NCBI GenBank assembly: GCA_943788815.1 | Contig: CALSRS010000001.1 | Span: 1,487,501-1,551,500 of the forward strand | From: an uncultured Gammaproteobacteria bacterium | Lineage (GTDB): Bacteria; Pseudomonadota; Gammaproteobacteria; Eutrophobiales; Eutrophobiaceae | Direction: 5' to 3' | DNA length: 64,000 bases | Part shown: positions 1 through 64,000 of the stretch, in pieces | Layout of the letters: each line of letters opens with the position of its first letter | Position numbering within the stretch: position 1 is the stretch's first letter | Position numbers and translations under genes: made by a program | The notes under the pieces: model-generated | Told to the model about the DNA's origin: nothing | Database searches by the model: none | Seen by the model: only the letters and a program-made list of their open reading frames with translations

Positions 1-619
1 AATCATTTCCATAGTAATCTTCTATAGCTTCAATGGCCTTGCCATTTAGTATAGATCCACCACGGGTTGTAATCAGAACCGGATTGTTGGGTGAAACGGC
101 ATCAACCCTGGAACGATTGATCATATTTTGATTCAAGGCAGGTACTGATATAGGAGGAGGGCCCATCACGACTCTGATCCATTTTCCATCATCGACCTGA
201 CGTGCTCTAGCTTCAATAGCCTTTACAACATTATCAGCAAGTTCTTGTGGTTCATTGCCGTTGACCCTGAGTTCAAGTAAATCTGGTATAGAATTAACAA
301 CCCATGGAAACCCGGTAGCGGTTTCATAGATATGATTATGGGTATCGATATATCCAGGAGTAACCGTATTCCCCTTGGCATCAATCACCTCTGTCCAGTC
401 TGCAACCAATGCCCTGATTTGAGCATTAGTACCAACTTCAAGAATTTTATCACCCTGAATCGCAATGGCTTCAGCTATGGTGACCTGAGTAGGATCATCA
501 CTGTCTGCGGTAATGACCTTACCATTTAATATCACAACTTCTGCATAAGGTGATGTAGCAGCAATTACCTGCCCGACGAATGCAAAAGCCAGTAATAATG
601 TTAATAAGAATTTCATCAT
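1..619 (-). CDS. Secreted amidohydrolase (YtcJ-like), 3' end outside window
   Basis: This gene is missing from the ORF track because it runs off the window. The minus strand reads from ATG ATG at 619/616, preceded by AGGAAGGGG, into a signal peptide (MKFLLTLLLAFAFVGQVIA) and then SPYAEVVILNGKVITADSDD, the usual N-terminal beta domain of amidohydrolase superfamily 3. A THNHIYE motif supplies the HxH metal ligands. It aligns without gaps to the N-termini of the proteins at 7524 and 9922, so it is a third paralog of about 650 residues, of which roughly 206 are visible. Members hydrolyse amide-like bonds with one or two active-site metals; the substrate here is unknown and the export signal suggests a periplasmic role. 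Confidence 0.85.
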   Translation of the reverse strand, partial: MMKFLLTLLLAFAFVGQVIAATSPYAEVVILNGKVITADSDDPTQVTIAEAIAIQGDKILEVGTNAQIRALVADWTEVIDAKGNTVTPGYIDTHNHIYETATGFPWVVNSIPDLLELRVNGNEPQELADNVVKAIEARARQVDDGKWIRVVMGPPPISVPALNQNMINRSRVDAVSPNNPVLITTRGGSILNGKAIEAIEDYYGND

Positions 620-921
620 GTCCCCTTCCTTAAATTTTCAATCAAAAAAAACAAATATTCAGTCGGTATTTTACTTCATATCCCGATATCGTCTACTAGA
701 TTAAAATTAAAATTCTCATTTTATTCATAAAAGACCGCTGACAGAGCTACTTTTGCCCAATTCCCGAATAAAAACTCCCATTATAGAAATGTTCACCCTA
801 TTTTATTGCATATCATAGCTTTCGTAGACTCTATAGACACTGCGTATTTCCTCAACCGGTAGCCAGGGATTTACGCGGTACTTTGGAAGCCTTCTCTTAC
901 AGGGCTGAATCTAAAGCTATT
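620..921. other. AT-rich intergenic region, no gene seen
   Basis: This roughly 300-bp spacer lies upstream of the partial amidohydrolase and downstream of the alpha/beta hydrolase; both neighbours are on the minus strand. It should hold the amidohydrolase promoter, but I cannot pick out a convincing -35/-10 pair. I see no RNA gene and no hairpin followed by a T-tract. Confidence 0.4.
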
Positions 922-2403
922 TTATTCTAAAAAATACCCACCTTTAATTGCATCGTCCCATTGCAAAAATACTGCGGGTCCAACACCAAATGGGACACCT
1001 TCCACGTGTTCTCCACTCATATAACCATGGGTACCTAGATCAAACTGCGTGAGTGAGACCTTGGGTGCCGGTTGCATCTTTTTAAACATGGGAATTACGA
1101 CTTCTTCGTAGACTTCTCTGCTGTGGTCTCGACTATGAGCTGTAATTTGAAACATAACCGTTGGAACCGGTTTTACACCTCTTCCCTTCAACTCCCGAGA
1201 TAATCCGATATAGCGATCAACCAGTTCTTCTGTTTCTTCCTTATCGAGATTCATGCGCTTTGCTGTCACTGTTGCCGCTTCTCTTAGAGATTCTTCTATT
1301 CCATGAGTAACTACATATTCAGCCTTGAACGAGGCATATCTTTGGGTATCACCCCAATCTTCCAATATCTCCTCCATGATCATGGGTAGTCGCATTAATG
1401 CTTCAGGACCCTCCTGACCTAAAAGCTCAGGACCCTTGTAACGAGCATCGTCACGCCAGCTTCGGATATAGAGTTCATTAAAAGGATCCGAACGTGACGG
1501 TAACAATATCTCTTCGTCTTGTACTCTCGTGAATCCTTCTATCTTACCAAGCTGACCACCCCAGGCTGCCTGAGCTCGATAGATATAACCAAAAGAAGAG
1601 TTTTCGATTGCCAGGATGCCGCGAATATTGGGTACCCGCTGTGACAACATCATGGTGAATGGACCTCCCGTAGAGTGACCATGCACATAAATAGAAAATT
1701 CATCTTCTGGAAAATGTTTCTTCATGGCCTCAATCCCACCCTTTTCAAAGGCCATGGGCCAACCCGCCATTCGATAGTAAAAGTTCGTTCCTGGTTTGGC
1801 ACGGGCGAGCGTACGGATTCCATAACGTGGACGCTGGCCATAATCCTTGACGACCTCATACTGATCCCGGCTAATGGTTTCACCACGAAGCCAGATAGGG
1901 GTGCGTACATCCAATGAGTACTTGTGGTGATCATAAGCTGTGACATTACGCCCAGGCCACACTCGGTCTGGGGTATGAAAAGCATGCCGACCGGGGTAAC
2001 TCATACTGATGACCTTATAACCCAACTTCTTTGCCATTAGGTCAGCACGTTTATGCATGGTCTTAAAGTCACCACTACCACCATGCAACAAAAAAATACC
2101 TATCTTTTTGCCATCAGCCCCTCGGGCGATTTTAGAAGAATCTACCGGCTCATGAACCGACATACCAATATCCCACTCCATATCAACCGCATTGATGCGC
2201 ATAATATCTTCAACGTAACCCTTCTCTCCTTTCAACGGAATATCAGGTTTACTCATGAAATTACGAATCATGGGGATAATCTCTTCTTCAGGGACATCCG
2301 ATGGTGGGACATAATCTGCAATAGCAGAAACCGACCATGACATGACAATAAGAATGAATGGTTTAATGAGAAATTGTATATATCTAAATGAATAGTTATT
2401 CAT
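922..2403 (-). CDS. Secreted alpha/beta hydrolase
   Basis: The 493-residue protein starts with a signal peptide (residues about 1-30, likely cut after SAIA). The hydrolase fold is shown by an oxyanion-hole loop LLHGGSGDF near residue 105 and a nucleophile elbow GHSTGG near 243, giving a GxSxG serine. A late DLGTHGY segment near 460 is the likely catalytic histidine. The protein is longer than minimal esterases and has a large mid-protein insertion that may form a lid. It lies between the partial amidohydrolase and a TonB receptor on the same strand, so it may process an imported or periplasmic ester or amide. The exact substrate cannot be told. Confidence 0.75.
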   Translation of the reverse strand: MNNYSFRYIQFLIKPFILIVMSWSVSAIADYVPPSDVPEEEIIPMIRNFMSKPDIPLKGEKGYVEDIMRINAVDMEWDIGMSVHEPVDSSKIARGADGKKIGIFLLHGGSGDFKTMHKRADLMAKKLGYKVISMSYPGRHAFHTPDRVWPGRNVTAYDHHKYSLDVRTPIWLRGETISRDQYEVVKDYGQRPRYGIRTLARAKPGTNFYYRMAGWPMAFEKGGIEAMKKHFPEDEFSIYVHGHSTGGPFTMMLSQRVPNIRGILAIENSSFGYIYRAQAAWGGQLGKIEGFTRVQDEEILLPSRSDPFNELYIRSWRDDARYKGPELLGQEGPEALMRLPMIMEEILEDWGDTQRYASFKAEYVVTHGIEESLREAATVTAKRMNLDKEETEELVDRYIGLSRELKGRGVKPVPTVMFQITAHSRDHSREVYEEVVIPMFKKMQPAPKVSLTQFDLGTHGYMSGEHVEGVPFGVGPAVFLQWDDAIKGGYFLE

Positions 2404-2692
2404 AACAGAGATTCATCCTCGTTCTAGTTATATAAATTAGTGTTTAAAATACGAATAATACCGTTAAAAATTAGCATATACCGCCCATCTCAATGCGTCA
2501 AATTCCGAGGAACTAAAGGGATTATGGTCATTTTTTCTTAATAGCAATCTTGGATCCATCTCAAAATAGGAGATTTTATTTTTAGACGAGGCCAGAGCCT
2601 TCCAAAAAATGGCGTTTACATTTCAGTAAAGATACATTTGAGCAAGGAGATAACGAAGTATTAAAGATAATAGATCCCTTTTTATAGAGGCT

Positions 2693-4834
2693 CTAAAAAC
2701 TACCGCTAACTGAGAGGTTAATCCTTGCACCGTTATGAAAGGTTTGAACCAGGCTACTATCCACTGCAGTTAGATCTCTCTGGCCAACGTAAAAGGTCCT
2801 TTCCCTGTTTTCATCATAATTGAGGATATTGATCCCTTCCACACGTATTCTGAGACCAAACCATCGAGATGTCTCGGCAAACATATTGAACCACACCCCT
2901 TCTGAACGGATATCCAGTTCATCTACCTTAAATCTAGGTCGCTCCGCCTGTTCACCTACTTCACCACCCCAGGAGAATTGAAGTTCCTTGATATCCTGAC
3001 GGAATTTTATCAAGTAAGACCAGTTGTTTTCATTGGCAAAGGAAAAACCGGGATCCAGACCACCTACCCCTGAAAGTACACGCTTTTCACCAGTGACCGG
3101 ATCTGTCACGGTCGAATCTTGCAACCTGAATCTGGCATCCAGGCGTGCGCCTTTAAGACCAGTCCACTCAAGGGGAATTGTTGCCTCGAAATCTGCGCCC
3201 CAACGCCTGCCGTTACCAATATTTCCTGGTGCCTCAAGGGTCGGGCTAAGTGGGAGTAAATCTTCTACGTCATTGATCCAGTCATGAAACAATGACACCG
3301 AAAAAACACCAAGGCCACCAAACCGCCTTTCATGAGTAATCTCCGCCTGCCAGGTTCCCTGTGGCTTCAAGTTTGGATTTCCGCCCGTGACATCATCATC
3401 CCGTTGAGTCACCGCACTGACGAAATCATTAAAATCCAGTTGCGATACGTCCCGGGCAAAACGTAAGCGGGTCTGATTACCCTGCCTGGGTGAATAACTG
3501 ACATTGACATACGGTTTTACAAAAAAGAAATTTCGATCCAGTTCTACGTCCCCGGTTTGAGAAATATCAGACAACTCGGCACCCAGTCCAAGTTCCACAC
3601 TGATTGCGTCCATGGTCCAACTATCACTCAAGACAAAATCACCGCGTACTTCCTTAACTTTACTATCTGAACCCGGGATATCAACTATGCTGACTATCCC
3701 CCCTGCATGTTCGGTCTGTAGTAGTGAGCTATCCAGAGAATTAAATGCACCCTCCACATTCAACTGTACCGAATGGTTCTCCCATCCCGCGTAGGTAAAC
3801 TCCAGCCGGGTAATGGCCTCCAGGGTTTGCTTGTCGATATCATCAACCGTTAATAACTCCATATCACCGTCAGGATTGAAATCCCTTCTGCCATTAGATG
3901 GACCCTGGTCAAGATAATATAAAAGGAATACTCCTTTTCCGATCATATTCTCACTGAGCAGGCGTTCTGCATCCAGCCCAAGAGCAAACGACAGGTTGCG
4001 GCGCTCTGTATCAATTACAGTAGTACTGGTCTGACCACCAACAGGAGTGACTGTCCGCTCAAGTAACTCGTCCCTAACAACGGCACTCAACTTGGTATTG
4101 AGTGTCACATAGTTCTCACCGATGTAAGTTGAACCGTTAAGATACGTATTGACATCGAAGCCATCAAAACCCGGGCCACCATCATCGTCAAAACGCGACT
4201 CTGTCAGGTTACCGTTTGCATCAAAGATGTTTTCTTGACCACCATCACCGAAATTGCTGTACCTGGCATCGGCACCAATGTTGTATTCAATGTCACCAAT
4301 ACGATCAATCATCGAAATACTTCCACCGGGGGCCAATCCATGCCCGAATGTTTGTCTGGTGAATGCCTCCCAACGTACTGTTGCCGGGATATCTTGCCGC
4401 AGGATGATATTGGCGACGACAGTCTGCCCCTGCAGGTCGATACCACGGACCTGACCACGGATGAGTTCAATGTACTCTACACTGGCCGCCGGGATTCGAG
4501 TCAGTATGGCTGATGGTGAATCCTGCTTGGCACTGGGGCGGCGATCATTAATGAATATGTTACCCAGCGAAGCGCCAAAACCTCTCCTGCCACCTTCCTG
4601 TTGAGCGTTCAGGCAACTGAGACAATCGCTGATAACAAAACCTGGTATCTGCTTGACCATGTCCAGGGCATTATTGGGATTATATTGCTGAAAAAAAGCT
4701 GCCGGATAATTGATGATTTCCTCTGAGGATGTTGCCTCTTCTGCGCCTCTTTGTGCACCAGCAGTTGATCTCTGTTGTGCGATTGCGCTGGTCTGGAGAC
4801 CAAGTAAGACTAAAAATATAATCCTGTATTTCAT
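2693..4834 (-). CDS. TonB-dependent outer-membrane receptor
   Basis: The protein has 713 residues with a signal peptide ending at AIAQ. A plug domain at about 40-150 includes NALDMVKQIPGFVISD and the characteristic FINDRRPSAK and ELIRGQVRGIDLQG strands. A beta-barrel follows with repeated aromatic/alternating strands, ending in the outer-membrane terminal phenylalanine (NLSVSGSF). Such receptors import large or scarce substrates using TonB energy. The plug contains an unusual DCLSCLN motif. The neighbouring hydrolase and amidohydrolases suggest an organic substrate and not a siderophore, but this is inference. The receptor subfamily is uncertain. Confidence 0.85.
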   Translation of the reverse strand: MKYRIIFLVLLGLQTSAIAQQRSTAGAQRGAEEATSSEEIINYPAAFFQQYNPNNALDMVKQIPGFVISDCLSCLNAQQEGGRRGFGASLGNIFINDRRPSAKQDSPSAILTRIPAASVEYIELIRGQVRGIDLQGQTVVANIILRQDIPATVRWEAFTRQTFGHGLAPGGSISMIDRIGDIEYNIGADARYSNFGDGGQENIFDANGNLTESRFDDDGGPGFDGFDVNTYLNGSTYIGENYVTLNTKLSAVVRDELLERTVTPVGGQTSTTVIDTERRNLSFALGLDAERLLSENMIGKGVFLLYYLDQGPSNGRRDFNPDGDMELLTVDDIDKQTLEAITRLEFTYAGWENHSVQLNVEGAFNSLDSSLLQTEHAGGIVSIVDIPGSDSKVKEVRGDFVLSDSWTMDAISVELGLGAELSDISQTGDVELDRNFFFVKPYVNVSYSPRQGNQTRLRFARDVSQLDFNDFVSAVTQRDDDVTGGNPNLKPQGTWQAEITHERRFGGLGVFSVSLFHDWINDVEDLLPLSPTLEAPGNIGNGRRWGADFEATIPLEWTGLKGARLDARFRLQDSTVTDPVTGEKRVLSGVGGLDPGFSFANENNWSYLIKFRQDIKELQFSWGGEVGEQAERPRFKVDELDIRSEGVWFNMFAETSRWFGLRIRVEGINILNYDENRERTFYVGQRDLTAVDSSLVQTFHNGARINLSVSGSF

Positions 4835-5149
4835 TATCTACCCCAACATTAGTTCGATGACTTTAAAAACAGCACCCAAAATGATTGCTTTGTTTTAAAA
4901 TATGGTTCTAAAAAACGAGGCACATCATTACATAATAATATGTAAAAATCATGCAATATCACACGCTTATATAAGAATTAAATAATAATTTTAAATTTTT
5001 ATAACAGACTTGGATAGCGTCTACACCCAGCAAAAATTTTTGACAGTTTGTATGGAAGTCATGACAGTACTTCCCCGGTAATCTGAAATATCTAAATTTG
5101 AACAAATCTGATAAAATTTACGGCTGAATCAAGCAAAGAGGTATTAAAT
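4835..5149. other. Divergent intergenic region
   Basis: This 315-bp AT-rich spacer separates the minus-strand receptor from the plus-strand cupin genes, so it must hold two divergent promoters. A TTTTTGACAGTTT stretch near 5037-5050 contains a perfect TTGACA hexamer, but no good -10 box sits 17 bp downstream. An AGAGG ribosome-binding site lies just before the GTG start at 5150. An ATG at 5148 is followed at once by TGA and cannot be the start. Confidence 0.4.
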
Positions 5150-5773
5150 GTGAAACAGGATAAATTGGCCAGCGGTACTAACTCCGCGGCAGCAGCGGAA
5201 ACAGAGAGCGACCAGCCTGCTGGTTATTACCATAGTAAAAAAGACCGAATTTTTGTTCGAGCCATCCAGGGCGCCTACAATATGACTGAAGAACTGGACC
5301 GTCTTCGTGCCATGCCTCGGGTCCGTAAAGCCAAAGACATCAAGTTTGTGGATGGACCTCAGGCCTATAGCCGCCACTACGTAGAACCTAAAGACGGGAT
5401 AACCCAAACATTTCATTTACATCTGGAAGAATATGGACCGGGTGGACAATCGCAAAAACACGGGCATGTAAACGAAGCCGCATTTTATATCCTTGACGGC
5501 GTTGGTTATGAGATTCATGACGGAATAAAATATGACTGGAAGGCTGGTGATGTGGCTATCGTCCATAACAACTGTGTCCATCAGCACTTCAATGCCAGTG
5601 ATACAGAACCAGCACGTGCATTGGTCATTAAGACCAAGCCCATGTTCATGTTTATGAACATGCTGTTTCAGAAAACGGTTATTCCAAGGAAAACTGAGGC
5701 TGCCCCAGGAGGAGAAAATTTCGATGCCAGAGAAGAAGAAGACGATTTTAACCATCCAGAGGGAGGATATTAA
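5150..5773 (+). CDS. Cupin-domain protein (gentisate dioxygenase-like half)
   Basis: The protein has 207 residues and a GTG start with AGAGG upstream. One cupin barrel spans about residues 100-185. Motif 1 is GGQSQKHGHVNEAAFYILDG, with HxH and E as metal ligands. Motif 2 is GDVAIVHNNCVHQHFN, with the third histidine. This is the layout of metal-dependent ring-cleaving cupins and related binding proteins. The next gene, 2 bp downstream, encodes a second, distantly similar cupin, and both resemble the two halves of the bicupin at 36735. They are probably co-translated and may form a heterodimer replacing one bicupin chain. Enzymatic activity is not proven by the motifs alone. Confidence 0.75.
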   Translation: MKQDKLASGTNSAAAAETESDQPAGYYHSKKDRIFVRAIQGAYNMTEELDRLRAMPRVRKAKDIKFVDGPQAYSRHYVEPKDGITQTFHLHLEEYGPGGQSQKHGHVNEAAFYILDGVGYEIHDGIKYDWKAGDVAIVHNNCVHQHFNASDTEPARALVIKTKPMFMFMNMLFQKTVIPRKTEAAPGGENFDAREEEDDFNHPEGGY

Positions 5774-5775
5774 TC

Positions 5776-6375
5776 ATGGCCTGGGATGAATCTTCAGTCT
5801 GGATAACAGGCGAAATCAATGATCCGCTTTATCAGAACATGCTTGATGATGCCAGCAGTGCACCTGAACGCAATGCAAAGCGGAATAAAGTTGTTACAGC
5901 GGAAGAGATGCCATGGGAGATGTCTCGTCAAGGCCTGTTAAAACACCTGCTTAACGAACAGATGAATACCCGTATGGAAACGGTTGATGCGTATATGCAA
6001 ATCATACCTCCCGGCAGCCATTCGGGAAAACATCGCCATCTCGCGGAAGAGTGTCTGTATGTTCTTGAAGGACATGGTTACGACCTCCATCAAGACTGCG
6101 ATATTGAAATTACCGATGAGTATTTCTGGAAACCACAAGAAGAAATAAAAAGGTTTGAATGGGAAGCCGGTGACATCATCTATGTACCACCCAATACCAT
6201 ACACCAGCACTTTAATGGTGACTCGGATAGACCTGCCCGATTGATATCATCGACTAACCGTATTTTTAAACACTCCGGTCTCAATGATCTCGAGCAAATA
6301 GAGGATGCGCCTGAATATAAACCAGACATGAAGTTAACGCCTGAACTGGTTCGTACCTTTCTCCGTGGAGAATAG
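5776..6375 (+). CDS. Cupin-domain protein, partner of preceding cupin
   Basis: The protein has 199 residues. The cupin barrel has motif 1 GSHSGKHRHLAEECLYVLEG (HxH plus E) and motif 2 GDIIYVPPNTIHQHFN (third His), with an insertion of about 25 residues between the two motifs. The start lies 2 bp after the stop of the previous cupin, and GAGGGAGG overlaps that gene's end as ribosome-binding site, so the pair forms one transcript. All four canonical metal ligands are present, so a metal-dependent dioxygenase or isomerase role is plausible. The downstream DMT exporter may move the substrate or product. Confidence 0.75.
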   Translation: MAWDESSVWITGEINDPLYQNMLDDASSAPERNAKRNKVVTAEEMPWEMSRQGLLKHLLNEQMNTRMETVDAYMQIIPPGSHSGKHRHLAEECLYVLEGHGYDLHQDCDIEITDEYFWKPQEEIKRFEWEAGDIIYVPPNTIHQHFNGDSDRPARLISSTNRIFKHSGLNDLEQIEDAPEYKPDMKLTPELVRTFLRGE

Positions 6376-6424
6376 GGTATTTATCCTGGCAATGGTTCTC
6401 TGAAAGTCATTTAAAGTATAATTC

Positions 6425-7396
6425 ATGCTGGGAGCCCTCTTAGCGCTTGCCTCAGCAGCTACATTCGGCCTGAATAATGCGGCTGTGAGGCGCGGCGTAC
6501 TAACGGCAACAGTGTTACAGGGAATGGCAATAACAGTCCCCATGGGACTGCCTTTGTTCTTGCTTGCATGTCTATTATTTGGTGGCTTCCACGCACTTAG
6601 TGAATTCTCAACATCCCAATGGTGGTGGATGGCCAGTGCCGGGATAGTCCATTTTATCATCGGCAGGTACAGCAATTACCGTTCCATACGCGCCATGGGC
6701 GCAAACCTCTCCAGCCCGATACAACAGCTCAGCGTTCCTGTCTCAATCATACTCGCGATGATCTTTTTAAATGAGGTGATAACCCCGGTGCGAATCCTGG
6801 GTTTCATACTCGTGATGATAGGTCCTGCCATTATGTTGAAAAGAAAAAAAGGTGCCGGGACACAAAAGTCAAAATCCGGCTTTGAACCACAATATGCTGA
6901 AGGTTTTCTCTGGGGGGGCGTAAGTGCCGTTGCCTATGGTGCCAGCCCCTTATTTATCATGATGGGGCTGGAGTCTGATGGCACGATGGTTGATAGTATC
7001 GCCGGAGGATTAATATCTTATTCCTCAGCTACACTGGTAATTATCGTCCTTATCCTGGTCCTGGGTGGTCGTAAATACATGACTGGTATGGGTGAAACTG
7101 CCCCTAAATGGTTTGCCCTTTCCGGCTTTATTGTTTTCTTTTCACAAATCTTCCGCTACATGTCACTGGCGATTGCACCAATAACGGTGGTTGTCCCCAT
7201 ACAAAGACTATCACCTGTATTTCGGGTCATTTTTGGATGGTTAATCAATCGTGATCATGAGTTTTTTGGTTTCTGGGTGTTATTTGGCATCTTCCTTTCC
7301 ATGTTTGGTGCCATTTTACTGGCTATGAGCACCGATATCGTAATTGCTATATTACCGTCGAGCTGGGCAAGCTTCCTACAGCTAAGTTGGCCATAA
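6425..7396 (+). CDS. EamA/DMT-family transporter
   Basis: The protein has 323 residues and about ten hydrophobic segments in two EamA repeats. The first repeat (about 1-140) starts with LGALLALASAATFGLNNAAVR and ends with FILVMIGPAIMLKRKK. A charged linker follows (about 140-158), and the second repeat is at about 160-310. The family exports small metabolites across the inner membrane. It starts 49 bp after the second cupin and has no clear ribosome-binding site, so it may be translated from the cupin transcript. The substrate is unknown. Confidence 0.8.
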   Translation: MLGALLALASAATFGLNNAAVRRGVLTATVLQGMAITVPMGLPLFLLACLLFGGFHALSEFSTSQWWWMASAGIVHFIIGRYSNYRSIRAMGANLSSPIQQLSVPVSIILAMIFLNEVITPVRILGFILVMIGPAIMLKRKKGAGTQKSKSGFEPQYAEGFLWGGVSAVAYGASPLFIMMGLESDGTMVDSIAGGLISYSSATLVIIVLILVLGGRKYMTGMGETAPKWFALSGFIVFFSQIFRYMSLAIAPITVVVPIQRLSPVFRVIFGWLINRDHEFFGFWVLFGIFLSMFGAILLAMSTDIVIAILPSSWASFLQLSWP

Positions 7397-7429
7397 TACT
7401 TGCACTTTTTTCGGTAAATTCTATATATA

Positions 7430-7458
7430 TTGACAATTTGCGGATAGACGCATAAGGT
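7430..7458 (+). promoter_or_regulatory. Putative sigma70 promoter for amidohydrolase
   Basis: A perfect TTGACA lies at 7430-7435, followed by a 17-bp spacer and TAAGGT at 7453-7458 as a weak -10 box. It is about 65 bp upstream of the chosen ATG at 7524. The spacing is ideal but the -10 matches only about half the consensus. Confidence 0.35.
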
Positions 7459-7523
7459 CTTTTTTCCGGTTAAATTCCGAAATTATGAAGTACTTGATAT
7501 CTTTAAAATGGAAGGGGGAACAC

Positions 7524-9503
7524 ATGTTTGAATCCAAACATTATCAGTTATTCGTAAATCGTTTGTTTTTTACGATATTTACATTTTCGATCTGCATCAC
7601 CACTCAGGCAGGCGTTGCGCCATATGCAGACAGTATCATATTAAATGCTAAGGTTATTACCGCTGACAATGATAATCCAGATCTCATCACCATGGCAGAG
7701 GCAGTTGCCATTCGTGGAGACAGGATTATGGCAGTGGGTAGTAATGAAGATATCCGGCAACTAATTGCAGATTGGACAGAAGTTGTGGATGCCAAAGGCT
7801 ACTCTGTCATACCAGGTATGATTGATTCTCATAATCATCTTTATGAACATACTCTTGATTTTCCCTGGTCACTCAAGCAGATCCCTGAAATGCTGGAAGT
7901 ACGTATTGGTGCCAAGGGTGAGGGCGAAGGGATGACCGTTGAAGAATTTACCAATATAGTTCTGGGCGCCATCAAAGCAAGGGCTGCCCAGTTACCAGAT
8001 GGGCATTGGATACGGGTAAATGCTCGTCCTCCCGATGTTGCCGTGAAGGCCTTTGGTACCACCATCACCAGAGATATCCTGGATGAAATTACCCCTAATC
8101 ATCCATCTTACGTCACTACCCGTGGTGGTTCGGTAGTTAACAGTAAGACTATCGAGGCCTTTGAATCATTTTATGGTTCAAGAATGCCAGAAGATTACTG
8201 GCTGGTCTCAAGAGAGCTTGGAACCTCAGGTGAATATAACGACTTTGACCGCTGTGCCAAGATTGACATTATAAACACTCAATTTGGTACTTTTGACCGA
8301 TATATCAATGCCTATATGCAATCCATGCAAGTCAACGCACAAATTGGTGTCACCAGCTACAAAACACATCTACAGTGCGAGGGTGGATTCAGTGCTTCAT
8401 CTCACCTCGATCGTAATGACCTGATGCCGATACGTCTGGCATGGGGACATCGATGGTGGCAACCTTTTTCCTCCAATATTCATGAGATGTATAGACGCAT
8501 TGGTGACTTCACAGGTTACGGATCAGATTTTCTCTGGAGTATAGGCAGCAGTGTCGGTGGTATAGATGCCGGTGGTGTAGGCTGGTGCAGCACCATTCCT
8601 GCCAGTGATTCAATAAAAAGTCGGGAACAATGTCCACCTCTCATTAATGACATTGAAATTGATGATATTACCGAGACGAATATTGTTCCAAACCGTGGAC
8701 GACGACTTGAACACCTGGACACTCTTGCCGAACTAGCTGGTGAAGGCAGGCTGTCTGGTATACCTGGCTGGCACGTTGCAGGTGACGGTGCCGTGGATGT
8801 ACTTCAAAAAACCTATAGAAAATATATGTCTGATGACCGCATTAGTAACCTGAGAATACAGGCAGACCATTGTTTTGGAATTCGCCCTGACCAAATCCAG
8901 ATGGCCGCGCGTCTGGGGCAGACATTTGCATGTAATTTCGATACCGAGAACACTCGCATCATTGAGAAAGATTACGGTGAAGAATACCTGGCATGGAATG
9001 CCCCTGTCGCGAGTATGTTAAAGGCGGGTGTAAATACCGTACTTGGTTCCTTTGGCACCTATGGCCGTGAGCGTTATTCACCTTTTGAAGATGGCGTAAA
9101 TTGGCTGACACGTGAAGATGATGAAGGCGTTCCCTGGGGCTTAAAAGAAGAAGCAGTGCCTGACAGACTGACGCTACTATTGATGATGACCCGTTTTGGT
9201 GGCCATCCCCTGTGGAGAGAAAACGCACTAGGTTCTATTGAACCAGGAAAACTCGCTGACGTTGTGATTTTAAACGGGGATTACATGGCCGGTCCTGTGG
9301 CAGACCTGGAAAAACTCACTTCCATCTTCACCATGGTTGGCGGAAAAATCAACTACGAAGATCCATTACTTCGTGGCAATACCCTGCGATTTAACAGCGA
9401 CACTATTGATTGGACTTTTGATATGCAAACCCCAACCAAGCTGTGGCGCTGGTCAGAAACCCCCGTAGCCCCACCATTTCTGAATGGTGCAAACGGATTT
9501 TAA
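7524..9503 (+). CDS. Secreted amidohydrolase (YtcJ-like)
   Basis: I start this at ATG 7524 and not at the track's 7485, because GAAGGGGG sits 5 bp upstream and the resulting 659 residues match the 658-residue paralog at 9922. A signal peptide ends near TTQAG. Amidohydrolase-3 features follow: an N-terminal beta-sandwich strand DSIILNAKVITADN, the HxH motif SHNHLYEH, later histidines in GWHVAGDGAV and ADHCFG, and the C-terminal LGSIEPGKLADVVILNGDY typical of urease-type metal hydrolases. It is a zinc- or iron-dependent hydrolase of unknown substrate. A strong terminator follows, so it probably ends its transcript. Confidence 0.85.
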   Translation: MFESKHYQLFVNRLFFTIFTFSICITTQAGVAPYADSIILNAKVITADNDNPDLITMAEAVAIRGDRIMAVGSNEDIRQLIADWTEVVDAKGYSVIPGMIDSHNHLYEHTLDFPWSLKQIPEMLEVRIGAKGEGEGMTVEEFTNIVLGAIKARAAQLPDGHWIRVNARPPDVAVKAFGTTITRDILDEITPNHPSYVTTRGGSVVNSKTIEAFESFYGSRMPEDYWLVSRELGTSGEYNDFDRCAKIDIINTQFGTFDRYINAYMQSMQVNAQIGVTSYKTHLQCEGGFSASSHLDRNDLMPIRLAWGHRWWQPFSSNIHEMYRRIGDFTGYGSDFLWSIGSSVGGIDAGGVGWCSTIPASDSIKSREQCPPLINDIEIDDITETNIVPNRGRRLEHLDTLAELAGEGRLSGIPGWHVAGDGAVDVLQKTYRKYMSDDRISNLRIQADHCFGIRPDQIQMAARLGQTFACNFDTENTRIIEKDYGEEYLAWNAPVASMLKAGVNTVLGSFGTYGRERYSPFEDGVNWLTREDDEGVPWGLKEEAVPDRLTLLLMMTRFGGHPLWRENALGSIEPGKLADVVILNGDYMAGPVADLEKLTSIFTMVGGKINYEDPLLRGNTLRFNSDTIDWTFDMQTPTKLWRWSETPVAPPFLNGANGF

Positions 9504-9509
9504 TCATAC

Positions 9510-9543
9510 AAAAAAAGGAGGAACACAGTTCCTCCTTTTTTTT
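9510..9543 (+). terminator. Rho-independent terminator
   Basis: The stem GGAGGAA / TTCCTCC has a 5-nt loop (CACAG), an A-run before it and eight T after it. It starts 6 bp after the amidohydrolase stop codon. The flanking A and T runs extend the pairing. Confidence 0.9.
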
Positions 9544-9598
9544 ACTCTGTAATGACTGTTCAGATTAATTTTGACTAATTGTTTTCGAAATTTTTTCA

Positions 9599-9872
9599 GA
9601 ACTTAATCTGTTAATTGCAGGGATACCACTCTATGCAAAATCTAGCATTATTGATGGAGAGTAAATGAGTACTCCGATAGAAGATCTGGATTATTTATAA
9701 TGATTGATGGCAAAACTGCCCAGAAATCTCCTGGATTTTGTGGAAATATCTTGCGTTTTAATACAGACACTGCACAGTGAACAATTAATATGCAAATACC
9801 AACTATTTTATGGCGATAGCTAGAACCACCTGTGATTCCGCCGTATCTACAAGGTACAAACGATTTTTTTAG
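9599..9872 (+). pseudogene. Decayed 3' fragment of a further amidohydrolase paralog
   Basis: Translating this gap in two frames gives a gapless match to the C-terminus of the downstream paralog. The first frame reads AKSSIIDGE*MSTPIEDLDYL against ADIVILNGNYMDTSNEELDQL. After a frameshift near 9700 it reads IMIDGKTAQ, then GNILRFNTDTAQ*TINMQ and IPTILWR*LEPPVIPPYL, against GNTFRFNTDSADWTINMV and TPTSIWRWTDVPAVPPFL. The first stop replaces the paralog's tyrosine, and the two later stops replace its tryptophans (TGG to TGA and TAG). The true 5' boundary is uncertain; similarity fades before about 9630. Confidence 0.8.
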
Positions 9873-9921
9873 TACAGTATTTAAAAATATAACGGTAAAA
9901 ATAAGTTATTAAGGAGGGGGC

Positions 9922-11898
9922 ATGCAATACATCAATAAAATTCTAATTACTATTTTCACTCTTACGATATTTGGTCATAGCTATGCAGGAGTAGCGCCTT
10001 ACGCGGATACTGTTATTATCAACGGCGAGGTTATTACTGCTGATTCTAATGATCCCGAGCAAGTTACCATTGCACAGGCTATCGCAATTCAAGGAGATAA
10101 GATCCTGGCGGTAGGCAGTAATGCTGAAATCCAGGCCCTCGTTGCTGACTGGACTGAAGTGATAGACGCCAAAGGAAATACCGTCACACCTGGCTACATC
10201 GATACCCACAATCATATCTATGAAACCTCTACGGGTTTCCCCTGGGTTGTAAATTCAATTCCGGATTTACTGGAAGTCAGGGTCGGTGGCAGCAACCCCG
10301 AAGAGATGGCAACGAATGCCCTCAATGCAATAGGCGCCAGGGCCAGACAAATACCAGAAGGAAAGTGGATACGGATAAATATGCGGCCTCCTCAGGTTGC
10401 GGTACCCATCCTGATAAACAATATTATCAACCGTGACATACTCGATAATATCTCTCCTAATCATCCCGCCTATGTTACTACTCGTGGTGGAACAATACTA
10501 AATAGCAAGGCGCAAGAAGCCTTTGCACATCATTATGGAAATCCATTGCCGGATGATTACTGGATGGATGGGGGACCAGAAAGAGGGTGGTCAGGTGAGT
10601 ACACTGACTTCGGACGTTGTTCCAGCCTTGATCTTATAGGCATGCAAGACCAGGAAACTTTCAATAAATATATTCAGGGTTATTTTGAAGTCATGCAGGC
10701 AAACGCACAGATAGGTGTCACCACCTATAAAAGCCATATTCAGTGTGAATCTGGGTTTAGTGCAACCAACCACATGGATCGCAATGACATGATGCCTATC
10801 CGTATGGCATGGGACCATCGATGGCTGCAACCTTTCTCAAACAGTATCAAGGAATCCTATCGACGTATAGGTGACTGGGTAGGGCACGGCTCTGACATGT
10901 TCTTTAGTACCGGAAGTAGCGTCGGTGGTATTGATGCAGGTGGTGTCGGCTGGTGTACCGCCATGAAGGCCAAGAGTGCAGAAATAAAAGCCCGGGAACA
11001 GTGTCCTCCAGCACCAGAGGGTATTGAATTAAATGCGTGGCAAGGAAGGACGCTTGAAGGTGGTGGTATAGACGGAGGAATTACAGCAAACCGAGGTAGA
11101 CGCACAGAGCATCTTGTAACCTTAGCTGAATTGGCAGCCGAAGGACGCATAAGTAACATACCTGGCTGGCATTCATCAGGAGATGGCGCAACTGAAATAA
11201 TGATGAAGACTTATCGTTCGTACATGAGTGATGAGCGGATCCGTATGCTGCGTACCACTAGCGATCATTGTCACTCAGTAACACCGGAGGAAATAGAAAT
11301 AGCCTCACGGACAGGTCATACCTTTTCTTGTGATGCCACAGAAGTACCCACACAGATCATTAAGGAAGGTTATGGTGAAGAATATTTAACCTGGAATGCA
11401 CCTCTTGCCAGTATGATAAATGCGGGTGTCAATGCCGTCATCAGTCAGTTTGGGATTGAAAGTGGATTGCGAGATTCCCCATTTGAGGATGGCGTCATGT
11501 GGCTGACGCGTAAAATAAATGGCGAAACCTGGGGTGTGCCTGAAGAAGCTATACCCGACAAGATGTCACTGATGTTGATGATGACCCGGCGCGCTGCCTA
11601 TCCCATTTGGAAAGAAAACGCATTGGGATCCATAGAGCCCGGAAAGTTTGCAGACATCGTAATATTAAATGGCAACTACATGGACACATCCAATGAAGAA
11701 CTTGATCAACTGACTTCTATCCTGACCTTGATAAGCGGAAAGGCTGCATATGAAGCACCTGAGTTACGCGGTAATACTTTTCGATTCAATACTGATAGTG
11801 CTGATTGGACAATTAACATGGTAACGCCAACATCAATATGGCGATGGACAGATGTGCCCGCAGTCCCGCCGTTTCTCAATGGTGCAAATGGTTATTAA
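9922..11898 (+). CDS. Secreted amidohydrolase (YtcJ-like), paralog
   Basis: The protein has 658 residues. AAGGAGGGGG lies just before the ATG and a signal peptide ends at SYAG. It shares the full architecture of the 7524 gene product: VIINGEVITADSND, the HxH motif THNHIYE, GWHSSGDGATEI, SDHCHSV, and LGSIEPGKFADIVILNGNY at the C-terminal beta domain. Both proteins end in PPFLNGANG. The two genes and the remnant between them look like tandem duplicates, and the first 206 residues of the gene at 1-619 are even closer to this copy. The likely role is periplasmic metal-dependent hydrolysis, possibly of slightly different substrates per copy. Confidence 0.85.
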   Translation: MQYINKILITIFTLTIFGHSYAGVAPYADTVIINGEVITADSNDPEQVTIAQAIAIQGDKILAVGSNAEIQALVADWTEVIDAKGNTVTPGYIDTHNHIYETSTGFPWVVNSIPDLLEVRVGGSNPEEMATNALNAIGARARQIPEGKWIRINMRPPQVAVPILINNIINRDILDNISPNHPAYVTTRGGTILNSKAQEAFAHHYGNPLPDDYWMDGGPERGWSGEYTDFGRCSSLDLIGMQDQETFNKYIQGYFEVMQANAQIGVTTYKSHIQCESGFSATNHMDRNDMMPIRMAWDHRWLQPFSNSIKESYRRIGDWVGHGSDMFFSTGSSVGGIDAGGVGWCTAMKAKSAEIKAREQCPPAPEGIELNAWQGRTLEGGGIDGGITANRGRRTEHLVTLAELAAEGRISNIPGWHSSGDGATEIMMKTYRSYMSDERIRMLRTTSDHCHSVTPEEIEIASRTGHTFSCDATEVPTQIIKEGYGEEYLTWNAPLASMINAGVNAVISQFGIESGLRDSPFEDGVMWLTRKINGETWGVPEEAIPDKMSLMLMMTRRAAYPIWKENALGSIEPGKFADIVILNGNYMDTSNEELDQLTSILTLISGKAAYEAPELRGNTFRFNTDSADWTINMVTPTSIWRWTDVPAVPPFLNGANGY

Positions 11899-11912
11899 TT
11901 TGATCTGGAATA

Positions 11913-11943
11913 TCACACCCGGTACAACCGGGTGTGATTTTTT
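11913..11943 (+). terminator. Rho-independent terminator between convergent genes
   Basis: The stem TCACACCCGG / CCGGGTGTGA has loop TACAA and a run of seven T. It ends the amidohydrolase transcript and overlaps the last codons of the converging minus-strand VWA gene, so the stem may also stop that transcript. Confidence 0.9.
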
Positions 11944-12901
11944 AAATCATTAGACGGGCAAAAATTAAGGATATCGTCAAAAAAAGACCTAGTAGTATTG
12001 CCGCTGTCTTATCAATATCCCCTATACCAGAATCGGCACCACCAATAAATTGTAACATCCTGTTGACTGAATCTGGCGATTCAGCCCTGACGTATAAACC
12101 CCTATGTGAATCGATTTGTGATAGCTGCATCATAGTATCGACATTAGGGACCGTAAATAACTTGCCACTCATGGGAGTGAAGTGCAAAAATTCACCGAAC
12201 TCACCATACTCTGGGACACCTTCATTTTCCCCAAGCAAACCTGTCTGCAGGGTGACCATGTCAAATGTACCCGCCTCTACTTTTTCTACGGCATATTCCA
12301 GATAAGAATAAGGCAAGGTATCTTCACCATCAGAGATAAGAATGCCAATCTTATGGCTTTTATCTCTTAAGTTCTGGGGTAATGTATTAAAAGAACCTGC
12401 CAGTGAATTGATTGCAGCCTCAATACTTGTGCCGGTGCTGGTGAATAATTCTGGCGAGATCACAAACTCCAGCATTTCTGTAATTTGTGCAATATTACTT
12501 TCCCACCCAAGTATAACCTGAGCTTTTTCTGTAAATCCAATCATGGAAACAATGATATTTTCCTGACGATCTTCCAGCTCCTGGAAGAGTTCAAACAACC
12601 TCTTTCGACCGCGTTCAAATCGTGTTTCATTTTCTTCATTTAAAGATGGCTCTGGAATCGCAAGCATGCTGGGTGAAAGATCAAATGCGATTGAAATTGC
12701 AATGGGGTCTTCATTCAGACTGTAACTATAGTTGGGTCGATCATTTAATGTTGACCAGATAATTAAACCCAATCCAGCTATAACAAGACCCAGGACATAC
12801 TTCGAAGGTTGATTGTAATTTAGATCTTCTGACCTATAGGTTAATACTAGCCAGTATATAACTATCGCCAAACCTGCAACGATTGTAGCTCCAACAATCA
12901 C
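11942..12901 (-). CDS. VWA-domain membrane protein, MxaL-like
   Basis: The protein has 319 residues. Two N-terminal membrane segments (about 3-20 and 35-52) are followed by a von Willebrand A domain with the MIDAS metal motif FDLSPSM near residue 75, the supporting threonine region TSTGTSIE and LISDGED. A C-terminal membrane helix lies at about 298-317. It is the last gene of a six-gene operon, 15 bp after the preceding gene. In methylotrophs the order mxaRSACKL ends with such a VWA protein, needed for Ca-loaded methanol dehydrogenase; generic BatA proteins look similar. Family assignment rests on gene order as much as on sequence. Confidence 0.65.
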   Translation of the reverse strand: MIVGATIVAGLAIVIYWLVLTYRSEDLNYNQPSKYVLGLVIAGLGLIIWSTLNDRPNYSYSLNEDPIAISIAFDLSPSMLAIPEPSLNEENETRFERGRKRLFELFQELEDRQENIIVSMIGFTEKAQVILGWESNIAQITEMLEFVISPELFTSTGTSIEAAINSLAGSFNTLPQNLRDKSHKIGILISDGEDTLPYSYLEYAVEKVEAGTFDMVTLQTGLLGENEGVPEYGEFGEFLHFTPMSGKLFTVPNVDTMMQLSQIDSHRGLYVRAESPDSVNRMLQFIGGADSGIGDIDKTAAILLGLFLTISLIFARLMI

Positions 12902-12916
12902 AACCTTACCTCTTTC

Positions 12917-13834
12917 CTAGAAATTTGGTGGCGCAGATGAAATAACTCCTCTTTCTCCCTCTGCTTCACCAGAGCCATCCCCGGCGACCGGGGCATTCAC
13001 TTCCTGTGAACCTCTATCCAGAGACAACAAGTATTCAAGAAAGAGTTTAGGCTGACCATAGTCAGGATTTCTTCTCAGGCTTTCTTTTAGTGCCTGTATT
13101 GCTTGTTGGTAATAATCAAACTGGCCTTCGGATTGAAATGCATCAAATAACATTCTTGCCTGGGCATAATGGACTACTGCCAGAAACTCATCATCTACCT
13201 TCATATTTTCAAGGTCATTAAATAAAGCATTAGCTGAGCTTCTGTCGCCAACCAATGATAGATACACACCATGATTAAACATTAAGTTCTTCTCTAATGA
13301 ACTACCTCTTTTAAGAAATGCAGCCGTGGGCTGCAGATACAAAGGAGGACTGTCAAGCCTGTCAATTATGGGTTGATACTGATCTGAATATAATATTTTT
13401 AAATCAGATACACCTTTTTTTAATAAGGCCAGGGATTCTTCACCCAGAGGACCCTCTGGTGCATTCAAAGCATCAGTTATTCGAACGAATTCCTCTATTG
13501 TTGCAATCTTATCTTCCAGAAATTCTCCTATAAACCTTTCATATATCTGCACAATCTCTTTTTTGTAATTTTCATCTTGAGATATACGTCTAAGATCACC
13601 AAGATCATTCAATACTTTATTTGTAAAACCATTTGTTGCAACCTCATCAACCAGGTGATCAAGACTCTGATTTGCTGAGTCCAATTGTGGATTGAAATAT
13701 GAATAAAATCCGTAAGCCTGAAACCCGGCAATGATAGTTATTATTCCCAGGGCTCTGAGTAAGCTTGGGGATTTCTCAACAATACCACTACGAAATGAAC
13801 CTGCATCATTCCCCGTGTTATCCGAACTGTTCAT
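12917..13834 (-). CDS. Membrane-anchored helical protein, MxaK-like
   Basis: The protein has 305 residues. A cytoplasmic tail is followed by one membrane segment at about 30-47 (LGIITIIAGFQAYGFYSYF). A largely helical region includes a TPR-like stretch at about 170-265 (FNHGVYLSLVGDRSSANALF, then YYQQAIQALKESLRRNPDYG). An acidic/Gly-rich tail ends it. It overlaps the upstream VWA gene by 4 bp, so the two are translationally coupled. In position and topology it matches MxaK of methanol oxidation clusters but is longer than I expect for MxaK. No enzymatic motif is seen. Confidence 0.55.
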   Translation of the reverse strand: MNSSDNTGNDAGSFRSGIVEKSPSLLRALGIITIIAGFQAYGFYSYFNPQLDSANQSLDHLVDEVATNGFTNKVLNDLGDLRRISQDENYKKEIVQIYERFIGEFLEDKIATIEEFVRITDALNAPEGPLGEESLALLKKGVSDLKILYSDQYQPIIDRLDSPPLYLQPTAAFLKRGSSLEKNLMFNHGVYLSLVGDRSSANALFNDLENMKVDDEFLAVVHYAQARMLFDAFQSEGQFDYYQQAIQALKESLRRNPDYGQPKLFLEYLLSLDRGSQEVNAPVAGDGSGEAEGERGVISSAPPNF

Positions 13835-14880
13835 AAATTGCCTCCCTTAAAATATTTCCGGCCTGTACTCGGATGAAAAAACGTTCCCACTAGAAACAAC
13901 CACAGGATGATTAGAACCTGTGCAGACTGAAGAAACGGCCTGGAAAGGTCTATCCTCTCACGTCTGGTTTCTTCATAACTGTATCCTTCCAGCCTACTTA
14001 TGTCTCTTAGTGTATTTTCCAGATTGCTGGCATCTAGATTTTCTATCGTAACCACATTGCCAACTGTTCTTGCAAAACTTAGAAATTTTTCTACTTCTTC
14101 ATTGGACATATCATTTTCATCTGTTGTAATCCAAAGTAAATAAAATGAAATGCCCATGTTCGCAAGTCTTGTTAATTGCTGTTCAACATCTTTTGTGTAC
14201 GCAGCTTCAGCATCTGTCAACAAAATAACCGCTTTTTTGTTTTGTTGTGGATATCGATCAAACAAGTTCAGACCTGTTTCCATTGCCAAGGCTATGTCCG
14301 TACCCCAATTAACATATTCATCCATAGAAGCAAGTTGCTCCACAACAAAATCAATATTTGCTGTCGGTGCAGACATAGTAAATGCATTATCATTAAAAAA
14401 TATCATGCCTACTCTGTCCTGGGCTTTCCTTTGAGACAGAAAACTCAGCAAGCTTTCTCTCGCCAACTCATACCTTGCCAACATTGGTAGAGAATTCGGG
14501 TCATCTACCGCCGTAGAAAAAGTTCCAGCACGTCGCTCAAACATCAGCTCCAGATCTTCTCTATTCACATTAGTATCATGTCTCATTGAACGTGAGGTAT
14601 CAAAAATCACAAGGAAATCCCTGGCACGCTGATCTACAGTAATGCTTCTTATTACTGTCGGCTTCATCAACACAATAATTATTAGACCGAGGATCAGTAA
14701 AGTAATAATGACCGGCAACTTGTCCAAAATACCTTTATTAGTAACTGTGTTACTTATCAACATCATGTCTGGAAAATGTGCGGGCTTTTTATAAAACCAC
14801 AAACTGATGAAAACAATAGTTGCAATAACACCTAGCCATAATGGCCATATTCGATCAAAGGATATACTTTCCCAATCCAC
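13831..14880 (-). CDS. VWA-domain membrane protein, MxaC/BatA-like
   Basis: The protein has 349 residues. Two N-terminal membrane segments (about 12-30 and 55-72) precede a VWA domain with MIDAS motif FDTSRSM near residue 92, GTDIAL and LLTDAEAAY. One C-terminal membrane segment lies near 325-340. The fold displays a divalent metal used for protein binding. It is the fourth gene of the operon, 13 bp after the MxaA-like gene and overlapping the MxaK-like gene. Together with the MoxR ATPase it likely forms a periplasm-facing chaperone complex that helps metal insertion or maturation of an exported enzyme. Confidence 0.7.
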   Translation of the reverse strand: MDWESISFDRIWPLWLGVIATIVFISLWFYKKPAHFPDMMLISNTVTNKGILDKLPVIITLLILGLIIIVLMKPTVIRSITVDQRARDFLVIFDTSRSMRHDTNVNREDLELMFERRAGTFSTAVDDPNSLPMLARYELARESLLSFLSQRKAQDRVGMIFFNDNAFTMSAPTANIDFVVEQLASMDEYVNWGTDIALAMETGLNLFDRYPQQNKKAVILLTDAEAAYTKDVEQQLTRLANMGISFYLLWITTDENDMSNEEVEKFLSFARTVGNVVTIENLDASNLENTLRDISRLEGYSYEETRRERIDLSRPFLQSAQVLIILWLFLVGTFFHPSTGRKYFKGGNL

Positions 14881-14893
14881 CAGCCTGATTCTC

Positions 14894-15904
14894 CTAGCCT
14901 CGAGAATTAACGGAAGCTGAAGTTATAGCTGAAAATCGGCTAACATATTCCTGACGTTTTTCTTTATTGATTCCTTCCTGGTTCAGCACATCAATAAAAA
15001 ATTCACGAAATTTCTGGTTCTGATTACCTGCTTTTTGGTCGCTGATCCATTCATAAGGGTTTTCGCCCAGCTCATCCAGGCTGTACCAGGTTGCACTCCG
15101 TCTAAGCAGGTCGGAATACTCCTCGTCTGAAATATTATCACTGGCAGAACTAATCCGATCCAGAATACTCTCCCAGCGTGTATTCATACGGTTTCTGGAT
15201 TCAGTTCTTCGCATCCCATTGCTGTTTGTCAGTAATACTGGAAAGAAACTCACCAAAAGAATCAGGCCACCAGCAAATATAGGCCACATACTCGCTGCTT
15301 CATCTTCAGGCACGCCCATAGACGTTGGATAACCACTGTTCCCCAGGTAAGCAGAAAGTTCGTCCAGACCACCTTCACCCCTGATATCCAGGGCCTGCAT
15401 TACGACGATATGAGATGGAATTGTATTAAACCTGACTGATTTGTTATTAACTACGTTGCCACCACCATCAATTATCTGGTATCCAACAGAAAAAACTGGC
15501 AGCTCATACAACTTATTACCTCTGCAGCTGGTTAACTCTCCTGGACAATCCAACACCTGGAAGTTAAAAGTACTGCGAACAATTGATTTCCCATCAGCCA
15601 GGTTTTCCTGAGTTACCTCAGGTCTATCAATTAAACTAATTCCTTTTTCTGAGCCCCAGCTCCTTTCAAATAATTGTTCATCCAGATTTTCAACAATCAC
15701 TTCGCTTGCAAGAAATTCAGCTTCTATGGTCAGCGATATACTGTCTCCAAGATTAACTGGTTTTTTTCCTGCCTCTGCAATTCCTGAACGAACTATAATA
15801 TAGTCATCCTCATAAACTTCGGGGACATATTCGTAAGCAATCAGGTTTATGGAAAATAACATCAATATAGATAAAACAATTTTCTGTTTTGTAAAAGTCG
15901 CCAT
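14894..15904 (-). CDS. Signal peptide plus single-TM protein, MxaA-like
   Basis: The protein has 336 residues. A signal peptide (about 1-23) precedes a periplasmic beta-rich domain to about 205, in which two cysteines in VLDCPGELTSCRGN could form a disulfide. A membrane helix lies at about 209-226 (MWPIFAGGLILLVSFFPVLL), with a cytoplasmic helical tail after it. The architecture and position between the DUF58 and first VWA genes match MxaA, reported to be needed for calcium insertion into methanol dehydrogenase. DUF4381 proteins of Bat operons occupy the same place but are about half this length. It starts 2 bp after the DUF58 stop. Confidence 0.6.
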   Translation of the reverse strand: MATFTKQKIVLSILMLFSINLIAYEYVPEVYEDDYIIVRSGIAEAGKKPVNLGDSISLTIEAEFLASEVIVENLDEQLFERSWGSEKGISLIDRPEVTQENLADGKSIVRSTFNFQVLDCPGELTSCRGNKLYELPVFSVGYQIIDGGGNVVNNKSVRFNTIPSHIVVMQALDIRGEGGLDELSAYLGNSGYPTSMGVPEDEAASMWPIFAGGLILLVSFFPVLLTNSNGMRRTESRNRMNTRWESILDRISSASDNISDEEYSDLLRRSATWYSLDELGENPYEWISDQKAGNQNQKFREFFIDVLNQEGINKEKRQEYVSRFSAITSASVNSRG

Positions 15905-15906
15905 AA

Positions 15907-16818
15907 TTAATTTTTCCTACGTCTTCTTATTCTTGCTAATTGTGCTAATTGCGGATAAATGTTTCGTTGATTATTAATAACCATACAATCCATACCAACT
16001 GATCTAAATGTATTCTTTAAGGCCTCTACCCGTTGTTTCTCTTCTAAATTAATTTTTCTTACACGTGACGATGAAAACCAGGTCAGCCTTCTTGTTTGTC
16101 TTTCCGGGTCCCATACCTTCAACATTCCGCCAATCCCAGAACCAACCTCAAAACTTATAATTACCGGTATCAAATTGTGTCGCAAACGGTTTATGACCTG
16201 TTGCAATTTTGCATCGAGGTGAAAATTTTTATTCTGCATAGACACAAAATCCGAAACCAGAAATATTAAATCTGGCACATTTCGACTTACCTTATGCATG
16301 TAGTTTTTCAATACCATTGAAATATCTGTCTCATTGTGCACGACAATATTTGAAAGTGACCCACTTAGTCGATCCATTTGTGTTTTAAGATTTGCAGCTT
16401 TAATCTCGTTATGCAATTCTGAACTGAACAGGATAGTCCTGACCACATCGCCAGCACGCCACAGTGAATAAGTTAATTGCATGATTGCCGCATTTCTTAA
16501 TGAAGATTTAAATGGGATGTCCATTGATGCAGAGGTATCGGCCAGAATTGTTATGGAGGATTGAGCCTCTTCTTCCCACTCTATGACCTGCCTGTCCCCA
16601 GGCGGACTGAATTTATCAATATCTCTGGGATTATCTTCACCTTGCAGGAATTGACGTGTCCGTAGATACCTTAATCCGCTACCTGCTCTCCCCAGTGGGT
16701 GCCGACCTGGTAAAAATTTCAGAGGCGACAACTTTATAGGCATTAACACGCCGAGTGCAAGTAGTGCGTCTCTGTCTATAACAGACGGGTCACGTTTATG
16801 CCGAGGTGTTATATGCAT
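15907..16818 (-). CDS. DUF58 protein, MxaS-like
   Basis: The protein has 303 residues. DUF58 is shown by GRAGSGLRYLRTRQFLQGEDNPRDIDKF followed by a VWA-like core with ILADTSASMDIPF near residue 92 and LIFLVSDFV. There are no membrane segments, so it is probably cytoplasmic. The family always travels with MoxR ATPases. It overlaps the MoxR gene by 23 bp and lies 2 bp from the next gene, indicating tight co-expression. The role is inferred as MoxR partner in the maturation complex. Confidence 0.75.
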   Translation of the reverse strand: MHITPRHKRDPSVIDRDALLALGVLMPIKLSPLKFLPGRHPLGRAGSGLRYLRTRQFLQGEDNPRDIDKFSPPGDRQVIEWEEEAQSSITILADTSASMDIPFKSSLRNAAIMQLTYSLWRAGDVVRTILFSSELHNEIKAANLKTQMDRLSGSLSNIVVHNETDISMVLKNYMHKVSRNVPDLIFLVSDFVSMQNKNFHLDAKLQQVINRLRHNLIPVIISFEVGSGIGGMLKVWDPERQTRRLTWFSSSRVRKINLEEKQRVEALKNTFRSVGMDCMVINNQRNIYPQLAQLARIRRRRKN

Positions 16819-17815
16819 ACCCTCTTTCAGAAAGAATCATATTAATAACATGGGACATATCAACCGGGTAAGTGGTCTCCAGTCTATGGTTAAGTATTGG
16901 TACCGCAGAAGCAAAAACATCGTATGGAACAACGTGTTTTCTTCCATGAAAAAATGCATGGGCACGTAAAAATGGAGGCCAAAAACTGGTTGTCCTTGAG
17001 CTTGCCCCACCAGCAGGACTAATTACTTCTTTACCAAGCCCTGAATTATCGAAAACATCTGAAGGATATGATGGATCACTCCGTCTAGTTGCAACTGTAA
17101 TCGCATTCATCAGGTGAACTATTGAATCTGATATTTCAATTTCGTTCTGGATCATGTCCTGAATTTCAGCAAACTCATAGCGAGAAATAACAGGACTGAT
17201 ATTTTTCAGGTTCTCCTGCAAAGAAGCCTTTGCCTCACGTGCAATCTGGAATTCAATTTCACGAGGTGAGAATGTCCATTCAATCTTTACCATGAACCTT
17301 TGTTTAGCAGCGGCATCCAGTTCCCAGGTACCTTCGTGTGATAAAGGGTTTTGTGTTGCAATAACATGGAACGGTTGAGGTAATTTATGTGAGCTACTCC
17401 CGATAGTAACCTGATGTTCCTGCATGGCTTCCAGTAATGCGGACTGGGTCCTGGGGTCAGTTCTGTTTAATTCATCAAACAAAACGATATTGTTAAATAT
17501 TGGTCCTTTTAAAAGTTCAAATCGATCCGCACCTTCTGATGCAATTTCTGCACCCAGCAAATCTGAAGGCTTCAAGGTAGGTTGACCCGATATCCTGCCT
17601 GCCGACATGCCATCGATCGATGCTGCCAGTGTTGTAGATAAAAGTGTCTTTCCCTCGCCTGGGACTGATTCCAGAAGCACGTGGCCTTTTGCCATTAATG
17701 TAATCACCAGGAGATCAACCCCCGTTTCGTGCCCTTTGACTACCTTTCCAAGGTTATCTCTTAAATCATGGGTTAATTTAACTGCACTATCAAAGTCCAT
17801 ACTATTCTCTCTCAT
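16796..17815 (-). CDS. MoxR-family AAA+ ATPase, MxaR-like
   Basis: The protein has 339 residues. Walker A GEGKTLLS lies near residue 55 after LLESVP, Walker B is FNNIVLFDELNR, with sensor 1 ATQNPL and the MoxR signature EGTWELDAAAKQRFM. The C-terminal lid domain ends the protein. MoxR ATPases act as chaperones with VWA partners, five of which-type genes follow here. A second ATG 15 bp downstream (residue 6) has GAGAGA at good spacing and may be the true start. It is the first gene of the six-gene operon, so the promoter lies in the 500-bp gap upstream. Confidence 0.8.
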   Translation of the reverse strand: MRENSMDFDSAVKLTHDLRDNLGKVVKGHETGVDLLVITLMAKGHVLLESVPGEGKTLLSTTLAASIDGMSAGRISGQPTLKPSDLLGAEIASEGADRFELLKGPIFNNIVLFDELNRTDPRTQSALLEAMQEHQVTIGSSSHKLPQPFHVIATQNPLSHEGTWELDAAAKQRFMVKIEWTFSPREIEFQIAREAKASLQENLKNISPVISRYEFAEIQDMIQNEIEISDSIVHLMNAITVATRRSDPSYPSDVFDNSGLGKEVISPAGGASSRTTSFWPPFLRAHAFFHGRKHVVPYDVFASAVPILNHRLETTYPVDMSHVINMILSERGYAYNTSA

Positions 17816-18338
17816 AGCTAAAATTTAGAATTTTACTTATGTCGTGGATATTGTCAGGTATTGTAATTTTTTTGTGTAATTTTTTTGATTAAATAATGAA
17901 ACGTAAATAATTACACGTATTATTCATGCTTACATTCAGAATAGTGATCAGGCCAGATTTTTTAAATTAGTATATTTAAACCTGATCAACAAGAACCAAA
18001 AACTTCCTCCCCCCGTACCTGATTTGATGGAATATTTATCATCGTGATTACAATATAATTGAATTCACCAGGAAAACCACAAATAGATTTATAGATATCT
18101 TACCAGTAAAAAAATGGGAAGAAATTAAGAAATATTAACCAGAATTCTCGTAAAACTATCTACGGTTTCGTCCTGCATAGTACAATTTTACGGATCAGAA
18201 GGCAATTATCAGAAATCGATATAAGCTATTGTAATATATAATTTTTAACCGATTGAATGTGCAATAAATTCGAAAGTTTTTATGATCAGGTATTCATATC
18301 CCAAATCATAGAATTTGAATTCTGAAAATAGCATTTTA
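17816..18338. other. AT-rich gene-free region
   Basis: This is a gap of about 520 bp between two minus-strand operons. It should hold the promoter of the MoxR operon and the end of the preceding operon. I see long A/T runs but no open frame with a start and ribosome-binding site, no tRNA-like fold and no clear terminator. Confidence 0.4.
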
Positions 18339-19682
18339 TTAGCTTATGATTATTGGTTCCAGCTTTCTTCTTCCCAACCTTTGTGCGCCATTTTCAGTAA
18401 TTAATACGCCATCTCCGATCTGTGTACTGGGTGTTTCAAGACCTGGTATAGGTACACGAGGCTTAATGGAGAACACCATTCCCGGTTCAATAACCAGATC
18501 ACTATTTTCGTCATCACGTGACCATCCCATCCTGGGCCCATCTCCCAAAGCGCCACCAGTGTGAAACACCACACCTACATAAGGTTTACCACCAACCTTT
18601 GCAATACGCTTGTCGACTTCTTCTTTGTAAAAAAGACTGTAGTCAGCAAATGTCCTGCCCGGTTTTGCCCAGTCAAGCAGTGATTCAAATAATTCCATGT
18701 TATATCGGAAGGTGGATTCCCAATTTGCTGGTTCTGGACGACCAACACACATAGTCTGATTGACCTGCAGGTTATAACCTAATACCTGAGCAGAAAGGGT
18801 CTCACTTAAAATTTGTCCTGATTGAATAATCTCGTTTAGTGGTTTTCCATTTGCGGTATTTCCCTCTGCACCTGCACGAATAGTAATCCTTCCGGGTTGT
18901 TCTCCGGATGCATCCAGATAAGCCTTTGCAATAGCGAACCAAACATCTCTTTGTGGCACGCCAGGCGCCGCTGTCTCCACCGACGCTTTTATTCCCAGCT
19001 CTGCTATCCTGTTGGACAAACGTAATGCCTGAATTTCCTCTGGACCACGGGATAATTTTATCCGCATTAATAGATCCGAGGCTGATTCAAACCTAATCCT
19101 CGGAAATTCCTGCTTCAGGCGATTGATCGTTGTATAACTCGCGCCACCTTCATCGTTTCTTAATGTTCCTGACAGATTTCCGACGCCAATGCGGCCACTG
19201 CTTATCCCTGCTTTTTTAATAGCATTAATAATCAGTTCAGAACGATTGAGCTAACCAATATCAACTTCAATATCACCCTGCATGAATCCTTCTATTTCAT
19301 CGTCTTCATCACCATACCTGTAGATGGCTGTAGGTTTACCGGATTGAGGAAAGACCACCCAGTCAGGACCCGATTCTGTCAGCCACTTCACATCCGCGTT
19401 TCCTTCGGGTCGCATAGGAACTAGCAAGGCATCAAAATCATATCGACTCATCCACTCTCTGCATTTTTTCCAACGTCTGCGCATCTCATTTAGCGAAAAG
19501 CCTTTAGGCATATTGTCTGGCGTTAATTCATCTATCCCTGAAATGTCCAGTGTGCTCCTGGCAACTGATTCTGCGCTGGTCGAATTTGAATAAATAGAAA
19601 GGCCAGTCGAAACTGAAACCGCGGCTGATGAAATTATAAAATCCCGTCTTTTAATATTATGTGAGTCATGGCTAGAAGACAT
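18339..19682 (-). pseudogene. M24 (pita-bread) peptidase-like protein with in-frame TAG
   Basis: The track shows two ORFs (19251-19682 and 18339-19067), but the region between them is open in the same frame; only a TAG at 19251-19253 separates them. The joined product has about 447 residues. It has a twin-arginine signal (KRRDFIIS), a creatinase N-terminal domain and an M24 fold ending HTGGALGDGPRMG, IEPGMVFSIKPRV and GDGVLITENGAQRL. The usual metal ligands look replaced: the second Asp of GYxxD is Gln (GYNLQ), the EP Glu is Lys (IKP) and the last Glu is Gly. It may have been a non-catalytic binding protein before the nonsense mutation. It ends the operon that includes the ABC pair. Confidence 0.8.
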
Positions 19683-19731
19683 TTTGTTTCTCCAGTAGTT
19701 TTTTTAGATTACATCGAGTAACTCACCTTAA

Positions 19732-20772
19732 TCATTGAATACGAAAAACTATATAACCGTTCCTCTGTTCGAATGATGCAGTTTGGGCTTCAGGCGGCAT
19801 AATCGGAGTTAAATCAATACCAAGTATTTGACCTCGGTACACTTCTCGCTGAATATCAGGGTCATTGGGATCCAATGGCATTCCATCCATAAAAATTCCT
19901 TCAATACGATATTGAAATTTTGCAGGGCCGGTTCGCTCAAGTTGCCCTACCGTCAGCAGATTATAACTATCTCTGGATGATCGGATTTTGGCAGAAAAAT
20001 TTACATGATCTGCTCGTATATAAAATTTTGCATCTTCAATAAATGGAAATCCATCGCCACCAACCAGTGCATTCAATACTTCTTCTTGTAATAACCATGC
20101 ACCACTAAACTCTTCAGACTGGTTGAGCACTTCGCCTATGCCTAATCCTGTGATCTTTGTCTGGGCCCAATTGAAAAACAGAGTGAATGTTGTACCACGT
20201 AGCACTTCCCAGTCTTCAGCAATGCGATAAGCAATATAAGGTTCTGCGAAGGGGGATACAAGGCCGCCTGGTATTCTTGACATTCTTTCATCACGAGCCT
20301 GGGACGCTATCTTGAACGGCTCAAGTAAAGAGGCATAACGTCTTAAGGAATCCTCCTTGCCTTGTAATTGCTCGTAGGATTCTGATAGTTCTGTAAGTGA
20401 CTCCAGATCTTCGCTCAAGCGTTTTTGCATTAGTTCCGTGCTTGCCAGTACATCAATGGGATCCTGTGCCCCAGCCCAAAGCGCGCCAATTGCACTACCT
20501 GCATAGACATCATAAAACCGCATTCTTCTAACTGCAGTATCTGCCTGGTTATAGTATTCCGCCCTGGCCTGTTCCACTTCTGGCTCCAGCCGAGTAATTC
20601 TTTCACCCACACTATCCAGTTGTTGTTGTAGCAAGCGAGTACCGGCAGAAGGTTCATCCATGTCCTGGACAAAATATGCAAATACACCTGAGAGATGTGC
20701 AAATACTGGAGGTGCCGATGCTGCAAGCAAGATAAGAAAAACCAGAAATAATTTTGGAATAGACTTAATCAT
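19732..20772 (-). CDS. Secreted coiled-coil protein in FtsEX-like operon
   Basis: The protein has 346 residues with a signal peptide cut near VFAH. Residues about 45-160 form heptad-rich helices (LLQQQLDSVGERITRLEPEVEQARAEY and later ELMQKRLSEDLESLTELSESYEQL), a likely antiparallel coiled coil. A C-terminal domain at about 190-346 is beta-rich. It overlaps the FtsX-like gene by 4 bp. FtsX-type permeases work through periplasmic coiled-coil partners such as EnvC, and this protein has that layout but no LytM peptidase-type HxH motif. I propose it is the periplasmic effector of this ABC system; the C-terminal domain is not recognised. Confidence 0.6.
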   Translation of the reverse strand: MIKSIPKLFLVFLILLAASAPPVFAHLSGVFAYFVQDMDEPSAGTRLLQQQLDSVGERITRLEPEVEQARAEYYNQADTAVRRMRFYDVYAGSAIGALWAGAQDPIDVLASTELMQKRLSEDLESLTELSESYEQLQGKEDSLRRYASLLEPFKIASQARDERMSRIPGGLVSPFAEPYIAYRIAEDWEVLRGTTFTLFFNWAQTKITGLGIGEVLNQSEEFSGAWLLQEEVLNALVGGDGFPFIEDAKFYIRADHVNFSAKIRSSRDSYNLLTVGQLERTGPAKFQYRIEGIFMDGMPLDPNDPDIQREVYRGQILGIDLTPIMPPEAQTASFEQRNGYIVFRIQ

Positions 20773-21644
20773 TTATTGCTCTTTGCAATTGCCCTTTGAC
20801 TTGCCAGGCCACCACCCAGTAAACCCAGAACTGGTCCGGTCACCAAAACAATACCAATTACCATCATAGGCGAACTTAACTGGCTGGACATAAATGGCAT
20901 CAATGCAATGATTATGCCCTGTATTACTTCACCCAGATATAAAAATACCGCTCCAGCTAGTATGGACGAAAACAATCCCAGCAAAAATGCTTCAATTAGA
21001 AATTGAGCTCTTATTCCCCAGGGGCCAACACCTACCCAGTGCTGAATCTGTATTTCTACTTCCCGATTTAGTACCGCAAGTTGCATCGCTGTCAGACTCA
21101 TTAATACGGCAGCGATAAAAAAACCGATAATGAATATTATGCCGCCCCTTTGTATGCCGTTTGAAATCTTGTACAGGATCTGGGCAAATCCCTGACCCCA
21201 TACGACATCACCAACACCCTCCAATGTTCGAATCTGTGAGACGGTCTCATCTGCCTGATCTGGATCTTGAAGTTCAGCGGAAAGGCTGTCAGAAAATGCG
21301 TCAGCAGGTAAAGCATTCATCAGTGTTTCGCGCCCAAATACCGGCGCAAGACGTTCATAAGCTGATTCACCGGCCAAAATCTCCACACTACGAATACCTG
21401 ATAGTGATTCAATTAAGGGAGCCAGTGTTGTAGCCGGAGTTCCTTCAGCAGGAAATATTCTTATCTGGACCTGACGTTCAAGGAGGCTTGCTACCTGTGC
21501 CAGGTTGGCGTTCAACCAGAGAAAACCTCCAAACATTAATAATGTAAGTGTCAGTAATACCACAGTCGCGATACTTGCCCAGGTATTTCTTGCAATCCCC
21601 TCTCTTGCTTCTCTGAGGCGGTAAAAAATGGCCCACATATTCAT
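20769..21644 (-). CDS. FtsX-like ABC permease
   Basis: The protein has 291 residues. The first membrane helix lies at about 24-46, an extracytoplasmic domain at about 47-160 (QVQIRIFPAEGTPATTLAPLI), and three more helices at about 168-192, 214-238 and 258-282. The N-terminal REAREGIARNTWASIATV fits the FtsX amphipathic start. FtsX proteins transmit ATP hydrolysis of FtsE to periplasmic partners and do not transport solutes. It overlaps the FtsE-like gene upstream and the coiled-coil gene downstream by 4 bp each. It could be the cell-division FtsX itself, but division operons normally include ftsY and rpoH, which are absent here. Confidence 0.75.
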   Translation of the reverse strand: MNMWAIFYRLREAREGIARNTWASIATVVLLTLTLLMFGGFLWLNANLAQVASLLERQVQIRIFPAEGTPATTLAPLIESLSGIRSVEILAGESAYERLAPVFGRETLMNALPADAFSDSLSAELQDPDQADETVSQIRTLEGVGDVVWGQGFAQILYKISNGIQRGGIIFIIGFFIAAVLMSLTAMQLAVLNREVEIQIQHWVGVGPWGIRAQFLIEAFLLGLFSSILAGAVFLYLGEVIQGIIIALMPFMSSQLSSPMMVIGIVLVTGPVLGLLGGGLASQRAIAKSNK

Positions 21645-22342
21645 TCCTTAGTCTCCTCGCCTTGCTCAGACCAGTAACCGCCGGTAGCATCGCTGATCAC
21701 ATTTCCTTGTTGTAGTCTGATTACCCTTCTACCTAAGCGGTTTACAACATCCACGGCATGGGTTGCAAATAAAACCGTCGCCTTATGCTCCTGATGGAAG
21801 CGATCGAAAATATTGAGGACCCTATCAGTATTTTCTGGATCCAGATCACCTGTTGGTTCGTCTGCAATGATTAATTTAGGTTCATTGATCAATGCCCTAC
21901 CAATCGCGACACGTTGTTGCTCACCGCCAGACAACTGTCCTGGCAACCTGTGTGATTTATCTGCAAGACCGACAAGATCCAGGATCTCCTTGGTCCTTTT
22001 CCTGACTTCCTTGGGCGGCGTTGCTAACACTTCTGCGCCGTATGCAATATTTTCAAACGCGGTTTTTTTCTCAAGCAATCTGAATGACTGGAATATAATT
22101 CCCATAGATCGTCGAAGACGACTACCATGGATATTAGACGTATCCATTCCACCGACCAGAACCTTGCCTTTATCGGGGACCTCTTCCTTATAAAGGAGCT
22201 TAAGTAATGTTGTCTTACCCATGCCTGAGGCACCAACCAAAAATGCCCAGTCTCCGGAATCTATTTTTAGAGATACATCATCTAAAGCGGTAAAACCGGC
22301 GGCCTCATAACTTTTATAAACATGATCTAGTACAATTTCGAT
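21641..22342 (-). CDS. FtsE-like ABC ATPase with no standard start codon
   Basis: The ATPase has Walker A GASGMGKTT, Q-loop IIFQSFRLL, signature LSGGEQQRVAIGRAL, Walker B LIIADEPTGDLD and H-loop FATHAVD. The track starts it at TTG 22240 inside the strand before Walker A, which would delete the first beta-sheet. Upstream codons in frame read IEIVLDHVYKSYEAAGFTALDDVSLKIDSGDWAFL, the normal FtsE N-terminus, back to a TGA at 22349-22351. No ATG, GTG or TTG occurs there; the FtsE-like 'M-I-E' aligns with GTC-ATC-GAA, preceded by AAGGGAG. I mark the start at ATC 22342 as an unusual start or a sequence error. The complete product would be about 233 residues, normal for FtsE. Confidence 0.75.
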   Translation of the reverse strand: MEIVLDHVYKSYEAAGFTALDDVSLKIDSGDWAFLVGASGMGKTTLLKLLYKEEVPDKGKVLVGGMDTSNIHGSRLRRSMGIIFQSFRLLEKKTAFENIAYGAEVLATPPKEVRKRTKEILDLVGLADKSHRLPGQLSGGEQQRVAIGRALINEPKLIIADEPTGDLDPENTDRVLNIFDRFHQEHKATVLFATHAVDVVNRLGRRVIRLQQGNVISDATGGYWSEQGEETKE

Positions 22343-22367
22343 GACGGCTCACTCCCTTACTTTAAAA

Positions 22368-23246
22368 TCAGGATCGCTTACTCCTGAAAAACAGTATTAC
22401 TCCCAAAACCAATACTGCAGCAATCAGGCTATATAATAGTGTGTGATTGCTTGCGACCTGTGTTTGAGACCCATTTGAATTATCCAGTACAGCTGATGCT
22501 GTTGTACCCGTTGCTGTCACTGCTTGCACTGGTTCTGCTTCAAGGTATATCCAGAGGGTAAAATCACCCAGCTGTTTTAAAAATGACCTACGGACAACCC
22601 TTCCACTCCACTGAATCAGGTCTGTAGGACCATTGGCTACGCGACCATGTGTATAAAGCGGAAAGGTTTCGTTCGCCACTGTAATATAGTAGGAACTTCC
22701 TCCATCAGGATTTAATCGAGACTCTACCTCAGAGATTTCTCCTGTAGGCCCAACACGCATACCTCTGCGGTCCAGTAATGTTTCACCATTAATGTCTGAA
22801 GTTAGATTGTTGGCAATAAAATTTGCGGCCTCTTCTTTAGATGGGACAGCTTCAGTATTTTCTGGTATCAGCTGCCCTTTAAATAAAACATTATTAATAT
22901 CCTGATAAGTTGCACTACCTTCGATCTCTTCAAGCAGCCCCTCTGTCAGAGCAAGCTCCGAGAGTTTTTTCATATCAGGCGTTTCCCCACCTTCGGCAAG
23001 TCCTGAAGCCAGAACAGCCCAGGCGGCAAGGTCACTTTTACTTAACTCAAGATCCGGTTCAAAAACAGGTGTTTCAGGAATTATTCCGGCGCCTACCAGC
23101 AGAACAATTTCAAATTTTGAATCTGAAAACTCAATATCCGGGAATTGACTAGACTCATTTTTTATATGCGCCACAGTGCTACATGAAAATAAAAATAATA
23201 TTATTGGAATCATGTCCCTTAATAAATTTTTAAAACCAAAGACCAT
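22368..23246 (-). CDS. Secreted SLH-like protein with C-terminal anchor
   Basis: The protein has 292 residues: a signal peptide, then a segment resembling divergent S-layer-homology repeats (FPDIEFSDSKFEIVLLVGAGIIPET, then PDLELSKSDLAAWAVLA, and later a second KEEAANFIANNL). A beta-rich domain follows at about 160-235 containing NPDGGSSYYITVANETFPLYTHGRVANGP. The protein ends in a membrane helix (about 263-283) and RSKRS. It is a tandem paralog of the gene at 23305, which lacks the anchor. SLH domains usually bind cell-wall polymers in other phyla, so a surface or periplasmic binding role is only suggested. Confidence 0.6.
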   Translation of the reverse strand: MVFGFKNLLRDMIPIILFLFSCSTVAHIKNESSQFPDIEFSDSKFEIVLLVGAGIIPETPVFEPDLELSKSDLAAWAVLASGLAEGGETPDMKKLSELALTEGLLEEIEGSATYQDINNVLFKGQLIPENTEAVPSKEEAANFIANNLTSDINGETLLDRRGMRVGPTGEISEVESRLNPDGGSSYYITVANETFPLYTHGRVANGPTDLIQWSGRVVRRSFLKQLGDFTLWIYLEAEPVQAVTATGTTASAVLDNSNGSQTQVASNHTLLYSLIAAVLVLGVILFFRSKRS

Positions 23247-23304
23247 CTAATACATCATCCTTTATTATTATAATTACTTAGTTATATTTGACTTACTTGA
23301 ATGA

Positions 23305-24042
23305 TTAATGCCCAACATCCCCTGCCTCTAGAAAAACCCATAATTGAAACTGCCCCAGGTTGCGAACCACGCTTCGTCTCACCATTTTTCCTTTCCACTG
23401 TTTCAGGTCTACAGGACCATTGGCCAGTTTACCATGAGAGTAAACAGCATAGGACTCCTCTCCTATAGTCAGATACATCGTACTTCCTCCGTCCGGATTC
23501 ATTTTAGACTGAACATCTATCACCATGCCGGTAGGCCCTAAATGCATCTCCCTACGAGACAGTAGTGATTCTCCGTTAATACTAACTTCAAGATTTGCAA
23601 CAATAAATTCTGCGGCTTGTGTACGTGTTGGCATGGTTTCAGGAGAGTCAATTTGTAAGCCTCCATCAAATAGTACCTGGTTGATATCGTTGTAACTTGC
23701 ATTACCGTTAAGATTATCAATTAAGCCTTTATCCATAGCAGTTGATGCTATTCCCTTGATATCCACTGCTTCTCCTGGCGCAGGAACTACCAGCCCATGT
23801 GCCAAAGCTCCCCACACTGCCAGATCGCTTCTGGAAAGATTTGTATCTGGATTAAACTTGTCAGTTTCTGGCACGATACCTATCCCTACAAGCAGGATTA
23901 CATCAAACCGTGCACTTGATCCTTTAATGTCCGGGAATAATGTTGACTCATTGGTAGTATGCGCCAGACCTGAAGTACTAAAAAAACTTAAAAATAAAAT
24001 AAAAATTAAGTTATTAAAAAATATATTTGAAGTTTTCATCAA
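23305..24042 (-). CDS. Secreted SLH-like protein, paralog without anchor
   Basis: The protein has 245 residues with a signal peptide ending GLAH. It matches the 22368 product along its whole length: FPDIKGSSARFDVILLVGIGIVPET, NPDTNLSRSDLAVWGALA, SYNDINQVLFDGG, NPDGGSTMYLTIGEESYAVYSHGKLANGP and RRSVVRNLGQFQLWVFLEAG. It stops where the other continues into a linker and membrane helix. It overlaps the HEAT-repeat gene by 4 bp. One soluble and one anchored copy suggests a complex at the outer face of the inner membrane. Confidence 0.6.
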   Translation of the reverse strand: MMKTSNIFFNNLIFILFLSFFSTSGLAHTTNESTLFPDIKGSSARFDVILLVGIGIVPETDKFNPDTNLSRSDLAVWGALAHGLVVPAPGEAVDIKGIASTAMDKGLIDNLNGNASYNDINQVLFDGGLQIDSPETMPTRTQAAEFIVANLEVSINGESLLSRREMHLGPTGMVIDVQSKMNPDGGSTMYLTIGEESYAVYSHGKLANGPVDLKQWKGKMVRRSVVRNLGQFQLWVFLEAGDVGH

Positions 24043-25586
24043 TCCTGGCTCCCAATCTGATTTATTTTTTCGAGCGCATCTTCTGCGGCACGACTAACTG
24101 CAGGATTCTCATCATCCACAATCTTCTCAATTTCACCTTTCACAGAAATCGACAGATTCCCAAGATTGCCTAGTGCAATAACTGCGGCTTTTCTAACTGG
24201 TGCCTGCTCATCTGATAAAGTTGATACCAGAGAAGTAATCACATTGGTATTTCCTTTTTGATGTTGCCCCAATGCCAGGGCGGCGACACCTCGTACCTGC
24301 CATTCATCATCATTCAAAGCCTCTACTAATGGTGCTATTGCAGCTTCATGGTCTGATCCCACAACTCCAAGGGCTCGCGCCGCTGCCCAGCGTACAGTCC
24401 AGCCAGTGGCTAACAATATTTTCTGGGATGCCTCACTCTCTGCATCAATCACTTCGCAAAAACCAGCATCGACTGCTGTTGCAGCTGTTCCCAGGGCATC
24501 AACTGCTTCATAGGCATCCGATCCCATCTGCTCAAGGGCAAACGCAGCTGCCTCACAGACCCTTGAATCACCATCTTTAAGTGCTGAAGCAAGAGCTGCA
24601 ATACTCTGTCTTCTTATCTCTTGATTATCTGTACCCAGGGCACCCAATGCGCGCGAGGCAGACCATCTTACCACCCAGTCGGCATCATCTAATGCAGCAG
24701 TAAGAGAAGCAATGGTCTGATCGCTAATATCGCTATTACCCAGGTCTTCACCTATGGCCCATAAGGCCCTGGCAGTAGACCATTGCACCTGCATTACGTT
24801 ATCAGCCAGTGCCATAGACAACGCTGGAATGGCATCTACCGCGCCAGCACCCATTGCACCTAAAGCGCGGGCAGAACCCCATCGCACCGGGACTGAATCG
24901 TCTAGTAAGCCATCTATTAATACGGGAACAGCGGGCGTTCCGATTCTAGATAGTGACTCAACCACCTGTTCAATCACTCGCCAGTCTGGATCGCGTAATT
25001 GTGATGCCAGTGAGGACACTGCAGATTCAGCATCATTTCCAAGCTTACCAAGGGCATGTGCAGCCGCAGCACGCATCTCCCAATCTTGATCTGTCAATGC
25101 TTGTATAAGTTCTGGTAAGGCTATTTTACTATCCGGCGCTAAACCTGAGAGTGCAAGCAATGCTGCTTTTCGAGTATTCGGTAATTGGGAAGATAATTTT
25201 TCTTTGATGTCAGATATAGATCCCGCTGCAGTCGATCTAAGTGTGCCTAATGCCAGCGCTGCCCTTCTGCGAACGACCCAATCTGTATCATCCAATGCTG
25301 TTATCAAAGCAGATATAGCGTCAGGAGATCCTTCCCCTACGCCCTCCAGAGCTCGCACACTTGCCCGCTTTACTTCCTTATCGACATCTGACAGTAACAA
25401 CACCAATTTTGGAATCGCCTTACTTCCTTGCGTCCCGGTCGTTGCCAGGCTTTCGGCAGCATCTCGACGGGCCGTCCAAAGCGGATGATCAAGCGCTACA
25501 ATCAGCCTGTCGACATCGACTTCTGCGAATACCGGCTGAAATGACAGCAGCAAAATTATGGTTAAGACTGATCTAATATTAGTCAT
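24039..25586 (-). CDS. Secreted HEAT-repeat protein
   Basis: The protein has 515 residues. A signal peptide (about 1-21) is followed by about a dozen HEAT/PBS-lyase-type repeats of 31-39 residues with the pattern 'DDxDWxVRxxAAxALGxLG' and its variants up to the C-terminus. The repeats form a superhelical scaffold for protein binding; no enzymatic motif is seen. It is 74 bp downstream of the His-rich protein and overlaps the SLH-like gene. Within the operon it probably organises a periplasmic complex. Confidence 0.8.
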   Translation of the reverse strand: MTNIRSVLTIILLLSFQPVFAEVDVDRLIVALDHPLWTARRDAAESLATTGTQGSKAIPKLVLLLSDVDKEVKRASVRALEGVGEGSPDAISALITALDDTDWVVRRRAALALGTLRSTAAGSISDIKEKLSSQLPNTRKAALLALSGLAPDSKIALPELIQALTDQDWEMRAAAAHALGKLGNDAESAVSSLASQLRDPDWRVIEQVVESLSRIGTPAVPVLIDGLLDDSVPVRWGSARALGAMGAGAVDAIPALSMALADNVMQVQWSTARALWAIGEDLGNSDISDQTIASLTAALDDADWVVRWSASRALGALGTDNQEIRRQSIAALASALKDGDSRVCEAAAFALEQMGSDAYEAVDALGTAATAVDAGFCEVIDAESEASQKILLATGWTVRWAAARALGVVGSDHEAAIAPLVEALNDDEWQVRGVAALALGQHQKGNTNVITSLVSTLSDEQAPVRKAAVIALGNLGNLSISVKGEIEKIVDDENPAVSRAAEDALEKINQIGSQD

Positions 25587-25660
25587 GTTTATTTTAGATA
25601 TATAAAATTACGATACGTTCGATAAATTATATCAACTGTCTATGCGTAAAAATATCTGCA

Positions 25661-26524
25661 TTATGGCTTTTCATATATCCTTGAATCCACTGAGTTACTA
25701 AACTCAATTTTAGAAAAAAATGATTCATAGTGAATATTGCCATCCGGCCTAAACAGGGTCCGTATATGCTCACGGTTAATTCCACCAACCTTTTTTATAT
25801 TTTTATATAGCAGGGTTTCATAGGTCCCATCTCCGTGGTGTGAAAAATAGACTTTTACAAGATCTCCATTTTCTGCAAAGTGAAAGAAATACTCCTCACC
25901 ACCATGGCCATGTCCGCCGCCATGTTCACCCTCGGCCTGATGCTCAGAATTTGCATTGTGGTCATTCCCTGAAGAATGATCGCCATGCGCATCAGCATGT
26001 CCTGAAAAATATCTGTCAGCCGGTCCCTGATCATAGGTAATTTTCAATACCTCTGTTTTCTTTCCATAATAACTGTCGGTCCCTGAGTACTCTAAGCCAT
26101 CTAGATCACTTTCCAGCACAAATGGTAGTGAAAATCTGAAGTAGGCATCTGAGATGACTCTTCTAGCCTCGCGAACTTCGTCATCATCACCTGGCTTACC
26201 ATCAACCGTTGCCCAAAAATCCATTCCATCCCAACCATAAACAAGAGTTCGCCCTTGCCTTGATAGCTCAATGCGGTAGCCACTGCCATCCGTATTCATG
26301 GTGTGTGTCAAGTCGACGACGACTACCCCACCCTCTTCATAACGTTTTTGAAATTCATGAACAATAAGGGCGCCATTGTCATGCCAGGTTGACCCTCCCC
26401 CTGCCTGAGAAATAGCCTTATTAATGATCGATTCAACCTGGTCATGAGATTGCGCGAACACACTTGAGAATGGCACCAGAGAAACGAAGACATAGATGCC
26501 TAACTTTAATATTTTATCTTTCAT
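25661..26524 (-). CDS. Secreted protein with His-rich loop (DUF6503-like)
   Basis: The protein has 287 residues and a signal peptide cut near VFAQ. The body resembles LolA-fold/DUF6503-type lipoprotein-sorting relatives: an early AISQAGGGSTWHDNGALIV, followed by strands with YGWDGMDFWATVDG. Between about residues 180 and 215 a loop inserts many histidines (SGHADAHGDHSSGNDHN and EHGGGHGHGGEE), a probable metal-binding segment. It lies 35 bp downstream of the haem-containing lipoprotein. The core family assignment is tentative; the metal-binding loop is plain from the sequence. Confidence 0.6.
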   Translation of the reverse strand: MKDKILKLGIYVFVSLVPFSSVFAQSHDQVESIINKAISQAGGGSTWHDNGALIVHEFQKRYEEGGVVVVDLTHTMNTDGSGYRIELSRQGRTLVYGWDGMDFWATVDGKPGDDDEVREARRVISDAYFRFSLPFVLESDLDGLEYSGTDSYYGKKTEVLKITYDQGPADRYFSGHADAHGDHSSGNDHNANSEHQAEGEHGGGHGHGGEEYFFHFAENGDLVKVYFSHHGDGTYETLLYKNIKKVGGINREHIRTLFRPDGNIHYESFFSKIEFSNSVDSRIYEKP

Positions 26525-26559
26525 AATATTCCCCTCAGGTACTTGAGTCTTTTATTGGG

Positions 26560-28716
26560 TTATTTTGCTAATGGATCTGGCCGCATTTGGAAATGAACTA
26601 CCAAAGGTTTAGATCCCTTACCACCTTCATAATGAAAAGGAGTTCTATCACCACTAGGCACCCATAATCCACGCCCTTTCCAACTGGCATCAGGATCATC
26701 TATTCGTCCCTCAAACCCCTTAGTATAAAATCCCAATGGGTAAGGGACACGTAGTGTCATAAAACTCTCGTCCTTGAACACATGAATTCCATCATGCAAA
26801 TTCCCCGTTACCATGGGGACATTTTCTCCAATACCCAGTGAACCTCGCTGGTCTACCCAGGTATAGTAACTCGATTCGACACTGCTATCTTCAAGACCAA
26901 CGAAACCTGGACCCGGCAAATCATGGAAACTCCAACCTTCTGGACAATGGTCACCTGTGGCCCGGGGTCCATTCAATGGGCCCTGGCACTTGCGACGATC
27001 AAATTGCCCCAGATGACCGCTACCCATGGACAACCAAACCACACCATTACGATCAATATCAGCGCCCCGGTTGGCAAACCCAGGCATAGGTGGCCGATAA
27101 ACTTCACTTAATCCCGTTGCAGGGTCAAAGCGCACGATTCCACCTCGCCAATCACTACTCACACTGGAATACCAAACTGAGCCATCCGCCGGGTTAGGCA
27201 TCACCGCATAGGTATCTGCGATTATCCTTTTATCTTTAGCTGGATCCACTGGCTCATCGGGTTCTACCCATTCATCTACCTCACCATTTCCATTAGTATC
27301 AAGGATAAAGGGAGACCAGCCAATTGCCGCCTCAATATCACCAGTCTCTAAAAAGACCCTGGTCTTCACCCAACCCGCAACAAAATCATCACCACTGGTC
27401 CATAAGGTATTGTCCGGATCTTCTGAAAAATGCAGATGATGAGTATCGAAACAAGTATCAACAAAGGTGTATTCTCCGGTATCCGGTTCATAGAATGACA
27501 ACTGTCGTCTTGCTTCAGGAGTGGGATAAAGCTGAGCGGAAGGATGACTTGATCCTGCCTGGCAAAAATCCGGATTTTCAGGTGCCCGTATTCTTGCCGT
27601 ATACCAGACCCGCCCATCCTGATCCAGCATGGGATTATGGGCATTGGCCCTGGCATCCCATAACTTTTCGTCCCCCCAATATGCGGATGGGGCATTCACT
27701 GGATCGTCTGCCGCAGAAGGCGTGTCATCATCCCTAACCGGGGCTGTAAATGTACGAGACGTATTATTTACAGGATCCAAAATCGGAAATTCATCAGTAC
27801 TGAATTCCGGTGCACCGTAGATTTGACCATAGGCATTAACCGTGGGGTCACGGCGGTCAGTACCTGAAAGATCATGTAAATAGGCCGTAGGACTAGACCA
27901 GTCCCTGACGGTGAGCACAAGATTTCTTTCCATACCTGCCGGCCGTTCCGGTATGGTGTGAGGCAGTTCTCCAGCTTCAATACGATCAGTCCAGTCTGAC
28001 AGATATTTAAATGCAACACCTAGTCTTGCGGCCCTGGCTAGCATAGAGTCGCCGGCCTGACCTGAGGACATACGCCGCATCCAGGCTTGTTCAGTGGATT
28101 CAATATCAGCAAACATTTCCGGGATAACCCGGGTAGCCCGATTACCAAGCTGGTGGCAAACAATACATGCCCTGTTTTTCATATTAGCCATATATTCATT
28201 CAAGCCACCATCAAGATGGGCGACTTCTGCTGCACCAGGGACCTTCATCATTGAATACCAATATGCAGCTGGGTATATCTCGGCCGCTGATGCCGCATCG
28301 GGAGCTATAGGTGCTAACAGGTTAAGCTTGTTTCCTGGTGTTGTCTGAGTTTTTGCAGAATCCACCAAACCGTAACCACGCACCCATACTTCGTAACTAG
28401 CGTCAGGCAAATCCGGGATTAGAAACCTTCCTTGATCATCGGTAACGACAATCTTCGCATATCGGGTTTCAAATTCATCCGTCTCGGCTATGACCCAGAC
28501 ACCAGCCTCAGCCCCATTGGCGCTGGTCACCATTCCTGCAATATCATCACTATCAACTGGAATGGAAGGTGCAGAAACCGGATTGACTGCTTGTGATGGT
28601 GGTGAAACTGAATTCGTATTATCCATCTGGGATTCAGGTGTACCACTGTTGCATGATGCGATCGCCAAACAACTACAAAGCAAAAATATTCTGTATATAT
28701 TGCAAGTTTTTACCAT
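26560..28716 (-). CDS. Lipoprotein: CNA-like domain, c-type haem site, propeller
   Basis: The protein has 718 residues. A lipobox IASC near residue 22 predicts a lipid anchor. Residues about 57-135 form a carboxypeptidase-regulatory-like beta-sandwich (DIAGMVTSANGAEAGVWVIAETD). A single haem c motif CIVCHQ lies near 183. The rest, about 270-718, has propeller-like strands with repeated 'DxxGxVW' patterns (DQDGRVWYTARI, DRNGVVWLSMGS) similar to streptogramin-lyase/SMP-type proteins. It is the first gene of the long minus-strand operon. The haem suggests electron transfer or a redox enzyme; no substrate can be named. Confidence 0.7.
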   Translation of the reverse strand: MVKTCNIYRIFLLCSCLAIASCNSGTPESQMDNTNSVSPPSQAVNPVSAPSIPVDSDDIAGMVTSANGAEAGVWVIAETDEFETRYAKIVVTDDQGRFLIPDLPDASYEVWVRGYGLVDSAKTQTTPGNKLNLLAPIAPDAASAAEIYPAAYWYSMMKVPGAAEVAHLDGGLNEYMANMKNRACIVCHQLGNRATRVIPEMFADIESTEQAWMRRMSSGQAGDSMLARAARLGVAFKYLSDWTDRIEAGELPHTIPERPAGMERNLVLTVRDWSSPTAYLHDLSGTDRRDPTVNAYGQIYGAPEFSTDEFPILDPVNNTSRTFTAPVRDDDTPSAADDPVNAPSAYWGDEKLWDARANAHNPMLDQDGRVWYTARIRAPENPDFCQAGSSHPSAQLYPTPEARRQLSFYEPDTGEYTFVDTCFDTHHLHFSEDPDNTLWTSGDDFVAGWVKTRVFLETGDIEAAIGWSPFILDTNGNGEVDEWVEPDEPVDPAKDKRIIADTYAVMPNPADGSVWYSSVSSDWRGGIVRFDPATGLSEVYRPPMPGFANRGADIDRNGVVWLSMGSGHLGQFDRRKCQGPLNGPRATGDHCPEGWSFHDLPGPGFVGLEDSSVESSYYTWVDQRGSLGIGENVPMVTGNLHDGIHVFKDESFMTLRVPYPLGFYTKGFEGRIDDPDASWKGRGLWVPSGDRTPFHYEGGKGSKPLVVHFQMRPDPLAK

Positions 28717-28945
28717 GATCTCTAATCCCGTTATTAGTAATGATTATTTTTGAGCAGTCACTTGCTGTGTTCCTAAAGCTACCTTCAGCTTAGCAAAATA
28801 CCAATTGATAATTATGCAATAACATTGATATTTCAGGGAGTTTTTTTGACAGTTTTTATCGATAAACCACGTGATTTCCAACAATACCATGATTGATCGC
28901 AAGAATCGGGTGGGGTGTATGTATTCAATATGCTAGGTTTTGGAC

Positions 28946-29773
28946 ATGAATGACTACATTATGATGTCACAGGTAATCCACTACCTGGTGCAAAACAGCC
29001 GAAATCAGCCTTCATTAGAGCAGCTTTCCAAGGTGGCTGGCTTAAGTCCCTATTATTTTCAACGTAAATTCAAGACATGGGTAGGTGTTTCACCCAAGGC
29101 ATTCTTACAATACCTGACTTACATGAATGCAAAAACCAGCTTGAAAATTGGCGAAGAAATATCCACTGCCGCATTTAACGCGGGGCTTTCCGGATCAGGA
29201 AGACTTTATGATCTTTGCGTCAAACTTGACGCTGCCAGTCCAGGGGAAATTAAGCTGCATGGACAGGGAATTGATATCCAGTTTGGATTTGGGCCTACGC
29301 CTTTTGGTAGAAGCATAATCGGAATTTCATCTCGTGGAATTTGTTACCTGGCATTTATTCATCAGCAGACGAATCAAAATGCTATTAAGGAATTACAGAT
29401 GACCTGGCCAAAAGCCCTGCTTACACATAATCCGGAATTGGCCATGAATAAACTGCAACAAATATTTTCGTTTAAAAACAGATCTGAAAAACTGGATGCA
29501 TTTGTCACTGGGTCTGATTTTCAATTAAAAGTGTGGCGAGCATTATTAAACATACCTCCAGGTGATATTATCAGTTACGGTTCACTTGCAAAAACCATAG
29601 GCAGTCCCGGTGCAGCACGAGCCGTTGGATCAGCCGTTGCCAAAAACTATCTTGCCTATCTTATTCCCTGTCACAGGGTAATCAGAACTAGCGGTGTTAT
29701 AGGTGATTATAGATGGGGTAGTGAACTGAAGAAAAAGATGATTGAAATTGAAAGTGCAATCACATCATCATAA
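28946..29773 (+). CDS. AraC-HTH plus methylated-DNA--cysteine methyltransferase
   Basis: I place the start at ATG 28946; the track's TTG at 28940 is two codons earlier. Residues about 1-100 form an AraC-type helix-turn-helix (SLEQLSKVAGLSPYYFQRKFKTWVGVSPKAFLQYL). About 105-275 is an O6-alkylguanine-DNA alkyltransferase with active-site PCHRV, RAVGSAVAKN and a SDFQLKVWRALLNIPPGDIISYG DNA-binding helix. This is the Ada architecture without the N-terminal zinc-cysteine phosphotriester domain, so it can repair O6-alkylguanine but lacks the usual methyl-phosphotriester sensor. It stands alone, convergent with the RND pump gene. Confidence 0.85.
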   Translation: MNDYIMMSQVIHYLVQNSRNQPSLEQLSKVAGLSPYYFQRKFKTWVGVSPKAFLQYLTYMNAKTSLKIGEEISTAAFNAGLSGSGRLYDLCVKLDAASPGEIKLHGQGIDIQFGFGPTPFGRSIIGISSRGICYLAFIHQQTNQNAIKELQMTWPKALLTHNPELAMNKLQQIFSFKNRSEKLDAFVTGSDFQLKVWRALLNIPPGDIISYGSLAKTIGSPGAARAVGSAVAKNYLAYLIPCHRVIRTSGVIGDYRWGSELKKKMIEIESAITSS

Positions 29774-29784
29774 GCAAGCGAGTG

Positions 29785-32700
29785 TTATGAAGTAGCCGGT
29801 ATGATCTCTCCGGTGGCATCATAAGTTTCAGATCGATGTTGTTTGGCGATTAACATGTAAAGTGAAGGCACCACGAAAAGTGTAAAGATAGTACCGATAG
29901 CCATTCCTCCTACCAGCACCAGGCCTATCGAGTTTCGTGCCGCGGCGCCCGGCCCTTCCACCAGCGTCAGGGGAAAATGCCCGGCGATGGTGGCAACAGA
30001 TGTCATTAATACTGGACGGAACCGTGTTTGTGATGCCTGCCTTATAGCTTCAAGTTTTTCATAACCACTTTCCTGTAATTTGTTGGCAAATTCAACAATC
30101 AGAATACCGTTCTTTGCAATCAAACCGACTAATGTCACTAACCCTACCTGTGCATAAATATTCATGGTTGTGGTCCAGCCATCTGTCCAGTAAGGCATAT
30201 CGGGATTGGGAAGTTTCAACACAGTAAATATCAGTGCTCCAAACATGGCAAGCGGCACGGAACCTAGAAGAATAACGAAAGGCTCGCGAAAAGAATTAAA
30301 TTGCACGGCAAGAACCAAAAAGATCATCATTACTGCTAATCCCAATGCAGGAAGAAATTTTCCTCCCTCTGTACGTAACTGCCGGGATTCCCCAGTATAG
30401 TCAACACTATATCCTGGGGGCAGGATTTCTCTTGCCGCTTCTTCCAGAACCTTTAACCCAGAGTCAAGCTGGGCCGTCATGCCGGATAATTTAATCGAAT
30501 TCAATTGTTGAAAACGATTCAGGGTACGGGGCACAGTTTTGTTTTCTATAGTGGCAAACGTACTTAATGGCACTAACTGGTTTTGCGGACCACTTACATA
30601 AATGTCACCTAGTTGTTCCGGGTTAAGCCGTTGACTCCGGGATATTTGCGGAATGACCTTATAGGCACGCCCATCAATATTAAAACGATTTACATAATTT
30701 CCACCGAGTGCGGCACTTAGATCTGCGCCCACCTGTGCATTATTCAAACCTAGTGCTGCAACCTTGTCATAGTTGATAATAATCTCTGATTCTGGCTGAT
30801 CATATTTAAGATCAATTTCGGGGGGAAAATAAAATATTCCGCTCTCCATGGCTTTGATCTGTAATTGTTCGGCATACTTCAGCATATTCTCAGGGTCGTC
30901 TGTGGAAGTAATAACGAATTCAATCGGAAAATTACTACCACCAGGCAAAGCCGGTGGCATTCCTGCAAAAACCTGTAGTCCAGGAATTCCCGCCATCTCT
31001 CCTTGCACAGCGCGACTGATCTCCCGCATGGAACGATCTCGTTGGTTCCAGGGTTTCACCACCATCCCGCTGAAACCACCCACTCCAAGCGCAGCCGAAA
31101 AGGGTTCGGAAGGTGAAAATAATAGCTGGAACGTAATTTCACGTTCCGGTTGTGATAAAAATACCTGCTCAACTGCCCGGCCATAATGACTCTTTTGATC
31201 GGCAGTAGCGTTGGCAGCACTGTTGATAATTCCAAACATAAATCCCTGATCTTCCACGGGCGCCAACTCACTTGGAGAAAAAATATACATGGGAACTATC
31301 ATGATACTTAACACAGCCCATACCGCATAAACTGCCGGCCTGGCGTTCAAGGTCCTGTCCAGACCATTCCCATAAGCTTCACGAAGCGCATAAAATTTAG
31401 TATCGACCCAATTAGAAAATCCTTTCTTATTATCAGATGAGCGTAACAATTTTGCTGACATCATAGGTGATAGAGTTAAAGCGACAAATCCAGAGATGGT
31501 CACCGCACCTGCAAGAGTCAGGGCAAATTCCCGGAATAACGCACCCGTTAACCCACCTTGCAAACCTATAGGTGTATAAACAGCAGCCAGGGTTATAGTC
31601 ATCGCGATTACTGGACCAATTAGTTCTCGCGCTCCCAGTAGAGCCGCTTGCAAAGGGGATTTACCTTCACGTATATGCCGGTCAACGTTTTCAGTTACCA
31701 CGATTGCATCATCCACAACCAGGCCAACTGACAAGACAATGGCCAATAGAGTAAGCAGATTTAGTGTAAATCCGAATGTCTGCATCAGGAATATCCCGCC
31801 TATTAATGAGACAGGTATCGCGATCACCGGGACAATGACTGAGCGCATGCTCCCAAGAAAAATGAAAATTACAAAAATAACTATAAGTAATGTATCAATA
31901 AGGGTGCGGACAACTTCATGTATTGCATTGTCGATATATTCTGAAGCATCGTAACCGAGAGAGGCTTCCAGGCCATCCGGCAGATCTTGCTTGATTGACT
32001 CCAATTCGACACGAACACTTTGAATGACATCAATGGTATTTGCATTCGGCAAAGGGAATATTCCCATAAAAACCGCCGTTGTACCATTGAATCTGACCTC
32101 GGTATCATAATCTTCTGCACCCAGTTCCACATCAGCGACATCAACAAGCCTGACAATGACACCCTGTTCTTCTTTTATCACCAATTGCTTGAATTGATCA
32201 ACAGTATGTAAATCAGTATTTGCAGTGAGGTTAACACTGACAAAAGAACCCTTGGTACTACCGACGGCGGCGAGATAATTATTGGCGGCAAGTGCAGATC
32301 TTATTTCCGCAGGACTGATATTTAATGCCGCCATGTCATATGGCTTTAACCATACCCGCATAGCGAGGTTACGCGCACCGATAACCTCACCTCTTTGTAC
32401 CCCTGTAACAGCGGACAAACGAGGTTGCACCGACCTGACCAGATAATCAGTAATCTCAGTTTGAGATAAGGTTTCTGATGAGAAACTTAAATAGGCGGAG
32501 GCAAATTGTGAATCTGCTGATTCAACACTGATAGAAGGTACCTCGGATTCTGCAGGCAACTCATTACGAACCTGATTAACCTTCGCCGTAATATCTGTTA
32601 AAGCCTTGGTGGGATCATGATTTATTTTTAATCTTGCCGTTACCAGCGATAGTCCCGATAAACTCTTAGACTCAACATATTCAATACCATCCACGGACGC

Positions 32701-32916
32701 GATTGCCCGCTCTATTGCCGTTGTGATAAATCCTCGTACCACATCCGCACTGGCGCCGACATAAACCGTTGCAACAGTAACCGATGCATTTTCACTTTGT
32801 GGATATTGTCGAACGCTTAAAGAATTCCAGGCCTGCAAACCAGCTATGATAATCACAACATTGACCACTATTGCCAGGACCGGTTTTTTTACGAAAATAT
32901 CTGTAAATGCTTTCAT
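29785..32916 (-). CDS. RND efflux pump inner-membrane protein (HAE1 type)
   Basis: The protein has 1043 residues, the family's usual size. It has twelve membrane helices in two repeats with large periplasmic loops. The TM4 motif GLVVDDAIVVTENVDRH carries the two aspartates and TM10 IAKNGILIVEFAN the lysine of the proton relay, as in AcrB/MexB-type drug pumps. The N-terminus FVKKPVLAIVVNVVIIIAGLQAW is also typical. It is 34 bp downstream of its adaptor gene and under a TetR regulator. No outer-membrane channel gene is nearby, so it must share TolC or another channel. Confidence 0.9.
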   Translation of the reverse strand: MKAFTDIFVKKPVLAIVVNVVIIIAGLQAWNSLSVRQYPQSENASVTVATVYVGASADVVRGFITTAIERAIASVDGIEYVESKSLSGLSLVTARLKINHDPTKALTDITAKVNQVRNELPAESEVPSISVESADSQFASAYLSFSSETLSQTEITDYLVRSVQPRLSAVTGVQRGEVIGARNLAMRVWLKPYDMAALNISPAEIRSALAANNYLAAVGSTKGSFVSVNLTANTDLHTVDQFKQLVIKEEQGVIVRLVDVADVELGAEDYDTEVRFNGTTAVFMGIFPLPNANTIDVIQSVRVELESIKQDLPDGLEASLGYDASEYIDNAIHEVVRTLIDTLLIVIFVIFIFLGSMRSVIVPVIAIPVSLIGGIFLMQTFGFTLNLLTLLAIVLSVGLVVDDAIVVTENVDRHIREGKSPLQAALLGARELIGPVIAMTITLAAVYTPIGLQGGLTGALFREFALTLAGAVTISGFVALTLSPMMSAKLLRSSDNKKGFSNWVDTKFYALREAYGNGLDRTLNARPAVYAVWAVLSIMIVPMYIFSPSELAPVEDQGFMFGIINSAANATADQKSHYGRAVEQVFLSQPEREITFQLLFSPSEPFSAALGVGGFSGMVVKPWNQRDRSMREISRAVQGEMAGIPGLQVFAGMPPALPGGSNFPIEFVITSTDDPENMLKYAEQLQIKAMESGIFYFPPEIDLKYDQPESEIIINYDKVAALGLNNAQVGADLSAALGGNYVNRFNIDGRAYKVIPQISRSQRLNPEQLGDIYVSGPQNQLVPLSTFATIENKTVPRTLNRFQQLNSIKLSGMTAQLDSGLKVLEEAAREILPPGYSVDYTGESRQLRTEGGKFLPALGLAVMMIFLVLAVQFNSFREPFVILLGSVPLAMFGALIFTVLKLPNPDMPYWTDGWTTTMNIYAQVGLVTLVGLIAKNGILIVEFANKLQESGYEKLEAIRQASQTRFRPVLMTSVATIAGHFPLTLVEGPGAAARNSIGLVLVGGMAIGTIFTLFVVPSLYMLIAKQHRSETYDATGEIIPATS

Positions 32917-32950
32917 ACGAAATATCTATGAGATCAGTGGAGCTCAGCTA

Positions 32951-34090
32951 CTACGTATTTTCGGGTTCTGGATTAAATGAAAACTCAGGGGCAAGCACAG
33001 TGTCAATCACAACTCGTGTCTCTGGTCGAATTTTAAATACTCCCGTAGATATGACCCGATCACCCGGCTTTAATCCATTAATTACTTCAATAAAATCACC
33101 TCTGGAAATACCTAACTCTATAACTTGATGAATTACAGCCAAGCCTTGCATGCCTTGAACATTTTCCGACTCTTCATCAATCACAAATACATATTCACCG
33201 ATTGCACTGTATTGCACAGAAGAAGCGGGGATGAATAATTTTGATTCAGACCTGGCCAAATCAACCTGCACATTTACAAACATTCCAGGTTTTAAATTTC
33301 CGTTATTGCTTTCCATGGTCGCCTGCACCAGCACATTTCTGGTTGCCATATTGACCTGAGGTTCTATGGCTGTAATCTCACCCTGAAAGATCTGTCCGGG
33401 ATAAGAATCTGATGTTACTGACACTTTCAGTCCCCGGGATAACGCACCCAGACGCTGCTGAGGTAAAGAAAATTCTACATAGACTGGATCCTGAGTCTGC
33501 AATGATACAAGCTGGCTACCTTTATCAAGAAATTGACCAATACTAATTCTCCTAATACCTAGTTGCCCTGAAAATGGCGCCCTGATTGTCTTTTTATCTA
33601 TTACAGCATTGATATTGTCTACCTGCGCATTAGCTTCTTTAAGGGCAGTATCTGTTGAGGAATAATCAGCCTCGGAAATACTGTTGGTTTCGAACAATTC
33701 ACTGGCCCTTTTAAAAATCCGCGCCGCGCCTTCTGCCGTAGCTTCGGCAAAACGAAGTTGCGACAACTCTATATCCACATCCAGTTGAACAAGCAGGTCC
33801 CCTGCATTTACTGCTGAGCCAGCTTCGAAATGTATTTCACGTACCACACCTTCCATCTCATTTCTGACTACTATCCCCTGCTTTGCGACCACAGTACCTA
33901 CAGATGTAAACTTGGGTTGCCAATCCTGCTGACGCACAGCTTCAACATTCACCGTCTCTGGCGGCATTACCTGCTGTGCTGCTGCATCTCCCATTGCCTT
34001 GAACTGCATAATCTTAATTCCGACAAGGCTACCAGCAATAGGTATTGCTATTAGCAATCCCATGAACGTATATAAAATTCTTTTAAGCAT
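32951..34090 (-). CDS. RND periplasmic adaptor (membrane fusion protein)
   Basis: The protein has 379 residues. An N-terminal membrane anchor is followed by a lipoyl half-motif VVRNEMEGVVREIHFEAGSAVNAGDLLVQLD, a coiled-coil hairpin at about 115-165 and the second lipoyl half IRAPFSGQLGIRRISIGQFLDKG. A beta-barrel and membrane-proximal domain ending in GLKPGDRVISTGVFKIRPE complete it. It connects the RND pump to an outer-membrane channel. It starts 41 bp after the TetR gene and precedes the pump by 34 bp, so the three form one operon. Confidence 0.9.
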   Translation of the reverse strand: MLKRILYTFMGLLIAIPIAGSLVGIKIMQFKAMGDAAAQQVMPPETVNVEAVRQQDWQPKFTSVGTVVAKQGIVVRNEMEGVVREIHFEAGSAVNAGDLLVQLDVDIELSQLRFAEATAEGAARIFKRASELFETNSISEADYSSTDTALKEANAQVDNINAVIDKKTIRAPFSGQLGIRRISIGQFLDKGSQLVSLQTQDPVYVEFSLPQQRLGALSRGLKVSVTSDSYPGQIFQGEITAIEPQVNMATRNVLVQATMESNNGNLKPGMFVNVQVDLARSESKLFIPASSVQYSAIGEYVFVIDEESENVQGMQGLAVIHQVIELGISRGDFIEVINGLKPGDRVISTGVFKIRPETRVVIDTVLAPEFSFNPEPENT

Positions 34091-34131
34091 AATTATTACC
34101 TTGTCCTATATCTGTACCGATTATGCCTCTA

Positions 34132-34797
34132 TCAGTTTAGATACACTTTCGCGATTTGATTATTCTCCAGATCGCCCAGGCCCAGAACCCCGGCTACCAT
34201 GAATTGAGTAATAATCTTTATATATTCATCAATATCTACTTTTTCCAAACCACTATAACCTGTCCATACAGTGTCCACAGAACCATCGAAACAAGTTTTC
34301 ATACAGTAATAGAGCTGGCGAACATTTGTTCTGGGGATTTCATTTTTCTCCATGCCCGTGGAAAGGATGTCACCCACAAGATTCCGAAATCGAGAGTCCA
34401 GTTTTTCAAAAGCATTACAGATCTCTTCGGAATGATTCTTCTTAAAATCTATTCTTTTGCAATACTGTGTTACACGTCTAAACTCGGGTTGACTTAAATG
34501 ATAATGAAGTGCCACCTTAAATATATCCCCTAATATGGATATAGAAGATCGGTTCTGATCGATACGTTCCAATTGTTCCAGCAAACCGTAGTAAAAATCC
34601 AAAGTCAGCTTGGCGTAAATTTCTTCCTTACTGGAAAAATGTTTATAAATTGTCCCTTTTCCAATCTCGGCAGCATCGGCGATTTGATCAACAGTCACAG
34701 ACAGCCATTCATCACAATCAAACAAATTTAATGAAGCCCCTAAAATGACTTGTTCCCGATGCTCAAAATCTCTTTTTTTACGTTCTGTTATACCCAT
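34132..34797 (-). CDS. TetR-family regulator of the RND operon
   Basis: The protein has 221 residues. An N-terminal helix-turn-helix reads LFDCDEWLSVTVDQIADAAEIGKGTIYKHFSSKEEIYAKL, with a variable all-helical ligand domain after it. It is the first gene of the tetR-MFP-RND operon. Two TGAC-N5-GTCA palindromes sit 20-55 bp upstream of its start, so autoregulation and substrate-induced derepression of the pump are likely. The inducer is unknown. Confidence 0.88.
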   Translation of the reverse strand: MGITERKKRDFEHREQVILGASLNLFDCDEWLSVTVDQIADAAEIGKGTIYKHFSSKEEIYAKLTLDFYYGLLEQLERIDQNRSSISILGDIFKVALHYHLSQPEFRRVTQYCKRIDFKKNHSEEICNAFEKLDSRFRNLVGDILSTGMEKNEIPRTNVRQLYYCMKTCFDGSVDTVWTGYSGLEKVDIDEYIKIITQFMVAGVLGLGDLENNQIAKVYLN

Positions 34798-34816
34798 GAT
34801 GATTACCTTTAAGCCT

Positions 34817-34852
34817 ATATATGACTATTTGTCATTATATGACCAGCAGTCA
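34817..34852. promoter_or_regulatory. Tandem palindromic operators upstream of tetR
   Basis: ATATATGAC-TATTT-GTCATTATAT at 34817-34840 is a near-perfect inverted repeat. It is followed at once by TGAC-CAGCA-GTCA at 34840-34852. The two share the TGAC-N5-GTCA core with centres 18 bp apart, a spacing that suits two TetR dimers. They lie just upstream of the regulator gene. Confidence 0.6.
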
Positions 34853-35027
34853 CTTTATTCAAGTAATAACACTATTTTTCGATGTATTTGAAAAGTTTAC
34901 TTAATTCATGACCATGCAGATTAATTCCCTGTAAAATTCTGGTTTCGCTTTTGCAGATGCTGACTTCAATAAAATTATCTGTTTTTTTATATCATCAATT
35001 ATAACAATTTCATGGAGAAAACGGCCG

Positions 35028-35582
35028 TTGAGTAAACAAATACCACGATTAGAAATGGATGATCTTGATCCGCAGCTCCGTGAAACCCTACAACCCAGAG
35101 TAGATAGACTGGGATACCTCGGTGAATTTTTCAAATGTACCGGGCATGCTCCAGATGTATTACGACACTTCATGGAAATGACTGAGGCATTAAAGAAGGC
35201 CGTTCCTGAGAAAATCACTGAAACTGTAGCATTAACCATTGCAGTTAAAACGGGTAACGACTATGAACGCAATCAACACGAAAGATTATCTAATAAACTG
35301 GGGTTTGGTAAAGACTGGATTAGCGCCGTTGAAAAGCTCGACCCTGAAAATCAGGCATTACTTTCAAATAGTGAACGCATAGTTCAACAATATACTTTAG
35401 TAGCAATAGATCGAAATGGTAATGATTGCCAGATTGAATTTGAACAGGTGCTGGACGTTTTAGAAATATCGGAAGCCATCGGTGTATTAATGTTAATCGG
35501 CAGATACATGACCCATGCAATTGCTGTCAATACGCTTAATCTCGTTCCACCAAAACCGTCTATATTTGAGGAAGAAACATAA
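35028..35582 (+). CDS. Carboxymuconolactone decarboxylase/AhpD-like protein
   Basis: The protein has 184 residues from a TTG start, with GGAG 10 bp upstream; no in-frame ATG offers a better choice. A CMD-fold segment spans about 40-115 (FFKCTGHAPDVLRHFMEMTEALKKAVPEKITETVALTIAVKTGNDYERNQHERL). The 'N-YE-NQH' region matches CMD proteins without the AhpD CxxC pair, so peroxidase activity is unlikely. Its stop overlaps the next start (TAATG). The catabolic neighbours suggest a decarboxylase or lactone-related step, which the sequence alone does not establish. Confidence 0.7.
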   Translation: MSKQIPRLEMDDLDPQLRETLQPRVDRLGYLGEFFKCTGHAPDVLRHFMEMTEALKKAVPEKITETVALTIAVKTGNDYERNQHERLSNKLGFGKDWISAVEKLDPENQALLSNSERIVQQYTLVAIDRNGNDCQIEFEQVLDVLEISEAIGVLMLIGRYMTHAIAVNTLNLVPPKPSIFEEET

Positions 35583-36580
35583 TGTCTGATACTGATGAAG
35601 CTTTATGGATCAGCGAACAGGATATCGTAGACCTGATATCCCTAAAGGAAGCTGTGCCTGCTCTTGAATCTGGCCTGCGGCTTGAGCATGAAGGTAAAGC
35701 TCAGAATATGAAAAAAACACATGCTGTATGGAATGACAAGAAAAGTTCATTACACGCACTAGGCGCTGTCTTTGATGGGGCGGGACTGGTTGGCACAAAA
35801 ACCTGGTCACACACCCCAGGAGGCGCCTGTCCATTATTAATTCTATTCAACAGTGACAATGGAAAATTACTCGCAGTCCTTGAAGCATTTGCCCTGGGAC
35901 AAATGCGTACTGCGGCTATTTCCGGGGTTGCTACTCGATATATGTCTTCACCAAACGCAAACGATATGGCTATTATTGGCACTGGCAAACAGGCACTTGC
36001 GCAAGTGGCTGGCGTTAATGCCGTCAGAGATTTAAAACGCTTAAGGGTTTACAGTCCAACCGAAGCAAAACGTATTGCATTTGCGGAGAAGGTCAGAGCT
36101 AACTTCAACTTTGATGTTGAGGTTTGTAATAATGTTGAAAGTACTGTTAAAGATGCAGACATCGTAACACTGGTTACCCGAGCTCAAGAATCTATACTTA
36201 GTGCTGACATGCTTACAAATGGATGTCATCTTAATGCAGTGGGTGCCATTACCCCTGAACGTAAGGAATTTTCACAGGACATCTTTACCCGAACCCGATT
36301 AATTGCAGTGGATACAGTCGACTCCGTTCGCCGCTTAAGCAGTGAATTTATTGAACAGTATGGTGAAGATGATACAAATTGGGAATCAGTCAAACCACTG
36401 TCTTCCCTGGTTTCATCTGGAACTACCCGACCTGCTGATTGCGAGATTAGCCTGTTTAAAGCTATGGGTATGGGACTGTCCGATTTATCCATGGGATCTG
36501 AGATCTTAAAACGGGCCAGGAAAAATGGTACTGGTCGCGCAATCCCACAACCTGAGAAAAGGCCATTAAATTACAATTGA
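35582..36580 (+). CDS. Ornithine cyclodeaminase/mu-crystallin family
   Basis: The protein has 332 residues, normal for the family. The NAD(P)-binding site is AIIGTGKQALAQVAGV near residue 125. FALGQMRTAAISGVATRYM precedes it, and the C-terminal region includes KAMGMGLSDLSMG. Members are ornithine cyclodeaminases, alanine dehydrogenases or imine reductases, so a reaction at an amino/imino acid is likely. It is translationally coupled (TAATG) to the CMD gene upstream. The substrate is not determinable. Confidence 0.8.
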   Translation: MSDTDEALWISEQDIVDLISLKEAVPALESGLRLEHEGKAQNMKKTHAVWNDKKSSLHALGAVFDGAGLVGTKTWSHTPGGACPLLILFNSDNGKLLAVLEAFALGQMRTAAISGVATRYMSSPNANDMAIIGTGKQALAQVAGVNAVRDLKRLRVYSPTEAKRIAFAEKVRANFNFDVEVCNNVESTVKDADIVTLVTRAQESILSADMLTNGCHLNAVGAITPERKEFSQDIFTRTRLIAVDTVDSVRRLSSEFIEQYGEDDTNWESVKPLSSLVSSGTTRPADCEISLFKAMGMGLSDLSMGSEILKRARKNGTGRAIPQPEKRPLNYN

Positions 36581-36734
36581 TAAGCCAGCATTAAACGGTA
36601 GAGTATCTACTGGACTATAAGTTTTTTACGTTTAAATAGTCTATTAAGCTATATAATGCAAGTTATATCGTATTAGATGAGATTTAATGCATTATATTAC
36701 ATTTATTTCATATAATTGAATTTAGGTAATCACT

Positions 36735-37856
36735 ATGTCCTCAAGCGCTAATGACCTGACTGAAAAACCCGGCTTTAATCCATTCATCGATGCGACAGGG
36801 GAAAATCATGTCGCCCCGGATTTATGGGAACCTTACCTAATACGAAAGGAACAGATTGATGACGAAATTGAGCGACTGGTGAACTCACCAAAGCCAGAAA
36901 ACGGCAGACGTCGATCCTATTTCGTACATCCATTGTCACAAAGCCCTGGACGAGGGTTGGCAGCTGGGATAACAGTCAGTCTGGATGTCTTATTACCAGG
37001 AGAAAGTACTTCTCCAATCCGTCATAACTCCACACAGGTAAACTTTTGTATACAAGGAAGTGGACATACCTTCGTCAATGGTCAACGATTTGATTTTAAG
37101 CAATACGATGTCTGGAACCATATCTCATTCGCAACTTATACCCACCATAATGATACTGATGACATACAGGTTAGATTAACCTATTCAAATGCGGCTCTTC
37201 TGGAAAAAATGCATGTCCATATTGTAGAAGAAGATCCCCAACATGCTGACATTAAGGTTGTAACAGACGTCGAAGATGAAGATCCAAGAAAACAAAGTCC
37301 TTATGGATCTTTTCAATTAACAAAAGAAGGCGCCTGGTTAATGCCCTACGAGACTCTGATAAATCCACCGAGTGTTGAATCTAAAAATCTTCACTGGCCC
37401 TGGGAGATGGTAAAAGAGAATCTGGATAAGCTCGCTGCACTAGGCAAAGACTATATTGGTAGAAGATTATATTTGTTGTATAACCCCATGACGGGTCGCA
37501 CCAATGGCATTACACCAAACTTTTTTGCAACCATGACTATTAGGCCACCGGGTATTATTGATCGCCCACATCGACATGTTTCTGCTGCAATCAATTATTA
37601 TTTCAAGGGTTCTGGTTATTCCATAGTTGAAAAGAAACGTTATGATTGGAAGGCTGGTGATCTTATGCTGTCCGCACCCGGGTGGGCGATACATAATCAT
37701 GCCTCTGATGAGGAATCCGTATATGAGTTAACCGTACAGGATCAACCGTTAAATATAATCATGGAAAGCCTGTTATGGCAGGAGGCGCTAAATAAACCCG
37801 CCATCATTCTTGGTCAGCATTCTGGTTTTCAAACCAACAGGGACAACAAAGTATGA
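36735..37856 (+). CDS. Bicupin, gentisate 1,2-dioxygenase-like
   Basis: The protein has 373 residues with two cupin barrels. The N-terminal one (about 75-165) has PGESTSPIRHNSTQVNFCIQGSG and lacks the first His of HxH and the Glu, so it is probably structural. The C-terminal one (about 265-350) has RPHRHVSAAINYYFKGSG and GDLMLSAPGWAIHNHAS, matching the HxH and third His of gentisate/salicylate-type dioxygenases. Ring cleavage of a hydroxylated aromatic acid is plausible. It overlaps the DapA-family gene by 4 bp (ATGA). Confidence 0.75.
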   Translation: MSSSANDLTEKPGFNPFIDATGENHVAPDLWEPYLIRKEQIDDEIERLVNSPKPENGRRRSYFVHPLSQSPGRGLAAGITVSLDVLLPGESTSPIRHNSTQVNFCIQGSGHTFVNGQRFDFKQYDVWNHISFATYTHHNDTDDIQVRLTYSNAALLEKMHVHIVEEDPQHADIKVVTDVEDEDPRKQSPYGSFQLTKEGAWLMPYETLINPPSVESKNLHWPWEMVKENLDKLAALGKDYIGRRLYLLYNPMTGRTNGITPNFFATMTIRPPGIIDRPHRHVSAAINYYFKGSGYSIVEKKRYDWKAGDLMLSAPGWAIHNHASDEESVYELTVQDQPLNIIMESLLWQEALNKPAIILGQHSGFQTNRDNKV

Positions 37857-38743
37857 GTCTGGAAAAAATAAAGGGGTCTATCCCACCGGTCATCACCCCA
37901 TTTAGAGGTAATGATGTGGATTATGATGCCTATGCTGTGCTAATAGAAAGGCAAGTTAGTGAGGGCTCACATGGCGTATTAGTCAATGGTACAACTGCTG
38001 AACCTAGCACTTTGACCATTGAAGAGAGGAACAAGCTGGTCGATATCGCCATTGAAGTTGTTAACAAGCGCGTGCCCGTCGTTGCCCAGACTGGATCACA
38101 AAATTTGGCAGATACCCTGATACTAACAGAACACGCCAACGGCGCTGGCGCGGATGCATTGCTGGTAGTGACACCCTACTATATTCGTCCACCCCAACGC
38201 GGGCTGGTGGCCTACTACAATGAAGTCTGTGGCCGGACTGATCTACCGGTAATGATTTATCATATACCAGGTCGCACGGCGATCAGCGTCACTATCGATA
38301 CTGTTTCCAAGATTCGAGACAAATCTCCTAACCTTATCGGTATGAAGCATGCCGTGAATGACCTGGGTTTCTGTTCAGATCTACTGAAACAATTTGGGAT
38401 GGATTTTCGTGTCTTTGTGGGACTAGAAGAGCTCAGCTTCCCGATGATGGCGGTAGGCGCTTGCGGTTTGATGAATGCCGTCAGCAACCTGGTACCTAAA
38501 GCTGTGGCTGAAATGTGCGAAAGAGTATTCGATAATGATCTTGAAGGTGCGCAGAAAGTGCATTATGACCTGTTTGATTTAAACAAGTCGGTATTCTTTG
38601 ATACCAATCCCATTGCTATTAAATACATGATGAAACGCATGGGGATCATCCCTGACAACTCACACCGCTTACCCATGTCACCAGCCACACCAGAACTAGA
38701 AATACGTCTGGATAAAGTACTAGAGGATGCGGGATTAATTTAA
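37853..38743 (+). CDS. DapA/N-acetylneuraminate lyase family aldolase
   Basis: The protein has 296 residues, the standard length. Family motifs are NGTTAEPSTLT (phosphate/carboxylate-binding loop), TPYYIRPPQRG, the proton-relay tyrosine in MIYHIPGRT, and the Schiff-base lysine in LIGMKHAVND. It is a class I pyruvate-dependent aldolase or dehydratase. Overlap with the bicupin gene and the catabolic context make a pyruvate-releasing aldolase more likely than lysine biosynthesis. DapA itself cannot be excluded. Confidence 0.82.
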   Translation: MSLEKIKGSIPPVITPFRGNDVDYDAYAVLIERQVSEGSHGVLVNGTTAEPSTLTIEERNKLVDIAIEVVNKRVPVVAQTGSQNLADTLILTEHANGAGADALLVVTPYYIRPPQRGLVAYYNEVCGRTDLPVMIYHIPGRTAISVTIDTVSKIRDKSPNLIGMKHAVNDLGFCSDLLKQFGMDFRVFVGLEELSFPMMAVGACGLMNAVSNLVPKAVAEMCERVFDNDLEGAQKVHYDLFDLNKSVFFDTNPIAIKYMMKRMGIIPDNSHRLPMSPATPELEIRLDKVLEDAGLI

Positions 38744-38762
38744 GCTTGAGTTGTAAACAGAA

Positions 38763-38975
38763 TGAAATAGGACAGGATAAAACAGGATTTTTATTCTATT
38801 AAAAAAATTACTGAACATAATTTATCCAGTACATTTTCAATTTCACTAATTTTAGTTCATTCAATAAAATCATTACAGTTTTATACCAACTGCTAATTTA
38901 AAAAACTCAGAATCAAGCAGAATTACTTTTTGTCCTGTAAATCTTGTTAAATCCTGTTAATCCTGTCCTATTCCC
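38763..38975. repeat. Long-range inverted repeat in intergenic region
   Basis: AATAGGACAGGAT followed by AACAGGATTT appears near 38767-38790, and its reverse complement AAATCCTGTTAATCCTGTCC runs on as TATTCC at 38949-38975. The two arms are about 25 bp, with one gap, around a 160-bp AT-rich centre. A further degenerate TGTCCTGTAAATCTTG lies inside the right arm. The region lies between convergent genes, so the repeat may be a MITE-like element or a structured 3' end. Confidence 0.6.
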
Positions 38976-39018
38976 TGCTATCAATTTCTCATCCTTACCC
39001 GAGCACCCCATAACAAAA

Positions 39019-40089
39019 CTAAACTTTAAAACTTGCTTGCACCTCAGGTGGAAACAGATCTTCGGGTTCTAAATGGCGACTGGCAACACCCTGGTCATAC
39101 GCATATCGACAAAATGCCTCCAGGGTCGCACGGTTTTTCTGTATCCCGTATGACCAAAACTCATGACCGAATTCTGATATCACCTCCTCAACAAATGCTG
39201 ACTGCCAGGGCAAGGGGATACTGGACGCGGTAATGTCATTAATACGTTCCATGCTCCTTTGTTTCGCTTCATCAAATGCCTTATAGAGATTCATGGCCAC
39301 CCATCGGTTTGATTCATAAACGTCACGACGTATGGCGATGACATGCATTATTGGGAATATCCCGGTCTTTCTGAAAAAGTTTTTTTCTTCATTTCTAGAG
39401 TCTGTAAATAACCGTACCACACCAGATCCCGCTTGCATGAATGAAAGCGGCGGACGCGCAGTGATAGCTACATCAATCTCACCAGACAGCAGTAATTCGT
39501 TCAGACTGGCACCCTCTCGAGTTGAGTAATTAATCCCTTCAGGAAGCTGTAATTTAACTTTTTCCTTCCTGCCGGGCTGGTTGACACCTGCCTGCACCCA
39601 GTTAATGGAAGTCAAATCAACATCGTAAAACTCACTAAGCAATCCTCGGACATATACCCCGGCAGTTTGCGCCCATTCAGGAATGCCTATGGTTTTTCCG
39701 TTTAAATCCTGAGGTGATTTAACTCCACTATCCTCTTTGAGATAAATTGCAGAATGTCTAAATACTCTGGAAGGGAACACGGGGATCGCAACCATAGGAG
39801 CACTGCCCGCTGCTGTTAATGAAACATACTTTGCAAATGACATCTCTGATACTTCCCATTCCTGGTGATAGGTAAATCTGTAAAAGATCTCTTCCACCGA
39901 AAAAATCAATGGCGTCAGCACTATCCCTTCCGGTCTAACCACACCCGTCACCAGATCACGAAGATGATCATAATCATTTAGCGCAATGGTTAGTTGCAAC
40001 TGTGATACACCATCCTTTTCTATGTAGTTTGGTGTAGAGGCACTCTCATTTTCCGAATTCATTTCAAAATCCTTAACTGGTAATTTCAT
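39019..40089 (-). CDS. 4,5-dihydroxyphthalate decarboxylase-like protein
   Basis: The protein has 356 residues. LTIALNDYDHLRDLVTGVVRPEGI, FRFTYHQEWEVSEMSFAKYVSL and VAIPVFPSRVFRHSAIYLKED closely follow the 4,5-dihydroxyphthalate decarboxylase pattern, whose fold is that of a periplasmic binding protein. There is no signal peptide, so it is cytoplasmic and probably enzymatic. It overlaps the TRAP permease gene by 4 bp, linking uptake to decarboxylation. The true substrate may be another aromatic or enol acid. Confidence 0.75.
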   Translation of the reverse strand: MKLPVKDFEMNSENESASTPNYIEKDGVSQLQLTIALNDYDHLRDLVTGVVRPEGIVLTPLIFSVEEIFYRFTYHQEWEVSEMSFAKYVSLTAAGSAPMVAIPVFPSRVFRHSAIYLKEDSGVKSPQDLNGKTIGIPEWAQTAGVYVRGLLSEFYDVDLTSINWVQAGVNQPGRKEKVKLQLPEGINYSTREGASLNELLLSGEIDVAITARPPLSFMQAGSGVVRLFTDSRNEEKNFFRKTGIFPIMHVIAIRRDVYESNRWVAMNLYKAFDEAKQRSMERINDITASSIPLPWQSAFVEEVISEFGHEFWSYGIQKNRATLEAFCRYAYDQGVASRHLEPEDLFPPEVQASFKV

Positions 40090-42038
40090 TCGATATTTTT
40101 AGACGCTCGCGTAATTTTAATTAATAAAATACTTCCGGCAATGATCATTAAGGTAACACCGAATATCGTTAATGTCATACCACAGATTGCTGCCAACACA
40201 AAAACCAGTCTTTCAATATTTGTCAGGTTTGCGATCATGTATCCTTCAATCCCTACAGACAGCATGATGATAGCCACACAGGTCACGATCGTCACACCGC
40301 AGATCATTATTATTGTGTCGTCCATTAAAAGCGCTGGTGAATAGACAAAAATAAATGGCAGAATAAATGCAACGACAGCAATTCGAGTTGCATACGCAGC
40401 TATTATCAATGGGTTCTCTCTGGCGATGGCCGATGCTGCGTAAGCTGCTACGGCAACTGGTGGAGTTATGGCTGATAAAACGGCGTAATAAATCAAAAAT
40501 AAATGGCTGCCCATTAGTGAAAAACCTAATTCGGCCAATCTGGGTCCAATCAAGACTGCTGCCAGAATATAGGCACTGGGGGTTGGCATTCCCAAACCAA
40601 GCATGATAGTCAATAGGCCGGCAAACACCAGGGTAATAAATTCATTTTGCCCAGCAACAATGATAAGTAAACTTGAAAATTTACCTGCCAATCCTGTCAT
40701 AGATATTGCGCCTATCACCAGTCCTGCTGCGGCACAGGCACCGGCAACCCCAACCATACGCATCGTCGTTTCAGATAGTAAATCAAAAGTAATATGAAAA
40801 AGATTTTTCACAATCGCAAGGAAACCTTGTGACCAGCGGATCTTTTTCACATTATAAATTATTGCTACCAGTGCGGTTGCAGCTACTCCAAACAAGCCTG
40901 CATAGGTGGGTGTATAACCAGTCAGCAGGCCCCATGTAACAGCCACCAGGGGAACAACAAATAATCCCCCTGAAAATAAAGTTTGTTTTAATGGGTTTAT
41001 CTGCTCTGCATCAATACCTTTAAGACCCAAACGTCTGACACGGACATCTACCTGCATAAAAATTGCCAAATAGTACAATAGTGCTGGGATAATTCCGGCA
41101 ATAATAATGTCTCGATAAGGGAGGCCTGTATATTCGGCCATGATGAATGCTGCAGAACCCATCACCGGCGGCATCAATCCACCGCCAGCAGAAGCGGCAA
41201 CTTCAACTGCCGCAGCAATACTTGGCCTAAACCCAGTCTTGATCATCATGGGGATAGTGATACTGCCGGTTGTTACTACGTCTGAAGTTGGGCTTCCTGA
41301 AATCATCCCATAGACACCGGATCCAACTACGGCAACCTTTGCCTGACCTCCGGCTTGTCTGCCACTAATCCAGGCTGCAAGTTGAAAAAAGAAATCAGAG
41401 CCACCAGTTCGAGCGAGAATAGTGCCAAACATAACAAACAAAAAAACATAACTGCCTGCAACCCGGATAGGAATACCGAATAAGCCATCAGTAGTATATA
41501 AAGAGATATCCAGAAAATGATTCAGCGAAATTCTACCGTGTCCCATTACGCCAGGAATTACGTGGCCAAAAAGATTATAGGCAATAAATATTAATACTAT
41601 ACCGGTTAAACCTAAGCCTACTGTCCTTCGCATGGCTTCAAGAGTAAGCAAGACAATGATAATTCCAGTGATAATATGTCCTGTAGCAAGTGGATCAAAT
41701 AATGCTACCCGTGTTTCTATTTCATCTGCATGTAAAACAAAAAATACTCCACATAAAAATGAAGCAATGGCGAGTATTGTATCGTATATACCTATATCAG
41801 CTGTTTCATCACAAGAAGATGACGGCGTCACGGCAAGAAACGTTAACATTAACATCTGTGACAAAAAAATGACTGTCAGTGTCAATACGCCTTGAACAGA
41901 TATTGTATTTGAATAAATCACGCTAATGGCAATCAAGGCGGCAAGACTTTTAACCACATTAGCTTGCCAACCGGAAGATTCCCTTGCTTTGCCGGTATCG
42001 ATTGATAGTGCAATGAGATTTCTGTAATTACTCACCAT
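40086..42038 (-). CDS. Fused TRAP transporter permease (DctQM type)
   Basis: The protein has 650 residues. An N-terminal four-helix DctQ-like part (about 28-150) continues into the long DctM region, with VAVVGSGVYGMISGSPTSDVVTTGSITIPMMIKTG and VAASAGGGLMPPVMGSAAFIMAEYTG and then more than ten hydrophobic helices. This is the 4TM/12TM fusion that pairs with TAXI-type solute receptors. It imports organic acids using an ion gradient. The receptor gene just upstream (42124-43113) carries a nonsense codon, so uptake may be impaired unless another receptor serves it. Confidence 0.88.
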   Translation of the reverse strand: MVSNYRNLIALSIDTGKARESSGWQANVVKSLAALIAISVIYSNTISVQGVLTLTVIFLSQMLMLTFLAVTPSSSCDETADIGIYDTILAIASFLCGVFFVLHADEIETRVALFDPLATGHIITGIIIVLLTLEAMRRTVGLGLTGIVLIFIAYNLFGHVIPGVMGHGRISLNHFLDISLYTTDGLFGIPIRVAGSYVFLFVMFGTILARTGGSDFFFQLAAWISGRQAGGQAKVAVVGSGVYGMISGSPTSDVVTTGSITIPMMIKTGFRPSIAAAVEVAASAGGGLMPPVMGSAAFIMAEYTGLPYRDIIIAGIIPALLYYLAIFMQVDVRVRRLGLKGIDAEQINPLKQTLFSGGLFVVPLVAVTWGLLTGYTPTYAGLFGVAATALVAIIYNVKKIRWSQGFLAIVKNLFHITFDLLSETTMRMVGVAGACAAAGLVIGAISMTGLAGKFSSLLIIVAGQNEFITLVFAGLLTIMLGLGMPTPSAYILAAVLIGPRLAELGFSLMGSHLFLIYYAVLSAITPPVAVAAYAASAIARENPLIIAAYATRIAVVAFILPFIFVYSPALLMDDTIIMICGVTIVTCVAIIMLSVGIEGYMIANLTNIERLVFVLAAICGMTLTIFGVTLMIIAGSILLIKITRASKNIE

Positions 42039-42123
42039 TGAAATATCCAGGATGCAATGACTGCAATAAGAAATTAGTGTTACAGCAGAACAGTATAAAG
42101 TATTTACAAAAGCAACATTCAGC

Positions 42124-43113
42124 TTATTCGATAATTCCTGAAGAGGTGTACACTTCGTTTGCTCCAGGGTGATAGGGAATTGTTTTTGATGACACCATTA
42201 ATTTGGTATCTAATGGCGCCATCGCCGTATGGACTGATTTCAAGCTATCTATATTACTTATGAGTGCCGTTGTTATTTTACTTACAATTTCGTTTGAGTA
42301 AGTGTCAAGGGCGAATAGATGTGCTGACAAAGATACCGTCAGGACATCAGAATCATTCCATTCATATGCGCCTTTTGGAATTGTATATATAATAATTCCA
42401 AATTCTTCGGCTACCTGTTTAGCCGTTTGTTCTGTTACCGGCAATAACACAACATTAACTGCATCTGCTATTTGCAAAATAGAACTATGTCCCACAAAAA
42501 GAGAGTTAAAAATTGCATCAGCACGCCGGTCGCGGATCAAGTCACCTTGCTCATCGGATGCAGCAAAGGTAACACTGCCACCCCATTGTTTTATTTCATC
42601 AAGAGTTGCACCGGCTGCATTTATGAGTGCCTCACCCACCTGGCTCGAAATATTTCCCCGACGGTTTAATAAAATACGTATGGGAACTTATTTTTGAATA
42701 ATTTCCTCCAGGCTAGACACCTGGTATTCTTCCACGAAAGATTTACTGACTACCAACTGCATAGGCGCCCAATTATACAGTACTGCAATAGTGCGTAAAT
42801 TCGTATGTGACTGAGTGAATGGAGCTTGCCCGTTATTTGCTATTTTGGCCTCGGCATCATGCACCAGTGCAATTTCGCACCTCCCCTCTGCCAGACCACG
42901 AACATTAGCAAACCCACCACCAGAAGTCTGATAAGTAATTGTTGAGTTGGGATAAGATGACTTGATGGCAGCATCTATCCCGGTTCCCAAAAGCGACCAT
43001 AGGCCACTGGGGCTGGCACCGCACAATGTAATGTTTCTACTTTGCTCAGGTTCTAATTGAGAACAAGCAGACAAACCAAGCAGTATAAAAACTAAATATC
43101 TAATATTTTTCAC
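42124..43113 (-). pseudogene. TAXI-family TRAP solute receptor with in-frame TAA
   Basis: Two track ORFs (42688-43113 and 42124-42639) are parts of one reading frame broken only by TAA at 42688-42690; the frame reads EEIIQK*VPIRILLNRRGNISSQVGEAL without a shift. The joined product has about 329 residues with lipobox LSAC near residue 16. TAXI features include NITLCGASPSGLWSLLGTGIDAAI and YQTSGGGFANVRGLAEGRCEIALVHD. The receptor would bind the organic acid carried by the fused TRAP permease 85 bp downstream. A single-base change (AAA to TAA) would explain the break. Confidence 0.8.
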
Positions 43114-43204
43114 TCAGAATACCCGGTGTCTGGCACATCGCCATCTAACATATACAAGTAAATATAATAATGTATTTATACTAATATCGCTCATTATCGT
43201 CATG

Positions 43205-43705
43205 CTATTTCATGCTTGCATCAATTAAATTGATTAAATACCTGCTTATAAAATTATTTTTCATGGATATAGGAACATGTAAGAAAGCAAATTTAACATT
43301 GTTTTTGATTGAATATTCGCTCATCAGGTACATGGAAAAATTACATACATAAGTACCCGCATCATATGTTTTGGTGGTTCCCTGGATTAAAGGTAAACCC
43401 AGGTTGCAAAACAGATAGTCCGGACCAACATCTCTAATCCTGCAACTCTTTTGATTCTCTGTTTTGTAAAGATTCCTGGCCTTTCTTTCGATACGCAATT
43501 TTCTTGCTGTTGGATGCTGCCCCAGACCAATGATTAAATCTGGACGATTTATCTCGAGCGCCGATAAGAACATTTCATAATTAAATTCAACATCAAATAC
43601 TTTTTTAGCAATATTCGGACTGTTAGGAAATTCAGAAACAATCTTTTCTGTGATATTTTCATTGAATTGCCTGTAAGGTTTAAACCCGTAAATAAATGTT
43701 TGCAT
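43205..43705 (-). CDS. Pyroglutamyl-peptidase I-like (peptidase C15)
   Basis: The protein has 166 residues, shorter than the usual 200-215. The catalytic features are GLGQHPTARKLRIERKARN (Glu), TYDAGTYVCNFSMYLM (Cys) and FAFLHVPIS (His), giving an apparent Glu-Cys-His triad. The N-terminus MQTFIYGFKPYRQFNEN resembles the 'TGFEPFGG' start. The family removes N-terminal pyroglutamate in the cytoplasm. Its compact size and altered N-terminal loop make specificity uncertain. It is monocistronic. Confidence 0.7.
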   Translation of the reverse strand: MQTFIYGFKPYRQFNENITEKIVSEFPNSPNIAKKVFDVEFNYEMFLSALEINRPDLIIGLGQHPTARKLRIERKARNLYKTENQKSCRIRDVGPDYLFCNLGLPLIQGTTKTYDAGTYVCNFSMYLMSEYSIKNNVKFAFLHVPISMKNNFISRYLINLIDASMK

Positions 43706-43818
43706 TAGAGAATCGAAATTAATATAAATATAAAATACAATTTAAGTGTACCTTCACGCAATTCAAAAGAAGATATCAATAGCTATCCAGTAAATATAAG
43801 TAGAAAATTACCATTACC

Positions 43819-44076
43819 ATGCCGGATAATTCACCTAAGATAAATCACGATGAGTACCTCGATGCAAAGGGATTGAACTGCCCTTTGCCGGTACTAAAGA
43901 GCAAACTCGCCTTAAATCGGATGAATTCTGGTCAAATTCTGTGTGTCGAGGCAACAGATCCTCATTCAATTATTGATTTTAAAGCATATTGTGCGAGATC
44001 TGGCCATGAAATTATTAATTTAATTGAAGCTGACAAGGTCATTACCTTCTATATCAGGCACAAGCTCAATAAATAA
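43819..44076 (+). CDS. TusA-family sulfur carrier protein
   Basis: The protein has 85 residues. The signature LDAKGLNCPLPVLKSKLAL holds the sulfur-binding Cys of the CPxP motif, and the later DFKAYCARSGHEI matches the second part of the fold. TusA proteins relay persulfide sulfur for tRNA thiolation, molybdopterin or sulfur oxidation. It stands alone, 99 bp before a response-regulator gene, so the pathway cannot be inferred from context. Confidence 0.85.
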   Translation: MPDNSPKINHDEYLDAKGLNCPLPVLKSKLALNRMNSGQILCVEATDPHSIIDFKAYCARSGHEIINLIEADKVITFYIRHKLNK

Positions 44077-44175
44077 CATCAAATTATTCCTTACATATAC
44101 TTCATTTGGGGGATACACACGAATCTGAATATCATGTATATCTACCAAGCTTATCAAATTAAATTTTGGTGAATT

Positions 44176-45195
44176 ATGTCTGGAGAAAAGATCCTAATCG
44201 TCGATGATAGCCCAACGACCAGTGACATGATTAAAATGTATCTGGAGACTTTAGATTATGAAGTCCCATGGATGACAGACAGCGCAGAATCTGCAATTGG
44301 CCTGGTAAAAGAAAATTCCCCCGATCTGGTCTTAATGGACATTAATCTTGGAGAAGGGATGGATGGGATTGATGCCGCAGATATTATGATGAAAGAATAT
44401 AAAATCCCCGTAATTTACGTCACCGCTTACTCCGACAAAACAACCCTGGATCGAGCCAAAGATACAATTCCTTTTGGTTTTATTAACAAACCATTTCGTA
44501 TGGACGATTTAAAAGTAAATATAGAGATTGCACTAATGCGAAATATCATTACTCAGGAAGAAAGAGATCGTAACATCGAAGAAAAAATTTACCAGGATCA
44601 TGTAAGCAGACTTGAATTCTTTTTGTTATCAGAAGCAATGGACCATCTGGTGTCTGGTGTTGTAGTAATAGATGATAATTTAAATATTTATTACGCCAAC
44701 AAAGCAGCAAACAACATAATAGATTCTCGAAAACAATTTAAAAGCAAGAATGGAAAATTTGAGATAACCAACAGAAAGACTCGAATAGAATTTCTTGAGA
44801 AATTAAAAAAAAGAAAAAATATGGTACTGACCATAGATACTGAGAAAATAGACTTAAATATATTAATATTTCCGATAGACAATCCGTCCGCTTATAATCT
44901 TGATGCAGCTTCAAGTTTCATAATATTCCTGTTTGATTCAGTCTGTAATGCAGACAAAATTGAAGAAGTGGTGCGAACTCTCTATAAATTATCTCCCACA
45001 GAAGCAAGGGTTGCATCTCATCTGGTATTCAATCCATACCTTACTGACGTTGCGGCAAAAATGGGCATTACTTACCATACTGCACGCACCCATTTAAAAA
45101 AGATTTACCTAAAAACAGAAACCAATAAACTTCCTGCTTTGATTCAAAAAATAATTACCGGACCTGCAGGAATTTTAATTCATGCAAAAGATTAA
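44176..45195 (+). CDS. Response regulator: REC, PAS-like middle, LuxR HTH
   Basis: The protein has 339 residues. A receiver domain at about 1-125 has DDS, phospho-acceptor DLVLMDINLG, YVTAYSD and INKPFR. A middle segment at about 140-260 with HLVSGVVVIDDNLNIYYANKAA resembles a PAS sensor. The C-terminal helix-turn-helix is LSPTEARVASHLVFNPYLTDVAAKMGITYHTARTHLKKIY, LuxR-like. No histidine kinase is adjacent, so it is probably an orphan regulator. Targets are unknown. Confidence 0.85.
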   Translation: MSGEKILIVDDSPTTSDMIKMYLETLDYEVPWMTDSAESAIGLVKENSPDLVLMDINLGEGMDGIDAADIMMKEYKIPVIYVTAYSDKTTLDRAKDTIPFGFINKPFRMDDLKVNIEIALMRNIITQEERDRNIEEKIYQDHVSRLEFFLLSEAMDHLVSGVVVIDDNLNIYYANKAANNIIDSRKQFKSKNGKFEITNRKTRIEFLEKLKKRKNMVLTIDTEKIDLNILIFPIDNPSAYNLDAASSFIIFLFDSVCNADKIEEVVRTLYKLSPTEARVASHLVFNPYLTDVAAKMGITYHTARTHLKKIYLKTETNKLPALIQKIITGPAGILIHAKD

Positions 45196-45198
45196 TTA

Positions 45199-45624
45199 CT
45201 AAGACTCTTCATTATTACTTATAGTGTAGCTATGAGTTATTTTTGCTGTCTTACCCAGCATAATAGAGGCTGAGCAATATTTTTCAGCCGATAGATTTAT
45301 CGCCCTATCAACCTGCTTCTCTTTCAGATCTTTTCCGTTTATTAAAAAATGTAAATGTATCTCCGTAAATACTTTGGGTTCTGAATCTGCCCTTTCTGCT
45401 GTAATTTCCAGCTGGCAATCATTCACCTCCTGCCGACCTTTGGTCAAAATGCTGACCACGTCATAGCAACTGCAAGCCCCCATAGCCAATAATAGTGTCT
45501 CCATAGGCCTGGGGCCCAGATCACGACCACCTCCCTCAGGAGGACCATCCATGATAATCCTGTGACCTCCAGGTGATTCACCAACAAAGGCCGCGCCACC
45601 TATCCAGTTGATATTTGCCTTCAT
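45199..45624 (-). CDS. OsmC-family protein (YhfA-like)
   Basis: The protein has 141 residues. The two redox cysteines are in AMGACSCYDVVSIL and AEKYCSASIMLGKTA, as in OsmC/Ohr proteins; RPMETLLLA precedes the first. Such proteins reduce organic peroxides, although YhfA-type members are poorly characterised. It is divergent from the crp-like gene with an 89-bp shared promoter region, the same neighbourhood as yhfA-crp of Escherichia coli. Confidence 0.85.
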   Translation of the reverse strand: MKANINWIGGAAFVGESPGGHRIIMDGPPEGGGRDLGPRPMETLLLAMGACSCYDVVSILTKGRQEVNDCQLEITAERADSEPKVFTEIHLHFLINGKDLKEKQVDRAINLSAEKYCSASIMLGKTAKITHSYTISNNEES

Positions 45625-45713
45625 GCATTACTCCATATAGTTGTTTAACAAGAAAAAGGGTAACATTGTAAGATGCAGGTATCTAACTATCAAAATATTT
45701 GAGTTTTATATAA

Positions 45714-46364
45714 GTGAGCAACAGTGACGTGGAAAATACATCAACATACTCTCATGAGGAATTAATTGAACGATTTCTTGAGCATTGTCACCGAAAGATG
45801 TACCCATCAAAACAATTGATTATTCGTGAAGGTGACCCATCTCGAGATCTTTATTACATTATCAGTGGCTCCGTTTCAGTTCAGGTTGAAGATGCCAAGG
45901 GGCGTGAAATCGTTTTAGCCTACCTTAACCCTGGTGACTTTTTTGGCGAACTGGGCCTATTTGATGAATCTAATAAACGCAGTGCGTTTGTACGTGCAAA
46001 GGAAAAATGTGAAATTGCACAGATTAGCTATGAGCGCCTGAAAAAATTAAATGTCGTACTTCCAGACCTGTTGCTGGATATTGCATCTCAGCTAGCCATA
46101 AGGTTACGCAAGACCAGCCGCAAAGTCAGTGACCTGGCTTTAACGGATGTAAAAGGCCGTGTGGCAAGGGCACTGCTGGACTTATGCAAAGAGCCTGATG
46201 CTATGACTCATCCTGAAGGAATGATGGTGCGCATAACACGGCAGGAGTTGGGGAGGATAGTAGGATGTTCGCGGGAAATGGTGGGTAGAGTTCTAAAAGA
46301 TCTGGAAGAAGACCACCTGATTACAGTATCCGGGAAATCAATAGTTGTATTTTGGACCCGCTAG
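45714..46364 (+). CDS. crp: cAMP receptor protein-type regulator (CRP/Vfr)
   Basis: The protein has 216 residues from a GTG start. The cyclic-nucleotide domain has IIREGDPSRDLYYIISGSVSV and GELGLFDESNKRSAFVRA, with the Glu, Arg and Ser that bind cAMP in CRP. The long C-helix precedes the helix-turn-helix RITRQELGRIVGCSREMVGRVLKDLEE, which is CRP-like. It is a global regulator of carbon use, fitting the catabolic genes in this window. It could be called vfr in pseudomonad-like hosts. The tRNA and island lie immediately downstream. Confidence 0.85.
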   Translation: MSNSDVENTSTYSHEELIERFLEHCHRKMYPSKQLIIREGDPSRDLYYIISGSVSVQVEDAKGREIVLAYLNPGDFFGELGLFDESNKRSAFVRAKEKCEIAQISYERLKKLNVVLPDLLLDIASQLAIRLRKTSRKVSDLALTDVKGRVARALLDLCKEPDAMTHPEGMMVRITRQELGRIVGCSREMVGRVLKDLEEDHLITVSGKSIVVFWTR

Positions 46365-46472
46365 TCGATATCTGCCCTCCTAGCTTGACAAGCTGGGGAT
46401 GAGCAACGAAAATTCACAGCCTTACAAATTTCGCAGATTATCCAATTAATTTTGAGGTAATTACATCATTTT

Positions 46473-46549
46473 GGCTACGTAGCTCAGCCGGTTAGAGCAC
46501 GGCACTCATAACGCCGGGGTCGGTGGTTCAAGTCCACCCGTAGCCACCA
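46473..46549 (+). tRNA. tRNA-Met (CAT), 3' CCA encoded
   Basis: The 77-nt cloverleaf begins GGCTACG and ends CGTAGCC-A-CCA, a perfect 7-bp acceptor stem. The D-arm is GCTC-AGCCGGTTA-GAGC, the anticodon loop CT-CAT-AA and the T-arm GTGG-TTCAAGT-CCAC. The first acceptor pair is G-C, the elongator type and not the mismatched initiator type. The 3' part is the attachment site of the downstream island and is restored intact after integration. Confidence 0.95.
46505..46549. repeat. attL: tRNA-Met 3' half direct repeat
   Basis: The 45 bp from CTCATAACGCC to the CCA end recur exactly at 52943-52987 in direct orientation. The copy at 46505 is inside the intact tRNA gene; flanking bases differ on both sides. 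This is the classic scar of tyrosine-integrase insertion into a tRNA. Confidence 0.92.
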
Positions 46550-46581
46550 ATACCAACGGTTTCCGAGGAGGTGCCTAAAAA

Positions 46582-46616
46582 TTTCCTCCCATAGAATGCA
46601 TTTCCTCCCATAGAAT
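46582..46616. repeat. Direct repeats near attL (possible Int arm sites)
   Basis: TTTCCTCCCATAGAAT occurs at 46582-46597 and again at 46601-46616, a 19-bp period. They lie between attL and the integrase gene, where arm-type integrase or excisionase sites are expected. A GCACAAAAGT motif also occurs twice nearby (about 46640 and 46695). Confidence 0.4.
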
Positions 46617-46711
46617 AATACACATTGCTCCATTTTAGAGCACAAAAGTTCTCAAATGTTCTCTTATTTAGATGGCCTAATGTATCCAGTTAGACGCACA
46701 AAAGTATTATC

Positions 46712-47749
46712 TTATTTGCTTTTAAATGTATGCGGCCTAACTACTTTTGGTTTTCTTCTGTAATGTTTTTGTGTAACTGCTTTAGAAGAATGATCAAGAA
46801 GATCCGTAGCATGATCTTCTGACGTATCACTCGCTGTCTTCGCCCTAAGATCACTCTCAGCAAACTTCATTACCAAATCTGTTTCATTAATTGCTTTCTG
46901 TTGCCAACGTTGCCAGACAGAATTGAACCCTGATGTTGTCCGATCTTCTTTAATGTAAGGTTGCCCAACATTTGTATGGAATAACCACAGAGCGACAATC
47001 TTTTTTCTAATAGATTTGGCATACTCTATTGCTTCTAATAGTTCATCAGTCCATTCAATGATTATCTTCTTGCCTGTTTTGTTCTGGGTAACGTGTATTC
47101 CATCCTCTTTTAAATCTGATAATTTTATAGAGAGGATATCTCCCTTCCTTAATCCTGTGAGCTGCTTGATAGGAACATAAGCCTTGACAAGTTTACTTGC
47201 TACAGTTAACGCCTCTTCCAGTTCCCAGTCTTCCACATATCGATTTCTCGATTTAGGCCCATATTTAATAACATTTCCCTTAATTGGGTGTTGGTCAATT
47301 AACCCCCATTCAATTGCCATGGTATAAGCGTGACTCATAATTGAGATCATCCTGTTTGCTGTAGCCTCACCTCTAGATTCACCTATTTTTGTTTTGATCT
47401 GATAAGCGTGCTTGGCCTTGAAAGAATGGATATTCATATGGCCAAAAACTTTTATCAGATCGTAGATGAGTCTGTTTTCTCTTTCCTGAGTTGCGAGGGA
47501 TTTCTGTGGAATGACTTTAGATTGATATGCCTCAAGAAGATCACCTACTGATTCTGCATCCTTCTCGATTTCCAACCTGTTAGCCCATACCCTCAACGCT
47601 TCTGGATATGATTTGCTTAGTTTAAATTCCGTTTTTCCCTCCCATAAGTCCTCTTGTCCTGAAGGTACACGATAGCGATAAGCTCCATCCTTCCAACGCC
47701 AGCGAGCTGGTAACCCTGTGTTTTCTTTGTTGCGTTTCTTAGGAGGCAT
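46712..47749 (-). CDS. Tyrosine recombinase (island integrase)
   Basis: I start at ATG 47749 (MPPKKRNK) and not at the track's TTG, giving 345 residues with no overlap of the upstream stop. An N-terminal SAM-like DNA-binding domain (about 70-150) precedes the catalytic domain: first Arg in LTGLRKGDILSIKLSDL, Lys-rich beta region NKTGKKIIIEW, DLRAKTA with the second Arg (the usual His before it is Ser), LLDHSS and nucleophile Tyr in KHYRRK. It excises and integrates the island at tRNA-Met. Its position next to attL and its orientation are typical. Confidence 0.88.
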   Translation of the reverse strand: MPPKKRNKENTGLPARWRWKDGAYRYRVPSGQEDLWEGKTEFKLSKSYPEALRVWANRLEIEKDAESVGDLLEAYQSKVIPQKSLATQERENRLIYDLIKVFGHMNIHSFKAKHAYQIKTKIGESRGEATANRMISIMSHAYTMAIEWGLIDQHPIKGNVIKYGPKSRNRYVEDWELEEALTVASKLVKAYVPIKQLTGLRKGDILSIKLSDLKEDGIHVTQNKTGKKIIIEWTDELLEAIEYAKSIRKKIVALWLFHTNVGQPYIKEDRTTSGFNSVWQRWQQKAINETDLVMKFAESDLRAKTASDTSEDHATDLLDHSSKAVTQKHYRRKPKVVRPHTFKSK

Positions 47750-47751
47750 TT

Positions 47752-47961
47752 TTATGTGACCCAATTAGGTTCTTCTTCTCTCTTATAACTATAGCCTACT
47801 CCCATCATTTGTAGGTAGTGTTGCCGAACAACCAGCGGCTTTCCATCTGGTCTTATCCTGGTTTCTAGTGCCAATTGACGAAGCACTTTTACCTGAGATG
47901 ACCAACGCTTTTTGCCAGTAATCTCCTGGATTTCTTTGTCTGTCAGATGTAGGTGATTCAT
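47752..47961 (-). CDS. DUF4224 protein of integrative elements
   Basis: The protein has 69 residues. LTDKEIQEITGKKRWSSQVKVLRQLALETRIRPDGKPLVVRQHYLQMM matches the DUF4224 pattern of small DNA-binding-like proteins found next to integrases. It overlaps the DUF3631 gene by 4 bp and precedes the integrase by 2 bp, so all three share a transcript. Its function is not established; a recombination-directionality role is possible by position. Confidence 0.75.
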   Translation of the reverse strand: MNHLHLTDKEIQEITGKKRWSSQVKVLRQLALETRIRPDGKPLVVRQHYLQMMGVGYSYKREEEPNWVT

Positions 47962-49136
47962 ACCGCTACTCCGCTACCTTCCTTATATTGTGCGGGTTTC
48001 AGGGCATATTCATCCGCTACCTGCTCATTAGGGGTAGCGCATTGAAAATCGCTGAAAGGCGCGTTATTACTAGCAAGTAGCGTAGTAGCGCTTTGTTTGG
48101 GCAAATATCGAGAGAAAGCCTCATTGAAGTCATCCAAGCGGTAGCCCTTCTTATTGGTACCGCCGATCTTTATGTCTTTTGATCGGATGCCAAATCTCTT
48201 GAGAAGCTGTGACAGGTTGCGCGAAGATAGCGCTCTCCCATTCTTCCAATCTGACCAGGCTCGTTCTTCCATACCATGTAGCGACTCCAATAGTTGATCA
48301 GTCCATATCCTGTCTGTACCTTGTTCCTCAAACGTGGTTTTGATGTCTAGTAGCAACTGGGTTTTGATTGAATCCTCATCCTCTTCGGCTTGCGTTAATC
48401 CTATTGCTGCCTGTCTGGTTATTTCTGGCCAATTCCCTCCCGCTGCATATGCAATGGCAAATAAAGGCATCCAATTATCTGCAGCCCTGTCATGGAGCGT
48501 ATCAGGTATTTTAGGATCAGCTATCCTTATTACCTCTGAGTTATCATTAAACCATCGGATACATTTACGCTTAATAATTACACCATCTAGTTCTTTTAAC
48601 CTGGATACAGATTCTCCTTCCATTTTTCGCCGCATGGGGATCAGGATAGATCTATCAATCAGGGTATCTTTTAGGGTGCCAATTACCGCTACAGCCTTTG
48701 GCGCCCAGGTTGAGAACTTCCTCGGTTCGTGGTCGTCTCCAACGTTTCGGATCACATAAGCCATATCCTTGGAATGTCCTGAATTTATGATCCCGTTAAT
48801 CTCCTCACACTTCCTCAGAAAAGTATCTGCTTCGTCTATTAGTAATGTCGGTCTCCATTTCTCGGTAGTACGAAATAGCGCTGATGGACTTATATTAGAT
48901 GCTGGAATAGGTCTATGTACTAATTTCAGTAACAGGCTCATAACTGTTGATTTACCGCACCGTTTTTCAGGAGAGGATAGCGTTAATAAGGGGCATATCC
49001 TTCCGACATCAAACGTGTATGTATGCACAATCCATAAAGCAATAGCCTCAGTTGCATGATCGGGTAATACAACATACCGCTTTAATGTCTGAACTATCTC
49101 ATCAAGTAGATCAGCGCCATTTACTTGTGTATCCCG
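47958..49136 (-). pseudogene. DUF3631 ATPase, 5' end removed by IS insertion
   Basis: The frame stays open past the track's start at 49028 (RDTQVNGADLLDEIVQTLKRY and onward) until it meets the IS end at 49136, where TGA follows. The visible 392 residues contain Walker A-like SPEKRCGKST, Walker B LLIDEADTF and the DUF3631 C-terminal domain. Intact relatives have several hundred more residues, often a primase-like domain, and act in replication of mobile elements. No matching N-terminal part is visible beyond the IS, so that portion seems deleted. Confidence 0.8.
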
Positions 49137-49215
49137 TCAAAGCATATGAGACAGAATTGAGCTGATTTCTAAGAGAGACTTCTGATAAGTTAAACTTATA
49201 AATAGGAGTCTCATT

Positions 49216-49575
49216 ATGAGCAATAATAGCGAGAAATTAGTTAAAGATATACGTCGTCGTACCCGTAAGAAGTATTCCTCTGAAGAAAAGATCCGAATTG
49301 TACTGGAAGGGATGCGTGGAGAAGAAAGCATTGCCGAGCTGTGTCGCCGTGAAGGATTGAATCAAAACGTGTATTACCGCTGGAGTAAGGAGTTCCTGGA
49401 AGCGGGTAAACAGCGTCTGGCGGGCGATATAAAACGGGAAGCAAACTCCACTGAAGTGACCGACCTGAAGAAAGAAAATGACCAGCTCAAACGCCTGGTG
49501 GCTGACATCATGCTGAAGAACGAGGTACTTAAAAAAAGTGTGCTTGGCTTGGAGTCGACCTGGGAAGACGAATGA
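49216..49575 (+). CDS. IS3-family transposase OrfA
   Basis: The protein has 119 residues. A helix-turn-helix reads KYSSEEKIRIVLEGMRGEESIAELCRREGLNQNVYYRWSKEFL, followed by a leucine-zipper-like coiled coil (DLKKENDQLKRLVADIMLKNEVLKKSV). It binds IS ends and joins OrfB by programmed frameshifting or coupling. Its stop overlaps the OrfB start by 4 bp (ATGA), the usual -1 arrangement. Confidence 0.9.
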   Translation: MSNNSEKLVKDIRRRTRKKYSSEEKIRIVLEGMRGEESIAELCRREGLNQNVYYRWSKEFLEAGKQRLAGDIKREANSTEVTDLKKENDQLKRLVADIMLKNEVLKKSVLGLESTWEDE

Positions 49576-50558
49576 GTCTTTCAGCAGCTGAAAAGCTGGA
49601 AGTGATCCGCTTGGTAGAGGCGTCGGAATTACCCGTGAAACGCACTCTGGCCGAGTTAGGTGTGAGCCGCAGCAGTTTCTATCGTTGGTATCGGCAATAC
49701 CTGGATGATGGTCCAGAGGGCCTGGAGCCAGATAATCGGTCCCCGAGACAGTTCTGGAATAAGATACCTGAGATGGTGAAGGAGCAGTGTCTGGAGCTCG
49801 CGTTACAGTACCCTGACAAATCGCCTCGGGAACTTGCCTGGACCATCACCGATGAGCACAACTACTTCATCTCGGAATCCAGCGTTTATCGACTGTTAAA
49901 GCAGTACGATCTCATTACCAGTCCTGCTTATATCCTGATGCAAGCGGGTGATTCGTTTCAGAATCCAACACGACGAGTCAACGAGCTTTGGCAGACTGAC
50001 TTCACCTACTTTCGTATTGTTGGTTGGGGGTGGTATTACCTGTCCACTGTTCTAGATGATTACTCCCGCTACATCATTGCCTGGAAGTTAACAACCAGCA
50101 TGGCAGCTGATGACGTGAAGCAGACGCTGGATGCGGCGATTGAGACCACGGGAGTCAACGAGATAACGGTCAAACACCGACCTCGCTTACTGAGTGATAA
50201 CGGGCCTTGTTATATCTCCTCGGAATTGAAGGATTATCTGAGTAAATATCAGATGCAACACACCCGTGGCGCACCGTACCATCCCATGACACAAGGCAAG
50301 ATAGAGCGATATCACCGCTCCATGAAGAACGTCGTGAAGCTGGAGCACTATTATTATCCGTGGGAACTCGAACATGCTATCCGGCAATTTGTACAATACT
50401 ACAATCATGAACGTTACCATGAGTCACTTGATAATATTACGCCGGCAGATATGTATTTTGGCCGCTATCATGAAATTATGGATAGAAGAACCATTATCAA
50501 ATACGAAACATTACAACAGAGGAGAAAGGAAAATTTAAGAATATATATAAATCAGTGA
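49572..50558 (+). CDS. IS3-family transposase OrfB (DDE integrase core)
   Basis: The protein has 328 residues. An N-terminal HTH (KRTLAELGVSRSSFYRWYRQYL) is followed by the rve catalytic core with D in WQTDFTYF, D in LLSDNGPCY and E in GKIERYHRSMKN, plus the terminal YNHERYHESLDNITPADMY. All catalytic acids are present, so the IS may still be active. Transposition is typically by a figure-eight circular intermediate in this family. Confidence 0.92.
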   Translation: MSLSAAEKLEVIRLVEASELPVKRTLAELGVSRSSFYRWYRQYLDDGPEGLEPDNRSPRQFWNKIPEMVKEQCLELALQYPDKSPRELAWTITDEHNYFISESSVYRLLKQYDLITSPAYILMQAGDSFQNPTRRVNELWQTDFTYFRIVGWGWYYLSTVLDDYSRYIIAWKLTTSMAADDVKQTLDAAIETTGVNEITVKHRPRLLSDNGPCYISSELKDYLSKYQMQHTRGAPYHPMTQGKIERYHRSMKNVVKLEHYYYPWELEHAIRQFVQYYNHERYHESLDNITPADMYFGRYHEIMDRRTIIKYETLQQRRKENLRIYINQ

Positions 50559-50642
50559 AACAAGACTATAATAGTTAAAAGTCTCTCTTAACATTTACGC
50601 TATTTTGTCCCAAATCTTTTGACGACTTACACTAAAGACAAA

Positions 50643-50687
50643 GTGGTCGGAGTGACTTGAGAAATATTCTCTTTTGTCTCCGACCCC
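50643..50687. repeat. GGTCGGAG hairpin, copy 1 (downstream of protease gene)
   Basis: GGTCGGAG at 50645-50652 pairs with CTCCGACC at 50678-50685, and the loop holds a small inner palindrome (GAGAAATATTCTC). The hairpin lies about 55 bp beyond the protease stop. A related hairpin lies on the other side of the gene at 52334. Confidence 0.7.
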
Positions 50688-50742
50688 ATTAGTTGCTTTG
50701 ATGTCGTATAAGATACGAACGATTATTAGTGTATTTGTTTTG

Positions 50743-52266
50743 CTACTGGCAATCTTGCGCCCAGCCCGCCTTGCCATCTTCATATGTTATTGCGGCCCAG
50801 TCCGTTGTTTTCGCCATTACGAGAACACATTCCGCCGAGGTGCCAGCCAACTTCGGCCCCGCCATGCCTGGAGAGTTCGAGTAACCCCATGAGTTCACCG
50901 AAATTATAAACCCGCTGCCTGAGGACAAATCCATGGGCTGAACCCACGGTCCGCCGGAAGAGCCTCCCGAAAGTCCACAGCTCGGTAACCACCAGTTTGC
51001 AGCACCTTCGGTGATCATATCTTCGGCACAGTACATTAACTTAGGGTCCTCGCTATAGGAGTAGCCCAGGGCATGAGTGAAATCGATAGTGCCTGCACCC
51101 GGAGCTGTATCGTAAGTCGAAGGCGTTAAGAAGCTAATTGGCAGAGCACCCGCAGCTAGGATGTCGTCAAGGACGTCTGATGCGGAAGAACCCGAGTGTG
51201 CCCCAGTATCGTTCACTACATAGTAGGAGTAGTCCCACGGGATGTTGTCTGGAAAGGTCCTCGTCGCCCAGTTAACGTCCACCACCCCAAAGGAAGGAAC
51301 CCAGCAACCGAGCGGGTCATTGTTGCAGTTCACGTCTGTTCCCGATCCAGTCGTGCCAGCCTGGTTCGGAATAAACAGGACATTCCGCGCATAGGCCTTA
51401 TTGACGTCATCGTATACACAGTGCGCTGCAGTCAGGATTATCGAGCGTCCCGACGTGTCATCCGTTACGACAGTCCCCGAGCAGACATATCCAGCCCACG
51501 GTCCGTTCCACCTAGAATTCTTCGGCATCTCAAAGTAAATGCGTCCGGCTGCCGTTTGTACCGCGCCATCTGAAGTCCATTCTGCATTCGGTTCTGTATC
51601 GGTCGAATCACCACCGCCACCACCACCGCCACCGCCAGTATCGACGGTGAAGTCGAACGGCCCCACAGTCGTACTATTGCCTCTTTTCTTAGCACTATCT
51701 TTAGCTTCAATCGACCAGCTCCAGCTACCGTCGGAAAAGCCTTGCAGGGTGACACTCCACATATCGTTGGCGTCACCCGTCGCTTGAAATGTTTGCGTCG
51801 TTACACCATCAGGGTATCGGACGATGAATGAAACGGATCGGACACCGCTCTCGTCAGTGACTGTCGCAGAGAAGGTTGCCGATGCGCCGATAACATCGCC
51901 TTGTCCAGGGCTCATATCAACGATCAACGGGGCCGTCATATCACTGTCACCAGGCGAGGGTCTTTTCAATGGCCTCGGACTCCCAGAAGTTTCTTCAGCA
52001 GTAATCTGGTGGCCATACGGTTCCAGTGAACCATCAGGCCGTCGCAGATAACCGAGCCCGCGTGGATCGACAACGAGATCTCGAGGAGTTGCATCGTCCC
52101 TCCGCCCTTGGGTCCAGTGGTCGATCACTCTGGCTTTATCGGGATCCATGGACTGGTTGTTACCCGGACCAGTCTGCTGGGCCGATGAATGGCCCGCCAG
52201 CAGGAGCATTGACAACGAAAGCGCCACAATGAGAGAACCGCTTAGACAAATTTTGTTGTGCTTCAT
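50743..52266 (-). CDS. Secreted trypsin-like serine protease with Gly linker
   Basis: The protein has 507 residues and a signal peptide cut after SSAQ. An N-terminal region (about 110-210) looks like an Ig-like/beta-sandwich domain (FSATVTDESGVRSVSF). A run of nine glycines near 218 acts as linker to an S1 protease: His in LTAAHCVYD, Asp in IPWDYSYY and Ser in SGGSSGGPW. Several cysteines can form disulfides. The gene is visibly more GC-rich than the surrounding DNA and is bracketed by two similar hairpins, which indicates transfer. It is the only evident cargo gene of the island. Confidence 0.85.
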   Translation of the reverse strand: MKHNKICLSGSLIVALSLSMLLLAGHSSAQQTGPGNNQSMDPDKARVIDHWTQGRRDDATPRDLVVDPRGLGYLRRPDGSLEPYGHQITAEETSGSPRPLKRPSPGDSDMTAPLIVDMSPGQGDVIGASATFSATVTDESGVRSVSFIVRYPDGVTTQTFQATGDANDMWSVTLQGFSDGSWSWSIEAKDSAKKRGNSTTVGPFDFTVDTGGGGGGGGGDSTDTEPNAEWTSDGAVQTAAGRIYFEMPKNSRWNGPWAGYVCSGTVVTDDTSGRSIILTAAHCVYDDVNKAYARNVLFIPNQAGTTGSGTDVNCNNDPLGCWVPSFGVVDVNWATRTFPDNIPWDYSYYVVNDTGAHSGSSASDVLDDILAAGALPISFLTPSTYDTAPGAGTIDFTHALGYSYSEDPKLMYCAEDMITEGAANWWLPSCGLSGGSSGGPWVQPMDLSSGSGFIISVNSWGYSNSPGMAGPKLAGTSAECVLVMAKTTDWAAITYEDGKAGWAQDCQ

Positions 52267-52333
52267 CAGCCTATCTCCTAATTCTTCTAATATATCGGCC
52301 AGATACCCTGGGATTTTATTACTATTACAATAT

Positions 52334-52388
52334 AAGGGGTCGTAGTCAATTGTTTTTAAAAATCATTCCTAATCATCTCCGACCCCTT
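52334..52388. repeat. GGGGTCG hairpin, copy 2 (upstream of protease gene)
   Basis: AAGGGGTCG at 52334-52342 pairs with CGACCCCTT at 52380-52388, a perfect 9-bp stem around an AT-rich loop. The right arm TCTCCGACCCC is shared with the hairpin at 50643. The pair frames the protease gene and its promoter. Confidence 0.7.
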
Positions 52389-53218
52389 ACACAGGTATTA
52401 ACAAGTTAACTGGTTTGAAGCCGATATCAGAGCAGTCAAGCGACCTAAGTTATTAATTATTGGATGGGGAAATCGGCTTTGGTTACCGCAAAGAGAGCAA
52501 GAATTACGTTAACTTGACAGTACCTGATCAGAGGTTCACTAACTGGTTATAAAGACGTTACACATATCGTGATTATCTTGCAAATTGAACATATACGGAT
52601 ATATATTGAGACAATTAAATATTCTCTATTAGAAGCATTTTTTATATTTGTATTAGGCAGGAACGTCGAAGTTTTATCAGTAAAATTCACCAACAACCAA
52701 AATCTGCTTTGGGTCGATAGCTGATATTTAACTTACAAACCGAAAATCCTGAATATAAAGTCAGCTTTACCTTCAAAAGCAGGCATTTAGATAAAGAATA
52801 AAGCGGTGGGTCTCTATCCCATAGCACCATATCTGTTGATATATATTCAGATACTTATCTAGCTATATAGAAACCTTTTATGGGATAGTGGATACAAATA
52901 GATTGTTGATTGAGTGTAAGTTTTTAGAATTAGAATTATTCTCTCATAACGCCGGGGTCGGTGGTTCAAGTCCACCCGTAGCCACCATTATCTACCTTTA
53001 CTTTGATCTTAAAATCCAAAATTTGCAACAAGACTAAATTAAAGATTAAATTGGTGGGCATTTAATATTTCCAGATGAGAAAAAATTTAGCATTTACTAG
53101 TCTTTGGTTTCAGTAGTACGTGATATGACTCACATGGCTGATGGAAAACCTGGATTAGTATTGGTTACTATTGTCTTGGCAAATACCGTTGCCATTCATT
53201 TGTTATTGTTTTTCTGTG
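52389..53218. other. Gene-poor right end of island and host junction
   Basis: I see no credible gene here. The AT-rich DNA contains a 10-bp perfect inverted repeat, CTATCCCATA (52814-52823) and TATGGGATAG (52879-52888), then attR at 52943-52987. From there host DNA runs to the NYN gene. The first 550 bp may be decayed island sequence. Confidence 0.4.
52943..52987. repeat. attR: partial tRNA-Met copy
   Basis: This is an exact 45-bp copy of the anticodon-loop-to-CCA half of tRNA-Met. The 5' half is absent (the upstream sequence is unrelated), so it is not a functional tRNA. It marks the right end of the island. Confidence 0.92.
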
Positions 53219-53704
53219 TTAAGCAGGCATCTTCAATAACAACTCATCCTTGATGGGAAGAAATTTTGATGCTGAGCTAATCAAAGAATCAGCCGTAAGC
53301 TCGGGGACGCCATACAATTCAACGGAAACACCAAAGTCATTTTGGATTTTATTGACCAATATATCAAAATCTCCATCACCAGACACCAGGATTACTACAT
53401 CTGATCTCTTTGCGTATTCCATAACATCAATCGTAATACCTACATCCCAATCTCCCTTTGCCGATCCATCATGTCTTTGAATAAATGGTTTTAGCTTTAC
53501 TTCGAATCCAATGCCTTTAAGTATATTTTGAAATTGTTTTTGCTTTTCATCGCCCCTATCTATTGCATACGCTATTGCAGTGACGATCTCTCTGTTTGAA
53601 GTTGCTTTAGCCCAAAAAGAGTTATAATCGAAATGGCAGTTGTAGATTTGTTTTGTCGTATAATAAACATTTTGAACATCCACAAATATTGATACTTTTT
53701 TCAT
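53219..53704 (-). CDS. NYN-domain (LabA/DUF88-like) predicted nuclease
   Basis: The protein has 161 residues. PIN-like acidic residues occur in VSIFVDVQNVYY, GDWDVGITIDVMEYA and VILVSGDGDFDILVNKI. This is the NYN fold, proposed to cut RNA with bound magnesium. It is 18 bp downstream of a DEDD exonuclease gene in the same direction, so the two may act together on RNA. Both lie just outside attR and are presumably host genes. Confidence 0.8.
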   Translation of the reverse strand: MKKVSIFVDVQNVYYTTKQIYNCHFDYNSFWAKATSNREIVTAIAYAIDRGDEKQKQFQNILKGIGFEVKLKPFIQRHDGSAKGDWDVGITIDVMEYAKRSDVVILVSGDGDFDILVNKIQNDFGVSVELYGVPELTADSLISSASKFLPIKDELLLKMPA

Positions 53705-53722
53705 ATATTTAGTCAGCCGGTT

Positions 53723-54310
53723 TTATTCTTTAGTCATACCCAATGATATTGCGATACAGATTGCAGAATGCGCATCATTTGCAGCATATAAAATCTGATT
53801 TTTTTTAAGTGGATAAGCTCCCCAATTAGACTTCTGAGCTCCTTTTCCTAGCCGCATTTTGAGTACCATTGCTACTGCTGCCCGAGCACCAATTGAATTT
53901 TCTTCTCCAAACAAGTCCTTTAGCATTACAGATAAATTCTGAGTATTAACAGTATCTATATCTAGCTTAGTCCGCAGTTCTTTAATATCGTCATTAATGC
54001 CGAACCCAATTTTTTTTATATTTTGGTTACTTAATATAGTCCTGGCTGAAGATAGGGCTGAAGAAAATTTGGTTGGAAATAGAAAAGCTTTTGATTCTGT
54101 TGCCAGCTGAATTAGAGCTGGGCCAGGACTAATCACACCTTTTCTAAAAATAGGTTTACTTTCAGTATCAAACCCAAGACACGTCTCATTGTTTAACTCA
54201 TCTAATGCTTGAGCAGCATCTTGTTCATTTTCAACAATCTTAATCTTGTCTAGCTCAAGTCCAACATACAAAGGCAACTCTCTAATCTGTTCTTTCGTTG
54301 GACGTTCCAT
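53723..54310 (-). CDS. DEDD 3'-5' exonuclease, RNase D-like
   Basis: The protein has 195 residues. The exonuclease motifs are CLGFDTESKP (Exo I, DxE), KKIGFGINDDIKEL (Exo II) and ILYAANDAHSAICI (Exo III, YxxxD, so DEDDy). There is no HRDC domain, so it is shorter than RNase D and resembles stand-alone 3'-5' exonuclease domain proteins. It probably trims RNA or DNA. It is co-directional and nearly adjacent to the NYN gene. Confidence 0.82.
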   Translation of the reverse strand: MERPTKEQIRELPLYVGLELDKIKIVENEQDAAQALDELNNETCLGFDTESKPIFRKGVISPGPALIQLATESKAFLFPTKFSSALSSARTILSNQNIKKIGFGINDDIKELRTKLDIDTVNTQNLSVMLKDLFGEENSIGARAAVAMVLKMRLGKGAQKSNWGAYPLKKNQILYAANDAHSAICIAISLGMTKE

Positions 54311-54626
54311 GTTCTACCTCTTTGGTTTTTTGATTAAAGTAATGCCATAGCATTCGTATTACACCTAAATCAGTTGCCCTATAACCATGTATTAATAAGA
54401 AAATAATTATCAGTTTAGTATTCCAGGCATATTACTTCCTAACCTTACTTTTACGTATAATTTTACTCCTGAAGATTTATCAGGTTAACCCATAGCTTCA
54501 TATTTTATTCATATTATTCTTCTTAACTAAACAATCAGCTCAAACTTTACTTAAGAAGTATTTGGATTATTCAAAAGAAGTGCTATCTTTAATCTATATA
54601 GAATATATTTCTTGGGGGGAGAAATC
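54311..54626. other. Divergent promoter region
   Basis: This AT-rich region of about 316 bp lies between the minus-strand exonuclease operon and the plus-strand CMD gene. It should hold promoters in both directions. Nothing beyond a GGGGGGAG ribosome-binding site at 54615-54622 is convincing. Confidence 0.4.
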
Positions 54627-55334
54627 ATGAAATCACGGAAATACTTTTTTAGATTATTGTGTCTTGGCATAGGTGTAATCAGCATTAATATTACTTTAGC
54701 TCAGGATATGAAACCCTATCCCGGTAAAACTGATGTGTACTACAGTAGCGGTAACCGTTTGCCACCAGTAAACCGAGAAGAACTGGATGATGCAGGCAAG
54801 GCACTTTATGACACCATCGTTGCTGGTGGCCGCTCCTTTACTTATGATGATGTAAATAAAGAATATATGGGGCCTCGTGCGATTCGTATGTATAGTCCCA
54901 TCGTCGCCAACCACAACTCCAGTGCAAACCAGTATCTAAGATATGAATCTGGTATAGATCCTAAATTACGCGAAATAACTATAATGAACGCGGCCTGGCA
55001 TATGAACAGTGATTATGAGTGGACGGCCCATGAAGAAACTGCGCAGGAAGTCGGAGTACCCCAATCTACAATCGACATCATAAAGTTTAATAAACCTGTA
55101 CCAACTAAGCTTGGAGAAAAAGAAACAGCCATCATAACTCTTTGCAGGGAGATATTCAGGGATGATCGAAGAGTTAGCTCAGACACCTTTGCTAATGCAT
55201 TATCCTTATTTGGCAAAAAGCAGCTAGTTGAAATTGTTGCCTTACTGGGTGGTTATACGGGGACGGCAATGATCCTAAATACTTTTGACCAACAATTACC
55301 ACCAGGGAAAAAGTCTCTGTTACCTGGACGGTAG
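54627..55334 (+). CDS. Secreted carboxymuconolactone decarboxylase-family protein
   Basis: I start at ATG 54627, 4 bp after GGGGGGAG; the track's TTG is five codons earlier. The protein has 235 residues with a signal peptide ending TLAQ. The CMD fold appears in DPKLREITIMNAAWHMNSDYEWTAHEETAQEVGVP and in the C-terminal QLVEIVALLGGYTGTAMILNTF. The AhpD CxxC is absent, so it is not a peroxidase of that kind. Export of a CMD protein is less common. It appears monocistronic. Confidence 0.75.
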   Translation: MKSRKYFFRLLCLGIGVISINITLAQDMKPYPGKTDVYYSSGNRLPPVNREELDDAGKALYDTIVAGGRSFTYDDVNKEYMGPRAIRMYSPIVANHNSSANQYLRYESGIDPKLREITIMNAAWHMNSDYEWTAHEETAQEVGVPQSTIDIIKFNKPVPTKLGEKETAIITLCREIFRDDRRVSSDTFANALSLFGKKQLVEIVALLGGYTGTAMILNTFDQQLPPGKKSLLPGR

Positions 55335-55495
55335 TAAATTAATATTTATGGCTAAATTTTGATGATTAATGTGAATTAAAACAGCAAACTATGTGTAAAA
55401 ATAGTGAAAATAAGCTATTTTTTTTAATTTTTAACTATCATTGATATAGAAATTCATCTATTTTTTAATATTGAATAAAGTTTTATCAGTAAATT

Positions 55496-55930
55496 ATGGT
55501 AATAAAAACCAACAATAAGTCATTATGTTTCTGGTTGCTTGCACTTGCGATCGGATTTAGGACGCTTATTGTTCCGGGGCTTACACCTGTATACGACGAT
55601 GATAGTCCCCTGGGTTTCAATATCACATTTTGTGAAAACATTTTTGAAAATCAGCCAAATACAGATAGCTCCCATGGCCATGACGGGCATACTCATAGCC
55701 ATGGTAATACTGACAGTGATGATAAAAACTCTGACATTATCCCATTATCAAACCACTGCAGTGTGGCATTTATGGGTGGCATCTTCATTGAGGCGCCTAC
55801 ATTTGATATCGCTAAATATGTCGATAGAACCAACGATGTATTAACTGCAGACTATTTTGTACCTTACATAGTAACACCACGTTATCAACATCAACTCTCC
55901 CGGGCACCGCCCACCTCCAGCTTGATTTAA
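55496..55930 (+). CDS. His-rich secreted protein, DUF2946-like
   Basis: The protein has 144 residues: an N-terminal hydrophobic segment, CEN in the middle, a His-rich stretch HGHDGHTHSHGN near 63-74, LSNHCSVAF, and a C-terminal RAPPTS. The layout, a hydrophobic start, central Cys/His and ending in R-x-PP, resembles DUF2946 proteins that precede copper-related TonB receptors. Here too a TonB receptor follows 76 bp downstream. Metal binding is likely; the specific metal is inferred. Confidence 0.6.
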   Translation: MVIKTNNKSLCFWLLALAIGFRTLIVPGLTPVYDDDSPLGFNITFCENIFENQPNTDSSHGHDGHTHSHGNTDSDDKNSDIIPLSNHCSVAFMGGIFIEAPTFDIAKYVDRTNDVLTADYFVPYIVTPRYQHQLSRAPPTSSLI

Positions 55931-56006
55931 TCCTACTTTTTATTGTTGTAAGCAGATGTGTCCACTTATGTGTACATGTCATGTGGTTGTTACCTGGAGG
56001 TAATTT

Positions 56007-58292
56007 ATGTTTAGTTTAAATAAATACATTGCTGTGATATCAGCGTGTCTTTTAACTGTTATGACAAATGGTTTTGTGTTTGCACAACAAACCGAATCTA
56101 TGGAAGAAATTATGGTTTGGGGCCAGGGCAGGCCCGTTGATGAATCTCATCGAAGCTCATCTACCGTTTTATTGACTGAAGAAGATCTGGTAAGCATTAA
56201 CGCCATGACAACGGAAGATCTGGTTAAATATGAACCTAGCCTGATCATCCGTCAGCGTTATATCGGAGATCCTAATGGCACCATGGGAATGCGCTCTGCC
56301 AACATGTTCCAGACGGCGCGCTCCTCTGTGTATGCCGATGGAGTACCCCTACATTATTTCCTGCAAACTGCCTTTAACGGGTCACCACGCTGGGCGCTGG
56401 TTGGTGGTAAGGAAATCGGTGCTATTGAAGTCATCTATGGTCCCTTTTCGGCAGAGTATGGTGGTAATGCCATGGGTGGCGTCGTTAATATGGAAACAAA
56501 GATCCCGAATCAGCAGGAATTTCATTTTGAAGGTTCCATGTTTTTACAGGACTTCAATGAAGTTGGTTTTGATGATAATCAAAGTGGTGGCCGCCTGTTT
56601 GGATCCTACGGAAATAAGTTTGGCGATTTTAGCCTGTATACCTCCTGGATCCATCTGGAAAACAACAGTCAACCCATGGACTTCAGGTTTTCATCTCAAG
56701 GAACACCTGATGGTAGCGAAGAAGAAGTCTCTGGAGGTATGACCGGCGTGAATTCAACAGGGTCTCCTGTCATAAACTTTGGTGATACCGGGCGTCAAGC
56801 AGCGAACACTGACCAGTTCAAGGTGAAGCTGGGATATGACTTTGGTGAGTGGTTCGGGCTGTTTAATGTGGCTTTTGAAGATCGCGATACAATCCGTGAT
56901 GCGGCCAATAACTACGTGGTGTCTAATGTTTCTGGTGAACCAGTCTGGAGCGGTAATGTTGTTCAGGACGGTATTCGGATCAATATCAATGGCAGCAGCT
57001 TGACAGAAGATGAATCTTACCGTCAAAACCTGTTATTGGCCGGCAGGTTGCAGGGACCGGTCACCGATTCCTGGTGGATGGAACTAAATTTAAGTTACTA
57101 TGAAATGCTGAAAGATGAACGCTTGAGTTCACTGCAACATCCCGATAATCCCGCCTATACCCCAGCAGGCAGAGTACGCGCCTATGATGATACTGGCTGG
57201 AAGACAGCAGATCTTAAGTTTGAGACGGACGAGTTCCTGGGGAGAGAAGATCTCGAATGGGTGTCTGGTTATTCATTTGCCACCTATAGCATGAAGTTGA
57301 CCGATTATGACTCACCCGATTACATGGCAGCTATAAAAGGAGAGCGGAGAAATTCCAGTGGCGGCAAGACCAATACCCACGCCCTATTTGGTCAACTTGG
57401 ATGGAGCCTGAACAATCAGTGGGACATGGTCATTGGTGCCAGACAGGAATTCTGGAACAGCCGTAACGGTTTCCTTTATAACTTCAGAACCAATGACATA
57501 CAGGACCATTCCAATCGATCAGAATCGCGGTTTTCACCAAAATTCTCAGTTGGCTACACTGCTGATACCGATTGGTTGTTTCGCTATTCCATTGCCAAGG
57601 CATACCGCTTCCCTATCGTCGAAGAACTGTTTGCATATGAAAGCAATACGGTGGGGACAGCACTGGCCGATGTGACCCTTGAACCCGAAGACGGTCTGCA
57701 CCACAATTTGATGTTTCAACGAAATATTGATGATGGAAATGGTTACGTTCGACTCAATCTGATGTATGAAGAAGTGGACAATGTGATTTTCATTCAAAGT
57801 GGTACTGTAGATAATATCTTAATCAGAACCTTTTTACCTGTCAGTGAGGTTACTACCAAGGGAGCTGAACTAGTCTTCACTCAAAAGAACCTTCTGGATA
57901 GCAATTTGGATCTACGCTTCAACCTGACCCTGATGGATTCAGAAATCACTCAAAATGTGTTTAATACATCCATTGAAGGCAATGACTTTCCACGTCTTCC
58001 TACCTGGCGAGGTAATGTAGTTGCGACCTATCATGTAACTGATAAATGGGACGTAGGTGGTGGGATTCGATTTGCCAGCAAGGGATTTCAACAGTTGGAT
58101 AATTCTGATATTGCATCAGAAACATATGGCGTCATGGACAAGTACACCTTCGTTAATCTGAAAACAAACTATCAGTACAACGAGCACGTCAGAGTTAGCC
58201 TTGCGGTAGACAATCTCTTCAATGACCTGGCATACGTAAACCATCCTTATCCACTACGTACTGTGTTTGTAGAAGCTGCTCTGGACTTTTAG
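56007..58292 (+). CDS. TonB-dependent receptor, probably metal-related
   Basis: The protein has 761 residues. A signal peptide (cut near FAQQ) precedes a plug with TEDLVKYEPSLIIRQRYIGD and IEVIYGPFSAEYGGNAMGGVVNM. A 22-strand type barrel ends in FVEAALDF. TGGAGG precedes the ATG. It is followed 11 bp later by an Asp-box lipoprotein and then a thioredoxin-like gene, and preceded by the His-rich protein, a grouping that suggests metal or metal-chelate uptake. The substrate is not proven. It is only distantly similar to the receptor at 2693. Confidence 0.85.
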   Translation: MFSLNKYIAVISACLLTVMTNGFVFAQQTESMEEIMVWGQGRPVDESHRSSSTVLLTEEDLVSINAMTTEDLVKYEPSLIIRQRYIGDPNGTMGMRSANMFQTARSSVYADGVPLHYFLQTAFNGSPRWALVGGKEIGAIEVIYGPFSAEYGGNAMGGVVNMETKIPNQQEFHFEGSMFLQDFNEVGFDDNQSGGRLFGSYGNKFGDFSLYTSWIHLENNSQPMDFRFSSQGTPDGSEEEVSGGMTGVNSTGSPVINFGDTGRQAANTDQFKVKLGYDFGEWFGLFNVAFEDRDTIRDAANNYVVSNVSGEPVWSGNVVQDGIRININGSSLTEDESYRQNLLLAGRLQGPVTDSWWMELNLSYYEMLKDERLSSLQHPDNPAYTPAGRVRAYDDTGWKTADLKFETDEFLGREDLEWVSGYSFATYSMKLTDYDSPDYMAAIKGERRNSSGGKTNTHALFGQLGWSLNNQWDMVIGARQEFWNSRNGFLYNFRTNDIQDHSNRSESRFSPKFSVGYTADTDWLFRYSIAKAYRFPIVEELFAYESNTVGTALADVTLEPEDGLHHNLMFQRNIDDGNGYVRLNLMYEEVDNVIFIQSGTVDNILIRTFLPVSEVTTKGAELVFTQKNLLDSNLDLRFNLTLMDSEITQNVFNTSIEGNDFPRLPTWRGNVVATYHVTDKWDVGGGIRFASKGFQQLDNSDIASETYGVMDKYTFVNLKTNYQYNEHVRVSLAVDNLFNDLAYVNHPYPLRTVFVEAALDF

Positions 58293-58303
58293 GAGGTAAA
58301 AAA

Positions 58304-59551
58304 ATGATTACCTATAAAACAACTAATACTTTGAGATTATTACTTGGAATCTCTGTTTTATTAGCCGGCTGTTCGCATCAGGCACATCAAGTGTCTGGTG
58401 TGATGTCTGCCTCGGAAGCTAAACCTGAGTGTACGTTTTCACCATTTAATTCTGTCCACTGTGGCAGGACACCGACTACGACAATAGATAATAAGGGCAG
58501 ACTATGGACCGCCTATGTGATCGGGGATCATGTTTATGTTTCCTACTCTGATGATATGGGAAAGAACTTTAGTACCCCGGTCACAGTCAATGCTGAGCCG
58601 GAGGAAATCTATACTAACGGAGAAAACCGTGCAAAAGTAGCCATTGGAAACAAGGGTGAAATCTACGTCTCCTGGACCGTCGTCAGGGACGGCCCATTTT
58701 TCGGAGACATACGTTTTAGCCGCTCTTTGGACGGTGGGAAACACTTTGAACCTGCACGCACAGTGAATGATGATGGACTGCAAACAAGTCACCGATTTGA
58801 AACTCTTTTTGTAGATTCCAATGAGAATATATATTTGACGTGGCTAGATAAACGTGATTTGGTTGAAAGACAACTTCGCGGAGAGACATACAACGGGGCA
58901 GCATTGTATTACACCGTGTCTCAGAATAAAGGTAAAACATTTTCCAAAAACACAAAGGTTGCTGATTACTCTTGCGAATGCTGCCGTGTTGCTTTAAGTG
59001 AAACACAAAATGGAAACGTTGCTGCATTTTGGCGACATATATTTGGTGAGAACACACGGGACCATGGCTTTGCCATACTTGCTCCAAACAAAGTTGTTTC
59101 TTTTGATGGTCGAATCACGAACGATGACTGGGAAATAGACGCCTGCCCACACCACGGACCTAGCATGATTACAGGTAATGGAGATAATTATCATCTAAGC
59201 TGGTTTACCCTCGGAGATAAAAGGAAAGGAATATTTTATGGCCGATATAATCACCAAAATAAAATACTAGATAATTTAAAAACGATCGCCACTACAGGCT
59301 CAAGCCATCCATATATCACTAAATCAAGAGATACTTTATTTCTGGTATGGAAGCAATTTGATGGTGAGAAAACCAACATAAACCTCCTTGTGTCTACAGA
59401 TGAAGGACAAAGCTGGAATGACTCAAGACTAATCTCATCCACTACAGGCGCATCAGATCATCCTTTACTTATTACAAATAATGAAAAGGTATTTTTAAGT
59501 TGGCACACCTCTGAAGAAGGATTAAGGCTGATTAGGTTAACTAACCAATGA
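58304..59551 (+). CDS. Sialidase-fold (Asp-box) lipoprotein
   Basis: The protein has 415 residues. Lipobox LLAGC lies near residue 22. Four Asp-box motifs (SDDMGKNFS, SLDGGKHFE, SQNKGKTFS, STDEGQSW) show a six-bladed propeller. Two conserved-looking cysteine clusters, YSCECCRVAL and IDACPHHGPSM, are unusual for sialidases and could bind a metal. I see no clear Arg-triad of true sialidases, so it is more likely a surface binding protein serving the upstream TonB receptor. Confidence 0.75.
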   Translation: MITYKTTNTLRLLLGISVLLAGCSHQAHQVSGVMSASEAKPECTFSPFNSVHCGRTPTTTIDNKGRLWTAYVIGDHVYVSYSDDMGKNFSTPVTVNAEPEEIYTNGENRAKVAIGNKGEIYVSWTVVRDGPFFGDIRFSRSLDGGKHFEPARTVNDDGLQTSHRFETLFVDSNENIYLTWLDKRDLVERQLRGETYNGAALYYTVSQNKGKTFSKNTKVADYSCECCRVALSETQNGNVAAFWRHIFGENTRDHGFAILAPNKVVSFDGRITNDDWEIDACPHHGPSMITGNGDNYHLSWFTLGDKRKGIFYGRYNHQNKILDNLKTIATTGSSHPYITKSRDTLFLVWKQFDGEKTNINLLVSTDEGQSWNDSRLISSTTGASDHPLLITNNEKVFLSWHTSEEGLRLIRLTNQ

Positions 59552-60051
59552 GTATGCACATGACTACAATAATCAAATCATCAAAGATGATCGCAAGTTT
59601 TCTTGTCTTTTTTATCTCATATACAACTATGGCGGAATCACTACCTTTTCACTCCGATTCCCTTAAAGAAATAGAAGATAAATACGATGGAGATAATTTT
59701 TTATTAGTACTGTGGGAAATGAGTTGCCTTCCATGTCACGAAGAAATGGAATTGCTTGGTAATATGATTCAATCATACCCAGAATTAAATGTGGTGTTCG
59801 TTGGGACTGATCATATCGATAAAGACAAAGAACTGAGTGAGCTACTGAAAAAGCACAAGCTTACTAATGTTGATTCCTGGCTATACGCAGAGAATAATAT
59901 TGAACGACTTCGATTTAGTATTGACCCTGAATGGTATGGAGAGTTACCTCGTAATTATTTTTATGATGTTGACTCTAGTCGCCTGGGACACAGTGGCAAA
60001 CTAACAAAAGAGATATTGCTGGAATGGTTAAGATTACATAATATTTTATAG
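59548..60051 (+). CDS. Periplasmic thioredoxin-like protein
   Basis: The protein has 167 residues. A signal peptide ends near TMAE, and the thioredoxin fold follows with active site WEMSCLPCHEEM (CxxC) and a possible cis-Pro in GELPRNYFYD. It is TlpA/thiol-disulfide-type. It overlaps the Asp-box lipoprotein gene by 4 bp. A reductant for that lipoprotein's cysteines, or for metal release, is a sensible role. Confidence 0.8.
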   Translation: MSMHMTTIIKSSKMIASFLVFFISYTTMAESLPFHSDSLKEIEDKYDGDNFLLVLWEMSCLPCHEEMELLGNMIQSYPELNVVFVGTDHIDKDKELSELLKKHKLTNVDSWLYAENNIERLRFSIDPEWYGELPRNYFYDVDSSRLGHSGKLTKEILLEWLRLHNIL

Positions 60052-60068
60052 AAATAAATTTATATTGA

Positions 60069-60368
60069 TCATGTAATTCTGTTTTCGCCCGTGGCATCGG
60101 TTGCCAGTCTTTTCATTTCTTCAACCCGCGCGAGCATCTTGGGGGCAACTCGCTGCCAGATCTCATACTCCAGATCTTTAACTAATGCCTCACAGATGAG
60201 GGTTGCAATTTCATCAGCAGACCTTGAGATGAAATGTTGCTCGACAGAAGATTTCATAAGCAGGTTAAAATGTCTTTCAATTGCCAGATCGCAAAGTCCG
60301 TCCAGGTAATTAGCTTCTTTTAACATCCTGTTTTTTTCAGTATTCTCTAGATTTTTTTTATTAAACAT
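60069..60368 (-). CDS. Small helical protein of unknown function
   Basis: The protein has 99 residues. It is strongly charged and predicted helical (YLDGLCDLAIERHFNLLMKSS, then DEIATLICEALVKDLEYEIWQRVAPKMLARVEEMKRL), with no signal peptide or membrane segment. It does not match a family I can name. It converges with the thioredoxin-like gene and is not clearly in an operon. The regular composition suggests a real gene. Confidence 0.5.
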   Translation of the reverse strand: MFNKKNLENTEKNRMLKEANYLDGLCDLAIERHFNLLMKSSVEQHFISRSADEIATLICEALVKDLEYEIWQRVAPKMLARVEEMKRLATDATGENRIT

Positions 60369-60504
60369 AATGCACCCCCAATAAATGAATAGTTTTCCTG
60401 TCTTTATCGGAACAATTCATCCTTCTTTACTTTTGTGTATAACGATTTCATCGTTTTATTAACGATACTTTAGTCCAGCACTTATTGCATGCTGAAATTA
60501 TAAT

Positions 60505-61343
60505 TTAACCCAGATGGGATGCATGAAACTGCAAATGCCTATCGATAAAGGTTTCTATAAAAAAGTAGCTGTGGTCATACCCTGGGTGACGTTGGATCTG
60601 GATATTACTTTTACTGTTGTTGGTCAGGGCCTCAAGATTTTCCAGTAATAACTGCTCTTTGAGAAATTCATCATCTTCTCCTTGATCAATCAATATTGGT
60701 GATAATTGATTGTTATTTTGATTTGAGAACAACATACATGCGTCATATTCTGACCAACAATCTTCATCCTCTCCCAGGTAATTTCTAAACGCCTTAATTC
60801 CCCATGGACACGAAGATGGGTTTACGATGGGGCTGAAAGCTGAAATAGATTTATAGCTTCCAGGATTTTTCAAGCCAATAGTTAACGCTCCATGCCCACC
60901 CATTGAATGACCGCTGATAGATTGATTACCATTTGCAGGAAAATGTGTATTAATAATTTCTGGCAATTCAAAAACTATATAATCATACATTTTGAAATTT
61001 TCTTCCCACGGTGCCTGAGATGCGTTCAGGTAAAATCCGGCACCCTGCCCCAGGTCATAAGCAGGGTCATCCGCGACACCCTCTCCCCGGGGGCTGGTGT
61101 CAGGTGCTACCAGGATAAGGCCAAGATCCGAAGCCATACGTCTTGCGCCCGCTTTTTGCATGAAATTCTCGTCTGTACATGTCAAACCTGACAACCAGTA
61201 AAGCACCGGTAATTTTTTATCCTCGACTAGTGCAGGCAGATATATGGAGAAAGTCATATCGCAATGATTTGCGATGGATAAATGCTGGTAACGACAATGC
61301 CAGCCGTTAAAGGATCTGTTGCGGCTTATCAGTTCTGGTTTCA

Positions 61344-61344
<1 letters not shown>
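60505..61344 (-). CDS. frmB: S-formylglutathione hydrolase
   Basis: The protein has 279 residues, the usual length. Signatures are LSGLTCTDENFMQKAGA, GEGVADDPAYDLGQGAGFYLNA, and the catalytic Ser in SISGHSMGGHGAL, Asp in LIDQGEDDEFL and His in PGYDHSYFF. It hydrolyses S-formylglutathione to formate and glutathione in the cytoplasm, the second step of glutathione-dependent formaldehyde oxidation. Its start overlaps the frmA stop by 1 bp (TAATG). The name fghA is also used. Confidence 0.93.
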
Positions 61345-62471
<1,127 letters not shown>

Positions 62472-62556
62472 TTAGTACAGTTTATTAATTTTATTCAATA
62501 AACAATATCACAACCATTTTTGCGGACAACCAGAAAAAAATACCTGGTCAGAATAC

Positions 62557-62590
62557 AAAAAAAAACGACGATAAGCTAAACTTATCACCG
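62557..62590 (-). terminator. Terminator after Met/His/Cys-rich gene
   Basis: On the minus strand, CGGTGATAAG pairs with CTTATCGTCG around loop TTTAG (10 bp with two G-U pairs), followed by a run of about nine T. It lies 31 bp past the stop of the gene at 62621 and separates it from frmA. Confidence 0.85.
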
Positions 62591-62620
62591 TAATTTATTA
62601 ATGCAGAAATTTAATCTATA

Positions 62621-63070
62621 TTATTCGGCATTCATGCTGCCACCACCCATGCCTTCCATATTGTGGTCCATACCGCCCATGCCTTTCATTCCCCCCATCT
62701 CTCCCATGCCTGAGCAACAACTTCCACCCTCCATATTATGCTCCATGCCTCCCATAGCAGCACAGCAGCCACCACCTTCCATGTTATGGTCCATAGCTCC
62801 CATCTTATGTTCCATAGGCGCAGAACTGATGACATTTTCCAGGAGGATGCGCATTCCTTCTGCCAGTTTGCGTTCAGCACCACGATGATCGCCATTTTTA
62901 TGCAAGGCCAGGCCCTCATCCTTTAATATAATTACCTGTGACCTTTGATCGGTAGACAGCTCCATTCTTACCAGGGCTGCGTCTATAGCCTCGGCATCTT
63001 TTACACAGTGAGCAGCCATTACGCTGACCGTACTTAACAATAATGATAAAAGTAAAATTAATCTGTTCAT
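62621..63070 (-). CDS. Secreted Met/His/Cys-rich protein, likely metal-binding
   Basis: The protein has 149 residues. A signal peptide ends at VMAA, then a short helical domain (about 20-85). The C-terminal third is a repeat of 'M-D/E-HNMEG' three times, with CC pairs and GM/GGM runs (GGGCCAAMGGMEHNMEGG). Methionine, histidine and cysteine at this density typify periplasmic copper-binding proteins. It has its own terminator and lies between frmA and pobA. Metal and role are inferred from composition only. Confidence 0.7.
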   Translation of the reverse strand: MNRLILLLSLLLSTVSVMAAHCVKDAEAIDAALVRMELSTDQRSQVIILKDEGLALHKNGDHRGAERKLAEGMRILLENVISSAPMEHKMGAMDHNMEGGGCCAAMGGMEHNMEGGSCCSGMGEMGGMKGMGGMDHNMEGMGGGSMNAE

Positions 63071-63114
63071 ATCGATCCACTCCTAATGTTATGCATTGAT
63101 ACAATTTTAGAATA

Positions 63115-63142
63115 CCTGCATTTCAACAATATGATGCAGGTC
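63115..63142. repeat. 8-bp perfect inverted repeat between pobA and metal-binding gene
   Basis: ACCTGCAT and ATGCAGGT are separated by 12 bp, 45 bp upstream of the gene at 63070 and just past the end of pobA. It could be an operator or a hairpin at the pobA 3' end; there is no T-tract. Confidence 0.35.
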
Positions 63143-63156
63143 ATAAAACCAGCTGA

Positions 63157-64000
63157 TCAGAACAGTCCTACGTAGTTTTCGGCCAAAGCGGTTGATGCGT
63201 GCAAAGATGTCGTCACGTGACGTAACTGTGATAATTGTAATTGTGCCTGGTATGGATCATTGTCACTAAACTTATGTAGCATATGGGTCATCGACCATGA
63301 AAAATATTGTGCATGCCACACATGAGGCAGACAATCTTTGGTATAAGAATCTAGATATGATCTATTATTTTTTTTAATTTTTTCTTCAATCGCACTACTT
63401 AGTATCCGCACATCTCTAAGGGCAAGATTAAGTCCTTTTGCACCAGTAGGTGGAACTATATGGGCAGAATCTCCCGCAAGAAATAGATTGCCAAATTGCA
63501 TGGGATCGGCAATAAACCCACGCATTGGGGTAATGCCTTTTTCCAGTATAGTACCTTCATTCAATGTAAAGCCTTCTTCCAGCTCCATTCTGTCCTGTAA
63601 TTCAGACCAGATCCGATCATCGGACCAGTTATTTACATTATCTTCTACATTACATTGAACATAATTTCTGACCAGAGATGGTGATCGCATACTGTGTAAG
63701 GCAAACCCCTTTTCATGATTGGCATAAATTACATTATCGGTTGATGGGGTGGCTTCTGCGAGAATTCCTAACCAGGCAAATGGAAATGCATGCTCATAAA
63801 TTGACAATTTGTTAGTGGGGATAGATTGCCTGGATACACCATGAAAACCATCACACCCTGCAATAATATCGCATTGAATATGATATTCGCTTCCTTCATG
63901 TAAATAACATATTTCAGGTTTATCTGTTTCTATATCATTCAGTTGAACATCGGAGACTTGAAAGTAAATCGGCCTTTTTTCTTTATCAACATGTGCCATC
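63157..64000 (-). CDS. pobA: 4-hydroxybenzoate 3-monooxygenase, 5' part outside window
   Basis: About 281 of some 390 residues are visible; the ATG at the window edge is internal. The flavoprotein motifs are GCDGFHGVSR and FLAGDSAHIVPPTGAKGLNLA (FAD ribityl binding), and the C-terminus LAENYVGLF follows PobA. The enzyme hydroxylates 4-hydroxybenzoate to protocatechuate with NADPH and oxygen. It fits the aromatic-acid genes elsewhere in the window. The Rossmann N-terminus and any pobR regulator must lie beyond 64000. Confidence 0.9.
   Translation of the reverse strand, partial: MAHVDKEKRPIYFQVSDVQLNDIETDKPEICYLHEGSEYHIQCDIIAGCDGFHGVSRQSIPTNKLSIYEHAFPFAWLGILAEATPSTDNVIYANHEKGFALHSMRSPSLVRNYVQCNVEDNVNNWSDDRIWSELQDRMELEEGFTLNEGTILEKGITPMRGFIADPMQFGNLFLAGDSAHIVPPTGAKGLNLALRDVRILSSAIEEKIKKNNRSYLDSYTKDCLPHVWHAQYFSWSMTHMLHKFSDNDPYQAQLQLSQLRHVTTSLHASTALAENYVGLF

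Follow-up and report, generated by a model that had tools for sequence, protein, structure and literature searches.

Which enzyme does an operon of the mxaRSACKL kind serve when no methanol dehydrogenase gene lies beside it? The question is raised by six genes on the minus strand at 11942-17815 of the window, by which we mean the whole stretch analyzed: 64,000 nt of forward strand (positions 1,487,501-1,551,500 of contig CALSRS010000001.1, assembly GCA_943788815.1) from an uncultured Gammaproteobacteria bacterium (Eutrophobiales; Eutrophobiaceae). Feature coordinates count from its first letter. PQQ methanol dehydrogenase has MxaRSACKL as its accessory operon (mxaFJGIRSACKLD). Together with VWA partners, ATPases of the MoxR type carry out client remodeling and metal insertion (PMC13036017), MoxR-VWA pairs have been described as metal-insertion or maturation machines (PMC13036017; PMC3893208), and activation of methanol dehydrogenase requires MoxR (PMC3893208). 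MoxR-VWA modules are widespread, a client is known for few of them, and what MxaA, MxaC, MxaK, and MxaL do is poorly defined.

The six-gene operon and its relation to mxaRSACKL

A sequence-only reading of the window had described the operon as one of mxaRSACKL type that has no methanol dehydrogenase nearby, and this description was borne out. Six ORFs encode a MoxR ATPase (R), a DUF58 protein (S), a membrane protein resembling MxaA (A), two VWA proteins (C and L), and, between these two, a K-like protein (K; Table 1). Neighboring ORFs nearly abut, overlapping or standing apart by a few bases. R has intact Walker A (PGEGKT) and Walker B (IVLFDE) motifs, and the MIDAS motifs of S (DTSAS, in an alignment of 10), C (DTSRS), and L (DLSPS) are invariant; over 14-16 loci, the Walker motifs and the MIDAS DxSxS motifs are intact and invariant. 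An intact-Walker MoxR ATPase thus stands beside MIDAS-bearing VWA proteins, as in MoxR-VWA modules generally. Protein A combines a signal peptide, a periplasmic beta domain with a conserved Cys pair (C120, C127), a transmembrane segment (TM) at ~208-226, and a helical cytoplasmic tail. Its predicted structure, of moderate confidence (pLDDT 68), returned only generic beta-sandwich matches in a fold search, none below E 0.001. Outgroup MAGs and 5/5 genomes of the genus share the gene order of the operon, which means that the operon is not due to chance.

Table 1. Features of the window operon and of the gene cluster adjoining it (AH, Amidohydro_3 protein).
Feature	Position	Strand	Description
TonB-dependent outer-membrane receptor	2693-4834	-	member of the same gene cluster
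Two cupin genes	5150-5773, 5776-6375	+	recurrent neighbors of type 1 and type 2 operons
EamA-family transporter	6425-7396	+	recurrent neighbor of type 1 and type 2 operons
AHw1	7485-9503	+	second exported Amidohydro_3 protein, predicted client; beyond AHw2
AHw2	9922-11898	+	exported Amidohydro_3 protein, predicted client; convergent with L, end 43 bp away
L	11942-12901	-	second membrane VWA protein (Pfam VWA)
K	12917-13834	-	305 aa, MxaK position; one moderately hydrophobic N-terminal stretch; no convincing Pfam match
C	13831-14880	-	membrane-anchored VWA protein (Pfam VWA); two N-terminal TMs and one C-terminal TM
A	14894-15904	-	MxaA/BatD-like position; no convincing Pfam match
S	15907-16818	-	DUF58/VWA-like cytoplasmic partner (Pfam DUF58); 23 bp overlap with R
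R	16796-17815	-	MoxR-family AAA+ ATPase, first operon gene (Pfam AAA_3, 152 bits)

The genes follow the order R-S-A-C-K-L, where R, S, and C were assigned by profile and A, K, and L by position and topology. In BLAST comparisons with mxa loci, the sole resemblance was that of R, at about 30%. Profiles were compared with mxa loci fetched from 8 genomes with mxaI, and mxa proteins in GC-rich mxa loci were collected by tblastn. R matched MxaR at 99.7% (hhalign), S matched MxaS at 97.3%, and C matched MxaC at 96.3%. A, K, and L reached MxaA, MxaK, and MxaL at 1.7%, 12.3%, and 4.8%, values from shallow alignments in which a missing signal is no proof. The claim that gene order and topology fit the mxa maturation genes therefore held for the order and for the profiles of R, S, and C, but A, K, and L fell short of direct Mxa counterparts. 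Likewise, the suggested correspondence of the 336- and 305-residue proteins to MxaA and MxaK did not emerge, and A had no DUF4381 match either. Sequence comparison does not demonstrate that window A, K, and L are MxaA, MxaK, and MxaL. The match of K to MxaK (12% over 103 columns, MxaK being its best match among the six) is only suggestive of a remote relationship.

Seven paralogous module types occur in the genus, with outgroup loci for two of them. The window operon is type 1, and type 2 is a second full six-gene operon (C1:1381229-1387194) whose R is 67% identical to window R. Types 3 and 5 have the order R-S-A-C-L, type 4 has K-L-R-S-A-C, and types 6 and 7 consist of A-C-L alone. The A, C, and L proteins of the different module types are homologous. 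The A families of types 1/2, 3/5/6/7, and 4 match one another at 85-93%; window L matches the L family of the type 3/5/6/7 modules at 98.6%, and that family reaches true MxaL at 96.2%; and type-4 K reaches true MxaK at 95.3%. Intermediate modules of the same genome thus partly bridge the gap, and we therefore conclude that the operon is of the same broad kind as mxaRSACKL. In a MoxR tree, on which the program flagged long branches, window R grouped with its type-2 paralogue, apart from a separate supported MxaR clade.

Types 1 and 2 were present in 5/5 genomes of the genus and in 0/48 other genomes of the order, and a GTDB contig scan for types 1/2 added only a few Proteobacteria MAGs. Generality beyond the genus rests on these few MAGs (types 1 and 2), because A28-type proteins, sought in 399 genomes of the phylum, were found in none outside the source genome of the window. 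This genome also carries an orphan R-S pair (L027) most like R and S of type 5, a resemblance that suggests that it may serve the type-6 A-C-L module in trans.

Amidohydrolase genes beside the modules

The window operon forms one end of a larger gene cluster. Just left of the window lie a type-4 module, the amidohydrolase AH32, further AHs, a HupE/UreJ-family permease, a DPxTG protein, and another AH; these are followed by the TonB receptor, the cupins, the EamA transporter, AHw1, AHw2, and the window operon. The neighboring Rieske, cupin, PanB-like, and transporter genes suggest a catabolic setting. The permease is a homologue of HupE/UreJ-type metal permeases, and we counted its presence in the cluster in favor of AHs as clients. 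Most AH loci also have a small DPxTG membrane protein.

An AHw2 orthologue adjoins the same operon type at L063, L075, L076, and L077, and diverged outgroup MAGs likewise carry the type-1 AH, 63-65% identical, next to their type-1 operon. Among the 28 A-C-L-containing modules for which the presence of an AH could be judged, which come partly from related genomes and are statistically non-independent, 26 have an AH gene within 2.8 kb, and the association recurs with every paralogous module type. At 12 of the 26, a same-strand AH lies directly upstream within 2.8 kb (10 within ~0.4 kb and one more overlapping), which is the arrangement expected of one transcript; types 3, 5, 6, and 7 and two type-4 loci are organized in this way. 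The two modules without an adjoining AH are type-1 copies (L065 and L066, in genomes G306 and G308), and related AHs are encoded elsewhere in those genomes.

AH genes are abundant and clustered, with about 50 Amidohydro_3 matches in the genus, so that adjacency to an AH is not rare in itself. When modules were shifted round the contigs of the source genome in a circular-shift test that preserved AH clustering, the mean number within 1.9 kb of an AH was 0.79, compared to the 6/6 observed (p about 2e-4). This p value comes from a post hoc test rather than a pre-fixed one, because the A-C-L module definition was set after the loci had been inspected and the test postdates the pattern. Counting the nine MoxR loci instead of the A-C-L modules gave a weak enrichment, with 4 within 10 kb of an AH (p 0.07). 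No AH was present in the fetched stretches around four further MoxR loci, one of them a classical Bat operon, and the nearest AH was 27-160 kb away.

By inspection, the linked AHs carry signal peptides. They keep, with few exceptions, the HxH motif and two later His ligands, and they are mostly without the Asp of the usual beta-8 GSD motif. In AHw2, HxH (H96, H98), H417, and H449 are present and the usual beta-8 GSD Asp is replaced. The type-2 AH of the source genome has DxD instead of HxH and consequently fits metal loading poorly. A PDB search with AHw2 gave weak, N-terminal amidohydrolase matches only, and its structure model (mean pLDDT 48) was too poor for use.

Other candidate clients

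The adjacency of AH genes could arise if the module served another product of its neighborhood, such as the cupins, a Rieske oxygenase, or the small DPxTG membrane protein, and the AHs merely shared its pathway. Cupins and the EamA transporter do recur beside type 1/2 operons, also at the two loci that lack an AH, and the DPxTG protein accompanies most AH loci. Yet in types 3, 5, 6, and 7 the next gene upstream, on the same strand, is an AH, and Rieske genes are absent from those stretches. Moreover, cupins and Rieske enzymes are generally predicted to be cytoplasmic, whereas the inferred topology of C, L, and A has them facing the periplasm. We consider a client of this sort improbable.

Still less probable, in our judgment, is a Bat-type stress or envelope operon that has no dedicated client and adjoins AHs through the abundance and clustering of their genes. 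C is weakly similar to BatA, but in the window operon DUF4381 was not matched, Pfam BatA reached 17.5 bits with a cut-off of 25.9, and further BatA and BatB models scored far below cut-off; a sub-threshold DUF4381 match was seen in type-4 A. A separate classical Bat-like operon in the same genome (L031) has no AH nearby, and both the circular-shift result and the repetition of the association in seven module types argue against abundance as the explanation.

The sequence-only reading had left open whether the dehydrogenase lies elsewhere or another enzyme is served. The AH context, on which that reading was silent, speaks for another enzyme, and the link to methanol was not supported. No PQQ-domain match was found within the window, in agreement with the earlier statement that it holds no PQQ dehydrogenase gene. 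The source genome encodes 11 PQQ-DH-like proteins, all outside the window, and 11/11 are under the TIGR03074/TIGR03075 cut-offs (methanol/ethanol family). There was no match to mxaI, PqqB, or PqqC in this genome, and the same search for PqqC was positive in three mxaI-bearing genomes. By these searches, methanol dehydrogenase was rejected as the main explanation of the operon. The frmA and frmB genes, reported to lie about 43 kb from the operon, are real (60505-62456) and represent an ordinary glutathione-dependent formaldehyde pathway. Maturation of a PQQ alcohol dehydrogenase with its gene at another place in the genome is the least probable of these alternatives, since, despite the 11 candidates, one of them about 1.6 kb from a type-4 operon (L032), and a PQQ-DH in a relative's type-3 neighborhood (L127) with a remnant in L122, no PQQ-DH lies near the window-type, type 2, 5, 6, or 7 modules and the genes and scores expected of such a system are missing.

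Proposed maturation of exported amidohydrolases

In the source bacterium and related genomes, gene sets of this kind stand almost always beside exported AH genes and therefore probably mature an enzyme class other than the known one. We favor the interpretation that the window operon encodes a MoxR-VWA module, mxaRSACKL/Bat-like, that matures the adjacent exported Amidohydro_3 proteins and not methanol dehydrogenase, an assignment of the client from genome context. Metal loading of the AH would be the most likely maturation step. By analogy, the R ATPase and its DUF58 partner S would operate in the cytoplasm and power A, C, K, and L, and the VWA and beta domains of these proteins would work on the exported AH. 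An ATP-driven conformational change would reach the periplasmic face by way of A and of the membrane VWA proteins C and L. On that side, the MIDAS-bearing VWA domains would engage the AH, exported and still partly folded, and assist its loading with metal or the opening of its active site. A comparable role is ascribed to MxaACKL for Ca2+ in MxaF, and NorQD has one for iron in nitric oxide reductase.

More tentatively, the modules may constitute a family of maturation systems dedicated to exported AHs. Several MoxR/DUF58/A/C/(K)/L paralogues within a single genus, each paired with a particular AH set and often with a DPxTG protein, would then load metal into enzymes in which the usual active-site Asp is replaced. 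To our knowledge, exported amidohydrolases are not counted among the clients of MoxR-VWA systems, and our literature searches returned no report of a MoxR-VWA module paired with an exported amidohydrolase. Seven paralogous module types in one genus, nearly all beside AHs, provide a natural set for the question of client specificity.

The window operon shares with MxaRSACKL its six genes, their order, and the plan of MoxR, DUF58, and two membrane VWA proteins; by contrast, it has AH neighbors instead of mxaF, I, J, or G. With the Bat operon (MoxR-DUF58-DUF4381-BatA-BatB, represented by L031) it shares MoxR, DUF58, membrane VWA proteins, and an A-like protein whose beta domain, TM, and tail have BatD/DUF4381-like topology. 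It differs in that its A has no DUF4381 match, in that it contains two VWA genes and a K-like gene, and in its AH neighbors, of which the Bat operon has none. NorQ-NorD, CbbQ-CbbO, and CoxD-type systems similarly use a MoxR-like ATPase and VWA proteins to remodel or metal-load a client enzyme (PMC13036017; PMC3893208). However, these systems have one VWA partner, and their clients are nitric oxide reductase, Rubisco, or CO dehydrogenase, whereas the VWA partners of the window operon are membrane-anchored and its predicted clients are exported AHs.

Proteins encoded near the modules

At most loci of the MoxR-VWA modules, genes for AH, an exported Amidohydro_3 protein and predicted module client, are adjoined by genes of a DPxTG family, for which a Pfam search gave no convincing match. 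These proteins (115-152 aa) combine a signal peptide and a C-terminal TM segment with the DPxTG motif and a linker of low complexity. An exported protein of about 250 aa, without Pfam match, is encoded by the seventh gene of outgroup type-1 operons, after L, the second VWA gene; in the genus, its gene lies near the type-4 (K-L-R-S-A-C) operon. Between the type-4 operon and an AH gene (L035, L123) is a gene whose product is homologous to permeases of the HupE/UreJ_2 family and has an N-terminus resembling DUF6702; metal supply is a possible role for this protein.

Features at the module loci (L numbers, fetched loci; C1, own-genome contig) and in the window
Feature	Coordinates	Remark
DPxTG family	L035:7628-8050 = C1:1485628-1486050	own genome, left of window
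DPxTG family, further members	L028:17930; L029:12591; L075:838; L077:6307; L119:15989; L120:5464; L121:4723; L122:14705; L123:11415; L124:5810; L126:14535; L129:12702	
~250-aa exported protein	L035:5637-6398; L075:9267-10067; L077:14919-15671	
~250-aa exported protein, further loci	L120:7084; L123:13143; L126:12438	
Permease homologue	L035:6371-7450; L123:12061-13173	
EutA homologue	L084:3367-5001	also L077, L081, L083
M24 peptidase gene	window 18339-19682	18339-19067 + 19251-19682
Relative's M24 peptidase	L063:2912-4255	
frmA/frmB	window 60505-62456	

Other genes of the window and genome

Amidohydro_3 proteins are markedly expanded in this genome (about 50 matches in 3.2 Mb), which also encodes 11 PQQ-DH-like proteins. 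Searches of the genome found neither PqqB nor PqqC, and this bacterium may import PQQ. The sequence-only reading had correctly named frmA and frmB (S-(hydroxymethyl)glutathione dehydrogenase and S-formylglutathione hydrolase); we found no link between them and the window operon. The M24 peptidase gene is split into two ORFs in the window, whereas one relative has a single intact 447-aa ORF and two relatives lack the gene; the split means either that this copy is a pseudogene or that the sequence contains an error.

EutA homologue

Type-2 operons of the outgroup MAGs adjoin a homologue (357 bits) of EutA, the reactivating factor of ethanolamine ammonia-lyase.
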